The position numbers were made by a program, and so were the translations under genes. Positions 1-64,000 of a stretch of DNA of 64,000 nucleotides are shown in pieces (the stretch's first letter is position 1; each line of letters begins with the position of its first letter). The stretch is from a bacterium (lineage in GTDB: Bacteria; Verrucomicrobiota; Kiritimatiellia; CAIKKV01; CAIYGI01): positions 1 through 64,000 of the forward strand of contig JANYBP010000063.1 in NCBI GenBank assembly GCA_025360745.1, in the 5' to 3' direction. The notes beneath the pieces are model-generated. The model was given only the letters and a program-made list of their open reading frames with translations. It was not told the DNA's origin and searched no databases.

Positions 1-392
1 GGCAGGGGAGGTCTTCGTCTGTCACAAACTGGCCGAAAACGTCCTCTTGATCCTGCTCTGCGGACTGTTGATCTGCAGACGCCATGCCAATCCGACCCCA
101 GAGCGGCAACCCATGCTGGTGGATGGACGGTGACGAATGGGGCGATAGGCACTGACCAATGGACCATTCACCACGAACCAGCCAATTCCTTGTTCTTAAC
201 CCGCTGGATCATACGATGCGGCAGGCGGGTATACGCTGGTACGGTGTGCAGGCGATCTGGCGATACTCTGTGCGACCCAAACGGAAGCCGGAGCGGCCTA
301 TGGCGTGTTGAAGGCGTGGGTGAAAGACCGGACACAATAAAGCCGCAACGTGCTCAGGCGAGGATTTGGACCGTCCGCGGATCGGCGCCGAA

Positions 393-1226
393 TCAGGACG
401 GCGTCGATTTACGCATCGTATCGCCGCGCAAAAGGCCGATGGCGCGCTGGATGCAGTCGGCGCCGATAACGCGCTTTTCCGCCACATAGGCCGCGAGCAG
501 CGCATTGTCGCAGACGGCGTTGACCATGCGGGGAATGCCGTCCGAGTAGACCATCACCGCGTTCGCGGCGGCCTCGTCGAAACGCACCGCGTCGGGCGTG
601 GCGCCGGCCACCAGCAGGCGGTGGGCGATGTAGGAAATCAGATCCTGCTGGGTCAGGCGGTGCAAATGGGCGCGCACGGTGATGCGCTGGCTGAGTTGCC
701 GCAGTTCGTGCGAGGAGAGCCGCTCGTTCAGTTCCGGCTGGCCGACAAGCACGATCTGGATCAGTTTTTGCTGGGCGGTTTCGAGATTGGACAGCAGCCG
801 CACTTGTTCCATCAGCCGGGACGAGAGGTTTTGGGCCTCGTCAATCAGCAGCGCCACATTGGTCCCGGCCCGCATCTGTTCGAGCAGAAACACATTCAGC
901 GTTTCGAGCAGCGTCAGCCGGTCGCGGCGCGCCGGCTGCAGGCCAAAATCGCCGACGATCGCGCGTAGCAGTTGCGTCTCGTTCAGACATGGATTGAGGA
1001 TCAGCGCGGTCCTGGTGGTGGGCCCGAGTTCGTGGAGTATCGCCCGGCAGAGCGTGGTCTTGCCCGAGCCGACCTCGCCCACCAACAGGATGAACCCCTT
1101 GCGCTGCGTGATGCCGTACATCACGTGGTCGTAAGCCTCGCGATGTTGCTCGGTCAGGTATAGATAACGCGGATCAGGCGTAAGATTGAAGGGCATCTCG
1201 CGCAGTCCGAAAAAGGCCCGGTACAT
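393..1226 (-). CDS. ExeA/GspA-family AAA ATPase
   Basis: MYRAFFGLREMPFNLTPDPRYLYLTEQHREA N-terminus, Walker A GEVGSGKTT, Walker B ALLIDEAQNL; typical ExeA-like ATPase. Confidence 0.85.
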   Translation of the reverse strand: MYRAFFGLREMPFNLTPDPRYLYLTEQHREAYDHVMYGITQRKGFILLVGEVGSGKTTLCRAILHELGPTTRTALILNPCLNETQLLRAIVGDFGLQPARRDRLTLLETLNVFLLEQMRAGTNVALLIDEAQNLSSRLMEQVRLLSNLETAQQKLIQIVLVGQPELNERLSSHELRQLSQRITVRAHLHRLTQQDLISYIAHRLLVAGATPDAVRFDEAAANAVMVYSDGIPRMVNAVCDNALLAAYVAEKRVIGADCIQRAIGLLRGDTMRKSTPS

Positions 1227-1283
1227 GGGTGTAAGTTACGAAATATCCTCGTGCCTGTCCAGCGGGAGGTGTATCCTGACGGC

Positions 1284-2117
1284 ATGAACGCGCCAGCCAA
1301 AACCGTTTGCCCACCGCTGCCCGATTACCATACCCATACGCGCCTGTGCCATCATGCGCGGGGCACGCCGGCGGAGTATCGCGCCGCGGCCGCGTTGCGC
1401 GGACTGCCGGCGCTGGCGATCACAGACCATGCGCCCAACCCGGTCGGCTACGATCCGGAAAACCGCATGGGCATGGCGGATTTTCGCGCCTATCAGGAAA
1501 TGCTGCGGCCGCTGCGGGACAACCTTGCCCCCGCGGCGCTTTACGGCGTCGAGGCCGATTATCACGAAGGCTGCGAGGCCTACCTGCCCGCCTGGCTGCG
1601 GAGTCAGCCCTTCGATATTGTGCTGGGGTCCGTCCACCAGATTCGCAACTGGGACTTTGACGATCCGGACCAGCTTGGCGACTGGGCGCGCGTGGAGGTG
1701 GAGGCGGTCTGGCGGAAATACTTCGAACTGGTGGCGCGCATGGCCGACACCGGCTGGTTCGACGTGGCGGGGCACCTCGATCTACCCAAGAAATTCGGCC
1801 ACCGCCTGCGCGACGACGTGCTGCGGGAAATCGCCGCTCCCGCGCTTGACGCTCTGGCCCGCGCCGGCATGGCGGTCGAAATCAACACTTCCGGCCTGCG
1901 TAAACTCGTGGCCGAAATGTATCCTTCGCCACTGTTGCTGGAGATGGCCCGCGAACGCGGGATTGCGCTGAGCTTCGGCTCCGATGCCCATCGGCCCGAG
2001 GATGTGGGCGCCGATTTCGACAAGGCCCTCGCTCTGGCCAGCGCGGCCGGTTACACCGAACACGCCGTCTATCGCGCCCGCCGCCGCACGTTGATGCCGT
2101 TGCCGGACGCCGTTTAA
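1284..2117 (+). CDS. PHP-domain histidinol-phosphatase-like protein (HisJ family)
   Basis: DYHTHTRLCHHARGTPAEY, GVEADYHEG, FGSDAHRPEDVG PHP metal-binding motifs. Confidence 0.85.
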   Translation: MNAPAKTVCPPLPDYHTHTRLCHHARGTPAEYRAAAALRGLPALAITDHAPNPVGYDPENRMGMADFRAYQEMLRPLRDNLAPAALYGVEADYHEGCEAYLPAWLRSQPFDIVLGSVHQIRNWDFDDPDQLGDWARVEVEAVWRKYFELVARMADTGWFDVAGHLDLPKKFGHRLRDDVLREIAAPALDALARAGMAVEINTSGLRKLVAEMYPSPLLLEMARERGIALSFGSDAHRPEDVGADFDKALALASAAGYTEHAVYRARRRTLMPLPDAV

Positions 2118-2179
2118 TTTCGCGCTACGACGCTTTGAACGTTGAGCGTCTGTTCGCCGCCTCACCAGTAAAATCTCAC

Positions 2180-2201
2180 GCGGAGGCGCGGAGGCGCGGA
2201 G
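2180..2201. repeat. Octameric tandem repeat (GCGGAGGC x2.75)
   Basis: Direct reading gcggaggc gcggaggc gcggag in the intergenic region between convergent genes. Confidence 0.85.
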
Positions 2202-2225
2202 AGCGGCCAGGAACTGACTTCTGTC

Positions 2226-3176
2226 TTACGACTTTCCGCCTGTAAAATAGGTTTCCCCGTCGTGCGTCAGGCGCTTTATGCGGCCGGCCAGTTCAAGTTT
2301 GTCCAAACGCGCCGCGGCCTGCTCCGGCGGCGACTTCAGCCAGGCGGCCACATGTTCCAGCGGCGCGGCATGACGTTCCAGCATGGATACCAGATCGTCG
2401 TCGCTCGTGCCCACCGCATGAACCTCATCCGCGGAGACGGGCGCCGCGCCTCCCAAGGTATCCGCGACCGGCATGAACATGCCCGCCAACTGCCGCAAAA
2501 CGGCATGATCCACCGCCACCACCTGCTTGTCGATCGGCGGACGCGTGGCCGTGCTCAGTTGAATGCGCTGCGGCTTGAGCCCGGCGGCCAGGTCGGCAAT
2601 GCGCCTCACGCTGGCCTCGGTGTCGTTAAACCCGGCAACCAGGAAGACCTCGACCCAAAACTCGCCTTTAAACGCTTCCCTAAAGGCATGGAAGCCGTCC
2701 AAAACTTCGCGGAAGCGCAGGTTCGGGTGCGGCCGGTGAACGCTTTCCCATGAATTCTGATCCCAGGCGCTGAGGGTCACCTTGACCACATCGGCCTGCA
2801 AGGCGGCTGTGCGCACATCGGCCTGGCCGAAGAGCGCGCCATTGCTGAGCAGCACCCGCCGGATCGGCGTGCGTTCGCGAATGCCGGAGAGCACATCGCC
2901 GAATTTCGCGTGCAGCGTGGGTTCGCCGCTGCCGGAGAGGGTGATGGCGTCGGCCTTGCCGCCCGCCGCCAGCCAGCCCTCCAGTTCCGACATCACGCTG
3001 GCCACGGGAACGTAGTCCCGCCGTTCGCAGGTCAGCGTGGAGCGGACCTGGATCTGGCAGAATTGGCAGTCGTAACAGCAGGTTTTTTCGGGAACGAGAT
3101 CGACGCCAAGCGAAAGCCCCAACCGCCGGGAGCGGATGGGGCCAAACAATGTACGAAATTGTTTTTCAGAGGGCAT
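2226..3176 (-). CDS. Radical SAM protein
   Basis: MPSEKQFRTLFGPIRSRRLGLSLGVDLVPEKTCCYDCQFCQ, i.e. a CxxxCxxC-type cluster; TGATG overlap with the upstream ferredoxin stop, so the start was trimmed from the longer ORF. Confidence 0.85.
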   Translation of the reverse strand: MPSEKQFRTLFGPIRSRRLGLSLGVDLVPEKTCCYDCQFCQIQVRSTLTCERRDYVPVASVMSELEGWLAAGGKADAITLSGSGEPTLHAKFGDVLSGIRERTPIRRVLLSNGALFGQADVRTAALQADVVKVTLSAWDQNSWESVHRPHPNLRFREVLDGFHAFREAFKGEFWVEVFLVAGFNDTEASVRRIADLAAGLKPQRIQLSTATRPPIDKQVVAVDHAVLRQLAGMFMPVADTLGGAAPVSADEVHAVGTSDDDLVSMLERHAAPLEHVAAWLKSPPEQAAARLDKLELAGRIKRLTHDGETYFTGGKS

Positions 3177-3346
3177 CAGCCCGCCGAAATCGCTTCCACC
3201 GGGCATTCGCCCGCGCAGAGGCCGCAATCCACGCATTTGTCGGCGTCGATATTGTACTGCTTGTCGCCCTCCGAAATCGCTTCGACCGGGCAGACCTTGG
3301 AGCACGCGCCGCACTTGGTACATTTATCCGAAATAACATAAGCCAT
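3176..3346 (-). CDS. 2[4Fe-4S] ferredoxin
   Basis: MAYVISDKCTKCGACSKVCPVEAISEGDKQYNIDADKCVDCGLCAGECPVEAISAG. Confidence 0.93.
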   Translation of the reverse strand: MAYVISDKCTKCGACSKVCPVEAISEGDKQYNIDADKCVDCGLCAGECPVEAISAG

Positions 3347-3421
3347 GCTAGCACCCTTTCTTTGTAAACGTGCGAAGAGTCTATCACGCGAGGCCCGCCA
3401 AGGCAAGCGCTCCGCGAGCCT

Positions 3422-3883
3422 TTACTTGGGCATTTCGGCGGTCATGGTTCCGCTGCGGCGACCGCCGACCTCTTTGTAAGTGCACTGGGCGATGCCGTTG
3501 GTGCCGTACTTGCCGGAAAACTCGAAGGCGCCGTTGGCGCGTCCGCCGCTCGCCTTGCCGGCGCCGCCGATCTCCGTTTTCATGTCGGTCTTGAGCGTTC
3601 CGACATAGTTCAGGGGCGCGCCGCTCCAACTTGAAACGTAGACGGCATCATAGCTGCCGTCCGCTTTGGCCGTGAGCTTCGCGGTCCAGGTGCTTTCCCG
3701 GCCCTTGAAATCGCATGTGCCCTTAATCGAACTGATTGCGCCGGATTTGACAGCCGTCTTGTCAGGCGCGGCAAAAACCGTCGAAACAGCCAGCCCCGGC
3801 AACAAACAAGCCCCACCCAACAGCACCGCTGAAAAACAACGCACCACAATCGTCCGGTTCGTTAGAGCCTTCATCTTTTTCAT
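3422..3883 (-). CDS. Hypothetical secreted protein
   Basis: Signal peptide-like N-terminus (VVRCFSAVLLGGACLLPGLAVSTVFA) followed by a beta-rich domain. Confidence 0.6.
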   Translation of the reverse strand: MKKMKALTNRTIVVRCFSAVLLGGACLLPGLAVSTVFAAPDKTAVKSGAISSIKGTCDFKGRESTWTAKLTAKADGSYDAVYVSSWSGAPLNYVGTLKTDMKTEIGGAGKASGGRANGAFEFSGKYGTNGIAQCTYKEVGGRRSGTMTAEMPK

Positions 3884-3972
3884 TTGTCCGTCCTTTCTGG
3901 TTTATGTCTAGCGGCGGCAGTGAGCTCGCCGCACTTCGCGGCGTAGTGTTCTGCCGCCTTTGTCTTGCTTCA

Positions 3973-4257
3973 TCATCCCGGTATGGCTTTGAGTTTCAAT
4001 CCAACAGAATTGAAGACCTTTAGTACGGTAGCAAACGCTGGATTTCCCTCTCTTGACAAGGTCTTATACAGGCTCTCCCGTCCCAAACCTGTCCGTTTAG
4101 CAATTTTCGTCATGCCTTGGGCACGAGCAATATCACCGAGTGTAGCGGCGATCAGCGCCGGATCGCCTTCTTCGAGCGCACAGGCTATATACGCCGCCAT
4201 GTCTTCTTTTGTTTTCAGATGCTCCGCGGCATCCCACAAGGTTGTTTTCGTTTTCAT
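3973..4257 (-). CDS. Putative addiction-module antidote protein (HTH)
   Basis: LWDAAEHLKTKEDMAAYIACALEEGDPALIAATLGDIARAQGMTKIAKRTGLGRESLYKTLSREGNPAFATVLKVFNSVGLKL. Confidence 0.88.
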   Translation of the reverse strand: MKTKTTLWDAAEHLKTKEDMAAYIACALEEGDPALIAATLGDIARAQGMTKIAKRTGLGRESLYKTLSREGNPAFATVLKVFNSVGLKLKAIPG

Positions 4258-4261
4258 GCTC

Positions 4262-4372
4262 TTCTCCTAACGATACGCGCCGTATCCGAATCAATATCCG
4301 CGTTTTCGCCATGTTGTCCCGGAGGCGTTCAAACCACGCGACGTACTCGTCTGTCTGGCGGATTTCAATCAT
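4262..4372 (-). pseudogene. Truncated RelE/HigB-like addiction-module toxin remnant
   Basis: MIEIRQTDEYVAWFERLRDNMAKTRILIRIRRVSLG matches the N-terminal third of addiction-module killer proteins; the frame then runs into the antitoxin start (…EEHENENN). Confidence 0.75.
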
Positions 4373-4584
4373 GCAATTACTGTATCACGCGGGATACACC
4401 ACGTAAAGCTCCAAAACAGGTTTGTTTGGCAGCGGAACGTCAGTCTTTATGCGCTGAAGAAACCACGCCCGGCGCGGGTTCCGAAGTTGCATGCGAGGCG
4501 TGGTTGGCCTCTGTCATCTTCCGATTTTGAATTTGTCGTGTAAATATCCATTGGCTCTTGGTGCTACATGTGAAGCGAAGTCAA

Positions 4585-4668
4585 CGACTAAGCGGGGCGA
4601 CTAAGTGTAACCGATCAAGTGTGGGACTAAGTGTCAATAGTTACACTTGTTTTCCCTACACTTAATCG
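4585..4668. repeat. ACTAAGTGT iterated intergenic repeat, copy 1
   Basis: gactaagtgtaaccgatcaagtgtgggactaagtgtcaatagttacacttg…tacacttaatcg; shares its core with 8826-8925. Confidence 0.75.
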
Positions 4669-4824
4669 CTATCGCTCATCTCGCGTTCCTCAATATAGAA
4701 CCGCACAATAATCCCGGAAGAGGCGAAAATTTCATGACAGATCCATGCCTTCCCCGTGTTGCATTACATTATCCGATGCCATAGCATGTGCGCGAACCGA
4801 TCTTTATTGAGGATTACGCGCCTT

Positions 4825-7800
4825 ATGAAACCAGCGAATCGAATGCCTGCCGCCAAGGGAACGGCGACCGATGCCGGTCGTCCGACTCCGCCGTCCAATC
4901 CCATGCCGCCGCCCGCCGCTCTCGAACAAGCGGATGTCGGACACTTTTTCCGGGCCGAGGACTGGTGGGCCGCCGGGGCCGCCTTTGCGCTCGCGCTCGC
5001 GGCCTTTTACCATTTCATGGCGCCCGAGGTGACGCTGCAGGACTCCGGGGAACTGGTGACTGGCGCCTTTACCTTCGGCGTACCGCATCCGCCGGGATAC
5101 CCGCTGTGGGCCTTTGTGGCCTTCCTTTGGAGCCATCTGGTCGTGCCTTTCGGCAATCCGGCCTGGCGGATCGGGACGTTGTCGGTTGTGACCGGCGCGC
5201 TGGTGGTCGGCGTTATGACGATCATGATGACCCGCAGCATCCGGGTGCTGCTCAGTTCGCTGCCCTGGGCGGATAGCATAGACCGCCGTTTGCAGCACTG
5301 GATGGCGATCACGATCGGCATGAGCACGGCGTTGCTGTTCGGATTTAACCGCGGGGTCTGGCTCTGGGCCTGCGTCTCCGAGATGCGCGTGCTGAACGTC
5401 TTTTCCTTCGTGCTGATGGCTTGCACCTTTTTCGCCTGGATGATCCAGTCGGCGCGGCGCGGTTTCCTTTACGCCACGATCCTGATCTTCGGCTTGAGCA
5501 TGACCAACCACCAGACCGTGACTGTGATGGCCGGCGCGCTGGTGATGGGCACGCTGGCGGAAGGGATTGATCGCTTCTTCCGCCGCCGCGCGCTCCTGCC
5601 GGTCAAGGGCGGACCGGGAACTTTTTCGCAGTTGATGACCGCCTTGTCCACCTTCTGGGAGTTGGCTGTGGCCGTGTTGTTCAGCGCGGCGGCCGGGTTC
5701 CTCTTGTTCGCCTGGCTGCGCGCCAGCGCAGTGCTTTCCGTGACGGAGCAGCCGGACTTTTTGAAGACCGTGGCGCTCCTGCTGGCCGGCGGAGTGGCGC
5801 TGGCCGTCGGCATGCTCTACGGCTGGGTCAAACTGCGCCAGGCCATGCTCTACACGGCGCTTTTCCTGGCCGGTTGCGCGTTCTACCTGTACATGCCGCT
5901 GGCGGCCGGCACCAATCCGCCGATGAACTGGGGTTACGCGGCGACCAGGGAAGGCTTCCTGCACTCGATCACCCGCGGCCAGTATGAGCGCCTGCAGATG
6001 GCGGACCTTTTCAGCGCGGTATTCTTCACCAAGATCAAGGTTTTCATCCTGGCGCTGGTGCAGCAGTATTCCTGGCCGCTGTGTCTGCTGGGTTTGCTCA
6101 CGATCGTGGTGGCCGCAGTCTGGGTGGCGATCCATCTGAAACGCCGCCGCTGGCTGCTGGTCGTGTGGGCCCTCTCGTTCGCGGCATTGCTGATCGGACT
6201 GTCGGTCCTGCGCGCGCTGAATGCCGATCCGGCGGTGGCGGACTCGGGCTGGCTGGTGCTCTTCTGGGCCTTTTCGATGGCCACGCTGTTGTGTCTGCTG
6301 ATCGGCATCTGGCTCTATCTGCGCTGGCCCGGCGGGAGCTGGCTGATTTTCGTATGGACGGCTTTTTTCGTCACCAGTTTCGGACTGCTGACGATCATCA
6401 ATCCCCAACTCGACCGCCAGGAGCAGGAAATCACGATCAAGTTCTTCGCGCCGGCGCACGGCTTCTTTGCCATGCTGATCGGCTACGGCATCGTGGTCGT
6501 GTTGAGCCTGGTGGCGCGTCTGCGGGGGGCCGCCGCCGGCATCGCGGTGCGCGTGGCCTGCCTGGCCTTGCTGGCGCTGCCGGTCGTCACCTACCGCAAC
6601 AACTGGAAGCTCTGCAATCTCAAGGATTACGACTACGGCTACTACTTCGGCTACTGGATGTTCAACCCCGGCGGCGGCTACCCGCCGATGGAGCGCGACT
6701 CCGTGCTCTACGGCGGCACCGATCCGGGACGGTTTGTGCCCACCTACATGATTTTCTGCGAGAGCCGCGTGCCCGCCAAGGATCGCTATTTCGACAAGAG
6801 TTTTGACCGCTCGGACGTGTATATCATCACCCAGAACGCGCTGGCCGATAACACCTACATGAATTACATCCGGGATCAGTACGACTTCTCCCGGCCGCCG
6901 AACACCGATCGCCTGCAACGCTGGCTGGGGCGCGACCATGTCTACCCGCGCGAGCCGATTCACATTCCGAGTCCGGATGACGGCAATAATGCCTTCAGGA
7001 CCTACATGGACGAGGTTCAGGCGGGCCGCATTCCGCCCAGCGCCGACATCAAGGTCGAAAACGGACATGTCACTGTGCAGGGCGTCGGCGGCGTGATGGC
7101 CATCAACGGCATCCTGGCGCGCTGGATCTTCGATCAGAACAAGGAGAAGCACGCCTTTTATGTCGAGGAGAGCTACGTCATTAACTGGATGTATCCCTAT
7201 CTGCGGCCAAGCGGAATCATCATGAAGATCGAGAAGGAACCGCTCCCTTCGCCCCAGGTCAATCCGGGGTTGTGGACCAACATCGTGGCCCAGGACCGGG
7301 CCTACTGGGACAAGTTGAGCGCCGGCTTCCTCAAGCGCGAAGACTTCCGCCGCAACAACGACGCCAAAAAGTCCTTCTCCAAACTGCGCGCCGCCATCGC
7401 CGGGCTCTATCTGTACCGCGGATTGTGGAAGGAGGCCGAGTACGCTTTCGGGCAATCCATGGACCTGTGTCCCGAAAGTCCCGAGGCCAGTTTCCGGCTG
7501 ATCGACATGCTGGTCCAGCAGCATCGCTATACCGAAGCCAAGGGCCTGGCCCGGAACTATGCGGAATTGGACGAATACAACGACAACGCCAAAAACCAGG
7601 TGAATGCGATCGCCGAGATGGAACGTTGCGACACGCGCCGCCGGGAGTTGGAGCCGCTCGTTCAGAAGGGGCAGGTGGACGTCAACCTGGCCCTGGAACT
7701 GGCGGCGCTTTATCAGCGGCTTAACATGGGCGGACCGTTCGAGGGATTGATGCAGTCGTTTCTGGCCAGCACGAACCTGCCGCCCAATATCCTGATGGCT

Positions 7801-8109
7801 GTGGCCCAGCTTTCCGGCAACGGCCGCCGCTGGCCGCTGGCGGAGAGGGCTCTGCGCCGTTATCTGGCCGCCGCGCCGCGCGATTTCAAGGCGCAGATCG
7901 AATTGGCCTGCGCGCAGGGCGCGCAGGGACAGGCTGCGGAGGCCATGGCCTCGCTGCGCGAAGCCGTCAGTCTGGGCGGCGAGCCCGCGCGGGCCATCCT
8001 GCGCGCGGACCAGCGCCTGGCGCCGTTGCGCGCCAACCCCGACTTCGTCCGCCTCGCGCAGCCATCCCGTCCTGCGATGGACGCCGGCATGCTGCCGTTC
8101 GGACAGTGA
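4825..8109 (+). CDS. DUF2723-family multi-TM protein with C-terminal TPR-like region
   Basis: DSGELVTGAFTFGVPHPPGYPLWAFVAFLWSHL signature, many TM segments, TPR-like C-terminus. Confidence 0.85.
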   Translation: MKPANRMPAAKGTATDAGRPTPPSNPMPPPAALEQADVGHFFRAEDWWAAGAAFALALAAFYHFMAPEVTLQDSGELVTGAFTFGVPHPPGYPLWAFVAFLWSHLVVPFGNPAWRIGTLSVVTGALVVGVMTIMMTRSIRVLLSSLPWADSIDRRLQHWMAITIGMSTALLFGFNRGVWLWACVSEMRVLNVFSFVLMACTFFAWMIQSARRGFLYATILIFGLSMTNHQTVTVMAGALVMGTLAEGIDRFFRRRALLPVKGGPGTFSQLMTALSTFWELAVAVLFSAAAGFLLFAWLRASAVLSVTEQPDFLKTVALLLAGGVALAVGMLYGWVKLRQAMLYTALFLAGCAFYLYMPLAAGTNPPMNWGYAATREGFLHSITRGQYERLQMADLFSAVFFTKIKVFILALVQQYSWPLCLLGLLTIVVAAVWVAIHLKRRRWLLVVWALSFAALLIGLSVLRALNADPAVADSGWLVLFWAFSMATLLCLLIGIWLYLRWPGGSWLIFVWTAFFVTSFGLLTIINPQLDRQEQEITIKFFAPAHGFFAMLIGYGIVVVLSLVARLRGAAAGIAVRVACLALLALPVVTYRNNWKLCNLKDYDYGYYFGYWMFNPGGGYPPMERDSVLYGGTDPGRFVPTYMIFCESRVPAKDRYFDKSFDRSDVYIITQNALADNTYMNYIRDQYDFSRPPNTDRLQRWLGRDHVYPREPIHIPSPDDGNNAFRTYMDEVQAGRIPPSADIKVENGHVTVQGVGGVMAINGILARWIFDQNKEKHAFYVEESYVINWMYPYLRPSGIIMKIEKEPLPSPQVNPGLWTNIVAQDRAYWDKLSAGFLKREDFRRNNDAKKSFSKLRAAIAGLYLYRGLWKEAEYAFGQSMDLCPESPEASFRLIDMLVQQHRYTEAKGLARNYAELDEYNDNAKNQVNAIAEMERCDTRRRELEPLVQKGQVDVNLALELAALYQRLNMGGPFEGLMQSFLASTNLPPNILMAVAQLSGNGRRWPLAERALRRYLAAAPRDFKAQIELACAQGAQGQAAEAMASLREAVSLGGEPARAILRADQRLAPLRANPDFVRLAQPSRPAMDAGMLPFGQ

Positions 8110-8167
8110 CGTGCGGCGTATCGTCGTTGCTTGACCATGCGCCGGATGTTTTGGCATGGTCTTGCGT

Positions 8168-8686
8168 ATGTCCGCCATCGATGCCGCCGCCACGCCGACC
8201 TCCGGGACGCTGCCCTGGACCCGCCGCTGCTTTGTTTGCGGCGAGGCCAATCCTCACGGACTGCGCCAGCATTCCCGCGTCGAGGGCGAATGGATCGTCA
8301 TGGACTACACCCCGCGCGAGGCCGATCTCGGCTACAAGAGCATCGTTCACGGCGGGATTACGATGACGATTCTCGACGAAGTGATGACCTGGGCGGCGAT
8401 CGTGTCGGCCCACCGTGGCTGCGTCACCGCCGAGATGACCATGCGCTTCCGCGCGCCCATCGCCGTCGGCGAGCCGCTGCGCTTCGCGGCCCGCGTGCTT
8501 TCCGCCAAACGGCTCCTGATCCGCACCGAGGCGCAGGTCACGCGAGCGGACGGCGGCATCGCCGCCACGGCCGCCGGCGTCTACATGCCGATGGCCGCCT
8601 CGCAACTGGCCTTCAACGCCGAGGATTTTGTCGTCCACCCCGACGCCCTCGACCCCCGTTCGCTTTTCCGGAGAGATGAGCAGTAA
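8168..8686 (+). CDS. PaaI-family hotdog-fold thioesterase
   Basis: CFVCGEANPHGLR…YKSIVHGGITMTILDEVMTWAA…TAEMTMRFRAPI. Confidence 0.82.
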   Translation: MSAIDAAATPTSGTLPWTRRCFVCGEANPHGLRQHSRVEGEWIVMDYTPREADLGYKSIVHGGITMTILDEVMTWAAIVSAHRGCVTAEMTMRFRAPIAVGEPLRFAARVLSAKRLLIRTEAQVTRADGGIAATAAGVYMPMAASQLAFNAEDFVVHPDALDPRSLFRRDEQ

Positions 8687-8825
8687 GCAGAGGGTGTTCG
8701 GTGTTCGGGAAAAACTGTCGTGTGCGGAAGTTGAGCGGTGAATGTTTGTTCCATCCGGCCAGCGGCTGGGACGCTACTGATCTGAGCAAACGGTTTTCGG
8801 CGGTTATGTAGGTCTTGGTGTTTGC

Positions 8826-8925
8826 ACACTTAGTCGGCACTCTTAATCGGGTACGCTTAGTTGCTTACACTTAATAGACTAAGGGTTCGACTAAGTGTAA
8901 CCGACTAAGGGTAGGGACTAAGTGT
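8826..8925. repeat. ACTAAGTGT iterated intergenic repeat, copy 2
   Basis: cacttagtcgg…cgactaagtgtaaccgactaagggtagggactaagtgtc; inverted and direct copies of the same 9-mer. Confidence 0.75.
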
Positions 8926-9005
8926 CTCAGGACCTTCCACCTTCCACCTTCCACCTTCTTCCCCCATACTTGCCCGCAATCGAACCACGCTGTAATATTC
9001 CCCGC

Positions 9006-10319
9006 ATGTCCGCCAAATCCAAAGTCGCCCTGCTTCGCACCACCCCCGCCACGGTGTTGGAGGATTACCACCGGCTGATGAATCTGGCTGGCTATCAGCA
9101 GGTTTTGGACAAGCAGCGCGATACCGCCCTCAAGATCAACATCAGCTGGCACTTCTTCTATCCCGGCAGTTCCACAACGCCCTGGCAGCTCGAAGGCGTC
9201 ATCCGTACGCTCAAGCGCGATGGGTTCAAGCCCGAATTGATCCACGCCTGTCATAACCGCACGGTGGTGATCGACGCCCATCTCGGCGAGCGCGCGAACA
9301 AACAGATCAACGTGATCCAGGCCCACGGTCTGCGTAATGTACACCTCTACGAAGGCGAGGAGTGGATCAACGTGCGCGATGCCGTCGGCAGTCTGACGGA
9401 CCAGTTTTTGTGCCTGAATCAGGTCTATCCCGACGGGTTCATGATTCCCAAGCGCTTCATCGGCGAGAACATCATCCACCTGCCGACGATCAAGACGCAC
9501 GTTTTCACCACCACCACCGGCGCCATGAAAAACGCCTTCGGCGGACTTTTGAACGAGCGCCGCCACTGGACCCACCCGGTGATCCACGAGACCCTTGTGG
9601 ACCTGCTGATGATCCAGAAGAAAATCCATCCCGGCCTTTTTGCCGTCATGGACGGTACCTTTGCCGGCGACGGCCCCGGCCCGCGCTGCATGGTGCCGTA
9701 TGTGAAGAACGTGATTCTGGCGTCGGCCGATCAGGTGGCCATCGATGCCGTCGCCGCCAAGCTGATGGGTTTCGATCCGCTTTCCGACATCAAGTTTATC
9801 CGCCTGGCCCATGAAAAAGGACTCGGCTGCGGCGATCCGCGCGAGATCGAAATCGTCGGCGACGCCGATCTCGCCGCCGAGAACTGGCATTTTGTGGGAC
9901 CGTTCAAGAAAATGACCTTCGCCAGCCGCATGCAGCACCTGATCTACTGGGGACCGCTGCGCAAGCCGCTGGAGTGGACGCTCAAGACCGTCGCCGCTCC
10001 CTGGGCCTACGTCGCCAGCATCCTTTACCACGACGCCTTCTGGTATCCCGCCCATCAGAAGCGCGTGCATGACATTCTGCACAGCGCCTGGGGCCGCCTG
10101 TTCCACAACTGGGAAAAGCTGACCATCCCGCCCGACGACCTGACCACGCCGGGCTGGGCCGATGTCGGCAGCGCGCCGGCGAAACTGCACAAGGAAACCA
10201 TGAAATTAATCGGCCGGGCCTTCAGCATCCTCGGCCTCTGCGTCAAAGAAGCCCCCGAATTCCACCTGCGCCCCAAACGTCAATCCCCGCCCCCGCCGCC
10301 CCCAACATCGGCCACGTAA
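9006..10319 (+). CDS. DUF362 domain-containing protein
   Basis: KVALLRTTPATVLEDYHRLM…LKINISWH…HLPTIKTHVFTTTTGAMKNAFGG…DGTFAGDGPGPR. Confidence 0.8.
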   Translation: MSAKSKVALLRTTPATVLEDYHRLMNLAGYQQVLDKQRDTALKINISWHFFYPGSSTTPWQLEGVIRTLKRDGFKPELIHACHNRTVVIDAHLGERANKQINVIQAHGLRNVHLYEGEEWINVRDAVGSLTDQFLCLNQVYPDGFMIPKRFIGENIIHLPTIKTHVFTTTTGAMKNAFGGLLNERRHWTHPVIHETLVDLLMIQKKIHPGLFAVMDGTFAGDGPGPRCMVPYVKNVILASADQVAIDAVAAKLMGFDPLSDIKFIRLAHEKGLGCGDPREIEIVGDADLAAENWHFVGPFKKMTFASRMQHLIYWGPLRKPLEWTLKTVAAPWAYVASILYHDAFWYPAHQKRVHDILHSAWGRLFHNWEKLTIPPDDLTTPGWADVGSAPAKLHKETMKLIGRAFSILGLCVKEAPEFHLRPKRQSPPPPPPTSAT

Positions 10320-10363
10320 GCATAAACCAGAATTTTTCGCGCCAAGCAAAGGCCGGGAAAAAT

Positions 10364-10558
10364 ATGAAGAAGTTTCTGAAAGGTCGTCCAGTGGAAGAAG
10401 AGAAGAAGCGTGATCTCGCCAGTCTGGCCGGAAAATGGAGTCAGGAGGAATGCGATGCGTTCGACCATAACACGCTGGTCTTCGATCATATCGACATGGC
10501 CTCCTGGAAACATCTGTTCCTAAATATTAACCTAACAGCCTTCAGTCTTCAGCCTTAA
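10364..10558 (+). CDS. Small antitoxin-like protein, possibly orphan
   Basis: KRDLASLAGKWSQEECDAFDHNTLVFDHIDMASWK resembles C-terminal regions of type II antitoxins; the C-terminal tail runs into a heptad repeat. Confidence 0.45.
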   Translation: MKKFLKGRPVEEEKKRDLASLAGKWSQEECDAFDHNTLVFDHIDMASWKHLFLNINLTAFSLQP

Positions 10559-10574
10559 TGCCTTTCCTTCCCCC

Positions 10575-11693
10575 ATGCGCGTCTGTCTTGATGTTCAACC
10601 CGCGGTGAGTCAGCGAGCCGGTGTGGGCCGTTACACGCGGTCGCTGGTCGAGCGCCTGGCGCCCGTGGCCCAGGCGCACGGGGATCGACTCGCGCTTTTT
10701 TACTTCGACTTCCAGCGCCGCGGTGAGGCTTTGTGCGCGCCGGGCGCCGAAGTCCGCGCCGTGCGCTGGCTGCCCGGGCGCTATGTGCAGCAGGCCTGGC
10801 GCAGACTGGACTGGCCGCCTTTCGACTGGTTCGCGGGCCGCGCGGATGTCTATCACTTTCCCAATTTCGCGGCGCCGCCGCTCACCCGCGGCGCCGCCGT
10901 CGTCAACATTCACGACCTCGGTTTTCTGCGCTACCCGCAGTACGCCGAAGCGCGCAATCAGAGTTACCTGGCCTCCGTCATTCAACGCGCCGCCCGCCGC
11001 GCCGCCCGCATTGTCACCGCCTCGCAGTTTGCCGCGGGCGAGATCGCCGAGTGGCTGCATGCGCCCGCCGAAAAAGTGCGCGTGATCGCCAACGGACTCG
11101 ACATTCGACCGCCCGCAGCCGACGCCGTGCCGGCGTTGCGGCGCCGCCTCGGTTTGGAGCGGCCATACCTGCTGCATGTCGGCACACTGGAGCCGCGCAA
11201 GAACCTGGAGTTCCTGGTGCGGGTGTTCGAGCGACTGCGCGGTTTCGACGGCGACCTCGTGCTGAGCGGCGCGCTGGGCTGGAAATACGAAGCGCTGCTC
11301 GCGCGCATCGCCGCCTCGCCGCTCGCCGCTCGCATCCGGCGGCTGGACTACGTGGCCGAGACCGATCTGCCCGCGCTCTACGCCGGCGCCGCGCTGTTTG
11401 CGATTCCGTCGCACTACGAGGGCTTCGGCTTCCCGCCGCTGGAAGCGATGGCCTGCGGCACGCCGGTCGTATCGTCCGTCGGCGGTTCGCTCCAGGAGGT
11501 GCTGGGCGATGCCGCGGTGGTGATGCCGCCGGGGGCTGGCGCCGCGGAGTGGGCGGCGGTCATCGAGAAGCTGCTGGGCGATACCGCGCGCCGCGCCGAA
11601 CTGACGGCGCGCGGACGGCGGCAGGCGGCGCGCTACACCTGGGAAGCCGCCGCCCGCGCCACCTGGGATGTCTATCGCGAGGTGGGCGCATGA
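10575..11693 (+). CDS. Glycosyltransferase family 4
   Basis: VGRYTRSLVERL, LLHVGTLEPRKNLEFLVRVF, IPSHYEGFGFPPLEAMACGTPVVSS. Confidence 0.92.
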   Translation: MRVCLDVQPAVSQRAGVGRYTRSLVERLAPVAQAHGDRLALFYFDFQRRGEALCAPGAEVRAVRWLPGRYVQQAWRRLDWPPFDWFAGRADVYHFPNFAAPPLTRGAAVVNIHDLGFLRYPQYAEARNQSYLASVIQRAARRAARIVTASQFAAGEIAEWLHAPAEKVRVIANGLDIRPPAADAVPALRRRLGLERPYLLHVGTLEPRKNLEFLVRVFERLRGFDGDLVLSGALGWKYEALLARIAASPLAARIRRLDYVAETDLPALYAGAALFAIPSHYEGFGFPPLEAMACGTPVVSSVGGSLQEVLGDAAVVMPPGAGAAEWAAVIEKLLGDTARRAELTARGRRQAARYTWEAAARATWDVYREVGA

Positions 11694-12973
11694 AGATCGG
11701 ACTCGACGCCCGCTGGATCTTTCGCGAAATCAGCGGCATTGGCATGGTCACGCGCGAATTGATCAGGGAACTGCCGCGCCTCGCTCCCAACGACAGTTTC
11801 ACGCTCTACTTTCAAGACCCCGCCGTCCGCGACCGCACCTTTGCCGAAACCGGCGTGGACCGGCTGCCGAATGTCCGCGGCGTGTTGTTGAAACATGGGA
11901 TCTTCGATCCGATCGGCCAACTGACCATGCCGGGACAGTTGCGGCGCGACGGCATCGAGCTCTACCACTCGACGAACTACATGCTGCCGCTGGCGGCCTT
12001 TTCGCCGCGGCATAACCGCCGCCCGGTCTGCGTGCTCACCATCCACGACCTGATCCCATTGCTTGCCCCGCGGGAGACGCCGCACGCGCTCAAAACCCGC
12101 TTCCTTCCTGTCTTCCGCTGCTTGTTCAACGCCGCGGTCCGGCGGGCCGACGCGATTCTGACGCCCAGCGACGCTTCGCGCGCCGATCTTGTACGCACGC
12201 TGCGGATGCCTGCCGTCCGCCAGGCCGACGTGGTGCGCGTGTATAACGGCATCTCGCCGATGTTTTGTCCCGACCCCGCGGGCGCCGCCGCTCCGCCGTC
12301 CGGAACGGACGCAACCGCGCGCACCCGGCGCTTGCTCTACGTTGGCCGCGCCGATCCGTACAAGAACCTGACCGCGCTGGTGGAAGCCTTCGCCGTGGCC
12401 CGTCGGCTGGCGCCCTGGCCGTTGCAGCTCACGCTGCTGGGCGCGCCCGATACCAGATATCCCGAAGCGGCTCGGCGCGCGGCCGCGCTCGGGCTTGGCG
12501 GCGACGCCATCCGCTGGACCGGCTACAGCGACCCTTCGGCCACGCTGGCGGCCTATCGCGCCGCCGATCTGCTGGTGCATCCCGCCCGTCACGAAGGCTT
12601 CGGACTGCCGGTGGCGGAGGCCATGGCCGCCGGCCTGCCCGTGCTGGCCAACGATATACCCGTGCTGCGGGAAATCGCCGGCGAAGCGGCGGTGTTCGCC
12701 GACGCTGGCGCGCCCGAACAATTCGCGCGCGCTATGCTCGACCTCCTGCAGGACCCGGCGCGGCTGGCCGCGCTGCGGGCCGCCGGCCTGGCGCGCGCCG
12801 CCGCTTATACCTGGCAGCGGGCCGCGGCGGAAACGTTGGCCGTCTACCGCGCCGCCGCCGCACGTTTGGCAGGAAACCAAAATTGGATTTTAGACAATGG
12901 AGGGACGACCTCCGTGTCGTCCGCCAGGAACGGTCGGGACGGAGCCCGACCCTCCAGAGGGTGGGAAAAATGA
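11690..12973 (+). CDS. Glycosyltransferase family 4
   Basis: ATGA overlap with the upstream GT; MKIGLDARWIFREISGIGMVTRELI, LLYVGRADPYKNLTALVEAF, HPARHEGFGLPVAEAMAAGLPVL; C-terminal tail encoded by the REP-like repeat. Confidence 0.88.
   Translation: MKIGLDARWIFREISGIGMVTRELIRELPRLAPNDSFTLYFQDPAVRDRTFAETGVDRLPNVRGVLLKHGIFDPIGQLTMPGQLRRDGIELYHSTNYMLPLAAFSPRHNRRPVCVLTIHDLIPLLAPRETPHALKTRFLPVFRCLFNAAVRRADAILTPSDASRADLVRTLRMPAVRQADVVRVYNGISPMFCPDPAGAAAPPSGTDATARTRRLLYVGRADPYKNLTALVEAFAVARRLAPWPLQLTLLGAPDTRYPEAARRAAALGLGGDAIRWTGYSDPSATLAAYRAADLLVHPARHEGFGLPVAEAMAAGLPVLANDIPVLREIAGEAAVFADAGAPEQFARAMLDLLQDPARLAALRAAGLARAAAYTWQRAAAETLAVYRAAAARLAGNQNWILDNGGTTSVSSARNGRDGARPSRGWEK
12898..12956. repeat. 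REP/BIME-like 59-nt double-hairpin element
   Basis: TGGAGGGACGACCTCCGTGTCGTCCGCCAGGAACGGTCGGGACGGAGCCCGACCCTCCA: two 7-bp hairpins with reverse-complementary loops. Confidence 0.8.
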
Positions 12974-14172
12974 CCTCTCCGGGCAATGGAGGGACGACCT
13001 CCGTGTCGTCCGCGGATGTCTTGAATAAGGTTCGGCAGAATATTCTGCCAACTGCCAACTTCCCACTGCCGACTGACTTACGTGTCGTTCTCGGACACGA
13101 CTGGCTGACCGGCATGCGCGGCGGAGAGCGGGTGCTGGAACTCGCCGCCGGCCGTTATCCCGCGGCGCCGATCATGACGCTGCTCTGTAATCCCGCCGCG
13201 ATCAGTCCGGCGCTCAAGGCGCATCCGATCGTGACCTCGCCGCTGCAGCGTCTGCCCGGCGTCGCCGCCTACTATCGCCGCCTGCTGCCGCTATTTCCCG
13301 CCGCCGAGGCCGCGTTGCGGTGTCCGCCGGCCGATCTTGTGATCACCTTCAGCCACTGCGTGGCCAAGGGGCTGCGCCCGCCCCGCGGCGCGCGTCATCT
13401 CTGCTATTGCTTCACCCCGATGCGCTACGCCTGGTTGTTCTTCGACGAGTATATCGGGCGCAATTCCGTGAAGCGGCTGATCAGCGCGCCGCTTTTCGCC
13501 TGGCTGCGCCGCTGGGATCGCCGCAGCGCGGCGCGTGTGGATCGCTTCGTGGCCATCAGTCGCCACGTTCAGTCGCGCATCGCGCGCTTTTACGGGCGGG
13601 ACTCGGACGTGGTCTATCCGCCGGTACACACGGAATTCTGGACGCCCGGCGCCACCCAACCCGCGGGCGATTACGATCTGATCGTTTCGGCGCTGGTGCC
13701 TTACAAACGTCTTGATCTGGCGGTGCGCCTTTACAGCCGCACCGGGCGGCCGCTGGTCGTGGCCGGCGTCGGCGGCGAGCGCGCCCGCCTTGAGGCGGCG
13801 GCGGGTCCGAACGTGCGTTTTCTGGGCTGGCAGCCGGACGAGGCGCTGCGCGAACTCTACCGCGGCTGCCGCATGCTGCTGTTTCCCGGCGAGGAGGATT
13901 TTGGCATTGTGCCCCTTGAGGCCATGGCCTGCGGGCGTCCGGTGGTGGCCTTGGCGCGCGGCGGCGCGCTGGAAACCGTGGTGGACGGCCGGACCGGGGT
14001 CTTTTTTGCCGAACAAACCGCGGCCGCGTTGGAAGAGGCCGTGGCCCGCGCCGCCGCCGTTGCCTGGGACCGCGCCGCCATCCGTGCCCATGCCTGCGGC
14101 TTCGGCCAGGCGCAGTTCCTGGCTGGCTTCGACACCGCCGTACGCAAGGTGATGAATGTCGTTCGCAATTGA
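12970..14172 (+). CDS. Glycosyltransferase family 4
   Basis: VVLGHDWLTGMRGGERVLELAAGRYP…CYCFTPMRYAWLFFDEYIG…RFLGWQPDEALRELYRGCRMLLFPGEEDFGIVPLEAMACGRPVVA; start uncertain. Confidence 0.85.
   Translation: MTSPGNGGTTSVSSADVLNKVRQNILPTANFPLPTDLRVVLGHDWLTGMRGGERVLELAAGRYPAAPIMTLLCNPAAISPALKAHPIVTSPLQRLPGVAAYYRRLLPLFPAAEAALRCPPADLVITFSHCVAKGLRPPRGARHLCYCFTPMRYAWLFFDEYIGRNSVKRLISAPLFAWLRRWDRRSAARVDRFVAISRHVQSRIARFYGRDSDVVYPPVHTEFWTPGATQPAGDYDLIVSALVPYKRLDLAVRLYSRTGRPLVVAGVGGERARLEAAAGPNVRFLGWQPDEALRELYRGCRMLLFPGEEDFGIVPLEAMACGRPVVALARGGALETVVDGRTGVFFAEQTAAALEEAVARAAAVAWDRAAIRAHACGFGQAQFLAGFDTAVRKVMNVVRN
12984..13013. repeat. REP-like half-element (second copy of the 30-nt unit)
   Basis: CAATGGAGGGACGACCTCCGTGTCGTCCGC identical to 12895-12924. 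Confidence 0.85.
13034..13082. repeat. 16-nt palindrome followed by CTGCCAA-type heptad repeat
   Basis: GGCAGAATATTCTGCC then ctgccaa ctgccaa cttccca ctgccga ctgactt. Confidence 0.75.
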
Positions 14173-14301
14173 ATGACATTGGGCTATAATTCCGCGCCTG
14201 CGTCGTAGGTATCGAACACATGACCGTTGACGAAGTCAAATTGCTTGCACGCCTGCTGATGTTTAAGCCCGGCCATCTGGCGGCGGGAATGGCGGAGCTC
14301 A

Positions 14302-16962
14302 ATGCTTAGGTCGCTTTTCGCCAAGATTTCCCCGGCGCTGGTGGTCAAGGAATCCACCACCAGGCACGCGCTGTCGGAACATGAGCGGCGGCTGGCGGAA
14401 CTTTGCGCGCAACCGGTGGAGCAGGTTCTGCGCGCGTTGGACTCCCGGCCCGAGGGATTGACGGCGGAGGAAGCGGAAAGCCGCCTGAAGGAGTTCGGGC
14501 GCAACGAGCCGGCGCATGCGGAGCGCGAGGGATTCTGGATCGATATTCTGCGCCGCTGCCGCAGTCCGTTGGTGATTCAGTTGCTGCTGATCGGCGGCAT
14601 TTCGGCGGCCATCGGCGAGATGGTCTCGTCCGTGATCGTGGGCGGGATGATCGTCCTGAGCGTGGGGCTGGCCTACGTGCAGGAACGCAAGTCCGGCCGG
14701 GCCGTGGAGAAACTACGCGCCCTGGTGCAGGCGCAGGTGACGGTGATCCGCGACGGACGGCAAATGGAAATCCCGATGGCGGAAACGGCGCCGGGCGACA
14801 TCGTCGTGCTGGACGCTGGCGCGATCATACCCGCCGACCTGCGCCTCCTGTCGGCCAGGGATCTTTTCGTCAGTCAGTCGGCGCTGACGGGCGAATCCAT
14901 GCCGGTGGAAAAAAACGCCGCCCCGTCCGCGACGGACGAGCAGGGGCTGCTGGCGTCGGTCACGGCCTGTTTCCAGGGCAGCACCGTCATGAGCGGCCTG
15001 GGCCGCGGGGTGGTGGTCAACACCGGCGCCCGCACCTACTTCGGTTCGATTTCCGAGCGGTTGGCCGCGCGCCAGCCCGAAACCAGTTTCGACAAGGGGC
15101 TGCGCTCCTTCACCTGGCTGATGATCCGCTTCATGGTCGTGATGGTCGGCCTGGTCTTCGTGCTGGTCGGCGTCACGAAAGGCGACTGGATGCAGGCGCT
15201 GCTCTTCGGGCTGTCGGTGGCGGTGGGACTGACGCCCGAGATGCTGCCGATGATCGTGACCGTGAACCTGGCCAAGGGCGCCCTGGCCATGTCGCACAAG
15301 AAGGCGATCGTCAAGCAGTTGTCGGCGATCCAGAACCTCGGGGCGATCGACGTGCTGTGCACGGACAAGACCGGCACGCTGACGCAGGACCGCGTGGTGC
15401 TGGAGCGGCACGTTGACGTGACCGGCCGCGAAAGCGACGACGTGCTGCGCTACGCCTACATGAACAGCTACTATCAGACAGGGCTGCGCAACCTGCTGGA
15501 CAGGGCCGTGCTGGCCTACAGCGAATTGGACGTGGAACGCAGTTGCCGCAAGGTTGACGAGCTGCCGTTCGATTTTCAGCGCCGCCGCATGTCGGTGGCG
15601 ATCGAGCACGAGGGCGACCACGTCCTGATTTGCAAGGGCGCGGTGCAGGAAATGTACGCCTGTTGCGACCGCTACCAGGTGGAGGACGAGGTTTTTCCGC
15701 TGATCGACATCATCCGCGACGATCTTTTCGACGAGGTCGCGGAGTTGAATCGCGACGGCTTCCGCGTGCTGGCGGTGGCCTACAGGGAGTACCCGCGCGA
15801 AAAGACGGTCTTCAACGTCGCGGACGAGTCCGGTTTGATCCTGCTCGGTTACATCGCCTTTTTCGATCCGCCCAAGGAGTCCTCCGCGCAGGCCATTGCC
15901 CATCTGCGCGAGCTGGGGGTGGCGATCAAGATATTGACCGGAGACAATCCGCTGGTCACGCGCAAAGTTTGCGCGGATGTCGGCCTGGACGGGCGGCAGA
16001 TCCTTACCGGGGACGAACTGGCGAAGTTGCCGCCGACCGGGTTTGCCGGGGCGGTGGAGGAAACGCACGTCTTCGCGCGGCTCTCGCCGAATCAGAAGGA
16101 GCAGATCATCCGCCAGTTGCAGGCGGCGGGCCATGTCGTCGGCTACCTGGGCGACGGCATCAACGATGCGCCCGCGCTCAAGACGGCGGATGTTGGCATT
16201 TCGGTGGATTCGGCGGTGGACGTGGCCAAGGAGGCGGCGGACATCGTGCTGCTGGAAAAGAGCCTGCTGGTGCTGGAAGACGGCATTCGCGAAGGCCGGC
16301 GCGTCTTCGCTAACATCGTCAAATACGTCCGCATGAGCGCCAGCTCCAACTTCGGCAACATGTTCAGCGTTGTCGGCGCGAGTTGCTTCCTGCCCTTTTT
16401 GCCCATGCGTCCGGTGCAGATCCTTTTGAACAACCTGCTCTACGATTTCTCGCAGACGGGCATTCCGTCCGACAATGTGGACGACGACCTGGTGGCGAAG
16501 CCGCGCAAGTGGAATGTCGGCAACATCGGGCGCTTCATGACCTTCATCGGTCCGATCAGTTCGATTTTCGACTACGCCACCTTCGCGCTGATGCTCTTCT
16601 TCTTCCATTGCCGCAACTTCACGCAGGCCGGGGTGGGGGTGGCGGACAAGGCCGGCCTGGAACGGCTGTTCCAAACCGGGTGGTTCGTCGAGTCGCTGCT
16701 GACGCAGACGCTGATCGTGCATATCATCCGCACCAGGCGCATTCCGTTCTTCGGCAGCCGGGCCTCGCTGCCGTTGATGCTGACCACGCTGGCGATCATG
16801 GCGGTGGGTGTCTGGCTGCCCTATTCGCGCTTCGCCGCCTCATTGGGATTCGTGCCGCTGCCGCCCGTCTATTGGGCCTGGATCGCCGGCTTCCTTCTGG
16901 TCTACAGTGTGCTGACGCACACGGTCAAGGTTTGGTTCCACAAGCGTTACGGAGACGATTGA
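14302..16962 (+). CDS. mgtA: Magnesium-translocating P-type ATPase
   Basis: SALTGESMPVEK, DVLCTDKTGTLTQD, GDGINDAPALKTADVGISVDSAVDVAKEAADIVLLEKSL; MgtA-type length (886 aa). Confidence 0.92.
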   Translation: MLRSLFAKISPALVVKESTTRHALSEHERRLAELCAQPVEQVLRALDSRPEGLTAEEAESRLKEFGRNEPAHAEREGFWIDILRRCRSPLVIQLLLIGGISAAIGEMVSSVIVGGMIVLSVGLAYVQERKSGRAVEKLRALVQAQVTVIRDGRQMEIPMAETAPGDIVVLDAGAIIPADLRLLSARDLFVSQSALTGESMPVEKNAAPSATDEQGLLASVTACFQGSTVMSGLGRGVVVNTGARTYFGSISERLAARQPETSFDKGLRSFTWLMIRFMVVMVGLVFVLVGVTKGDWMQALLFGLSVAVGLTPEMLPMIVTVNLAKGALAMSHKKAIVKQLSAIQNLGAIDVLCTDKTGTLTQDRVVLERHVDVTGRESDDVLRYAYMNSYYQTGLRNLLDRAVLAYSELDVERSCRKVDELPFDFQRRRMSVAIEHEGDHVLICKGAVQEMYACCDRYQVEDEVFPLIDIIRDDLFDEVAELNRDGFRVLAVAYREYPREKTVFNVADESGLILLGYIAFFDPPKESSAQAIAHLRELGVAIKILTGDNPLVTRKVCADVGLDGRQILTGDELAKLPPTGFAGAVEETHVFARLSPNQKEQIIRQLQAAGHVVGYLGDGINDAPALKTADVGISVDSAVDVAKEAADIVLLEKSLLVLEDGIREGRRVFANIVKYVRMSASSNFGNMFSVVGASCFLPFLPMRPVQILLNNLLYDFSQTGIPSDNVDDDLVAKPRKWNVGNIGRFMTFIGPISSIFDYATFALMLFFFHCRNFTQAGVGVADKAGLERLFQTGWFVESLLTQTLIVHIIRTRRIPFFGSRASLPLMLTTLAIMAVGVWLPYSRFAASLGFVPLPPVYWAWIAGFLLVYSVLTHTVKVWFHKRYGDD

Positions 16963-16963
16963 C

Positions 16964-17767
16964 ATGAACAGCCTGCTGGAAGCGTTGCAAGAAGGACGGA
17001 TGGTCGAACTGCCCGACGATCGAAACAAAGAGCGGGCGCTGACCATTCTGGCGAATTTGATCGAGGCCATTCCGTCCGTCCCGGCGGGAACGGATGTGGC
17101 CGGCGCCGTGATGGCGCGCGAGAGCGCCGGCAACACGGCCCTGGGCAAGGGCTGGGCCTGCCCGCACGCGCGGCTCGGCAACGAAGGCGATCTGGTGTGC
17201 GCGGTGGGCTGGAGCCCGGCGGGGATCGGGTATGCCTCGCCGGACGGGCGGCCGGTGCGCATCGTGGCGATGTACCTGGTGCCGTTGAACCAGAAGAACG
17301 TTTATCTGCGCGAGATATCCGGCATTGCCAAGGTCCTGCAGACGCAGACCGACGACGCGATGTGGGCGAACGTTCGCGATCTGACGCAGGCGCGCAACGC
17401 GATCCTCGATATGATCACCGCCGGCAGCGCGGCGGCGGGGCCGGAGGCGCGGGCGCGCATGATCCGGCTGGAAGCGCGGCAGGCGGCGGTTGAACTGCCG
17501 GCCGTGGCGCTGGCGGGCTGGACCATTCAGGCGGTGACGATTGTGGCCGGCCCCGGTCTGAAACCCGTTGTGCTTTCGCAGCATCAGGATCTGACCAGCC
17601 GGCTGGAAGCGCTGCCGGACCTGGCGGGTGTTCTGTCGCGGCAGGGGTACCTGGATGTTGCGGGCTGGCGCGTGCTCAGCCGGGGCACGACGCCCTATTC
17701 GTCCGAACGGGTTGTGTTCGATTGCCTGGCGGTGAGCAACACGCCGTCGCGTCCGCCGGCCGCCTGA
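16964..17767 (+). CDS. PTS EIIA-like domain protein with extra C-terminal domain
   Basis: N-terminal half EIIA-like with GKGWACPHARL; C-terminal half of unknown function. Confidence 0.7.
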   Translation: MNSLLEALQEGRMVELPDDRNKERALTILANLIEAIPSVPAGTDVAGAVMARESAGNTALGKGWACPHARLGNEGDLVCAVGWSPAGIGYASPDGRPVRIVAMYLVPLNQKNVYLREISGIAKVLQTQTDDAMWANVRDLTQARNAILDMITAGSAAAGPEARARMIRLEARQAAVELPAVALAGWTIQAVTIVAGPGLKPVVLSQHQDLTSRLEALPDLAGVLSRQGYLDVAGWRVLSRGTTPYSSERVVFDCLAVSNTPSRPPAA

Positions 17768-17841
17768 CATTTTCCGTTGCAACTGAAGGACGGGTCGTGT
17801 TTGCAGGTGCGCCTTGACCATGAGGGCGGGGGCGTGGCAGC

Positions 17842-19065
17842 ATGTGGCTTGGAGCCCATGGAATGACGCATCACAACGACAAGCCGAAGGAGCGTCTGGA
17901 GCGGTTTGTCACCAGTCTGATCAACCTCAAGGATACGCATCTGGTCCATGACCGCGGGGTGCTGTTCCTGTTGGCGCTGCTCAGGTTCTTATCGCACGCC
18001 TATCGCGGCGTCGTGGAATTGCGGCTTTGGCTCTACAGCCACGGCCTGCTGCGTCATCACACCCTTGGCTGCCAGGTGATCGGCATCGGCAACCTGACCG
18101 TCGGCGGCACCGGCAAGACCCCCGTGGTCGAGGTCTTCGCCCGCGACCTGCAGCGCGCCGGGCGGAGGGTGGCGATTCTCAGCCGGGGCTACAAGAAGGA
18201 AGAGCCGGCGTTCGTGGAGCGTTTGCTCGATGCGCTGTTGTTGCGGGAACGGCGCCGCCCGCCACGCGTTGTTTCGGATGGCCGCGCGCTGCTGCTGGAC
18301 TCCGCTCGCGGTGGCGACGAGCCCTACATGCTGGCCGCCAATCTGCCGAATGTGGTCGTCCTGGTGGACAAGGATCGTGTCAAGAGCGGGCGCTACGCGA
18401 TCAAGCGCTTTGGCTGCGATACGCTGCTGCTGGACGACGGTTTCCAGTATTTGCGGCTCAAGCACCGCGTGGAAATCGTGCTGGTGGACCGGACCAATCC
18501 GTTCGGCAACGGGCATTGCCTGCCGCGCGGCGTTTTGCGCGAGCCGGTGCGCAGCATCCGGCGGGCGACGATGGTTTTTCTGACCAAGTGCGACGGCGAG
18601 GCGGACACTTCGGCGCTACAGGCGCAGATTCGCGGCTTGAACCCCCACGCGGAAATCGTCCAGTGCCGCCATACGGCGCGCCACCTGCAGAATCTGCTGA
18701 CCAAGCAGCAGGAGCCCCTGACATTCCTGCGTGGGCAGCGGGTGGTGGCGGTTTCGGGGATCGCGTCGCCCGAGGGTTTCGAGCGCGAAGTCGAGCGGCA
18801 TGGCGCAACCGTGATCCAGCGCGAGCGTTTCGCCGATCATCACCGCTACACCCAGCAGGAGATACTCGACATCATCAACCGCGGCGGCGAGGCGGGGGCC
18901 AGCGCGATTGTGACGACCGAGAAGGACGCCGTGCGTTTTCCGCGGCTGGACCGCAGCGATCTGCCGGTGCTGTTCCTGAGGGTGCAGATCGAACTGCTGT
19001 CGGGTCTTGAGGACTTTAACGCGCTGATCGCCCGCATCTGCTTCCGCGATGCGCTCAACGCCTGA
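17842..19065 (+). CDS. lpxK: Tetraacyldisaccharide 4'-kinase
   Basis: [26 protein letters not shown]…ILSRGYKK…[41 protein letters not shown]. Confidence 0.93.
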
Positions 19066-19074
19066 GGAATAGCC

Positions 19075-20124
19075 ATGCGCACGCTGGTAATCGGGTTGAA
19101 CTGGCTGGGCGACGCGGTGATGGCGCTGCCGGCGCTGCACGCGCTGCGGCGGCGCACCCGCTTCGACATTCTCTCAAAACCCGGTGTGGCGCCGATCTAC
19201 GTTTTGAGCGGTCTGGCGGACCAGGTGCGCCTTTTGCAACCCGGCGCCGCGGGCGTATGGCGGGCGGCCCGCGCCGCGCGGGCCGCGGGCTACGACCAGG
19301 TCTACGTCATGCCGCGATCGCCGCGCGCGGCGTTGACCGCCTGGCTGTCCGGTATTCCTCGTCGCGTCGGTTTGACGGGCCGCGCGCGCTATGGCTTGCT
19401 GACGGAGTTGGTTGCGCCGCTGCGCGATCGTGAGTGGGCGCATCAGCAGCACGAATACATGACACTGATGGAGAGTGACGTGGCGGGGGCAGGACTGGCG
19501 GAGATATGTTTGACGATCCCTGACACCGCCAGGCGGGAGGCGCGGGCGCGCCTGGAAGCCTTGAACCCCGGCGGACCGTGGGCGTTCATTTTTCCAGGCG
19601 CCGCCCGCGGGGCCTCGAAACAGTGGCCGAAAGAGCGCTTTGCCGAAGTCGGACGGCGCCTGATCAAGGCCGGTGGGCGGGTCTTTGTGTGCGGCGCCGG
19701 ACGGGAACTGGGAATTTGCGGGTGGACGGCCGCGCAGATTGGGGACGGGGCTTTCAATCTGGCCGGCGAGACCACCCTCACGGAACTGGCGGCTTTGCTG
19801 AGTTGTGCCAGGGTGGTGGTGGCCAACGACAGCGGCGGAATGCACCTGGCCGCCGCGGTCGGCGCGCCGGTGGTGGCGATTTTCGGATTGACCGATCCGG
19901 CCATTACCGGTCCATTGGGCAAGGGACATCGTATCCTGCAGGCGCCGGGCGCGGCGCGCGGACGCGACCTGCCGCGCCGATCGAGAGCAGCGGCACAGGC
20001 ATTGGCGGCGGTCAGCGCCGCGTCCGTCGCGGAAGCCGCGCTTGAAATTATGCTGACCCCTGAACCTGACCCTGAACCCCGAACCCTGCAACCTGCACCC
20101 CGAACCCTGACCCCTTTCCCCTGA
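19075..20124 (+). CDS. waaF: Lipopolysaccharide heptosyltransferase II-like (GT9)
   Basis: LVIGLNWLGDAVMALPALHAL…GAARGASKQWPKERFAEVG…VVANDSGGMHLAAAVGAPVVAIFG. Confidence 0.88.
   Translation: MRTLVIGLNWLGDAVMALPALHALRRRTRFDILSKPGVAPIYVLSGLADQVRLLQPGAAGVWRAARAARAAGYDQVYVMPRSPRAALTAWLSGIPRRVGLTGRARYGLLTELVAPLRDREWAHQQHEYMTLMESDVAGAGLAEICLTIPDTARREARARLEALNPGGPWAFIFPGAARGASKQWPKERFAEVGRRLIKAGGRVFVCGAGRELGICGWTAAQIGDGAFNLAGETTLTELAALLSCARVVVANDSGGMHLAAAVGAPVVAIFGLTDPAITGPLGKGHRILQAPGAARGRDLPRRSRAAAQALAAVSAASVAEAALEIMLTPEPDPEPRTLQPAPRTLTPFP
20053..20124. repeat. Degenerate heptad repeat (CCTGAAC/GAACCCT type)
   Basis: gaacccc gaaccct gcaacct gcacccc gaaccct gacccct; in-frame tail of the heptosyltransferase (LTPEPDPEPRTLQPAPRTLTPFP). 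Confidence 0.75.
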
Positions 20125-20128
20125 CACC

Positions 20129-21289
20129 ATGAAAATCATCTGTGCGACAAACATGCCGTTTGCCGAGGCGGCCTTCGGAACATTGGGCGAGACGCGCGTG
20201 CTGGAGGGGCGGAGCATAAGGCCCGCTGACGTTCGCGAGGCCGGTTTGCTGGCGTTGCGTTCGACGACCAAAGTGGATGGAAAACTGCTGGCGGGCAGCC
20301 AGGTGCGCTTTGTCGGCACGGCCACGATCGGCACCGATCACCTCGATATTCCCTATCTTGAGCAAAACGGTATTCAGTGGTGTTTTGCGCCGGGCTGCAA
20401 CGCCAACAGCGTTGGCGAATACATTGTCGCGGCGCTGCTGACGCTTGGGCGGCGGCATGGGCTGCGGCTGGAAGGACGGACGCTGGGTGTGATCGGGGTG
20501 GGCAATGTCGGACGCCGCGTGGCGGCCAAGGCGGCGGCGCTGGGGCTGCGCGTCCTGCTGAACGATCCCCCGCGCGCGCGGGCCGAGGCGGGGCAGCCCG
20601 GGGCGCCGGATTTTGTTCCGCTCGACCGCCTGCTGGCGGAGTCCGATATCGTGACCATGCATGTGCCTTTGACGCGCACTGGCCCTGACGCCACCATGCA
20701 TCTGGCCGACGCGCGCTTTTTTGCCAGCCTCAAACCCGGCGCGTTGCTGTTAAATGCGGCGCGGGGGCCCTGTGTGGACAGCGAGGCCCTGTTGCGGGCG
20801 CTGGATGCCGGCACTCTTGCGCACGTGGTGCTCGATACCTGGGAAGGCGAGCCGGTTTACCGGACCGATGTCATGGCGCGCGCGGAGCTGGCGACTCCGC
20901 ACATCGCGGGCCACTCCTTCGAGGGCAAGGCCATGGGCACGGTCATGGTCTACCAGCAGGCCTGCCGTTTTCTGGGTGTTTCCGAACGCTGGCAGCTCGA
21001 CGGACGCTGGCCGGCGCCGCTGGTTCCGGAGATTGCGGTGGATGCCGCCGGCCGCGACGACGAAGCCGTGCTGCACGACGTGGTGTGCCGTGTCTACGCG
21101 ATCGAGGAAGATGACCGGCGCTTCCGCGCCACGGCGGGCGGCTCGCCGGACGAACGCCGCGTGGCCTTCGACCGCCTGCGCCGCGACTATCCCGAGCGGC
21201 GGGAGTTCCGTTTTACCCGCGTTCGTCTGACCAACGCCAGCCGGACGTTGGTTGCGAAATTGCGCGGGCTTGAGTTTTCCGTGGAATAA
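20129..21289 (+). CDS. pdxB: Erythronate-4-phosphate dehydrogenase-like
   Basis: MKIICATNMPFAEAAFGTLGE…FVGTATIGTDHLDIPYLEQNGIQWCFAPGCNANSVGEYIVAALL…GVIGVGNVGRRV…TPHIAGHSFEGKAMGT. Confidence 0.92.
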   Translation: MKIICATNMPFAEAAFGTLGETRVLEGRSIRPADVREAGLLALRSTTKVDGKLLAGSQVRFVGTATIGTDHLDIPYLEQNGIQWCFAPGCNANSVGEYIVAALLTLGRRHGLRLEGRTLGVIGVGNVGRRVAAKAAALGLRVLLNDPPRARAEAGQPGAPDFVPLDRLLAESDIVTMHVPLTRTGPDATMHLADARFFASLKPGALLLNAARGPCVDSEALLRALDAGTLAHVVLDTWEGEPVYRTDVMARAELATPHIAGHSFEGKAMGTVMVYQQACRFLGVSERWQLDGRWPAPLVPEIAVDAAGRDDEAVLHDVVCRVYAIEEDDRRFRATAGGSPDERRVAFDRLRRDYPERREFRFTRVRLTNASRTLVAKLRGLEFSVE

Positions 21290-21300
21290 GAGGCGGCAGC

Positions 21301-22149
21301 ATGCCTAAATTCATCGGAGCGCATGTCAGCATCGCGGGCGGGGTGGAACAGGCCCCGCGGCATGCCGCCGCCCTTGGCGCACGGGCCTTCGCGATGTTCA
21401 CCAAAAACCAGCGACAGTGGAGCGCGCCGGCCTATACGGCGGACGGCTGCGCCGGCTTCGCCGAAGGTTTGCGCGCGGGCGGTTTTGAGGCGCGGCACGT
21501 CCTGCCGCACGCGAGTTATCTGATCAATCTTGCCAACCCCGGCGCTGCAGCCAACGCGCGGGCAGTGGACGCGCTGGTGGACGAGTTGCAGCGCTGCCGC
21601 GCGCTGGGCTTGGACTGCCTGAACTTGCATCCCGGCAGCAGCCTGGGGCAGGTGTCGCGCGAAGACGCCGTGGCGCGCGTGGCCGGATCGGTCAACCGGG
21701 CCCTGGCGCGTACGGAAGGCGTAATGGTGGTATTGGAAAACACGGCGGGGCAGGGGAACACACTGGGCGCCAGCTTCGCAGAACTGGCGGCCATGCTGGC
21801 CGGCATTCACGACGCCAGCCGCGCCGGAATCTGTCTCGACACGGCGCACCTCTTTGCCGCCGGCGTGGACTGGCGCGATGCGGCGGTTTACGCCGCCTCG
21901 CTGCGCGAGTTCGATGGCGTAGTGGGCTTGCGGCGGTTGCGCGGACTGCATTTGAACGACTCGAAGTCGTCCCTTGGCTCGCGCGTGGACCGGCACGAGA
22001 GTCTTGGCGCGGGGCGGCTTGGATGGGCGCCGTTCGAGCGGATCGTGCGCGATGCGCGTTTCGACGGTTTGCCGTTGATTTTGGAAACACCCGATGAATC
22101 CCTCTGGCCCTTGGAAATACGCGGACTTGCAGAAGCGGGGACGCGGTGA
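21301..22149 (+). CDS. nfo: Deoxyribonuclease IV (endonuclease IV)
   Basis: FIGAHVSIAGGVEQAPRHAAALGARAFAMFTKNQRQW…LNLHPGS…LENTAGQGNTLG…CLDTAHLFAAGVD…HLNDSKSSLGSRVDRHESLGAGRLG. Confidence 0.95.
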   Translation: MPKFIGAHVSIAGGVEQAPRHAAALGARAFAMFTKNQRQWSAPAYTADGCAGFAEGLRAGGFEARHVLPHASYLINLANPGAAANARAVDALVDELQRCRALGLDCLNLHPGSSLGQVSREDAVARVAGSVNRALARTEGVMVVLENTAGQGNTLGASFAELAAMLAGIHDASRAGICLDTAHLFAAGVDWRDAAVYAASLREFDGVVGLRRLRGLHLNDSKSSLGSRVDRHESLGAGRLGWAPFERIVRDARFDGLPLILETPDESLWPLEIRGLAEAGTR

Positions 22150-22928
22150 TATGCTTCACCCCGAGTATGAAGGCAGTTAATCATTGGACGATCATGGTTG
22201 CGGAATTTACCGCATACGTCAGACGGTACGGCGACGGGCATGTGTTGGCCAACTGGCCGGAAAACCCGAAACTCGGCCGCTGGGTGGCGATGCTGCGTTA
22301 TCGTCGCAAGATCGGACAACTCACGCCGGCAATGATCGCGGAGTTGGACAAACTGGGGTTCGTCTGGTCGCCCAACGACATCGATTGGAACGAGGCGTTT
22401 AAAAAGCTGCTCTTGTTCCGCGCGCGCTTCAAGCACTGCAATGTGCCGTCGGTCTGGCCGAACGATCCTCAACTGGCCAACTGGGTGGCGCATCAGCGCC
22501 GCCGCCGCAAACTCGGGATCCTGATTCGCGATCGCGCCCAGCGCCTGGAAAAAATCGGATTTGTCTGGAAAATTTACGGCTGCACCGACAAGGAACGCCG
22601 CGCCGTGCGCGAGAACAACGTTACATCGGTGGCAAACGTGACAAGGCGGGCCATCGGCGAGCGTGTTTACAACATCGGCGCGAGCGGCTATGTGCAATAC
22701 GGGGGCTACGGGCCCATGCCCGCGGCGTTACAGAGTTACCTGAAGCGCAATGGCAACGAATGGCCGCCGCATATTCCCCTGCCCAGGCAGCCAACCCGCT
22801 ATGTGATCCGCAACGAGGTAATGTCGAGGGTGGTCAAGGTCGATTGGAAAGGCCACGGACCGCTGCCCGCGGCGATCATGGACTACCTGAACGAGAACGG
22901 TTCGCTGCCGCCGCCTGCCCTGCGTTAG
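22146..22928 (+). CDS. Stand-alone helicase-associated (HA) domain protein
   Basis: FTAYVRRYGDGHVLANWPENPKLGRWVAMLRYRRKIGQLT…RARFKHCNVPSVWPNDPQLANWVAHQRRRRKLG: two HA-type repeats, no helicase domain. Confidence 0.75.
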   Translation: MICFTPSMKAVNHWTIMVAEFTAYVRRYGDGHVLANWPENPKLGRWVAMLRYRRKIGQLTPAMIAELDKLGFVWSPNDIDWNEAFKKLLLFRARFKHCNVPSVWPNDPQLANWVAHQRRRRKLGILIRDRAQRLEKIGFVWKIYGCTDKERRAVRENNVTSVANVTRRAIGERVYNIGASGYVQYGGYGPMPAALQSYLKRNGNEWPPHIPLPRQPTRYVIRNEVMSRVVKVDWKGHGPLPAAIMDYLNENGSLPPPALR

Positions 22929-23003
22929 GCGCTAGAGCCGGCGTCCCCGTATTGCCGTGCTTGATCCATTTCGTGCGCTGCGGTAGCGTGTGTCCCGCAC
23001 GCA

Positions 23004-23080
<77 letters not shown>

Positions 23081-23149
23081 TTTATCCAGGAGACGATCTG
23101 ATGCAAAACAACAAGGCGTCTGCAGCCGTTCGGGCCGAAGCGTAAACAT

Positions 23150-24205
23150 ATGACGCTCAAAGTTGGAATGATTGGCGCCGGCGCCATTGCCGACGATCAC
23201 TGCAACGCCATCAATCGCTACGACGGCGCCGCCGTGGCGGCGGTCGCCGAGATCAACCCGCAACGCCGGGACGCTCTGCAAAAAAAACACTCCATCCCGA
23301 AAGCTTTTGAGCAATGGCGGAACCTGCTGGCCGATCAGGATCTGGATGCCGTGGCCATCGCCCTGCCCAATGCGCTGCACGCCCCGGTCAGTCTCGCCGC
23401 CATCCGGGCCGGCAAGCATGTGCTGCTGGACAAACCTTTTGCCTTGAATTACGCGCAAGCCCGGCGGGTCGCGGATGCGGCCAAACACGGCAAAAAAGTG
23501 CTGATGATCGGCATGAATCAGCGTTACCGGCCGGATGCACAGGCCTTGAAGGCCATTATTGACCGCGGGGAACTGGGCGAAATCTATCACGCCCAGGCAT
23601 ACTGGTGTCGCCGCGCGGGTTCGCCAAAATTCGGCACCTGGTTCGTCAACCGGAAACTCTCCGGCGGCGGTTGCCTGCTGGATATCGGGGTGCATTATCT
23701 GGATCTGGCGCTGCACCTGATGGATAACTGGCAGCCCGTCTCGGTCAGCGGCCAGGTCTACGGCAAGTTCGGACACCGTGGCATCGGCGAAGGCAAGTGG
23801 GGTAAATCCGACCGCGATGCCGGACTGAAGTTCAACGTCGAGGATTTCGCCACGGCCCTGATCAAATTCCGCAACCATGCGACGCTGGAACTGCGCGTTT
23901 CCTGGGTGCTCCATCAGGAAGAGGCCAACCGCAACGATGTGGAACTCCATGGGACCGCGGCCGGCGCTTCGCTTGCGCCGCTCAAACTCTTTCGTCCAGC
24001 GCAGCGGGCGGGCGAATACGAGGTGGCGCTGCCGCAGGACGTGAAGCTTCCGCACCGTTACGAAAACCGCCAGGCCAACTGGCTGGATGCCATTCTCGGC
24101 AAGGACAAGCCGCTCTGTACCGTGGAGCAATCGCTGACGGTGCAGCGCCTGATCGACGCCATTTATGCCTCGTCGGCGCGCGGACGGGAAGTACGGTTCC
24201 GCTAA
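23150..24205 (+). CDS. Gfo/Idh/MocA-family oxidoreductase
   Basis: KVGMIGAGAIADDHCNAINRYDGAAVAAVAEINPQR…GKHVLLDKPFALN…GGGCLLDIGVHYLDLALHLM. Confidence 0.95.
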   Translation: MTLKVGMIGAGAIADDHCNAINRYDGAAVAAVAEINPQRRDALQKKHSIPKAFEQWRNLLADQDLDAVAIALPNALHAPVSLAAIRAGKHVLLDKPFALNYAQARRVADAAKHGKKVLMIGMNQRYRPDAQALKAIIDRGELGEIYHAQAYWCRRAGSPKFGTWFVNRKLSGGGCLLDIGVHYLDLALHLMDNWQPVSVSGQVYGKFGHRGIGEGKWGKSDRDAGLKFNVEDFATALIKFRNHATLELRVSWVLHQEEANRNDVELHGTAAGASLAPLKLFRPAQRAGEYEVALPQDVKLPHRYENRQANWLDAILGKDKPLCTVEQSLTVQRLIDAIYASSARGREVRFR

Positions 24206-24215
24206 CCGTGGATGG

Positions 24216-24578
24216 TCACTTTCCTGGTATGGATTCGGCGTGGCGCGGCTTGACGAAAATGAACTTGACGTAGCCGGCCTGCATCAGGACGGTGGAAAGC
24301 TTCGTCAGTGTCGCCGCCGGCGTATCCTTGGGAATCTGCACGCGGATTTCGCTGTCGGCCTTGGCGCCGGCCGACTTTAAGCGGCGGGCCAGTTGCTCCA
24401 TCGGGTAGGTTTTACCGTCGATCATGAATTCCTTTTCGTTGTTGACGACGATCGCCTGCACCGTGCCCTCAACCTTTTTTTCGGGGGCTTCGGCCGCGCG
24501 GGCGGAAAAGGGCGCGGCGGCGATGGCCATGGCGATCGTCAGGAATATGGAGCGGACGAGGATGCGAGGCGTTTTCAT
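24216..24578 (-). CDS. Secreted protein resembling an ExbD/TolR periplasmic domain
   Basis: Signal peptide MKTPRILVRSIFLTIAMAIAAAPFSARAAEA; FMIDGKTYPMEQLARRLKSAGAKADSEIRVQIPKDTPAATLTKLSTVLMQAGYVKFIFV. Confidence 0.6.
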   Translation of the reverse strand: MKTPRILVRSIFLTIAMAIAAAPFSARAAEAPEKKVEGTVQAIVVNNEKEFMIDGKTYPMEQLARRLKSAGAKADSEIRVQIPKDTPAATLTKLSTVLMQAGYVKFIFVKPRHAESIPGK

Positions 24579-26404
24579 GGCAGTTCCTTCACGCGCTTGA
24601 GCGCAAGTTGATGGGCGGCGGTGTAATGCCGCCCCAGGCTTCCCCAGTCGAAATGTTCGGCGCAACTCTCCGCGCGGTTGCGCAGGGCAATGCGGTCGCG
24701 GCGGCCCATCGACAGGAAGTCGAAGAGCCGGTCGGAGAGTTGATTGACGGCGGCATCGTAGGCGGTGTAACGGCGGCGGATGACATAGAGGCCGTTTTGT
24801 TCGTGGTCCGGCATGTTGCGCAGCAGATAGGTGCCGAAGCCCGAAAGGTCGCTGGTCACGGAAGGCAGTCCCAACGCCGTGCATTCCAGCGGGGCGTAAC
24901 CCCAGGGCTCGTAGGCGCTCGGGAAGATGCCGATGTGGCAACCGCGCACAAACTGATCGTAATCGAGCGCGAAAAGCGGGTCGTTGGCGGAGACGAATTC
25001 GGGATGGTAAACGACCTTGACCGGATCGTCAGCCGCGTTGAAGAGATGCGTGCTCCGCAACTGGTTCAGAATCTCGTCGTGGCCCTCGTCCTCCAGGTCG
25101 TGCGTGACGATGGTCGGCAGTTTGTTGGAGTGCCAGGCATGGATCATGCGGCGCAGCCGCAGTTTCCAGTAATCGTCCACCAGATCGTCGTAGCGCGGGG
25201 TCTGGCCCATGGCGGTGGAGGTGAAGAGGCGGTCGCCCAACTGCAGTTTGATGGCCTCGCAGTTGTCGCGCATTTCGCCCATCATGGCGCGCCGGTGCAG
25301 CGCCTCGGTGTTCAGCGAGCGAATGGGACGCTTGGTGACGATGAAAAAGACCACCGTGCGGTTGATGTGCGCCTGCTTCATCCGCCAGTTCAGGCGCGCC
25401 ATGGCCTCGATGGTCATGTCGAAGCCCTTGTTGCGGTACTCGTAACGGCCGGAGATGAAGCAGTAAATCGTGCGGTCGAGATCGAACGAGTAGCTGGGAA
25501 AGAAGTGCGCGATCACGAACTGGTTGATCGCCTCCTTGTACTGCCGGTGCAGGTTCTGGAATTCGTGCAGGGCCACGAAGCGTTCGATGTTCAAGCCGTT
25601 GGGCAGCAGGATGTCCGGCGCCCGTCCCAGCAGATGCTCGCACTCGCAGGCGGTGATGTCGCTCACGGTGGTGAAAACATGGGCGCCATGCGCGGCGGCG
25701 CGTTCCAGCGAGACCTGGGTTTCGATGTTGAAACGGCGGGCGTTGGACATCCAGTCCACGAACGGCACATGGTCGTAGAACCACGGGTCGTGCATCGCCA
25801 GATAGCGTCCCAGCAGGGTGGCGTGGGTGGTGAAGACGATCGCCAGGGGCAGATTGTCGCGGCGCAGTTCGGGGATGCAGGTGGCGGCCATCCATTCGTG
25901 GAAGTGGGCGATCGCGGTTACGCCGGGCGCCATCAGGTCGACCAGCGTGCGAAAAATTTGTTCGACACCGTAGCCGAAGGCTTGCACCAGTTTGAGCAGT
26001 TCATCCGCCGCCACGGTGGCGATGTGGTGGTGATCCCAGAGGCGGTAGGCGATTTCGTTCAGGCGGTACAGCAGCGTCCGCGGATCGATCAGCAGGCAGC
26101 GCGGACGCCCGGTGATCAGCCAGCGTCCATGATGAACCTCGATGCCCTGCTCGTGCAGCCGCCGGACGATGGCGGCGAAGGGGCCATCGGGTGGGCACTC
26201 CTCGAATTCGGCGGGAGTGGTTTCCGGCATGTAGGGACCGATCAGGCAGTAACGGTCGCCCCAGTTGCGGACGGCAAACGGCGTCTTGGAACGCAGCACC
26301 GTGTAGATGCCGCCCACCTGTTGACAGGTCTCCCAGGCCACTTCGAAGAGCATCGGCTCCGCGAAGCGTTCCCCGTCCGTTTTTTTTTGCGCACGGTCGC
26401 TCAC
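24575..26404 (-). CDS. Glycogen synthase, GT3 (eukaryote-like) family
   Basis: MLFEVAWETCQQVGGIYTVLRSK…GPY…HFHEWMAATC…TTHATLLGRYLA…HVFTTVSDITACECEHLLGRAPDILLPNGLN…SAYEPWGYAPLECTALGLPSVTSDLSGFGTYL. Confidence 0.92.
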   Translation of the reverse strand: MSDRAQKKTDGERFAEPMLFEVAWETCQQVGGIYTVLRSKTPFAVRNWGDRYCLIGPYMPETTPAEFEECPPDGPFAAIVRRLHEQGIEVHHGRWLITGRPRCLLIDPRTLLYRLNEIAYRLWDHHHIATVAADELLKLVQAFGYGVEQIFRTLVDLMAPGVTAIAHFHEWMAATCIPELRRDNLPLAIVFTTHATLLGRYLAMHDPWFYDHVPFVDWMSNARRFNIETQVSLERAAAHGAHVFTTVSDITACECEHLLGRAPDILLPNGLNIERFVALHEFQNLHRQYKEAINQFVIAHFFPSYSFDLDRTIYCFISGRYEYRNKGFDMTIEAMARLNWRMKQAHINRTVVFFIVTKRPIRSLNTEALHRRAMMGEMRDNCEAIKLQLGDRLFTSTAMGQTPRYDDLVDDYWKLRLRRMIHAWHSNKLPTIVTHDLEDEGHDEILNQLRSTHLFNAADDPVKVVYHPEFVSANDPLFALDYDQFVRGCHIGIFPSAYEPWGYAPLECTALGLPSVTSDLSGFGTYLLRNMPDHEQNGLYVIRRRYTAYDAAVNQLSDRLFDFLSMGRRDRIALRNRAESCAEHFDWGSLGRHYTAAHQLALKRVKELP

Positions 26405-27444
26405 GGTGTGGTCCGGTTCGATTCGGTCGGATGGAAGGGAATCAGCAGGTCATGCCAGTCGAGGCGCCGCACGAGATTCACGTCCAGAGAATGCCCCGAC
26501 TTGTAGGACCAGACCTCGCCGACGAAGCGCCCGCCGTCGATCAGCGCGATGGCGGCCAGCAGGTCGAGAATCGTGCGGTGCCAGACCGCTTCCAGGGGCT
26601 TGCCGTTGTGTTCCATGCGCGGCTGGTTGACGTAGCCATGGCGGCCGGCGATCAATATGTTCTTGTTTGTGTAGCCCATGTTGCGGGTATCGGCGAATAA
26701 AGTGCCGACGCTGCGCGCCAGCAGCATCTGCAGGCAGGTGCAGTTGGTCCGGGCCGGCGCGCCGTAACGGGCGGTTTCCGGTGTCAGCCGGACGCGCAGC
26801 CGTTGTTGGCGGATCGCCGTCTGAAAATCCACCGCCACATCCAGGTCCAGGGTGGCGCGCGCGGCGGTGCAGGGGCGCACGATCAAAAAACTGCCGCGGG
26901 GACCGGCAATCGAGACCGGCTGGCGCACGGTGACATAGGCGGCCGGCTGGTCGAGCATTTGCAGCCCCGCCCGGTCGAAGGCCTCAACCAGATCGAGACT
27001 GCCGCGGTCGAAAAGGGGCGGATCGCCGGAATTCATGCGAATCATCAGATTGTCGATGGACAGGCCGCGTTTGAGCGCCACGATGTGTTCGACCATGCGC
27101 ATGTAGTTGTGCGGGGAGCCGCTGCAAAGCACGATGTTGCGCTGGGTGGTCCAGACATTGGCCGCGGTAACGCGGATGGGCAGGGATTCGGGCAGGTCGG
27201 TGCGGTCGAACCACCAGCCTTCCTTGGTCGTCGGTTCGAAATAGAGTGTGCGCTGGGCGCGCCGGAAATAGGTGCCGGGTCCGGTGACGTTGACGGCGGC
27301 GCCGATGGTCGTGCGCCGGTCCGGTTCCGATGTTTGCGCGGGCATCCATTCCCAATCCACCGGCTGGTTTTGGAACCGTTGCAGGGCGGAGTCCAATTGC
27401 GCGGCATCGCCCTGTAACACTCGTCCGTAGATGGCATGGTCCAT
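26401..27444 (-). CDS. LpxC-like UDP-3-O-acyl-GlcNAc deacetylase family protein
   Basis: MVEHIVALKRGLSIDNLMIRMNSGDPPLFDRGS…AVWHRTILDLLAAIALIDGGRFVGEVWSYKSGHSLDVNLVRRL preserve the LpxC VEH, H…D and KSGH motifs. Confidence 0.82.
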   Translation of the reverse strand: MDHAIYGRVLQGDAAQLDSALQRFQNQPVDWEWMPAQTSEPDRRTTIGAAVNVTGPGTYFRRAQRTLYFEPTTKEGWWFDRTDLPESLPIRVTAANVWTTQRNIVLCSGSPHNYMRMVEHIVALKRGLSIDNLMIRMNSGDPPLFDRGSLDLVEAFDRAGLQMLDQPAAYVTVRQPVSIAGPRGSFLIVRPCTAARATLDLDVAVDFQTAIRQQRLRVRLTPETARYGAPARTNCTCLQMLLARSVGTLFADTRNMGYTNKNILIAGRHGYVNQPRMEHNGKPLEAVWHRTILDLLAAIALIDGGRFVGEVWSYKSGHSLDVNLVRRLDWHDLLIPFHPTESNRTTP

Positions 27445-27652
27445 GGTTGTTCGACGCCGGGAGAAAAGAACCGTTCGTCGGCCACATATGTAGGCGGAAT
27501 GTGGTGTATCCGTCAAGGGCCGACTGAACTTTCCTGGAAGCAACGGATTGACACCTTTTTAGACTTATGCTCTTCTTCGCAAGCAAGGAGCGACATCGAA
27601 GCACGGGTATCGGCGGCAAATCGGCCGGTTTCGGCGCTTGATTCGAATAATT

Positions 27653-28000
27653 ATGAGCTTATCCAAAATGATCGAGCGAGTGCGGAATAAAATGATCCTG
27701 CTCTGGGGTACCCCGCGCCGTCTCTTCTGGAACGTCTGCCGTCCCGGCTATGTGCGCGCCAGCCTGGCCATGCGTTCGGGCGAGTGCCGGCGCTGCGGGG
27801 CCTGCTGCCGGTTATTCGTGCGCTGCATCCACTTTTTCGAGGACAACGGACTGCCGGCCTGTAGACTCTATAAACACCGCCCGCCGAATTGCAGCAACTT
27901 CCCGATCGATCCCCGGGACATCGCCGATCGCGACCTGATCGCGCCGGACAGCCCCTGCGGCTACTCCTGGCCGCAAACCGGGCCTGGGGCGAATAAGTAA
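27653..28000 (+). CDS. YkgJ-type cysteine-cluster protein
   Basis: GECRRCGACCRLFVRCIHFFEDNGLPACRLYKHRPPNCSNFPIDPRDI. Confidence 0.82.
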   Translation: MSLSKMIERVRNKMILLWGTPRRLFWNVCRPGYVRASLAMRSGECRRCGACCRLFVRCIHFFEDNGLPACRLYKHRPPNCSNFPIDPRDIADRDLIAPDSPCGYSWPQTGPGANK

Positions 28001-28260
28001 CCGTCAGGGCAGGCTTCTCGTTCGCAGTCCTGCAATGCTTCGCAAAATTGCGGCGTAGCGCCGGATTTGAAGAAGGTTTCGCCCGCTGAAACGATGCCGG
28101 TTCATCCGAAATATTCGAAATACCACCACCACTGTGTGGTCCTTGAGGCTTGGAGGCGATTTGGCATCGCATATGCTATTAATATTCTCGACCTGAGGTT
28201 GGAAGCGCTAAAGGATGGCTTGATGAGCCAATAAATCCCAGCTTCTGACCGAGCGGCGGG

Positions 28261-28282
28261 AGCCCGATCCTCGGATCGGGCT
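28261..28282. terminator. Hairpin AGCCCGATCC-TC-GGATCGGGCT, candidate transcription end structure
   Basis: Perfect 10-bp inverted repeat next to the 3' end of purC; weak T tract. Confidence 0.55.
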
Positions 28283-28289
28283 CTTCCAT

Positions 28290-29264
28290 TTATAACGTTA
28301 AGCCCGCTTTCCGCAGGGTTTTGGGGATGCGGGTGGCGGCCGGTTCCGCGGGCGGTGCGAAGCTCTGGCCGGTCAGCGACTCAAAAGCTTGAATGTAGCG
28401 CCGTGCGGCCTCGATGCGAATCTCGTCGGGCAGCGCCGGCGGGGCGCCGTCGCCGCGGAATCCCTGCGACACCAACCATTCGCGAACGTATTCCTTGTCC
28501 AGTTTGCGTTGTTCCTGGCCGGCGGCGAAGCGTTCGGCATAGGTGTCGCTGAACCAGTAGCGCGAGGAGTCGGGGGTATGGATTTCGTCCGAGATCACCA
28601 GGCGGCCGTCGAGACGTCCGATCTCGTACTTGGTGTCCACCAGGATCAGTCCCTGCCCGGCGGCGTGGCTGACGCCGGCCTCGAAGAGACGGAAGCAGAT
28701 GGCGGCGGCTTCGTCGAAGGTGGCGGCGTCAATCAGCCCCTCGGCGATGGCCTCGTCGCGTCCGATCGGGCGGTCATGCACCTCGTGCTTGGTGGTCGGC
28801 GTCAGGATGGGCAGCGCCAGCCGCTGGTCTTTTTTAAGCCCCTCGGGCAGGCGATGGCCGCAGAAATCGCGCACGCCGCGTTCGTAGTTGAACCAGGCCG
28901 AGGTCTTGGTGACGCCGGTGATGTAGCCGCGTACGATGAATTCCAGGGGCAATTGTTCGCACTCGCGGACCGCCATCACGTTGGGGTCGGGGACGCTGAT
29001 GACGTGGTTGGGAACGATCGCGCGCGTTTTTTCGAACCAGAAGGCGGCCAACTGGTTCAGAACCTGACCCTTGAACGGAATCGTGCCGAGGATCACATCG
29101 AAGGCCGATATGCGGTCGGTCGTGACCAGCAGGCGCCGCCCCGGCTGAAGGTAGCTGTCGCGCACTTTTCCGGGACGCCGTTCGCCCAGGCCGGTGAAGG
29201 AGGTCGTGTCGAGGGTGTTTGGCAGTTCTTCACGCAGTCGCCTGGAGTCGATCATGTTTGGCAT
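28290..29264 (-). CDS. purC: Phosphoribosylaminoimidazole-succinocarboxamide synthase
   Basis: GKVRDSYLQPGRRLLVTTDRISAFDVILGTIPFKGQVLNQLAAFWFEKT…PLEFIVRGYITG…LVDTKYEIG…DEIHTPDSSRYW; start 29264 or 29255. Confidence 0.95.
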   Translation of the reverse strand: MPNMIDSRRLREELPNTLDTTSFTGLGERRPGKVRDSYLQPGRRLLVTTDRISAFDVILGTIPFKGQVLNQLAAFWFEKTRAIVPNHVISVPDPNVMAVRECEQLPLEFIVRGYITGVTKTSAWFNYERGVRDFCGHRLPEGLKKDQRLALPILTPTTKHEVHDRPIGRDEAIAEGLIDAATFDEAAAICFRLFEAGVSHAAGQGLILVDTKYEIGRLDGRLVISDEIHTPDSSRYWFSDTYAERFAAGQEQRKLDKEYVREWLVSQGFRGDGAPPALPDEIRIEAARRYIQAFESLTGQSFAPPAEPAATRIPKTLRKAGLTL

Positions 29265-29901
29265 CCTTTGCTTTCGAATGACGGCCGGTGTGGACGGGAT
29301 CGAGAACCACGCAAGTGACGGGGCGCGCGCCGTCGGCGGCCGCGGCCTGGGCGATAAAGATGCGGATGTCGCGCGCCAGGCGGTCCGTTTCGCGGCGCGT
29401 GGCCCGCGGTCCAAGCAACATTTCCACCGTGACGCGCAGATGGCGCAGGCCGAGAACAAGCGGGGCGCCGTTGTTGGGCCAGATGGAGGCAAGGTGGCGC
29501 AGCGTGGTGCGCAGCAGGACCAGGAAGGGCAGTTCGTAGCGATCGGCGGGCTTGCTCGCGAGCGGCGCGAGATCTAGCGTCCAGACCGTGCCGCCCGCCG
29601 CGAAGGCCCAGACCGAGGAGCGCACCAGCCCGCTGCCGACCAGCGCCATGCGGCGGGCGCAGAGGGGATGGCCGACGGCCTGTAGCGCCTGGGCGGTGAG
29701 CAGGCTGAGTTCTTCGCGCGCCGGAGGGCGGGTGGCGGAGGCGCGGCGATGGTCGTGCAGCCAGGCGGCGACGCTGTGGACGATTTCCTCGATCGGCGCG
29801 TCGTGCGAGAGCGCGGCATCCAGTCCGCGCGACAGCGCTTCGCGGACGGGCGGCTCCAGCGTTTCCGCTGTTGCCGCCGGCTGTGTGGCATTCCAGATCA
29901 T
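29230..29901 (-). CDS. Hypothetical protein between nrdR and purC
   Basis: ATGA overlap with the nrdR stop and overlap with the purC start; otherwise unrecognised. Confidence 0.55.
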   Translation of the reverse strand: MIWNATQPAATAETLEPPVREALSRGLDAALSHDAPIEEIVHSVAAWLHDHRRASATRPPAREELSLLTAQALQAVGHPLCARRMALVGSGLVRSSVWAFAAGGTVWTLDLAPLASKPADRYELPFLVLLRTTLRHLASIWPNNGAPLVLGLRHLRVTVEMLLGPRATRRETDRLARDIRIFIAQAAAADGARPVTCVVLDPVHTGRHSKAKDAKHDRLQATA

Positions 29902-30353
29902 ACGCGGCTCACCAGCCCGCGGATGGCGTTGATGAACTGATTCACATCCTTGAAACGGCGGTAGACCGAGGCGAAGCGCACATAGGCGACTTCGTCCAGG
30001 TTCTCAAGGCTCGCCATGACCTTCTCGCCGATCTTTTCGCTCGGCACCTCGAGCTCGAATTCGTTCTCGATTTCGGCCACCAGGTTGTCCACGAAGGTCT
30101 CGATCTGCTGGGCGCTGACGGGGCGTTTTTCGCAGGCGCGCTGCACGCCGCTGACCAGCTTGTCGCGCTCGAAGGCTTCCCGGCGTCCGTCGCGCTTGAT
30201 CACGTTCAAGCGGGCGCGCACAACCTCTTCGCGGGTGGTAAAACGATGGTTGCAATCCAGACAGGCGCGGCGGCGACGGATCAAATCCCCGCTCCGCGAA
30301 GTGCGGCTGTCGAGAACTTTATCTTCCAAGTGACCGCAACGGGGGCAACGCAT
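29898..30353 (-). CDS. nrdR: Transcriptional repressor NrdR
   Basis: MRCPRCGHLEDKVLDSRTSRSGDLIRRRRACLDCNHRFTTREEV…VAYVRFASVYRRFKDVNQF. Confidence 0.97.
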   Translation of the reverse strand: MRCPRCGHLEDKVLDSRTSRSGDLIRRRRACLDCNHRFTTREEVVRARLNVIKRDGRREAFERDKLVSGVQRACEKRPVSAQQIETFVDNLVAEIENEFELEVPSEKIGEKVMASLENLDEVAYVRFASVYRRFKDVNQFINAIRGLVSRV

Positions 30354-30372
30354 GCGTTATTCCTGTGGGCCT

Positions 30373-31761
30373 TTACCCCAGCGCCGGGGGTTTGGGCAGG
30401 TCGGCGATGCTGGCCAGGGATTCCTGCAGATCCTGCTCGGGCAGCACGTAGTCGCTCAATTTCCCCTGCAGGTAGTCGTCGTAGCCCTTGAGATCCATCA
30501 TTCCATGGCCCGACCAGTTCAAAAGAATGGTGCGTTCCTTGCCCTCTTCCTTCGCGCGATTGGCCTCCTGAATGGCCACCGCGATGGCGTGCGCTGTCTC
30601 GGGCGCCGGAATATAGCCTTCCGTGTGCGCCCAGAGCAGCGCGGCGCGGTAGCACTCCAACTGTTGCACGGCGCGGGCCTCGATCAGGTTTTCGCGCAGC
30701 AGGTGGCTGACCAGCGGCGCCATGCCGTGGTAGCGCAGACCGCCGGCGTGAATCGGTTTGGGCACGAAGGCGTGGCCCAGGCTGTACATCGGCAGCAACG
30801 GCGTCATCATCGCCACGTCGCCCGAATCGTAGACGAATTTGCCGCGGGTCATCTTCGGGCAGGCCGCCGGTTCGACGGCGATGACACGGAGCTGATTGCG
30901 TCCGGCCATCTTGTCGGAGACGAAGGGGAAGGCGATGCCGGCGAAGTTCGAGCCGCCTCCGGCGCAGCCGATCACCACGTCGGGATAGGCGCCGAGTTTG
31001 GCCATCTGCTTCTTGGCTTCGAGTCCGATGATCGTCTGGTGCAGGCAGACGTGATTGAGCACGCTGCCCAACGAGTATCTGGTGTTCTTGGAGTGCACCG
31101 TGTCCTCGATCGCTTCGCTGATGGCGATTCCCAGACTGCCCGGGGTGTTGGGATCCTCGGCCAGGATGCGGCGTCCGGTCGCGGTGCGGTCGCTCGGGCT
31201 GGGCAGGCACTCGGCGCCCCAGGTCTGCATCATGATCTTGCGGAAGGGCTTCTGGTCGAAACTGATGCGCACCATGTAAACGGTGCATTCCAGTCCGATC
31301 ATCTTGCAGGCCATCGCGAGTGCCGAACCCCACTGGCCGGCGCCGGTTTCGGTCGCCAGCCGTTTGATACCGAACTTTTTGTTGTAGTAAGCCTGCGGTA
31401 TGGCCGTGTTGGGCTTGTGGCTGCCGGGGGGCGAAAAGCCCTCGTTTTTGTAATAGATTTTGGCCGGCGTCTTGAGCGCCTGCTCCAGGCGGTAGGCCCG
31501 CATCAGCGGCGCTGGACGCCATTGCCAGAGCATCTGCAGCACCTCGTCGGGAATATCGATCCAGCGCTGGGTGCTCATTTCCTGCTCGATCAGGTTCATC
31601 GGGAAAACCGGCGCCAGCTGCTCGGGCGTCAAAGGCTTGCCGTCAGGTCCGACCGGCGGAGGCATGGGGTGGGCGAAATCGGCGGCGATGTTGTACCACT
31701 GACGAGGCATCTCGTCCTCGTTCAGGAAAACTTTGATGTTTTGCACTTTATTGACTCCCAT
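30373..31761 (-). CDS. TrpB2-type tryptophan synthase beta-like PLP enzyme
   Basis: [72 protein letters not shown]; TrpB2 length and motifs. Confidence 0.92.
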
Positions 31762-31826
31762 TTTCGCAGGCAAGGATAGCTGGAACTTACTCCACGCCGT
31801 TTCTCTGCGCAAGAGCAAATTACTGG

Positions 31827-31963
31827 TAATGGGTCAGTGACATAGTGGAGGTGGACTAAAGACCGGCTAAAGCCGGTACACCAAACGGCATTACTTATTA
31901 TTGTTATTCCCGCGTTTGGTGTACCGCCTTCAGGCGGTCCCACCGCGTAACTGACCCATTACA
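31827..31963. mobile_element. MITE-like non-autonomous element, 137 bp
   Basis: Perfect 13-bp TIR GTAATGGGTCAGT/ACTGACCCATTAC; flanking 8-bp direct repeat AATTACTG (31819-31826, 31964-31971); nested IR GGTACACCAAACG/CGTTTGGTGTACC. Confidence 0.85.
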
Positions 31964-32027
31964 ATTACTGTTGGCTTTGCCAGCCGCGGGGAATAGCGTA
32001 AAGTATGCGGCCAGCGAGGTTAACATT

Positions 32028-33410
32028 ATGGCTTGCGAGATACAGGATATTCGACGCGCGCTGGCGGAAGTGGCGGCGCAACCGGGGAGCGGACTCTTCG
32101 GCTGGACGCTGACCACCGAGACCGCCGTTTCCCATCAGGCGCTGATGATCGGCGGCGAGGGCAATGTCCTGACCGTCTTTCAGACCCGGCAAGTCACGGA
32201 CGACCGCGCCACGCTGCGGGTCTTCACGCGGCAGGGCGCGCCCGTGCGCCAGGGCGTGGCGGTGGTGACGCTCGATCCCATGGCCGATCTGACCGCCCAG
32301 ATCGCCGCCGCCTGCGCGGCCGCCCGCGGCGTGGACAATCCGCCCTGGGAACTGCCGGCGGCGCCGCCCGCGGGTTATCCCGATGTGGCGACGGCCGATC
32401 CGGCCATCGCCGCCGATCCCGGCGCCGAGCACGCCCGGCTGATCGCCTGCGCCCGCCGCGAAGCCGCCCGGCTGGGCGTGGCGCAGATCAACAGCGCCGA
32501 GGCCTATGTCAGCTTCCGCCGGCAAAGGCTCGAAAGCTCCAGCGGCATCTCCACCGGGCGCGCGCTCTCGGAGGTTTATTTCGAACTCGCGGCCGAACGC
32601 CTGCCCGGGCCGAATGTCCAGGAGGTCAGTCCGCTGGTCGAGGCCACCAATGTGGACGGACTCGATCTGTCGACCTTTTTCGCTCGCGTCGCCGAGCAAG
32701 CCGGCGCCCTGACCGGCGCCGAATTGCCGCCGACCAGCCGCCAGGCGACCATCGTAATCGGCCCCGAGGCGATCACGGCGCTGCTTTACGAACTGCGCGG
32801 CCAACTGCAGGCCGACGCCGAGTACGAGCGCGGTCCGCATCTGCTGCCCGGCGACAGTGTGGCCGACGGGCCGCTCGCCACGGCCGGCGAGGCGCTCACG
32901 CTTGCGCTGGATCCCTTCCTGCCCGCCATGGCGGAAAGCACGCCCTATACGGGCGAGGGACTGCCCGCCGAACGGAGCCTCGTGATCGAGGACGGGGTGG
33001 TGCGCAGACAGTTGGTCAACGCCCGCATGGGCCAGTATCTGGGCCGCCCCGCCAACGGCATCTGCGGCAACATGCTCGTCGCGCCGGGACGCGGCGACAG
33101 GGCGGATTGGTTCGCGACGCTGCCGGATGTGCTGGAAATCCGCACCTTTTCGTCGCTCTTGATCAATCCCCGCACCCTCACCTGGAGCAGCGAAATCAAA
33201 CTTGGCCGCCGCCATCGCGCCGGACAGCCGCCGGTCACGATCAAGGGCGGCGTGGTCTCCGGCAGTCTGCGGCAAAATCTGCGCGATTGCGCCTTCAGCA
33301 ACCGCAGGATCGTGCGCAACGACCTGCCTGACGGATGGAAACCCGCCCGCGGTTACGATGGCCCCGACGCCATGCTGATCCGCTCCGGCATCCAAGTGGC
33401 CGGCGCCTGA
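32028..33410 (+). CDS. TldE/PmbA-family metallopeptidase subunit
   Basis: FRRQRLESSSGISTGRALSEVYFEL; PmbA-like length; directly upstream of the TldD homologue. Confidence 0.85.
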   Translation: MACEIQDIRRALAEVAAQPGSGLFGWTLTTETAVSHQALMIGGEGNVLTVFQTRQVTDDRATLRVFTRQGAPVRQGVAVVTLDPMADLTAQIAAACAAARGVDNPPWELPAAPPAGYPDVATADPAIAADPGAEHARLIACARREAARLGVAQINSAEAYVSFRRQRLESSSGISTGRALSEVYFELAAERLPGPNVQEVSPLVEATNVDGLDLSTFFARVAEQAGALTGAELPPTSRQATIVIGPEAITALLYELRGQLQADAEYERGPHLLPGDSVADGPLATAGEALTLALDPFLPAMAESTPYTGEGLPAERSLVIEDGVVRRQLVNARMGQYLGRPANGICGNMLVAPGRGDRADWFATLPDVLEIRTFSSLLINPRTLTWSSEIKLGRRHRAGQPPVTIKGGVVSGSLRQNLRDCAFSNRRIVRNDLPDGWKPARGYDGPDAMLIRSGIQVAGA

Positions 33411-33421
33411 GGAATAATCAC

Positions 33422-35023
33422 ATGCAAGACACACGCTTACCGGCCCGTTTTCCCGAACGCCTGCGGGAATTGCGCGCGCTGCTTCCGCAACTGGTCGCGA
33501 TTTTGGAGCAAGGCCGCGGGGACGAATGGTACGCCTTCGCCTGGCTGGAGGAGACGGTCACCTTGAGCGCCGTCTGCGGGCGCAACGAGGGCGTGCAGCA
33601 GGATACCGACCGCGGCGTCGTGCTGCGCATCTTCGCGCGCGGCATCCAGTACGAGTCCGCCTGCAACCGCCTGGACGAGTCCGCCTTGATCGAAATGGCG
33701 CGGGCGCTGCGGGCGCGCGTGGAGGCGGATGACGCGACCGGTATGCCGCTGCCGGTTTACAGGCCGCGCAGTTGGGCCGAGGAATATGCCGATCCGCTGC
33801 CGCCGGAATTGCGTTCGCAATTGCCCGCCGGCCCGCCCGCCGTCGAGCAACCCGTACACCTCGGCGTGCGCTGCACGGTTGATCCCTGGATTACGACGGC
33901 CGACGGTCTGCGGACATTGGCGGCAGCCACGCGGCAGCGCGTGCTGGCGGCCAACGGCGCCTTTTTACGGCGCGAAAATGCGGCCCGGCCCGAGGCCGAG
34001 GCCTATCCGGCGCTGGCCGAAGTGCGCGTGCTTGCCAGGCAGACGGTGCATACGCACGTTTTCGTGGACCGCACCCGCAACCTGTCGCAGGTTCTGCCGG
34101 TGACGCTGCTTTATGCGCTCGGGATCATGCCCGGCGGGCAGACCGGACGAACGCTCGCGGGCGGACTGGGCGGACTGGAAATCGCCGTGCTGCCGGACGA
34201 TTCGCTGGCGCAGTCGGCGGAAATGCCGGCGCGGCTTTCACGGGCCGAACGCCTGGCGCCGGGCGCCTACCGGCTGATCACGGGACCCGATGTGACCGGC
34301 GTGATCGCCCATGAAGCCTTCGGCCACACGCAGGAAGGCGATACCTGTATGTGCGGACGAAGCGTCGCCCCAGGGTTGCGCGCCCGCCGTGTGCGCGTCG
34401 GCAACGATCAGGCGTCGATCGTCAACAACCCCGCCGTGTTCTCGATGGATCATCTGTTCCACGGGCCGAACGGTTCCTATTTCTTCGACCACGAAGGCTG
34501 CTTCGCGCGTTCGCAGACGATCCTCGACCGCGGCTGGCTTTCCGCGCCGATGACCAATCTGACCGCGGCGCTGGCGCTGGGCGAGCCGCGCACGGCCAAC
34601 GGCAAGCGCGAGTCCTGGCGGCGGCCGTTGATGGTCCGGCAGACCAACACATACTTCACCCCCGGCGACGCGACTCTGGAGGAACTGATCGCCCGTGTGC
34701 CGTCCGGCTTCCTGGCCCACTGGGCGCACGGCGGGATGGAGGATCCCAAGGGCGGCAGCCTGACGGCGGGCACGGAGTACCTTGAGGAAATCCGCGATGG
34801 GCGGCTGACCGGGCGGCTCTTCGTGGGACCGACCGGCGGCCACGTCGAACTCTCCGACCCCGTCTTCAGCCTGCTGGCGCGGATCGAGGGCAAGACCGGC
34901 AGCCGACATCCGCGCGGTATCCCCGAAAACAAGTACGGCGGCTGCGGCAAGTACCATAAGGAAAGCGTCAACGCCGGCTGCGGCGGTCCGTGGATCCTTT
35001 GGTCCTCGGTCACTTGCGGATGA
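33422..35023 (+). CDS. tldD: TldD-family metallopeptidase
   Basis: GPDVTGVIAHEAFGHTQEGD zinc motif (HExxxH). Confidence 0.85.
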   Translation: MQDTRLPARFPERLRELRALLPQLVAILEQGRGDEWYAFAWLEETVTLSAVCGRNEGVQQDTDRGVVLRIFARGIQYESACNRLDESALIEMARALRARVEADDATGMPLPVYRPRSWAEEYADPLPPELRSQLPAGPPAVEQPVHLGVRCTVDPWITTADGLRTLAAATRQRVLAANGAFLRRENAARPEAEAYPALAEVRVLARQTVHTHVFVDRTRNLSQVLPVTLLYALGIMPGGQTGRTLAGGLGGLEIAVLPDDSLAQSAEMPARLSRAERLAPGAYRLITGPDVTGVIAHEAFGHTQEGDTCMCGRSVAPGLRARRVRVGNDQASIVNNPAVFSMDHLFHGPNGSYFFDHEGCFARSQTILDRGWLSAPMTNLTAALALGEPRTANGKRESWRRPLMVRQTNTYFTPGDATLEELIARVPSGFLAHWAHGGMEDPKGGSLTAGTEYLEEIRDGRLTGRLFVGPTGGHVELSDPVFSLLARIEGKTGSRHPRGIPENKYGGCGKYHKESVNAGCGGPWILWSSVTCG

Positions 35024-35039
35024 TGGCGGAATAAATCGG

Positions 35040-35083
35040 GTGGAAGGTGGATGGTGAAGGGTGGAGGGTGGAAGGTGGCGGCG
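35040..35083. repeat. Heptad repeat GTGGAAG/GTGGAGG
   Basis: gtggaag gtggatg gtgaagg gtggagg gtggaag gtggcgg. Confidence 0.8.
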
Positions 35084-36061
35084 AATGAAAACGGGGACGC
35101 GACGGCGCCGCAGGGGAAGCCGTCAACTTGGCAAAGGTTGAAGCTTTGTTTTGCGCATGCGTTGCCATCCGCCGTCAGGACCGGCCTGTGGCTGCTGCTG
35201 ATCACTGTGCCGGTTTCCTTCGCGGTCTTGTTGATGAAGGTCACGGGCCTGCTCGATATCGTGGCCCACCTTTGTAAACCCATCTTCGGACTGTTCGGAC
35301 TGCCGGGCGAAGCGGCGATCGTTTTTGTCACCTCCTGCCTCCTGAACATCTACTCCTGCATCGCGGTCATCGAAACGCTGGGACTGACCGGGCGGACGGT
35401 GACGATCCTGGCGGTGATGTGCCTGATCTCGCATAACATTCCGGTGGAGTGCGCCGTGCAGAGAAAGGCCGGCTCCAATCCCTGGCGCATGGTGGGACTG
35501 CGCCTTTTGACGAGTTTCGTGGCCGCCCTGGCGCTGAGCGCGCTGATTCCCCCTGACGCGGCGCGCTTGGCGTCGCCGGGTGCGGCCGCGCTGCCGCCCG
35601 TTTCCGGTTTCGCGGCGGAATTCAAACTGTGGGTTGCCGATATTTCATACCTTTGCGTGAAGATCATGGCGCTGATTACGCTGCTCATGGTCCTCCAGCG
35701 TGTCCTCGAAGAGTTCGGTGTCACGCGCTTCCTTTCGCGGATTTTGAAATATCCGCTGATGCTTTTGGGGCTGCCCAGCGAAACCGCTTTCTTGTGGACC
35801 GTCGCCAACACGCTTGGACTGGCCTACGGGGCGGGCGTGATCCTCGACAACGTCCGGCGCGGATTGCTCTCCAGAGCGCACGCCAACCTGCTGAATTATC
35901 ACATCGCCATTTCCCATTCCCTGCTGGAGGACACCTGCCTCTTCGTGGCCATCGGCGTGTCGGTCTGGTGGCTCACCATCCCCCGCATCGTCCTGGCGGG
36001 CATCGCCGTATGGCTGAAACGCCTGGTGCGTTCTCCGCCGCACAGTCAAGACTTTGTGTGA
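35051..36061 (+). CDS. Nucleoside-recognition (gate) domain membrane protein
   Basis: PVSFAVLLMKVTGLLDIVAHLCKPIFGLFGLPGEAAIVFVTSCLLNIYSCIAVIE, duplicated gate-like halves; start uncertain (inside the repeat). Confidence 0.75.
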   Translation: MVKGGGWKVAANENGDATAPQGKPSTWQRLKLCFAHALPSAVRTGLWLLLITVPVSFAVLLMKVTGLLDIVAHLCKPIFGLFGLPGEAAIVFVTSCLLNIYSCIAVIETLGLTGRTVTILAVMCLISHNIPVECAVQRKAGSNPWRMVGLRLLTSFVAALALSALIPPDAARLASPGAAALPPVSGFAAEFKLWVADISYLCVKIMALITLLMVLQRVLEEFGVTRFLSRILKYPLMLLGLPSETAFLWTVANTLGLAYGAGVILDNVRRGLLSRAHANLLNYHIAISHSLLEDTCLFVAIGVSVWWLTIPRIVLAGIAVWLKRLVRSPPHSQDFV

Positions 36062-36155
36062 ATGCAACGAACTTGGCGAGGGTGGGTTGGCAGTGGTTGT
36101 AGTCTGGTCATGCGAATTACAGCGCACCGCTAGAGGCAAGGAGCGCCTGACGACA

Positions 36156-36311
36156 ATGGGTCAAACAGCGGAAATAGGCGCAGAATATTCCGGATTTATC
36201 GGAAAAATACTCGGCCCGAAAACGTCCGGCGGCCCGCTGGCCGTCGATCTGTTGGCCGGCTGTGGTGGTCTCGCGTTGGGCTTTGAAGCCCAAGGCTTTT
36301 TTGATCCGTGA
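36156..36311 (+). pseudogene. Truncated C5-cytosine DNA methyltransferase remnant (motif I only)
   Basis: PLAVDLLAGCGGLALGFEAQGFFDP* corresponds to Dcm motif I (DLFAGCGGLSLGFExAGF) with a premature end. Confidence 0.7.
36276..36302 (+). terminator. Rho-independent terminator-like hairpin
   Basis: TTGGGCT-TTGA-AGCCCAA-GGC-TTTTTT. Confidence 0.75.
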
Positions 36312-36319
36312 TTGTTCGC

Positions 36320-36349
36320 GTGACAAGCGGAGAGAAATGATGCTATAAT
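36320..36349 (+). promoter_or_regulatory. Putative sigma70 promoter of the ArsR-family gene
   Basis: GTGACA (36320-36325), 18-nt spacer, TATAAT (36344-36349), ATG at 36357. Confidence 0.5.
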
Positions 36350-36356
36350 TCGCCAC

Positions 36357-36752
36357 ATGACGAATCAAAACAAGGAAAGTTGCGCCGTGCGCGCGACGCT
36401 GCGGGTCACGAAGGCGCTGGCCGACCTGCAGAGGGTGCGCATTCTGATGATGTTGAAGCGGGGCGAGTTGTGCGTTTGCCAGATCGTGGAAGTGCTGGCG
36501 CTGGCGCCGTCCACGGTCTCCAAACACCTGTCCATATTGAGCGCGGCCGGTCTGGTCGATATGCGCAAGAACGGACGCTGGGCCCGCTACCGTCTGCCGG
36601 AGGGGATGGCCGGGGCCTTCATTCGTCCGCTGCTGAGTTGGCTGGGTAATACGCTGAAGAACGACGCGGATATCGTGCGCGATGTCAGGAACCTCAAGCG
36701 TGTCTTGAACTGCGATCCCGGAAGTCTTTGTCGCCGGCAACGGAAACGTTAG
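36357..36752 (+). CDS. ArsR-family winged-helix regulator
   Basis: KALADLQRVRILMMLKRGELCVCQIVEVLALAPSTVSKHLSILSAAGLVDMRKNGRWARYRL. Confidence 0.93.
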   Translation: MTNQNKESCAVRATLRVTKALADLQRVRILMMLKRGELCVCQIVEVLALAPSTVSKHLSILSAAGLVDMRKNGRWARYRLPEGMAGAFIRPLLSWLGNTLKNDADIVRDVRNLKRVLNCDPGSLCRRQRKR

Positions 36753-36785
36753 TTGATTTATCGAAATAGAAAGGCGGATCGGACA

Positions 36786-37418
36786 ATGAACGAGCAGAAC
36801 GAGAATCGGAAACAAGCGGATTGCGGATGCGGCTCCGGGTGTTCGTGCCATGGCGCGGGATCCGCGGGCAAAACGGGCTGGATCGTGGGCTTGATCGTGG
36901 TGGTGGCTGTTGGAGCGTTGGTGGCGCGGGGTATGGTGAAAAACAACGCCGCGCCGTCTGCCAAAGGAAATGCGGTCCCGGCCGTGTCCAAACAGCCGGC
37001 CGCTACGCCGGCCGCTACGCCGGAAAAGGACGCCGTCAAGGAGATCGAGTCGTTTTCGGAATTGAACGCGGTCGCCATGGACATGGCGGGGGTCTTCGTG
37101 TTCGTGCCGGGTAAGGGCGAGACGGTCGCCAAGGCGCCGCTGGCTCAAATGCGCGGCGCGGCGAAGACGATCGAAGAGCAGGGACAAAAGATCGGACTCT
37201 TCGCGTTGAAGGGCGACTCGCCGGACTATGAACAGCTCGCCTCGCAGATGACCGCGCCTGGCGTGCTCGCATTGGTCGAGGGCGGCGGAATGAAAGCCGT
37301 ATCCGGCGACTTCACCGAAGCGAACCTCGTGCAGGCCTTTCTTGATGCGTCCAGCGCGGGCGGCTGCGGACCCGCCGGTTGCGGTTCCGAGGGTTGCGGG
37401 TCCGAGGGCTGCAAGTAG
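36786..37418 (+). CDS. Membrane-anchored protein with Cys-rich termini, thioredoxin-like middle
   Basis: CGCGSGCSCHG N-terminus, one TM segment, C-terminal GGCGPAGCGSEGCGSEGCK; next to the ArsR-family gene. Confidence 0.75.
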   Translation: MNEQNENRKQADCGCGSGCSCHGAGSAGKTGWIVGLIVVVAVGALVARGMVKNNAAPSAKGNAVPAVSKQPAATPAATPEKDAVKEIESFSELNAVAMDMAGVFVFVPGKGETVAKAPLAQMRGAAKTIEEQGQKIGLFALKGDSPDYEQLASQMTAPGVLALVEGGGMKAVSGDFTEANLVQAFLDASSAGGCGPAGCGSEGCGSEGCK

Positions 37419-37445
37419 TACGCGGCCGTGGCTGAGCCGGGTAAG

Positions 37446-40052
<2,607 letters not shown>

Positions 40053-40259
40053 TCAGTTATTCATCCCGGGAATCACGGGCGCGCCTTCCCATGGCTGGGG
40101 AGCATTCCAGGGAATATCGCCGTCGTCGGTGGTGGCGCAGCCGGCCGCGCCCAAAATGGCCAAGCTTGCCAGCGCGAGACACGCGGCGACAAAGCGCAAG
40201 CGCGCGCGTGGATTCACGGCGTCGTCCGATTGGCGCAGGCGTGTGCGCATTCGCGGCAA
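40053..40259 (-). CDS. Small putative lipoprotein
   Basis: Lipobox LGAAGC, CATTDDGDIPWNAPQPWEGAPVIPGMNN. Confidence 0.6.
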   Translation of the reverse strand: MPRMRTRLRQSDDAVNPRARLRFVAACLALASLAILGAAGCATTDDGDIPWNAPQPWEGAPVIPGMNN

Positions 40260-40262
40260 CCT

Positions 40263-41222
40263 TTAGAAGAACACCAGATCGCCCGCGGCGGCCGGCTTCT
40301 GCTCCCAGCCTTCGACCATTTCCGCGACCGCCAGACGGCGGTCCGCGAAGACCGCGGCGACATGCACCTTGCCGATCAACTGATCCTTGCGTTGCACGGT
40401 CAGCATCACGTTGGCGCACAGTTGGCTGCCGGCGGGCAAATCGAGCACCACGAAGCCCCATTTGGGCTCGACGACGACGATCTTGCCCTGCAAGCCGGGG
40501 ACCATGTTGATCGCCGCCGCATTCGTGCTGCCGCCGCGATTGCGGTCTTTCTCCAGTTTGACGATGTAATCCTTCATCGAGACGATTTCGGCATCCTTGT
40601 CCTTGACCTTGTCGGTCAGCTTGCCGAGTTCGCCCTTTTGGACTTCGATCTTGCCGTTGGCCTCTTCGATCTTGGCCTTGAGCTCGGTGATTTCCTTGCC
40701 CTTGTCCTCGATGTCCTTGGTCTGCTGGGCGATCGTGTCGGCCTTTTGCTTGATATCGGTATTGGCCGTCTCGAGATCCTTGGTGGTCTTTTCGAGGTTG
40801 GCCTCGGTTTCGGCCAGCTTGGTTTCCTTGCGGACCAGCGTGTCGCGCAGATCGTTCATGCGGTCCACCTGCTGGGCCGCCAGCGCCGCCATCTTCTTGA
40901 GCTGATCGTCAATCGTGCCCGGGCCGGTGGTCATCTTGCCGCCCGTGGTCAGATCCTTGACGGGGTTGCCGTTGCTGTCGAGCAGGTAGTAGTTCCAGAC
41001 CTGGTTGCGTTGCAGTTGCAGGCGGGGACTGTCCTTGACGCGCAGGTCCGCATTGGTCACCGGTGTTTCGATGTAAGGCGCCAGCGCGACGACGCCGTCG
41101 GCCAGTTTCGAACTGCGCCCCTTGAATTCTTCTCGTTTCGCGAAGAGCATGAACTCCAGCACCAGTGCGCCGACGCTCAAGATCAGGATCACCACGATCA
41201 ACACTCGCAGCAGTTTGTTCAT
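40263..41222 (-). CDS. Hypothetical membrane-anchored coiled-coil protein
   Basis: N-terminal TM segment and long heptad-rich coiled coil. Confidence 0.7.
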   Translation of the reverse strand: MNKLLRVLIVVILILSVGALVLEFMLFAKREEFKGRSSKLADGVVALAPYIETPVTNADLRVKDSPRLQLQRNQVWNYYLLDSNGNPVKDLTTGGKMTTGPGTIDDQLKKMAALAAQQVDRMNDLRDTLVRKETKLAETEANLEKTTKDLETANTDIKQKADTIAQQTKDIEDKGKEITELKAKIEEANGKIEVQKGELGKLTDKVKDKDAEIVSMKDYIVKLEKDRNRGGSTNAAAINMVPGLQGKIVVVEPKWGFVVLDLPAGSQLCANVMLTVQRKDQLIGKVHVAAVFADRRLAVAEMVEGWEQKPAAAGDLVFF

Positions 41223-41306
41223 ATGACCTCTTTACGGGCTACCAGAAGATTGCGTTCAGAACACCTGAATATTGCCCTTGGACAATCGCTTGTGTCAAGC
41301 GGGGAA

Positions 41307-42846
41307 TTATAAGTTGGGTGGAGCGGACATTCCCGCATTCAGCGTCACGGTAAGGGGCGCACCCAGCGCGCTTTCAAGGGCGATCAGGGCGAGCTCGCGT
41401 TGCCAGCGCAATCTCAATTCCAGGCGCAGCGATTCGACGACCTGCGCTTCCGTTGCCGCCAGCTCTTCAGGCATGACATTCGGGGTACGGCCGAGAATTT
41501 CCAGCGTGCGGCGCATTTCGGCGGCCAGCGGCGCAAGTTCCCGCTCGTAGCGCGACTGTTGCAGCAGGCTCTCGTCCAACTCGTCGAGGGCATCGCGGAT
41601 CTCGCAGGTTGCCCGGCTGATTCCTTCCGCCTCGTTTACGCCGGCCAGTTTGTACTGGGCCTGCAACACTTCGCCGACGTGATTTTTCACCAGGCTGAAA
41701 ATCGGGATATCGATTGTCAGTCCCACGCGCCATTCGTCCAGGTCGCTGGTGTCGGAGATCCACGATGGTTCGTCATACGCCCCGCCGGGAGTATCGACGC
41801 CCCAGGCATGGCGGCTGGACGCGCGATAATCGCCGGTGATTTCCTTGATCCAGGGCAGCCGCAGATTGCGCGCCTCGCGGAACGCGGAGCCGGCGGCCAG
41901 CATTCTCCAACGAAGGGCATCGAGATCGCCGCGATGCTGCAAAGCGGCCGCCCTGGCCTGCGCGAAGGAAATCGGCGGGGAAGGTAAGCGCGGGGCGCAG
42001 GCTGGCGCGTTCGTGGCGAGCTGAAGCGACATCACGGGCATATCGAGCAACGCCGCCAGACCGCGTTGCGCCAATTTGAAACGACGGCGGATTTGATCGA
42101 GGTCGTTCTGCCGCTGTAGCCGCCCTTGGACCGCGGAGACAACGTCAGAGGCCGTGGCGGCGTGCTGTTCGACACGCGCCTGGGCGGCCCTCAATATATC
42201 GCCATCGAGACACAGGAGTTTCCCGGCCAGCGCCAGGTCGTTCGTGAGATAGTCTAGTTTGGCGAACAACCGGCGCGCCTCGCATTCGACCAGCCAGCGG
42301 GCCGCGCGCTCGTCCGCCTGCGCGGCCCGGAGCTCAGCCTTTCTGGCGGAAACCCGCGGCGCCGTGAGCCATGGGTTCGGCACGAAAAAACGGGCGCCCA
42401 TCCGCCATGTGTCTCCCGTTTCCCGGGCGATTCCCGACCCCGTCTTCATTGCCTCCTGGCTGCCGGAGGGCGTGGCAAACTCCTCGCTCAGGGAATCCCC
42501 CGCGCGTTGGCCCCAGGCCACGTTCAGTTCAGGATCGGCGATGTCATAGGCCGAGCGGACGCGCGCCTTCGCCACCGTTACCGCGGTCCGGAGGGCGTCG
42601 AGTCGTCGGCTGCAAGCGATGGCGCGCTGGACAGCCCCCCCCTGCGGTCAGGGCGCCGGGAGACGGCGGCTGACTTGCAACGACTGGGGCTTCCACCGGT
42701 ACGTCACGGACGGGCGGCGGCGCATAATCCCGGGTCGCACAGCCTGAAAACACGACAACGGCGGCGATCAGGCGGCCCGGCGGGCACCGCCGGCGCGCGG
42801 CCTGGCGTCGATCGGGAATCCGCTCGCGGTGAACATGGTATGCCAT
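41307..42846 (-). pseudogene. TolC-family outer-membrane efflux lipoprotein, frameshifted at a G8 tract
   Basis: Lipoprotein start AAVVVFSGCATRDYAPPPV in ORF 42544..42846; body in ORF 41307..42575; a 1-nt deletion in the C8 run 42635-42642 gives GALTAGGAVQRAIACSRRLDALRTAVTVAKARV. Confidence 0.8.
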
Positions 42847-42854
42847 GGTGCGTC

Positions 42855-44146
42855 CTAGTAGCGAACCGTCCCGTTCGTTCGGGATTTTGGTTCCGCCGCC
42901 CGCGGGGCTTGCGAGTTATGGCCTGTGAGCATAGTCATCAGCCGGTCCAAACCGGCCCGCCATCCGGCATGAATCTGGCCGATCTCGACGGTTTTCCCGG
43001 GGCTGAAATCATGCGCGCCTTGAAGTTTGAAGAGAATCCTCCGGCCGCGAATCGGCTGGCCGCCCTGAACCTGGACTTGAAGCGGATTGATTCTGACCGG
43101 CAAGGCCTCGACGTTCGGGGATATCGATGACACCACGGCTGTCACGGCGGACTTTTGCCCGCCGGGCAGCAAAAGCGACGGCTCGTTCTGGCGCCAGACC
43201 AGGACTTCCTGTCCGGCCTTCAAATTAACCGGACGCACTTCAGGCAGGAAACCGATCACGTTCCGTGGTTTGTCATCCACGATATTCATGATCGGCGTTC
43301 CGGCGGCGACGATATTTCCGGGCCAGATCAGGATACGGGCCACCGTGCCGTCGAGGTTGGCGCGCAGCGCCCCGTTGTTCCTGCGCCGGATATAAGTTTC
43401 GCGGGTGGCTTCGATGATCGCGGCCGCCGATTGGGTTTTGTTGCTGATCGCCGCGGACAGATCCTCTCCCTCTCCCAGGCGGAGCCAGCTCTGCAAGGCG
43501 GACTGCTGTTTGATCGCGCTTTCCCTGGCCTGCCGGTAGGTTTCGATGATCTTCGGATAGGCGGTCACGGTCTGCTCCAGCGCGGCAATCTGCGGGCGCA
43601 GTTCATTCGCCCGCATTTCGTCGATCATGTGCGTGGCCAGGAGGGCTTCCCTAGGGCTTCCCTGCGCTTCTGCTCCCGGCGGAGTTCTTCCGCCTGGGCC
43701 TGATCGCTTTGCAGGCGCATTTGTTCGGTCTTCATCGCCGCATCCGCGGTTTTCACGGCCGCCTCGGCTTGATTGATGGCGGCCACCATGCCGCGCTGAA
43801 ATTGGGTGAAGGTCTCCCGCGCGTCCCGCAAGGTGGTGTCCTCCACGGCAATCTGGGCGTCGATCGGCGAGGTGTCCATTTGCGCCAGTAACTCGCCCGC
43901 CTTCACGCGCTGTCCCGCCGTAACGTTAATGGAGATCAGACGGGCGGTTTCCTGTGGCACGACCTGTTCTTCGACGACTTCGACGATTCCGGCCATGCGT
44001 CCGAACTGCTGATTCCGGGAGTAGAACGCGGCGATGAAAACGAGCACGGCCAGCCAGAGCACAAACGGCCAGTTCCGGATAATCCGCCGCCGCCAGAGGC
44101 GCGGATAATTGGTCATGCGCGGTTGTTCGTAGTGGTTATCGTTCAT
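42855..44146 (-). pseudogene. HlyD-family periplasmic adaptor, frameshifted by an 11-bp tandem duplication
   Basis: ORFs 43625..44146 and 42855..43628; deleting one AGGGCTTCCCT copy (43642-43652/43653-43663) restores EQKRREALLATHMIDEMRANEL. Confidence 0.85.
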
Positions 44147-44177
44147 ACGGCTGTATTGTCCTGTACATCGCGGCGGG

Positions 44178-44861
44178 CTACAATTCGACCGAGGTTCTAT
44201 GCAGCAGCAGGCTTGGCTCGGAGACGCCCTCGATGGTCCGTATTTTAGCGATCAGATCCGCATGATAGGACGGGTCGATCAGGCGTATCTGGTAGGAATA
44301 CTCCAGCAGTTCGCCTTGAACGGCCTCGCGCATGGCGATCAGATGGAACGCGGAACAATACTGACGCAGCGCCGCCTTGACGTCGTCCTCGGTGGCGGCC
44401 TTGGCCGGCAGCATGAAGCGCAACAGCCCTTCATACTCGCGGCGCGAGGCGAACGGCGACCAGTGCAGAACCAGCGCCGCCAGCGACAAGGTGACGGTGC
44501 CCACGATGGCCACATTGTAGGCGGCCGCCCCGCAGGCGATGCCCATCCCGAAACAGGCGAAGAGGAAAATCATGTCCCTGGGATCGCGAACCGGCGTGCG
44601 GAAACGAATGATCGCCAGGGTTCCCATGATGCCGAGGCCCCGGGCGAGGTTGTTTCCGATCGCCATGATGACCATGCAGACCACCATCGAGCCCAGCACC
44701 ATCGTATGCATGAACGCGCGCGAATAGGAAAACCCGATGAAGGTCCAGCGGTATATGGTGGCAAAGACAAAGGCCAGCGCGAAGGTCAGCAGCAGCGCGA
44801 ACACAATTTGTTCGGTGCTCAATGTGCGGGCCGATCCGAACAAGGTGGAAATCTGATCCAT
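44178..44861 (-). CDS. DUF4956 membrane protein
   Basis: NNLARGLGIMGTLAIIRFRTPVRDPRDMIFLFACFGMGIACG. Confidence 0.88.
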   Translation of the reverse strand: MDQISTLFGSARTLSTEQIVFALLLTFALAFVFATIYRWTFIGFSYSRAFMHTMVLGSMVVCMVIMAIGNNLARGLGIMGTLAIIRFRTPVRDPRDMIFLFACFGMGIACGAAAYNVAIVGTVTLSLAALVLHWSPFASRREYEGLLRFMLPAKAATEDDVKAALRQYCSAFHLIAMREAVQGELLEYSYQIRLIDPSYHADLIAKIRTIEGVSEPSLLLHRTSVEL

Positions 44862-44891
44862 TGTTTTGGGCTTCCTTCGATTACGCGGTTT

Positions 44892-45704
44892 TTACGGCTC
44901 GATCAAATCCCCGGCGGTGTAAGGCGCCAAGGCGGTCTGGTCAAAAACCGATTCCTGCCAGATCGCGCTGGAATATTTGCAGTTGCCGGTCTGTTCGAGG
45001 TTGAAATGAACGATCAAATCCATCATCCAATGCGGCGCATCGCTCAAGGTTTTGATCTCCATGACGATGCCGGAAAAACGATAATTCTTGTTTTGCGCAA
45101 AAGAGGAATCCATGACCAGCCAGCGTCCGCCCCGCCCCCAGGAAACCCAGGAAGTCGTGGGTTGATAGAGCAGCCGGCGGTCGAATGTGACGCGCGCATA
45201 TGGGTCGTTGGCGCCAAAATAGGATTCCCTGGTATAACGCACCAACAGCACCGGACGCGCCCCCGTTTCGCGCGCCAGGCGGACAAAGTCGAGAAAGCCG
45301 TTCTCCTCGCTTTTGGATTTGAAGGGCAGGTTCAGCCGTTTGTCGCGCAGCAAGTGCTCGCCCCAGGCATCGAAGGCGACTTTGACACGCGACTTGACGA
45401 TGGTTCGCGCAAACTTGCGTTTCACCTCGACGAAAACGGCGCTCTCGCCGGGTTCTCCATAGGTCCGCACGCGAAGTTTGAACCGGGCATTTGCTTCATT
45501 CGTTCTGGCATAGTGCAGGGCCAGGCCGGGGGTGTCCAACTGGAGTGTGGTGACAACGTATTCGGGCGGATATCCCTTCGTGTAGGGGTCTGGAATACAG
45601 AAGGGCCGGATGAATTCCCGGATTTTCGGGACCAGCGACGGGGGAATGATGTACTTCGACTCGTAACGATCCAGATGAATATCGTATGTGGAAGTCATTT
45701 CCAT
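44892..45704 (-). CDS. VTC (polyphosphate polymerase)-domain protein
   Basis: DRYESKYIIPPSLVPKIREFIRPFCIPDPY…VVTTLQLDTPGLALHYAR…FKLRVRTYGE…VFVEVKRKF…RKNYRFSG-type end. Confidence 0.88.
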   Translation of the reverse strand: MEMTSTYDIHLDRYESKYIIPPSLVPKIREFIRPFCIPDPYTKGYPPEYVVTTLQLDTPGLALHYARTNEANARFKLRVRTYGEPGESAVFVEVKRKFARTIVKSRVKVAFDAWGEHLLRDKRLNLPFKSKSEENGFLDFVRLARETGARPVLLVRYTRESYFGANDPYARVTFDRRLLYQPTTSWVSWGRGGRWLVMDSSFAQNKNYRFSGIVMEIKTLSDAPHWMMDLIVHFNLEQTGNCKYSSAIWQESVFDQTALAPYTAGDLIEP

Positions 45705-45782
45705 GAATAAACCATGCGACGATCACGGACTATACCGAAGCCGCCGCGGTTGGTGAAGATAAATAATGGATCGCAGGCCGGG

Positions 45783-46544
45783 TTACGGGATGCGGCCGAG
45801 GAAGCGCAGCAAGCCGTCGAGGATGGTATAGGGGTGGGGCGGGCAACCCGGAACGAAAAGGTCCACGGGGATCGCGGCGGCGGCGCCGTTGTGGACTTCC
45901 GGATGGTCGCGGTAGGGGCCGCCGCCGATGGCGCAGGCGCCGGCGGCAATCACTACTTTTGGATTGGGCACGGCGTCGTAAGTCTTGCGCAAGGCCAGAC
46001 GCATGTTCTCCGTCACGGGGCCGGTGACGAGCAGTCCGTCGGCATGACGAGGCGAAGCCACGAATTGAATCCCGAAACGGCCCATGTCATAGGTCGGAAC
46101 GCCCAGCACGTTACTGTCGGCCTCGCAGGCGCCGCAGCCGCCGGCGCTAACCTGGCGCAGCCGCAACGAGCGTCCAAAGAGCCGGCGCAAGGAATCTTCC
46201 GCGGGCGCCGCACGGGGCTGCCGGCCGCCGGGGCTCAGGCGCAAATCCTCCAGGCGGCGCGCCGCCAGACGATGCTCGGCGGTGAATTTTACGACGGCCG
46301 GACAGGCGGCGGCGCAGGCGCCGCAGAACAGGCAGAGGCCGAGGTCGAGCGCGGGCGGCGCGCCGGCGGAGGCCGTGAAGGCGCCCGTCGGGCAGGCGGA
46401 GGCGGCGGGGACAAAATCGGCGGCGGGGGCGCCGGCCGTCAATTCCGGACAGCCGCGAAAACGCTCGGGCAGCGCCGGCGGCACGGCCGGATAGGCGGCG
46501 GTGCGGTAGCCCTGACGCCAGCGCGCTTTGATTATGCTCCACAT
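45783..46544 (-). CDS. Ferredoxin-NuoB/HyfI-like fusion, hydrogenase-4-like small subunit
   Basis: CLFCGACAAACP ferredoxin motif; GGCGACEADSNVLGVPTYDMGRFGIQFVASPRHADGLLVTGPVTENM…GACAIGGG…PGCPPHP. Confidence 0.85.
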   Translation of the reverse strand: MWSIIKARWRQGYRTAAYPAVPPALPERFRGCPELTAGAPAADFVPAASACPTGAFTASAGAPPALDLGLCLFCGACAAACPAVVKFTAEHRLAARRLEDLRLSPGGRQPRAAPAEDSLRRLFGRSLRLRQVSAGGCGACEADSNVLGVPTYDMGRFGIQFVASPRHADGLLVTGPVTENMRLALRKTYDAVPNPKVVIAAGACAIGGGPYRDHPEVHNGAAAAIPVDLFVPGCPPHPYTILDGLLRFLGRIP

Positions 46545-46557
46545 GATGTTCCCAGCC

Positions 46558-48069
46558 TCACAAATCGTGCCCGCAGTAGGACAGGTTGAAACTCTTGTTG
46601 CAGATCGGGAAGTCGGATATCTGCTGGCCGCGCATCGCGAAGGCCAGTCCAAACCAGTTGTGGAACGAGGGATCCACCAGCTTGTAGCAGGCGAAGCGTC
46701 CGTCCGCGCCGGTGATGGCGGCATGGCAAATCTCGCCGCGCCAGCCTTCGACCAGGGCGATGGCCAGACGCTCTGGCGCCAGCGTGCCGTCCGTCGGCAC
46801 GCGCCGGATCTCGCCATCCGGCAGCGCCGCCAGTTGTTCGCTCACAAAAATCAGCGACTGCTGAATTTCCATCCAGCGCACATAGGCGCGCGCGAAGACA
46901 TCGCCACTCTCCCAGGTGCAGACCGGCAGTTGCGCGAACTGGAAGATGCCGTAGGGGAAGTCGCGCCGCACATCGCGCGCCAGTCCGCAGGCGCGCGCGG
47001 CGACGCCCACCAGCCCCAGTTCGCGGCAGGTTTGCGCGCTCAGCGCGCCCGTGTCGTCGAAACGCGCCCGCGCGGTCGGCGACTCGAAGAGCAGTTGCAC
47101 GGCCGATGCCGTGTCGCGCCGCACCTCTTCCAGGCGGCTCAGCAGCCGTTCGACATCCCCGGCCGTGATGTCGCAGCCGCAGCCACCCGGCCGCACCAGC
47201 CCGCGCCCGAAGCGGTTGCCGCAGAGGATGGCGGTCAGGTTGAGCGCATCGCCGCGGATGCGGCCGCAGTACGACATCGTCGGCAGAAAGCCGACGTCGC
47301 CCGCCAGCGCGCCCAGATCGCCGATGTGGTTGGCGAGACGTTCGAGTTCCTGCGCCACGCCGCGCAGCGCCTGGCCCCGGGCCGGCACGCGGATCCGTCC
47401 CAGGGCCTCGCAGATGCGGCTGTAGGCCGTGGCATGGCCGATGCTGGTGTCGCCGGAGAGCGTTTCCATGTAGTGGATCGTGCGCGCAGCGGGACCGCCC
47501 AGCAATGCCCGTTCGACGCCGCGATGCTGGTAGCCGAGCGAGGTTTCGAGGTGGTAGACCGTCTCGCCATGGCACTGGAAGCGGAAGTGACCCGGTTCGA
47601 TCACGCCGGCGTGGACCGGGCCGACCGCCAGCTCGTGGATTTCAGCGCCGCTGATGGCGAAAAAAGGCGCCAGACCGATGGCGGGGCGCTCCGCAGCGGC
47701 GGGCGCGCCGCGCGGCGGCTGGAAGCGCAGCGGCTTCAGCCAGGGATGGCCCAACGGCCGGATGCCCCACACTTCGGCGATCTCGCGCTCGAAACCCTGC
47801 GCCTGCGGACAGTCGGGCGTGAGCGCGGCATATTCCCGCTCTACCGCGCAGCTTGTCACGGCGAGCACGCCCTGATCATCCAGCGCCAGCACGGCGATCA
47901 GCAAATGGCCCCGCGCGTCGCCGGGGCAGGCGAAAAAAGCCGAGAGCCGGGCGCCGCTTTTCGCGATCTCGTCCAGCACGGCGGCGCGGAAACGCTCCAG
48001 GCCCAGCCGCGGCAACTGCACCAGCGGCAGCACGCCGCCATTGGGCAACCTGGCGAAGTCGGCCGTCAT
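46558..48069 (-). CDS. Hydrogenase-4-like large subunit (HyfG/NuoCD-like), lacks NiFe-ligand cysteines
   Basis: HRGVERALLGG…METLSGDTSIGHATAYSRICEAL…FPICNKSFNLSYCGHDL. Confidence 0.85.
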   Translation of the reverse strand: MTADFARLPNGGVLPLVQLPRLGLERFRAAVLDEIAKSGARLSAFFACPGDARGHLLIAVLALDDQGVLAVTSCAVEREYAALTPDCPQAQGFEREIAEVWGIRPLGHPWLKPLRFQPPRGAPAAAERPAIGLAPFFAISGAEIHELAVGPVHAGVIEPGHFRFQCHGETVYHLETSLGYQHRGVERALLGGPAARTIHYMETLSGDTSIGHATAYSRICEALGRIRVPARGQALRGVAQELERLANHIGDLGALAGDVGFLPTMSYCGRIRGDALNLTAILCGNRFGRGLVRPGGCGCDITAGDVERLLSRLEEVRRDTASAVQLLFESPTARARFDDTGALSAQTCRELGLVGVAARACGLARDVRRDFPYGIFQFAQLPVCTWESGDVFARAYVRWMEIQQSLIFVSEQLAALPDGEIRRVPTDGTLAPERLAIALVEGWRGEICHAAITGADGRFACYKLVDPSFHNWFGLAFAMRGQQISDFPICNKSFNLSYCGHDL

Positions 48070-49547
48070 GGCGTCGCTCCCAGCACGGCGGCCGCCTGCG
48101 CGATCATCGCGCCGAGCGGACGGGGAATCCAGAGGCCCAGCAGCAGCAAGAGCGCCAGCGGCAACCATACCAGCAGCGCTTCGGCGCGATGGGTCGGCGG
48201 GGGCTTCGGCGCGGATTCAGGGACTTCCCAGGCCATCGGTATGGCTTTGCGCAGGACGCCGATGAAGACCAGGCCGAGTCCGAACAGCAGCAGCCCCATG
48301 GGCCAGTAGGCGGCCCGCTGCCAGGCCGCGCGCACGGTCAAAAATTCGCTGATAAACAACGCGAAGGGCGCCACGCCGATCAGCGCCATCAGGCCGGCCA
48401 GCAGTCCGCCGCCCCAGAGCGGCGAAACTTTCAGCATGCCCTTGATGCGGCGCATGTCCAGGCTGCCGTAGATCTGGCCGATCCTTCCGGCGCAGCAGAA
48501 CGACACGCTCTTGCAGAGCGAATTGTTGAGCGTATGCAGCAGCGCCGCATAGACGCCCAGGCCCCCGAGTCCGATGCCCAGCGTGATGATGCCCATATTT
48601 TCCACGCTGGAATAGGCCAGCAAACGCTTGATGTCCTGCTGACCGATTACGAACGCGGCTCCCACCAGCACCGAAAGCAGGCCCAGCGCCACCAGTACTT
48701 CCCGGCCCCAGCCGGTGTTGCCGGTGGCGCGTTCGACCAGCGGGATGTAGCGCAGGATGCCGTACATGGCGGTGGTCAGCAGGATTCCCGAAAACATCGC
48801 GGAGACGGGCGACGGCGACTGGCTGTGGGCGTCCGGCAGCCAACTGTGCAGCGGCGCCAGGCCGGCCTTGGCGCCGAAACCCACCACCAGAAAAATGAAG
48901 GCCACCTTGACCAGCATGGGATCGAGCGTCACCGCCGGATTCATCAGGCGCGTCCAGAGCAGCGCGTCATGTCCCGACAGCGAAGTGGAGGCGGTGGCGG
49001 CCAGCAACAGGATGCCGGCAAAGGCCAGGGCCACGCCCACGGAACACATCAACAGATACTTCCACATCGCCTCCAGGGCCTGCGGTGTGGCGTGGATGCA
49101 AATCAGGAAGGCGCTCAACAGCGTCGTGGCCTCGACGCCGACCCACATCACGCCCAGGTTGTTGCTGACCAGCACCAGGTTCATGGCCGCGAGCGAACCG
49201 AACCAGAGCGCCTGATAGCGGCGGGCCAGTTTGCGCGTGAAGAGGCCGGCGCCGATTTCCTCGCGGAAATAGACCATCGCGAAGCAGGAACAGAGCGCGA
49301 AGACCAGCATCAGAATGGCCAGGTGATAGGCCGAGAGCGCGTCCAGATAGAACCACCCGCCAGCGCACTGCAGCGGTCCGCACAGGAAAACCCGCGCCAC
49401 GGCGCCGCCCGCCGCCAGCGTCAGCGCCAGCGTGGCCGCGGCGCCGGTCCGCAGGGCCGCGCGCGGCGAGCGCGCCAGCAGGCTGAGCCCGGCCAGCAGC
49501 GCCGGCGCGGCCACCAGGGCCGGAAGAATCCATCCCGCGGTCATCAT
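48066..49547 (-). CDS. HyfF/NuoN-M-like proton-pumping membrane subunit
   Basis: GVEATTLLSAFLICIHATPQALEAMWKYLLMCSVGVALAF…GFGAKAGLAPLHSWLPDAHSQSPSPVSAMFSG. Confidence 0.9.
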   Translation of the reverse strand: MMTAGWILPALVAAPALLAGLSLLARSPRAALRTGAAATLALTLAAGGAVARVFLCGPLQCAGGWFYLDALSAYHLAILMLVFALCSCFAMVYFREEIGAGLFTRKLARRYQALWFGSLAAMNLVLVSNNLGVMWVGVEATTLLSAFLICIHATPQALEAMWKYLLMCSVGVALAFAGILLLAATASTSLSGHDALLWTRLMNPAVTLDPMLVKVAFIFLVVGFGAKAGLAPLHSWLPDAHSQSPSPVSAMFSGILLTTAMYGILRYIPLVERATGNTGWGREVLVALGLLSVLVGAAFVIGQQDIKRLLAYSSVENMGIITLGIGLGGLGVYAALLHTLNNSLCKSVSFCCAGRIGQIYGSLDMRRIKGMLKVSPLWGGGLLAGLMALIGVAPFALFISEFLTVRAAWQRAAYWPMGLLLFGLGLVFIGVLRKAIPMAWEVPESAPKPPPTHRAEALLVWLPLALLLLLGLWIPRPLGAMIAQAAAVLGATP

Positions 49548-49551
49548 CGCC

Positions 49552-50190
49552 TTATCCCTTCAAAAGCGTCAATTGGTCGGAGTCGATATGATCGAACGTC
49601 CGGTTGATCCGGTAAATCGCGATGCCCATCACGAACACGGCCACGAAAACATCCATCAGCACGCCCAGTTCGACCAGGGCGGGAATTTCGCGGACCACGC
49701 CGAAGCCGAAGGTGTAGATGCCGTTCTCCATCACCAGATAACCGAGCACCTGGTTGACGGCGGTCTTGCGGGCGACGATCAGAAAAAGTCCCGCGATCAG
49801 CAGCGCGAAGGCCACCGGCGCCACCAGGCGCGAGGCCACATGCGACAGCGCAGGCAGACAGGAATCGGCCCAGAAGGAAAGCCCCAGGATCACGACCCCG
49901 ACCAGCAGCGAGGCGACATAACCCACGAAGGGCTGCACCTCGTGGCTGGTGTTGGATTCGCGCAACGCCCGCGAAAGCAGCCAGGGGAAGGCCAGTCCCT
50001 TGAGCACGATCACGGCCAGACTGATGGCGGCCACGCGGATGCTGAGCCCGCCGCCGACCACCCCGAGCAACCCGGTGGCCACGCCCTGAATCGCGCAGAT
50101 GCGGATGCAGGAGGCCAGGCGGCTCGATCCGAGCAGCCAGAAGGTTGTCAGGATCAGGACGACCAGCATGATGTCGGTCCAGGCGTTCAT
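49552..50190 (-). CDS. HyfE-like membrane subunit
   Basis: Multi-TM; KTAVNQVLGYLVMENGIYTFGF; position between HyfC- and HyfF-like genes. Confidence 0.85.
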   Translation of the reverse strand: MNAWTDIMLVVLILTTFWLLGSSRLASCIRICAIQGVATGLLGVVGGGLSIRVAAISLAVIVLKGLAFPWLLSRALRESNTSHEVQPFVGYVASLLVGVVILGLSFWADSCLPALSHVASRLVAPVAFALLIAGLFLIVARKTAVNQVLGYLVMENGIYTFGFGVVREIPALVELGVLMDVFVAVFVMGIAIYRINRTFDHIDSDQLTLLKG

Positions 50191-51107
50191 AGCGCGTACC
50201 TCAGCATCAGGACGAAGCCCAGAACCGACATGGCCGCCGCGCCGACCAGAAGCTGTGGCACCTTGAGCAGGCTCAGGCGCGCCATCACCGATTCGATTAC
50301 GCCGGTCACCACCGCGACCACGAAGATGCCGGCCACCAGGCAGGCGATCTGCAGCGGTCCGGAGCGCCCGCTCAGCGGCAGGAAGATGTTCGCCAGCAGC
50401 GCGCCCAGCAGCCAGAGTTTCAAAGATGCGCCGTAAAGGATGAAAGCCAGATCGGGCCCGCTGTAATCGAGGATCATGACCTCGTGGATCATGGTCAGTT
50501 CCAGGTGCGTGTTGGGATCGTCAACCGGGATGCGGGAGTTTTCGGCCAGAAACACGATCAGCAGGGCCGCCGCCACCAGCACCAGCGCCGGACCGACCTG
50601 CAGCCAATCGGGACGGGTCACGCCGCCGAAAATACCCGAGAGCGAGAACGAACCCGTCGCATAGGCCAGCGCGGCCAGTCCCAGAATCAGCGCCGGCTCG
50701 GTCAGCGCGGAAAACTGGACTTCGCGGCTGGCGCCCATGCCCTCGAAACTCGAACCCGTGTCGAGCGCGGCGCAGACGGTCATGAAGCGCATCAGCCCCA
50801 GCAAATAGGCCAGCAGAATCAGGTCGCCGGGAAAAGCCAGCGGCGCGGCATAATCCCCCGCGGGCACGAGCAGCAGCGCGGCGATCACGCAGGCCAGGCC
50901 GCCCGCCGGCGCCAGGCGGAAAACCCAGCTTGTGGTCCGGCTGTAAACGGCGCCCTTGCGCAGAAGCTTGGCCAGATCGTAGTAGGTCTGCAGCAGCGGC
51001 TGGCCATGGCGTCCGGCGAAAACCGCCTTGGTCCGGTTGACGATGCCCGGCAGCAGGGGCGCCAGCAGCAGGCCGAGCGCCGCATAACTGAAGTTCCAGA
51101 CGCTCAT
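50187..51107 (-). CDS. HyfC/NuoH-like membrane subunit
   Basis: LLPGIVNRTKAVFAGRHGQPLLQTYYDLAKLLRKGAVYS…SREVQFSALTEPALILGL…HLELTMIHEVMILDYSGPDLA. Confidence 0.92.
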   Translation of the reverse strand: MSVWNFSYAALGLLLAPLLPGIVNRTKAVFAGRHGQPLLQTYYDLAKLLRKGAVYSRTTSWVFRLAPAGGLACVIAALLLVPAGDYAAPLAFPGDLILLAYLLGLMRFMTVCAALDTGSSFEGMGASREVQFSALTEPALILGLAALAYATGSFSLSGIFGGVTRPDWLQVGPALVLVAAALLIVFLAENSRIPVDDPNTHLELTMIHEVMILDYSGPDLAFILYGASLKLWLLGALLANIFLPLSGRSGPLQIACLVAGIFVVAVVTGVIESVMARLSLLKVPQLLVGAAAMSVLGFVLMLRYAL

Positions 51108-53089
51108 GGCCTGCCCAGCTTCCAGGTCAGCAGCGCCAGCAGCGTCAGCACGATGTAGAGAATGTACAGGTTCAGCCGCCCGTGCTGGATCCATTGGAAT
51201 TTCGCCATAGCCCGTTCGATCGCGATGAAGGCCGGCTTGTAGATGCGTTCGCGGCTCATGTCCGGCGTTTCGGTCGAATGCGAGGCGCGGTCGGGGAAGA
51301 AACCGCGCGGTCCCGCGAACTTGCGGCGGATGCCCAGCAGCGGACCGAAGAAGCGGGTTAGCGGATCGGAGAACGAGGAGGCCGTGTATTGCATGCGCGG
51401 CGTCGGCGCGATATAGCCGCAATCCCAGGTGCCGGCCGCGGTCGTCATGCGCCGGGCGGGCAGCATGGCGCGAAGGGCGATCAGAAGGCAGAAGAGCGCC
51501 AGCAGTCCCACGCCGGCGCACGCCACGACCGCCAGGGGCAGGGCGGCGGCGCCCGTCCAATCGCCCAGATCGGTCGCGCCCGCCAGTTGCTTGACCACCG
51601 GCTTGAGCACGCCGATCGCGAAGGGCGCCGTCACGCCGATTGCCAGGCAGAGCGCCGCCAGCAGAATCTGCGGGGCGCGCATGCCGGGCCCCGCCTCATG
51701 GGCATGCTCCGCCTGGCTGGAACGCGCTTCGCCCAAAAAGATCGTTCCGAAGGCCTTGGTAAAGCAGGCCGCGGCCAGGCCGCCGATCAGCGCCAGGCTG
51801 ACGATGGCCGCCAGCGCCGCCAGCACGACCGGAATGCCGGCGGCGCCGAGCAACCCGAAGGCCGCGAAGTAGATCAGAAACTCGCTGACGAATCCGTTGA
51901 ACGGCGGCAGGCCGCTGATCGCGGCCGCGCCCGCCATAAAGGTTGCGCCGGTGGACGGCATGGATTTCAAAAGGCCGCCGAGCTGGTCAAGTTCGCGGCT
52001 GCCGGTGGCATGCAGCACCGAGCCGGCCCCCATGAAGAGCAGGCTTTTGAAGATCGCGTGGTTGACCACGTGCAGCAGTGCGCCGGCCAGCCCCAGCGCC
52101 GCCGGCAGCGGATGGTGGCTGCCCAGTCCGATCAGGCCGATGCCCAGTCCGATCGCGATCACGCCGACATTTTCCACGCTGCAGTAGGCCAGCAGGCGTT
52201 TCAAATCGTGCTGGGCGAGCGCGAACAAAATGCCCAGCACGCCGGAAACGACGCCGATGCCCACCAGCAGATAGCCCCACCAGAGCGGTGGCGGACCGAG
52301 CCAGAGCAGCGTGCGCAGCAGGCCGTAGATGCCGGTCTTGATCATGACGCCGCTCATCACGGCCGAGACGTGCGACGGCGCCGCCGGATGCGCCTCCGGC
52401 AGCCAGACATGCAGCGGCATGAAACCGGCCTTGGTTCCGAAGCCGACCACCGCCAGCACGAAGGCCAGACTGGCCAGCGCCGGCGTGCCGGCGATTTGGC
52501 CGAAGCCGTCGAAGTCCAGCGATCCCGTGGGCCGGCCCAGCAGGACGAACAGCACCAGCAGGAAGGCGGCGCCGATGTGCGTGGCCACCAGATAGGTCCA
52601 GCCGGCGCGGCGAACCTCTGGTTTCTCGCCCTCGAACATCACCAGAAAGAACGACGAGAGCGACATCGCCTCCCACGCCAGCAGGAAGAGCACGCCGTTG
52701 CGCGCCAGCACCACCAGCAGCATGCTGGCGGACAGCAGATTGAACATGCACCACGATACCCCCAACGCCTTGCGGCCTTCGTAAGGGCGCAGGTATTCGC
52801 GTCCATAGATGGCGGCCAGGGCGCAGATCGAAACGATCGGCAGCGTGAAAAAGGCCGAGATGGCATCCATGCCGATGACGAAGTTGGCGCCGGGCAGGGA
52901 CCACGGCAGTTGCAGGGCGCCGGTCGATCCGCAAAAGAGCGCGCACCCGGCGGCGAAAAGCGCGGGTAGACTGCCCAGCACGGCGCCCGCGGGGCCGATC
53001 GCCTGGACCAGCCGCGGACGTTTGGAGAAGGCCAGACAAAGCGCGCCCGTCGCCAGCCAGATGGCCAGAGCCGTAATGATTAGCGTCAC
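51104..53089 (-). CDS. HyfB/NuoL-like membrane subunit
   Basis: LLAWEAMSLSSFFLVMFEGEKPEVRRAGWTYLVATHIG…GFGTKAGFMPLHVWLPEAHPAAPSHVSAVMSGVMIKTGIYGLLR. Confidence 0.92.
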   Translation of the reverse strand: MTLIITALAIWLATGALCLAFSKRPRLVQAIGPAGAVLGSLPALFAAGCALFCGSTGALQLPWSLPGANFVIGMDAISAFFTLPIVSICALAAIYGREYLRPYEGRKALGVSWCMFNLLSASMLLVVLARNGVLFLLAWEAMSLSSFFLVMFEGEKPEVRRAGWTYLVATHIGAAFLLVLFVLLGRPTGSLDFDGFGQIAGTPALASLAFVLAVVGFGTKAGFMPLHVWLPEAHPAAPSHVSAVMSGVMIKTGIYGLLRTLLWLGPPPLWWGYLLVGIGVVSGVLGILFALAQHDLKRLLAYCSVENVGVIAIGLGIGLIGLGSHHPLPAALGLAGALLHVVNHAIFKSLLFMGAGSVLHATGSRELDQLGGLLKSMPSTGATFMAGAAAISGLPPFNGFVSEFLIYFAAFGLLGAAGIPVVLAALAAIVSLALIGGLAAACFTKAFGTIFLGEARSSQAEHAHEAGPGMRAPQILLAALCLAIGVTAPFAIGVLKPVVKQLAGATDLGDWTGAAALPLAVVACAGVGLLALFCLLIALRAMLPARRMTTAAGTWDCGYIAPTPRMQYTASSFSDPLTRFFGPLLGIRRKFAGPRGFFPDRASHSTETPDMSRERIYKPAFIAIERAMAKFQWIQHGRLNLYILYIVLTLLALLTWKLGRP

Positions 53090-53123
53090 GACTTGTTGCT
53101 TTCTTCGGCCGCGGGTGTTGCCG

Positions 53124-53246
53124 GGATGGAGGGTGGAAGGTGGAAGGTGGAGGGTGGATGGGGGAGGGTGGATGGGGTCACCACGTCACCTATGCAAAAC
53201 TGGGTCGGATTGTTCCTCAACCTTCCACCTTCGACCTTCCACCTGT
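53124..53246. repeat. Paired inverted heptad arrays (GGTGGAA)n … (CCTTCCA)n
   Basis: gggtgga aggtgga aggtgga gggtgga… then ccttcca ccttcga ccttcca. Confidence 0.8.
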
Positions 53247-53927
53247 GGCGGGATCCGCCACCTTGCCTTCGATGGCGGAGGCGCAGGCCAGAATTTCCCC
53301 GCCGGGCCCCTGCCGCGCGATCAAGCCCGCGAACTCCGGCTGGCGCAGGGTGAAGGCCAGGCGCGACAGCAGGTGCAGATGCATTTTGACCGTGGGACTC
53401 ACGATTGTGAAAAGGGTATGGACCGGTTTGCCGTCCACAGCGTCGAACTCGACGGGCGTGGCCAGAAAACAGAGCGTCACCAGCGGCTGCGCGATATGCA
53501 TCACGATCGGGTTGCGCACATGGGGGATGGCGATGCCGTCCCCGATGCCGGTGGAGCCAAGCGATTCCCGCGCCAGCATCACCTCCAGCAGCAGATCGCG
53601 GTCCATATCCTCCGGCAGCGGCATTTTGCCGATGGCCTCGGCCAAGGCGGCGTGCTTGTTCGCGCCGGGCACGCCGTAGTGGATGCCGCCAGCCGCCAAC
53701 GCGGCGAAAAAGGTCGCCGGCATCGCGCCGGAGGCGTCCGGCGCGGCGAACATGGCGGGCGAGACCTTGACGCCCCGCGCGGTGGCCCACTCCAGCAGTT
53801 GTTCGCGGTTGAAACGGTATTGTCCGTCAACGCGGTGACAGGGCAAACCATCGTCGCGAATCCAGCGGTAGATGGTGTCGTCCGACACAGCCATCAGCGC
53901 CACGGCATCATTGATGTCCAGATTCAT
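53217..53927 (-). CDS. Excisionase-type HTH fused to a PTS EIIA (Fru-type) domain
   Basis: MNLDINDAVALMAVSDDTIYRWIRDDGLPCHRVDGQYRFNREQLLEWA then EIIA with GIGDGIAIPHVRNP. Confidence 0.88.
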   Translation of the reverse strand: MNLDINDAVALMAVSDDTIYRWIRDDGLPCHRVDGQYRFNREQLLEWATARGVKVSPAMFAAPDASGAMPATFFAALAAGGIHYGVPGANKHAALAEAIGKMPLPEDMDRDLLLEVMLARESLGSTGIGDGIAIPHVRNPIVMHIAQPLVTLCFLATPVEFDAVDGKPVHTLFTIVSPTVKMHLHLLSRLAFTLRQPEFAGLIARQGPGGEILACASAIEGKVADPATGGRSKVEG

Positions 53928-54097
53928 CGGTTTTCCGCCATTCCAGCCCTCCCGATTCGATGCGCGCGGAGGCGGGAAAAAAGACACCTACGATACAACC
54001 TGTCCGGACGATTTGTCAATCGCGAATTCGGCCCGGCAACACAGTCCGGCAACACTGCTTGCCTACGCGCTCTTCCTCCCGCATACTCCGTCCATTC

Positions 54098-55372
54098 ATG
54101 GAAAGTCCCGCCAGAACTCCGCATGACGATGACGAAGCGATCCGCCGCGGGCGCGGTAAATTCGCCTGCATGGCGGGCGCCTATACTCTTGGGGTGTTCA
54201 ACGACAATTTTTTCAAGCAGGCGGCGCTGGTGCTGGCCGTGGCGGCGGGCCGCAACTCGATGCAGGGCTTTGCGCTGGCCGTGTTCACACTGCCGTTTCT
54301 GATTTTTTCCGCGCCGGCCGGCTGGATGGCCGACCGTTTTCCCAAGAGCAAGGTGGTGATCGGCGCCAAGGCCTGCGAATTGCTGGCCATGCTGGCGGGC
54401 GCCGCGGGGATTTGCCTCGGCCACTGGTCGCTGATCTTCACGATGCTGGCGATCATGGGTCTGCAGGCGACCTTTTTCAGTCCGGCCTTGAACGGCAGCC
54501 TGCCTGAGCTTTACCCGGAGTGGTACATTCCGCGCTTGAACGGTATCCTGCGCATGCTGGTGACGGTGGGCATCCTGAGCGGCATCGCGCTGGCGGGCGT
54601 GGCGCTGGATGTGCCGGGGCAGTGGCGCGGCATCGAACTGTCGCGCTTGACGGTGGGCGCCGCTGTGGTGGCGGTCGCGGCCGCGGGCTTTCTGGTCAGT
54701 CTGGGCGTGCCGCATCATCCGGCGGCCAATCCGTCGGCGCGCTTTCCCTGGTACGGACCGGTGCATACCCTGCGCGAACTGCGCGAGGCCTGCGCCGACC
54801 GGCTGCTGAAGGTGACGATCGCCGTCGACATCTTCGTCTGGTTCGTGGGCTCGGTGATGATCCTGGTGATCAATCCGCTGGGCATTCAGCAGTTCGGGCT
54901 GAGCAAGACGCTGACCAGCGGGCTGATCGTCAGCCAGTTGATCGGCATCGGCGTGGGCGGACTGGCGGTCGCGAGATTCGCGAGCCGGCCGCGCTGGCAG
55001 CGCGTGCTGGCGCCGGCGTCGGCGGTCATGGGCCTGGTCATGGCGGGCCTCGCCGCCGTGCCGCTGCTGGGAGTGACGGCGCAGATACCGACGCTGTTCG
55101 CGCTGACCTTCGCGGCGGGACTGGCGGGCGGCGCGATCCTGATACCGATCGAGAGCTTCCTGCAAATCCGGCCGCCCGCGGCGCGCAAGGGGGCGGTCTT
55201 GTCGGCCGTCAATTTCGTGGTTTTCGCCGGCTTGCTGCTGTCGTCCTTTGTCGCCAACGCCTTGAATGCCTGGCTGCGTCCGACCGATTCCTTCGGCGTG
55301 CTGGCCGTACTCACGCTGCTGGCGGCGCTGGGGTTGGACCGTGTCTGCCGCGCTGAGGAGCCCGTCCAATGA
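54098..55372 (+). CDS. MFS transporter, LplT-like
   Basis: GVFNDNFFKQAALVLA…FSAPAGWMADRFPKSKVVIGAKACELLAM; ATGA overlap with the downstream acyltransferase/ligase. Confidence 0.82.
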   Translation: MESPARTPHDDDEAIRRGRGKFACMAGAYTLGVFNDNFFKQAALVLAVAAGRNSMQGFALAVFTLPFLIFSAPAGWMADRFPKSKVVIGAKACELLAMLAGAAGICLGHWSLIFTMLAIMGLQATFFSPALNGSLPELYPEWYIPRLNGILRMLVTVGILSGIALAGVALDVPGQWRGIELSRLTVGAAVVAVAAAGFLVSLGVPHHPAANPSARFPWYGPVHTLRELREACADRLLKVTIAVDIFVWFVGSVMILVINPLGIQQFGLSKTLTSGLIVSQLIGIGVGGLAVARFASRPRWQRVLAPASAVMGLVMAGLAAVPLLGVTAQIPTLFALTFAAGLAGGAILIPIESFLQIRPPAARKGAVLSAVNFVVFAGLLLSSFVANALNAWLRPTDSFGVLAVLTLLAALGLDRVCRAEEPVQ

Positions 55373-58023
55373 TCGCCGCGCTGCTGTTCATGATGACGCG
55401 CGGGTTGTTGCGGTTGCGTTATCGCATCCGGGTGGAGGGGCTGGACGCGGTGGCGGCGCGCGGCGCCGCCGGCATTCTGTTTCTGCCCAATCATCCCGCC
55501 CTGATCGATCCCGTGATCCTGATGTCCGAACTCTTCCGCCGCTTTCATCCGCGGCCGCTTTCCGACAAGGATCAGATCGATCGCCCCGTGGTGCGTTGGG
55601 TGACGAAACTGATCGGGGCCTTTCCGATGCCGGACCCGATCGTTTACGGGCCGGGCAGCAATGACGAAGTCGAGCGGGCGATCGCGAATTGCATCGCGAC
55701 GCTCAAACAGGGCGGGAACATTCTGCTCTATCCCTCCGGCCGCATCATGCGGCGCGGCGTCACGGATCTGGCGGGCAACAGCGCGGTGGAGACGATTCTG
55801 CGCCAGGCGCCGGAGGCGCGCGTCGTACTGGTCCGCACCACCGGCTTGTGGGGCAGCGCGTTCGGCTTCGCCTCCGGCCGCGCGCCAAAGTTACGGCCGC
55901 TGCTCGCGCGGCTGCTGGGGGCCGTGCTGGCCAACGGCATCTTCTTCGGACCGCGCCGCGCGCTGAGGGTGGAACTTGTCGAACCGGCGGATCTTCCCCG
56001 GCGGGCCGACCGCGCCGCTCTCAACCGCTATCTGGAGGAGTTTTACAATCGCGCGGCGCCGCCCAACACCTATGTGCCTTACACGCAATGGGAACGCGGC
56101 GGACGGCGCGTTTTACCGGAGCCGGAAGGCGAGCGCGATCTGTCCGGGGAGTTGGAGGATATCCCCGTCGCCACGCGCGATCTGGTCATGCGGCGTCTGC
56201 GGGAGATCAGCGGCATCCAGCAGATTGGCCCGCGGGACCATCTGGCCCGCGATCTGGGCCTGGACAGCCTGGCCTTGGTTGAACTGGCGCTGTGGGTGGA
56301 GCATGAGTTCGGGTTTCAGGTCGGCGACGGCACGGGCCTGGAACGGGTCTCGGATCTATTGCTGGCCGCCCGCGGCGAATTCGCGGACTCCGCCCCCGTG
56401 GAACTCAAAGCGGTTCCGCCGGCCTGGTTTAAGTCGCCAGGACCTTCCGGCAGGGTCGCCATTCCCGAAGGTGGATCGTTGCTGGATATCCTGGCCGGGC
56501 AGATCCGCGCCTGTCCCTCGCGTATCGTGCTGGCGGACCAGGCCGGCGGTGTCAGGACCTACCGCGATGTGCTGACGGCCATCCTGGTTTTCAAACCGTC
56601 GATCGCGGCCTTGGAAGGCGACTATATCGGCATCATGCTGCCGGCATCGCCCGCCGCCAGCATGCTCTATTTCGCCGTGCTGGCGGCCGGCAAGATACCG
56701 GTGATGGTCAACTGGACCGCCGGCGTCCGCAACCTCGCGCACTCGCTGGAACTGCTGGGCGTCAAGCATGTGCTGACCGCCGGCGCCCTGCTGCGGAAAC
56801 TGGAATCGCAGAACGTCGGCCTGGAGGCGCTCAATCGACGTTTCGTGCTGCTGGAGCGGGTCGCGAAGCGGATCGGCTGGGGGCGCAAACTGGCGGCCTT
56901 CGCGCGCGGCCGGCTCGGCTGGGTGTCGGCCTTGAAGCCGGCGCGCCGGCATGAGACGGCGGTCGTGCTTTTCACCAGCGGCTCGGAGAATCTGCCCAAG
57001 GCCGTTCCGCTGACGCACGCCAACCTGCTGGCCAACCTGCGCGATCTCTGCCGCGTCTTCGTGTTCCACCATGACGACCGGCTGCTCGGCATGCTGCCAC
57101 CTTTTCACTCCTTCGGACTGGCCATCACCACCGTGCTGCCGCTGGTGGCGGCGGTGCCGGTGGTCTATCACGCCAATCCCACGGAGGGGGCGGTGCTGGC
57201 GCGCCTGATCGGGGCCTATAAGGTTACGCTGCTGGCCGGCACGCCGACCTTTCTCAATGGCATCGTGCGCAAGGTGCGGGCGGGCGAACTCGATAGTCTG
57301 CGGCGGGTGATTACGGGGGCGGAAAAGTGTCCGGAACCACTCTACGATCTGGTCAGGCGCCTGTGGCCGCGCGCGCATCTGGTGGAGGGCTACGGCATCA
57401 CCGAATGCTCGCCGGTGGTCTCTCTGAACGACGAACAGTCGCCGCAATTCGGAACCATCGGCAAAGTCCTGCCCTCCATCGAGTATGCGGTGGTGGAGGT
57501 TGAAGGCGCGGGCCGGACGCCGCCGGGCCGCAAGGGCATGCTGCTGGTGCGCGGTCCGAGCATCTTTGGCGGCTACCTGAACTACGACGGGGCTTCGCCG
57601 TTCGTCGAGTTCGAAGGCCAAAACTGGTACCGCACCGGCGACCTGGTCAGCGAGGCGCCGGACGGCGTGCTGAGCTTCGCCGGGCGTCTGAAACGTTTCG
57701 TAAAATTGGGCGGCGAAATGATCTCCCTGCCGGCGATCGAGGATGTGCTGAACCGCAAATACGCGCGCCCCTCCGACGACGAGCCCGTGCTGGCCGTGGA
57801 GGCGACGGCGGTGGAACTCAATCCGGAACTGGTGCTCTTCACGGTGCGCGAGCTCGACCGCGAGGAGGTCAACCGCTCGATTCGCGCGGCCGGCCTCTCC
57901 GCGCTTCACAACATTCGCGGCGTCGTCAAACTCGACAAAATCCCGCTGCTGGGCACCGGCAAAACGGACTACCGGTCGCTCAAACAGAACATGCCGCCCG
58001 GCATGGGGTGCCCTTCGGCTTGA
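55369..58023 (+). CDS. PlsC acyltransferase - acyl carrier domain - AMP-dependent ligase fusion (Aas-like)
   Basis: LFLPNHPALIDPV acyltransferase; DHLARDLGLDSLALVELALWVEHEFGF carrier motif; VLFTSGSENLPKAVPLTHANLLANL, EGYGITECSPVVSLN, YRTGDLV adenylation motifs. Confidence 0.88.
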   Translation: MIAALLFMMTRGLLRLRYRIRVEGLDAVAARGAAGILFLPNHPALIDPVILMSELFRRFHPRPLSDKDQIDRPVVRWVTKLIGAFPMPDPIVYGPGSNDEVERAIANCIATLKQGGNILLYPSGRIMRRGVTDLAGNSAVETILRQAPEARVVLVRTTGLWGSAFGFASGRAPKLRPLLARLLGAVLANGIFFGPRRALRVELVEPADLPRRADRAALNRYLEEFYNRAAPPNTYVPYTQWERGGRRVLPEPEGERDLSGELEDIPVATRDLVMRRLREISGIQQIGPRDHLARDLGLDSLALVELALWVEHEFGFQVGDGTGLERVSDLLLAARGEFADSAPVELKAVPPAWFKSPGPSGRVAIPEGGSLLDILAGQIRACPSRIVLADQAGGVRTYRDVLTAILVFKPSIAALEGDYIGIMLPASPAASMLYFAVLAAGKIPVMVNWTAGVRNLAHSLELLGVKHVLTAGALLRKLESQNVGLEALNRRFVLLERVAKRIGWGRKLAAFARGRLGWVSALKPARRHETAVVLFTSGSENLPKAVPLTHANLLANLRDLCRVFVFHHDDRLLGMLPPFHSFGLAITTVLPLVAAVPVVYHANPTEGAVLARLIGAYKVTLLAGTPTFLNGIVRKVRAGELDSLRRVITGAEKCPEPLYDLVRRLWPRAHLVEGYGITECSPVVSLNDEQSPQFGTIGKVLPSIEYAVVEVEGAGRTPPGRKGMLLVRGPSIFGGYLNYDGASPFVEFEGQNWYRTGDLVSEAPDGVLSFAGRLKRFVKLGGEMISLPAIEDVLNRKYARPSDDEPVLAVEATAVELNPELVLFTVRELDREEVNRSIRAAGLSALHNIRGVVKLDKIPLLGTGKTDYRSLKQNMPPGMGCPSA

Positions 58024-58104
58024 CCGCTGCGCGATTTTTCACTTGAAACAATTCCCTTCGGGCGCCACATTTAAACCGTCATTGGTGAAGCAAAGGAGCC
58101 CCGC

Positions 58105-58926
58105 ATGAAGAAGACGTTGAAGGTCAGCGTGGTTGTCGTGTTGGCTTTGCTGCTGTCGATCGTTCTGGGCGTGGGTTTCTTTGGCGGCGCGCTGATCAAG
58201 CAGGCGATCAATACCGCGGGGCCGCGTCTGCTGGGTGTGCCGGTCTCCGTGCAATCGGCGGTCCTGTCGCCCATCAGAGGTCAGCTCAAGTTGAAGGGGC
58301 TGCATGTGGGCAATCCCAAAGGTTATGAGACGTCGGGAATATTCGACCTGGATTCGCTGGATATCGCGCTCGACACGGCGTCGCTGTTCGGGAAGGTCGT
58401 GATGATCGAGGAAATCCGCATCCAGGGGCCGCAAATCACTTACGAACGGTCGCTGCACAACAGCAACATCGGCCAATTAATGGATCAACTCGCGCCCAAA
58501 AAGGAAGTTCCGGATACACCGGCGCCGGCCAAGCCCAAGGCCGAGGGCGGTAAAAAAGTCGTGATCCGAAAACTGGCGATTAACGGCGCGCAGGTCAATG
58601 TCTCCGTCACCGCGCTGGGTGGTCATGCCATGATTCTGCCGCTGCCGCCCATCCGTCTGACCAACATCGGCGGAGACGACAAGCGGGCCAAGGGCGTGAC
58701 CTTTGTGGAGGCCTTGAGCGATATTTTGGGCGCCATACTTCATGGCGTCACCGATGTTGTCGGCGGCGCGGGGAAACTGGCCGTGGAAGGCGCGAAAGCC
58801 GTGGAGGATGTGGCGACGGACAGTATCAAGACAATCGGAACGGGCGCCGGCAAAGCGCTCGGCGGTGTTAAAAATCTGATCGGCCTCGACCACGGTGAGG
58901 CTAAGCCGGCTGGTTCAGGGAAATAG
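58105..58926 (+). CDS. AsmA/DUF748-like membrane-anchored protein
   Basis: N-terminal TM then VPVSVQSAVLSPIRGQLKLKGLHVGNPKGYETSGIFDLDSLDIALDTASLFGKVVMIEEIRIQGPQITYE. Confidence 0.7.
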   Translation: MKKTLKVSVVVVLALLLSIVLGVGFFGGALIKQAINTAGPRLLGVPVSVQSAVLSPIRGQLKLKGLHVGNPKGYETSGIFDLDSLDIALDTASLFGKVVMIEEIRIQGPQITYERSLHNSNIGQLMDQLAPKKEVPDTPAPAKPKAEGGKKVVIRKLAINGAQVNVSVTALGGHAMILPLPPIRLTNIGGDDKRAKGVTFVEALSDILGAILHGVTDVVGGAGKLAVEGAKAVEDVATDSIKTIGTGAGKALGGVKNLIGLDHGEAKPAGSGK

Positions 58927-58937
58927 CGTCGGCGATA

Positions 58938-59297
58938 CTAACGCGCTTTGGCGTAATCGACCATGCCCTGAAAATCCACGACGACCGCCGGTTCGTCGCC
59001 CATCACCCAGGCGTCGTGCCCCGACGGGATCAGGGAAACATCCCCCGTCCGGCAATCGAACTCGCTGCCGTCGTCCATCTTGACCCTCAGTACGCCCGAG
59101 ACATGATACTGGAAGTGCGGCGCTTCGCGGCTCTTGGTCTTGACCAGCGGTTGAACCGAGGTCGACCATCTCCAGCCGGGCTCGAAGATGGCCCGCCCGA
59201 CGGTGGCCCCGCCGATTTTGACCAATTCCAGACGGCCTTGGGGAAATACCCGCACTTCATCCGGCTTCCCGAAATTCTTCAATTCCGATTTATTCAT
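58938..59297 (-). CDS. Cupin-domain protein
   Basis: HFQYHVSGVLRVKMDDGSEFDCRTGDVSLIPSGHDAWVMGDEPAVVVDF. Confidence 0.85.
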   Translation of the reverse strand: MNKSELKNFGKPDEVRVFPQGRLELVKIGGATVGRAIFEPGWRWSTSVQPLVKTKSREAPHFQYHVSGVLRVKMDDGSEFDCRTGDVSLIPSGHDAWVMGDEPAVVVDFQGMVDYAKAR

Positions 59298-59324
59298 GGC
59301 GTACCTCCTGTTGTTTGCGTGCTC

Positions 59325-59630
59325 TCAAGCCCATTTTTTGGCGAGACTTTCCAGTCCGGCCCGTCCCAGTTCCTCCGGACTCATGACGACGTGGAACTGG
59401 ACGTCGGCATCGAAGGCCAGGAACCAGGGCTCCGCCAGGGCCGGCACTTTCGTTGGACCGTCCAGATTGACGATCAGTATCGCTCCGCGATGCCCCGCGT
59501 ATTCGGTGAAGTAAACCGCTTCCGGTTTGGCGTCATCGAGAATCTTCTGGATTTTCTGTCCCACCGTGCCGTCCTTGACGAGCGCATTGAACTTCGCGTT
59601 TGGAATCGTGACCTGCATGATCATTCTCAT
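59325..59630 (-). CDS. Hypothetical ~100-aa protein
   Basis: MRMIMQVTIPNAKFNALVKDGTVGQKIQKILDDAKPEAVYFTEYAGHRGAILIVNLD; codon use and placement consistent with coding. Confidence 0.65.
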   Translation of the reverse strand: MRMIMQVTIPNAKFNALVKDGTVGQKIQKILDDAKPEAVYFTEYAGHRGAILIVNLDGPTKVPALAEPWFLAFDADVQFHVVMSPEELGRAGLESLAKKWA

Positions 59631-59884
59631 CGTGGCTTTCCTCTTTCTTTTTGCTGAACTGGTGACTGTTAGCGACCTTTTCCTTCGATCCGTCCTACGC
59701 TGCGCAGAATGCCCCCAAGGCCGGAAAACGCCAATTGGCGAAACCATGATAATGCCAGGTATAAAACCTTAGTTTGCAGGCTGACGCTTGACACCCGAGC
59801 GGGTGCAAGCGCAGCATTCGCGCAGGATGGTTTCGGGAAGCGAATCGCTGACGGCGCGGATACAGGTGGAGAGGAGATCAGAAC

Positions 59885-60073
59885 ATGTCGAAAAAATATA
59901 TTCTCGTTTCAGGCGCTATCTTCGGTGTGGTTGCGGTGGTGCATGCGGTGCGAATATTCGATCGTTGGCCGGTGCAGATCGCGAGCCACGATATACCGGT
60001 CTGGGTCTCATGGATTGCCGTGATCGGCGGGGGCGCACTCTGTCTCTGGGCCTTACGCGCCTGGCGCAGATAA
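59885..60073 (+). CDS. Small two-TM membrane protein (62 aa)
   Basis: MSKKYILVSGAIFGVVAVVHAVRIFDRWPVQIASHDIPVWVSWIAVIGGGALCLWALRAWRR with an upstream SD-like aggagat. Confidence 0.65.
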   Translation: MSKKYILVSGAIFGVVAVVHAVRIFDRWPVQIASHDIPVWVSWIAVIGGGALCLWALRAWRR

Positions 60074-60099
60074 CCTGATAACCTAATAAAATCCAACCG

Positions 60100-60129
60100 T
60101 TGACACAACGCATACACCTTGTGTATCTT
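60100..60129 (+). promoter_or_regulatory. vapBC promoter/operator
   Basis: TTGACA at 60100-60105, TATCTT at 60124-60129, overlapping perfect IR ATACAC-CTT-GTGTAT (60112-60126). Confidence 0.6.
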
Positions 60130-60135
60130 ATGTGT

Positions 60136-60375
60136 ATGAGAACCAATATTGTGCTGGATGACGACCTGCTGGCTGAGGCGTCCAGATATACCTCGGTCCG
60201 GAGCAAGAAGGGATTGGTTCAGGAAGCCCTGTCTTTGTACGTGACAACCAAACGCGAGGAACGGCGGCGGATGACCTATCGGGAGCGGTTGCAAAAGGTG
60301 CGCGCCCGGACCGAACGTTTGAGCGGGCATTGCGGTTCGCACGATATCGTGCGGCGGGATCGCGACACACGATGA
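60136..60375 (+). CDS. vapB: VapB-type antitoxin
   Basis: MRTNIVLDDDLLAEASRYTSVRSKKGLVQEALSLYV. Confidence 0.9.
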   Translation: MRTNIVLDDDLLAEASRYTSVRSKKGLVQEALSLYVTTKREERRRMTYRERLQKVRARTERLSGHCGSHDIVRRDRDTR

Positions 60376-60785
60376 ACACTTACGTCATCGATACGAGCGT
60401 TACCGTGGCGTGGTATATGCAGGAGCGCTTTTCCGCGGCGGCAAGAGTCTGGCAGGATCGCATGCTTGGCGGCAAGGTGCGGCTGCTTGTGCCGGACTTT
60501 CACTATTGGGAATTCGCGAATGTCCTGCGTACGCTTGTTACGCGAGGCGAGATCGGGCAGGAACTCGCTGCGGACATCTTCGATCTGCATCTCGACGCGC
60601 CGCTGGAGGTGGTGGAGCCGGAGCGGCGTGCCGTGTTGAGCACGGCCCTGGAGTACGGCGCCACCGCCTACGATGCGGTCTTTATCGCCATTGCCGTCGC
60701 CAATCAGGCGCCCCTGATCACGGCAGAGCGCAACACCACCGGATGGGTGACCAAACTCGCCGCCTTGATCGAATCCGTCCGTTGA
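60372..60785 (+). CDS. vapC: VapC PIN-domain toxin
   Basis: ATGA overlap with vapB; MNTYVIDTSVTVAWYMQE…DFHYWEFANVL…YGATAYDAVFIAIA. Confidence 0.93.
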   Translation: MNTYVIDTSVTVAWYMQERFSAAARVWQDRMLGGKVRLLVPDFHYWEFANVLRTLVTRGEIGQELAADIFDLHLDAPLEVVEPERRAVLSTALEYGATAYDAVFIAIAVANQAPLITAERNTTGWVTKLAALIESVR

Positions 60786-60807
60786 TCGAGACGGCTCTAA
60801 TTTCCCT

Positions 60808-61308
60808 TCAGGCCAGCGCTTTCAAGGCCGCCGCGTAGTCGGGTTCTTGGGTGATTTCAGGCACCTGCTCGGCGTGGATCACCTTATCGGAGGCGTCCAG
60901 CACCAGCACGGAACGGGCCATCAGTCCGGCCAGCGGGCCGGCCGCGATCCGCACGCCGTAGTCCTTTCCGAACGATGGCGAGCGGAAGGTGGAAAGCGGC
61001 ACGACGTGCGACAGCTTTTCGGCATCGCAGAAGCGTTTGGAGGCGAAAGGCAGGTCGGCCGAAATCGTCAGCAACGCCACGTCCTTCAGTTTGGCCACCT
61101 CGGCGTCGAATTTGCGCGCCGAAATCGCGCACACCGTCGTGTCCAGGCTCGGTACGATGTTCAGGATTTTCCGCTTGCCGGCGAAGTTCTTCAACCCAAC
61201 ATCCTCCAGCGCCGCGTTCGTCAGCGAAAATTCCGGCGCCTTTGCGCCCCGCACCGGCAGCATGCCAGCCATTTTAACCGCTTCCCCTTTGAAAGTTACC
61301 TTTGTCAT
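60808..61308 (-). CDS. tpx: Thiol peroxidase (Tpx)
   Basis: VTFKGEAVKMAG…NIVPSLDTTVCAISARKFD…ISADLPFASKRFC; peroxidatic and resolving Cys both present. Confidence 0.92.
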   Translation of the reverse strand: MTKVTFKGEAVKMAGMLPVRGAKAPEFSLTNAALEDVGLKNFAGKRKILNIVPSLDTTVCAISARKFDAEVAKLKDVALLTISADLPFASKRFCDAEKLSHVVPLSTFRSPSFGKDYGVRIAAGPLAGLMARSVLVLDASDKVIHAEQVPEITQEPDYAAALKALA

Positions 61309-61504
61309 TCGCCTGCTCCACGATCGTTTGGAAACACCGACTTGCGCAACCAGCGCCAGCCCGCGGGCGGATATGGCCCACGCCTCGATTATGTGCGCTT
61401 CGATGGCGTTGTACAACGGAAGTTTCGTATTTTCAGGGAGTTGACATTTATTCGGGGGAGGCCCATAATCCGCCTCCGTTGGGGAATCGATTGCGGAGAG
61501 GAGC

Positions 61505-61831
61505 GTGATTATGATCGCGAGAATGGTTTTTCAGATGACGATGATGGTGGTGGTGATTGCGCTGGCTATTCACATGGTCGCACGGAAAAGCAGCGTGCCG
61601 ACATCGCAGGTGGCGGCGACCAAGGTCGAGCGGGACGTTCCAGAAGTTATCTCCGTGGCGGCGGTGCAACCGAAACCGGTGGCGGTGGAGGCGGTGGTTG
61701 TGGCGCAGGTTAAGCCCGAGACGACTGTTGCCGCAAAGGACGACATTCCTTCCGCCAAGTCGTCCATGCAGAGCGCGCCGGGGACACTGGATGTTGCGAA
61801 CTTGCCTGGCCGCGGCGACGTGGTGCGGTAG
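61505..61831 (+). CDS. Hypothetical membrane-anchored small protein
   Basis: N-terminal TM (MVFQMTMMVVVIALAIHMVA) followed by a V/A/P-rich tail. Confidence 0.45.
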   Translation: MIMIARMVFQMTMMVVVIALAIHMVARKSSVPTSQVAATKVERDVPEVISVAAVQPKPVAVEAVVVAQVKPETTVAAKDDIPSAKSSMQSAPGTLDVANLPGRGDVVR

Positions 61832-61901
61832 GGAAGACAGGTTGTTTATGCTGAAGACCGAAGGCTGTTAGGGATTGCGACCGGACAGCGACGTTTTTCG
61901 G

Positions 61902-62678
61902 TCAGCGCAATCTTTGCACTTCGCCGGCCCAGTAGGCGGTGCTTTTCCCCTGTTTGTCCGTCAGGCGCAGGCGTCCCAATTCGTCCACTCCCGCGTAATT
62001 TCCTTCCACTGTCTGCGTTTCGTTGAGGGCCAGGCGCAGGCTGCGTCCGTTTAGCGCGTCGTGCGCGGCCCATTCCGGCGCAAGGGCGGCGAAGCCGCCG
62101 GCTTGAAGTTCCCGCAAGGCGCTGACCACGTTAATCAGGAGCTCCGCCTGAACGGCTTCCAGTTCGAAAGCCTGTCCGGTTTCTACCGCCATCGAAGTCG
62201 CCGGTCGCCCGGGAATCTCCTGTTTGAGCGTCGCCGCCGGAACGTTGACGTTCAAGCCCAAGCCGAGCACGATGCGGCGTCCGGCATCCGTACTTTCGGC
62301 CAGCAAGCCGGCGATTTTACGGCTTGCCACCAGGATGTCATTGGGCCATTGCAGCAGGGCCGCGATGCCTGTCCGCGCCAGTGTGCGCCGCACGCCGAGG
62401 GCGGCGGCCTGGGCCAGATTGGGCGCCACGCCGGCAAGGGCGACGCCATCCAGCACCAGGCTCAGGGCCAGACTCGCGCCAGGGGCCGCGAACCACGGAC
62501 GCTCGAAGCGTCCGCGTCCGGCGGTCTGATGCTGAGTTGCGATCACGTCACCCGGCTGCAGCGACGCGATGTTTTCACGAGCCCACAGGTTGGTCGAAGG
62601 CAGGCTGTCAAAGCGCCAAAGCCGTCCGCCGGTGGCGGGCGAGCTCCCGATCGCGGATGGAACAAACGTCGCTGACAT
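61902..62678 (-). CDS. birA: Biotin--[acetyl-CoA-carboxylase] ligase
   Basis: LPSTNLWARENIASLQPGDVIATQHQTAGRGRFERPWFAAPGASLALSLVL…LQWPNDILVASRKIAGLLAES. Confidence 0.93.
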   Translation of the reverse strand: MSATFVPSAIGSSPATGGRLWRFDSLPSTNLWARENIASLQPGDVIATQHQTAGRGRFERPWFAAPGASLALSLVLDGVALAGVAPNLAQAAALGVRRTLARTGIAALLQWPNDILVASRKIAGLLAESTDAGRRIVLGLGLNVNVPAATLKQEIPGRPATSMAVETGQAFELEAVQAELLINVVSALRELQAGGFAALAPEWAAHDALNGRSLRLALNETQTVEGNYAGVDELGRLRLTDKQGKSTAYWAGEVQRLR

Positions 62679-62854
62679 CGGCGGAGATGATAGTGGCCCA
62701 TGCTGCGGATTGAAAGATAATAGGCCCCATGACAGCACCCCCCGCCAAGTTTCTTCACTTGGAAATCGGACATTCCGTGTTGGATATTGATTGTTCGGTA
62801 TTTCACCATATCACCGTTCCATGTCCCTCTTCCCATGCGCCTTGCTTCCCTCTG

Positions 62855-62940
62855 CCCCTTGACTCTTGCCCCTCTTCCTGAACCCCGACCCCCTGAACCC
62901 TCCCTGAACCCTTCCCAACCCCGAATGCCCCTTGCGATTC
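62855..62940. repeat. Degenerate heptad repeat upstream of tyrA
   Basis: gcccctt gactctt gcccctc ttcctga accccga ccccctg aaccctc cctgaac. Confidence 0.6.
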
Positions 62941-62966
62941 TCCCTTCTTCCCGCTAGTCTGCCTTC

Positions 62967-63833
62967 ATGCAAGCGGCTTTTCAACGTGTGACGATATTGG
63001 GGTTGGGTTTGATGGGCGGATCGCTCGGGCTGGCCTTGCGCCGGCGCGGTGTGGCGCGCGAGGTGGTGGGCTGGGCGCGGCGGCCGGAGACGGCGGCGGC
63101 GGCCCTGGCGGCGGGGGCGGTCACACGGACGGCCGGGACGCCCGAAGAGGCCGTGCGCGGGGCGGAACTGGTTGTGGTCGGCACGCCGATCTCCTTCATT
63201 GCGCCGCTCGTGACGGCCTGTGCCGCGGCCGTGGCCGACGGCGCCGTGGTGACCGATGTCGGCAGCACCAAGGGCGAGATCATGCGCAAACTGGCGGGAT
63301 GCTGGGCCGACGGGCGGGCGACTTTTGTGGGCAGTCATCCGATGGCCGGTTCCGAACGCAGCGGGCTGGAGGCGGCGCGGGCGGGGCTGTACGAGGGCGC
63401 GATGGTGGCGGTAACGCCGCCGGCGGCGGCCAAACCCGAGGCGGTCGAACGTGTCTGCCGCCTGTGGTGGAACGTTGGCGGAGCGGTGCGGGTGATGGAT
63501 GCCGATACGCACGACCGGCTGGTGGCCCGCACCAGTCACCTGCCGCATCTGGCGGCGGCGGCGCTGGTCGAAGCCGTGCTGGGCGCGAATCCGGACGCGG
63601 AAAGCGTCGCGTTCTGCGGTCCGGGTTTCCGCGATACCACGCGCGTGGCGGCGGGTTCGGCGGAGATGTGGCGCGACGTGGTCTTCACCAACCGCACGGC
63701 GGTGCTGGCCGCGCTGGACCGGTTCACGCAGGCGCTTGGCGCCGTGCGGGAACAAATCGCGGCGGGCGACGAACCCGGCGTGCAGGCCTTCCTGACCCGG
63801 GTCGGCGAAGTCCGCCGCGCGCTTTCGAAATAG
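62967..63833 (+). CDS. tyrA: Prephenate dehydrogenase
   Basis: RVTILGLGLMGGSLGLALRRRGVAREVVGWARR…VVTDVGSTKGEIMRKL…FVGSHPMAGSERSGLEAARAGLYEGA. Confidence 0.93.
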   Translation: MQAAFQRVTILGLGLMGGSLGLALRRRGVAREVVGWARRPETAAAALAAGAVTRTAGTPEEAVRGAELVVVGTPISFIAPLVTACAAAVADGAVVTDVGSTKGEIMRKLAGCWADGRATFVGSHPMAGSERSGLEAARAGLYEGAMVAVTPPAAAKPEAVERVCRLWWNVGGAVRVMDADTHDRLVARTSHLPHLAAAALVEAVLGANPDAESVAFCGPGFRDTTRVAAGSAEMWRDVVFTNRTAVLAALDRFTQALGAVREQIAAGDEPGVQAFLTRVGEVRRALSK

Positions 63834-63841
63834 TTCCAGCC

Positions 63842-64000
63842 TCAGTTGGACAAGCGTCCGCCGGTTCCCTTGGCGCTGCCCGATTGCGCCTTGGCCTGCT
63901 CGCGCGGACGTAATGCGCGCACGGCGGCGCCCGCCCGCCACATTTCCGACTGGCCCAGTCCGTCAAGTTTCTTGCCGAGCAGCTTTTGGTAGTCCTTGCG
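63842..64000 (-). CDS. 3' end of a CDS truncated by the window edge
   Basis: Open frame on the minus strand: RKDYQKLLGKKLDGLGQSEMWRAGAAVRALRPREQAKAQSGSAKGTGGRLSN*; not in the supplied track because it has no start. Confidence 0.65.
   Translation of the reverse strand, partial: RKDYQKLLGKKLDGLGQSEMWRAGAAVRALRPREQAKAQSGSAKGTGGRLSN

Follow-up and report, generated by a model that had tools for sequence, protein, structure and literature searches.

Bacterial VTC proteins are widespread, and we found no tested role for any of them in the literature searched. What might such a protein do in an operon that also encodes both an adaptor and an outer-membrane component of a trans-envelope conduit? The question is raised by the window, by which we mean the whole stretch of DNA that was analysed, 64,000 nucleotides from a bacterium of the Kiritimatiellia. 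A first-pass annotation described four same-strand genes here, in the order VTC, DUF4956, HlyD and TolC. The order holds, and all four lie on the minus strand from 45704 to 41307, but the HlyD and TolC genes are each divided between two open reading frames (ORFs), breaks that the annotation overlooked. The features are as follows.

44892 to 45704, minus strand: VTC-domain protein, 270 aa, soluble, polyphosphate-polymerase-like, intact (PF09359, 109.9 bits)
44178 to 44861, minus strand: DUF4956 membrane protein of 227 aa, intact, with a predicted MgtC-like topology and C-terminal ACT-like domain (PF16316, 50.1 bits)
43625 to 44146, minus strand: HlyD-type adaptor, N-terminal piece with the membrane anchor and first hairpin arm (RND_mfp, EmrA and HlyD profiles; residues 11-173 of the adaptor of relative L048)
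43642 to 43663, minus strand: exact 11-bp tandem duplication marking the break in the HlyD frame (Tandem Repeats Finder)
42855 to 43628, minus strand: HlyD-type adaptor, C-terminal piece in a different frame (PF13437, 36.8 bits; residues 178-382 of the L048 adaptor)
42544 to 42846, minus strand: 5' piece of the TolC-type gene, including a lipobox-like FSGC with its Cys (ORF and sequence)
42635 to 42642, minus strand: run of eight G with the TolC frame change nearby, the sole G/C run of at least eight in the 64-kb window
41307 to 42575, minus strand: TolC-type outer-membrane efflux protein, main piece (PF02321, 38 bits; residues 113-521 of the L048 TolC-type protein)

The four-gene linkage recurs widely. 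A VTC close to that of the window (46-66% identity) is encoded in 16 of 58 relatives, the window's genome included, with DUF4956 and HlyD downstream in most. A single-sequence search of genome contigs with the window VTC gave no match. An alignment search succeeded, and in GTDB genomes this profile retrieved 245 related stretches, the best 80 of which were examined by title. Almost all of these 80 are titled Kiritimatiellota, Lentisphaerota or Verrucomicrobiota, some only "bacterium" and one Treponema; the cultured Pontiella sulfatireligans is among them. We then counted linkage over 85 non-redundant loci, scoring HlyD and TolC at the loci with room for them (79 and 72, respectively). DUF4956 adjoins VTC in 84 of the 85, HlyD comes next in 75 of 79, and a strict HMM recognises a TolC-type gene after it in at least 53 of 72. 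At some TolC-negative loci the place is taken by a divergent protein of suitable size, and one locus (L057) has the same four genes in a different order. The gene order is far beyond chance and is found again in nearly all relatives examined, a recurrence that rules out chance neighbours. Dozens of genomes in Kiritimatiellota and Verrucomicrobiota share this conserved unit. The four-gene operon is also present on a contig titled Treponema sp. (L077), where the VTC is 53% identical to the window's; this is probably a mis-binned Kiritimatiellota contig and otherwise a case of lateral transfer.

No ABC, RND or MFS motor gene is recurrent at the 85 loci, in agreement with the initial impression of a conduit without an ABC or RND motor. 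Type I secretion places an ABC transporter gene with the adaptor; ABC-signature ORFs occur at two of the 85 loci, neither in a recurrent cluster. The only other recurrent family that does not resemble local synteny consists of giant proteins with CotH-kinase and lamin-tail domains, found at 21 loci.

The window VTC scores far above the curated threshold of PF09359 (cut-off 23), and the VTC profile matches yeast Vtc4. The tunnel and catalytic residues expected of a VTC-like polymerase, as the first-pass annotation had called it, are present: the window protein has equivalents of Vtc4 K200, R264, R266, K281, K294, Y359, R361, R373, E426 and K428, and these alignment columns are invariant across 74 homologues, down to 24% identity. 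Polymerase-typical basic residues (R13, K104/R106 and K218) are retained as well. In a fold search with the predicted structure (pLDDT 90.8), the 13 top PDB hits are all VTC proteins, Vtc4 best of all, and other tunnel enzymes rank behind them. Only the VTC domain is found in the 270 residues, which contain no SPX domain, no VTC1-type transmembrane helices and no other membrane segment. At the position of Vtc4 T198, the window protein has a glutamate (E15), as do 74 of 74 homologues. Acidic residues or patches at such tunnel positions are typical of hydrolytic tunnel enzymes (PMC4641920). The protein is a putative polyphosphate polymerase. It would not be the genome's only polyphosphate synthase, an idea ruled out by the presence of PPK1, independent of VTC, in 46 of the 58 relatives including G000. 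Because PPK1 also occurs in 13 of the 16 operon-bearing genomes, the VTC product would probably form a pool of its own that is exported.

The second gene product exceeds the curated threshold of PF16316 (cut-off 30.6). An AF2 model of this DUF4956 protein (pLDDT 78) shows membrane helices and, at the C terminus, an ACT-like domain. A fold search of the model against the PDB returned ACT domains and the MgtC C-terminal domain (2lqj, E 3e-3), and a sequence-profile search against the PDB returned nothing useful. By this model, the protein may share with MgtC/SapB proteins the arrangement of membrane helices followed by an ACT-like domain; its sequence similarity to them is weak (18.8 bits against PF02308). 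It differs from them in falling below the family cut-off of 31.4, in its linkage to VTC and in a conserved arginine-rich stretch (R74, R86, R88, R92 and R95) within or beside the membrane part, which could be a polyanion-handling feature.

The first-pass annotation tied polymer synthesis to VTC and missed that DUF4956 also tracks with the conduit. In a DUF4956 tree of 64 rows, the HlyD-linked members cluster, requiring 2 changes compared with 10.4 in shuffles; the tree has some long branches, its Hymenobacter row is unsure, and L027 and L056 are labelled as conduit members by clade, HlyD not adjoining. A long branch lies between the HlyD-linked cluster and most CotH-adjacent members. On a plasmid of Hymenobacter volaticus (L128, 6739-9979), HlyD-like, DUF4956 and TolC genes stand in a row with no VTC beside them. 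Judged by this single example, DUF4956 may serve the HlyD/TolC conduit as its inner-membrane partner. We tested whether the two genes upstream of DUF4956 on this plasmid encode a divergent VTC and rejected the idea; one of them is the HlyD-like gene. The product of the gene after this row carries a sorting tail of type IX secretion. On pSymA of Sinorhizobium meliloti (L129, 6239-8609), a DUF4956-like ORF seen by eye comes right after a caspase-like (metacaspase) ORF, with no adjoining VTC.

VTC and DUF4956 also occur together in other architectures. A VTC-DUF4956-CotH set without a conduit has been reported among Pel-linked accessory genes of monoderms (PMC7112168) and in the NELoc-2 locus of the monoderm C. 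perfringens (PMC2879425). We find the same set, again without a conduit, in monoderm plasmid records from Planococcus, Pseudobutyrivibrio and Nonomuraea; Paenibacillus and Acetoanaerobium have VTC-DUF4956 with no CotH among the scanned neighbours. Within the phylum of the window, a divergent class has VTC-DUF4956-CotH and no adjoining conduit (L135, L136, L139, L141 and L044-L046). In a second divergent VTC class (L040, L041 and L142-L144), HlyD adjoins DUF4956 to give VTC-DUF4956-HlyD. Going by these architectures, the conduit is an optional extra, present in two VTC classes.

The operon resembles the monoderm sets in that VTC and DUF4956 are adjacent, on one strand and tied to CotH kinase proteins. 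It differs from them in having a trans-envelope conduit in the operon, and in that its CotH domain usually belongs to a separate giant protein bearing lamin-tail domains. The absence of HlyD/TolC in monoderms fits, since they have no outer membrane to cross. The best reading is that the operon is the diderm version of the monoderm VTC-DUF4956-CotH set. The eukaryotic VTC complex (Vtc4/Vtc3/Vtc1) has the same tunnel domain and catalytic residues, and its coupling to a membrane partner is what we propose here; the bacterial protein, however, has neither SPX nor membrane helices of its own, its partner is the unrelated-looking DUF4956, and the proposed direction is out of the cell. With type I secretion and EmrAB/RND tripartite efflux the operon shares a HlyD-type adaptor and a TolC-type outer-membrane protein, whereas a recurrent ABC, MFS or RND pump gene is missing and DUF4956 stands in the pump's place. 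The unit is a widely conserved variant of a known bacterial gene set. We found no description of it in the open-licence literature searched on DUF4956, on VTC together with CotH or HlyD, and on polyphosphate in connection with CotH or, outside the cell, with TolC.

CotH acts as a protein kinase, and its association with the operon extends beyond adjacent genes. Of the 16 genomes carrying the close VTC type, 15 encode CotH, compared with 10 of the 42 other relatives (Fisher P = 1.4e-6) and 3 of the 34 relatives that match neither VTC nor DUF4956 (P = 5e-9 against 15 of 16). In a sample of 145 genomes of the phylum, which overlaps the 58 relatives, CotH was found in 15 of the 17 that carry VTC and in 14 of the remaining 128 (P = 9e-11); the genomes span many families, and all of these statistics ignore shared ancestry. 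The exceptions are the window's genome in both samples and, in the phylum sample, G023, which has only a distant VTC. All 15 genomes with CotH and the operon also encode lamin-tail domains, with 4 to 70 matches apiece. In Pontiella sulfatireligans, the last codons of a CotH-lamin-tail giant overlap the VTC start. The first-pass annotation had remarked that VTC and DUF4956 often accompany CotH, but it missed the tie to the CotH/lamin-tail giants, which holds in the operon-bearing genomes generally and fails in the window's own, where no CotH was found. Several giants start with ordinary hydrophobic signal-like N-termini, judged by eye to be like those of Sec substrates. One genome (G042, the source of L025) has 14 CotH and 70 lamin-tail matches and a single VTC match; from these counts, many giants may share one exporter.

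In yeast, polyphosphate is synthesised by VTC in the cytosol, and the chain is moved across a membrane while it grows (PMC4641920). By analogy with this coupling of synthesis to translocation, we propose an export model for the operon. Working at the inner face of the inner membrane, soluble VTC would use nucleotide triphosphate to build a chain of the polyphosphate type. The chain would pass through DUF4956, acting as a channel or anchor, and the HlyD adaptor and TolC outer-membrane lipoprotein would carry it over the periplasm and outer membrane. Chain growth would give the push and so replace an ABC or RND motor. The operon's association with secreted CotH-domain proteins points to use of the product outside the cell, where it would most likely serve the CotH-kinase/lamin-tail giants as a phosphate donor or ligand. 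That the conserved operon is a trans-envelope synthase and exporter of such a chain has, in our judgement, close to an even chance of being right. We regard as unlikely the full version, in which polyphosphate synthesis alone drives the polymer through a motorless DUF4956/HlyD/TolC exporter and feeds surface CotH-type kinases that phosphorylate the lamin-tail giants. The first-pass annotation had suggested an export route for a VTC-made polymer or another substrate; of the two results that it had named as refuting, a lack of recurrence and missing VTC catalytic residues, neither was obtained, and no motor gene recurs, while polymer export is still something that we infer.

Several observations weigh against the export model, among them the glutamate at the T198 position, reminiscent of hydrolytic tunnel enzymes, the PPK1 found in most of these genomes, and the divergent diderm loci at which VTC-DUF4956-CotH has no adjoining HlyD/TolC (L135, L136 and L044-L046). 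HlyD/TolC could also work with a pump whose gene lies elsewhere. Pairs of this kind typically transport proteins or small molecules, and the adaptor resembles EmrA, HlyD and RND types in Pfam and NCBIfam. The conduit might therefore export some other substrate (a protein, peptide, glycan or lipid), with VTC and DUF4956 modifying, energising or regulating the process. The CotH-lamin-tail giants encoded beside the operon at about 20 of the 85 loci speak for this, but the Sec-like N-termini of several giants, the lack of a recurrent motor gene and the position of DUF4956 at the inner-membrane pump's place in Hymenobacter make this reading doubtful. The invariant glutamate and the hydrolytic nature of other tunnel enzymes with acidic patches would instead fit a non-polymerase VTC, for example a short-chain polyphosphatase or an enzyme that transfers nucleotidyl or phosphate groups; it would regulate an MgtC-like protein in the membrane, and the conduit would work separately. 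Given the retained basic residues and the precedence of VTC proteins over other tunnel enzymes among the nearest folds, we consider this improbable.

The window's own copy of the operon differs from most in its conduit genes. HlyD and TolC are unbroken in most relatives. In the window, a frameshift at the tandem duplication splits HlyD into two ORFs that align to one intact adaptor of L048, and a frameshift near the run of eight G splits TolC, whose main piece aligns to residues 113-521 of the intact L048 protein. The window's genome, which is 93.6% complete, contains no CotH and no lamin-tail protein, and the one congener examined is without VTC, DUF4956 and CotH. Together, the two frameshifts, the missing CotH/lamin-tail proteins and the congener suggest that this copy is probably degenerate and decaying. 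It is also quite possible, if short of an even chance, that the frameshifts are errors made in sequencing or assembly, or reflect phase variation at the G run, and that the operon is functional. Both breaks lie at classic slippage sites, VTC and DUF4956 are intact, split genes occur in a few other assemblies of the set (L061, L064 and L091), and a CotH/lamin-tail gene may lie within the missing 6% of the genome. Against this, two independent breaks affect adjacent genes in the sole operon-bearing genome of the relatives sample that lacks both CotH and lamin-tail proteins, and the congener has none of VTC, DUF4956 and CotH.

Next to the operon, positions 45783-53089 of the window (minus strand) encode HyfB, HyfF, NuoD-, NuoB- and NuoH-like subunits of a membrane-bound complex, a relative of hydrogenase-4/formate hydrogenlyase and of complex I. 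Since the paired cysteine motifs of NiFe hydrogenases are seemingly absent, by eye, from the large-subunit ORF (46558-48168), this may be a hydrogenase-related, non-hydrogenase complex of the Ehr type.

The locus offers a concrete, testable proposal, in which a polymerase is wired to a two-membrane conduit and tied to secreted kinase-domain proteins, and Pontiella sulfatireligans provides a cultured host in which to test it. If the proposal is true, polyphosphate would join the polymers that are synthesised and exported in one step, and the operon would be a possible source of phosphate outside the cell for secreted kinases.
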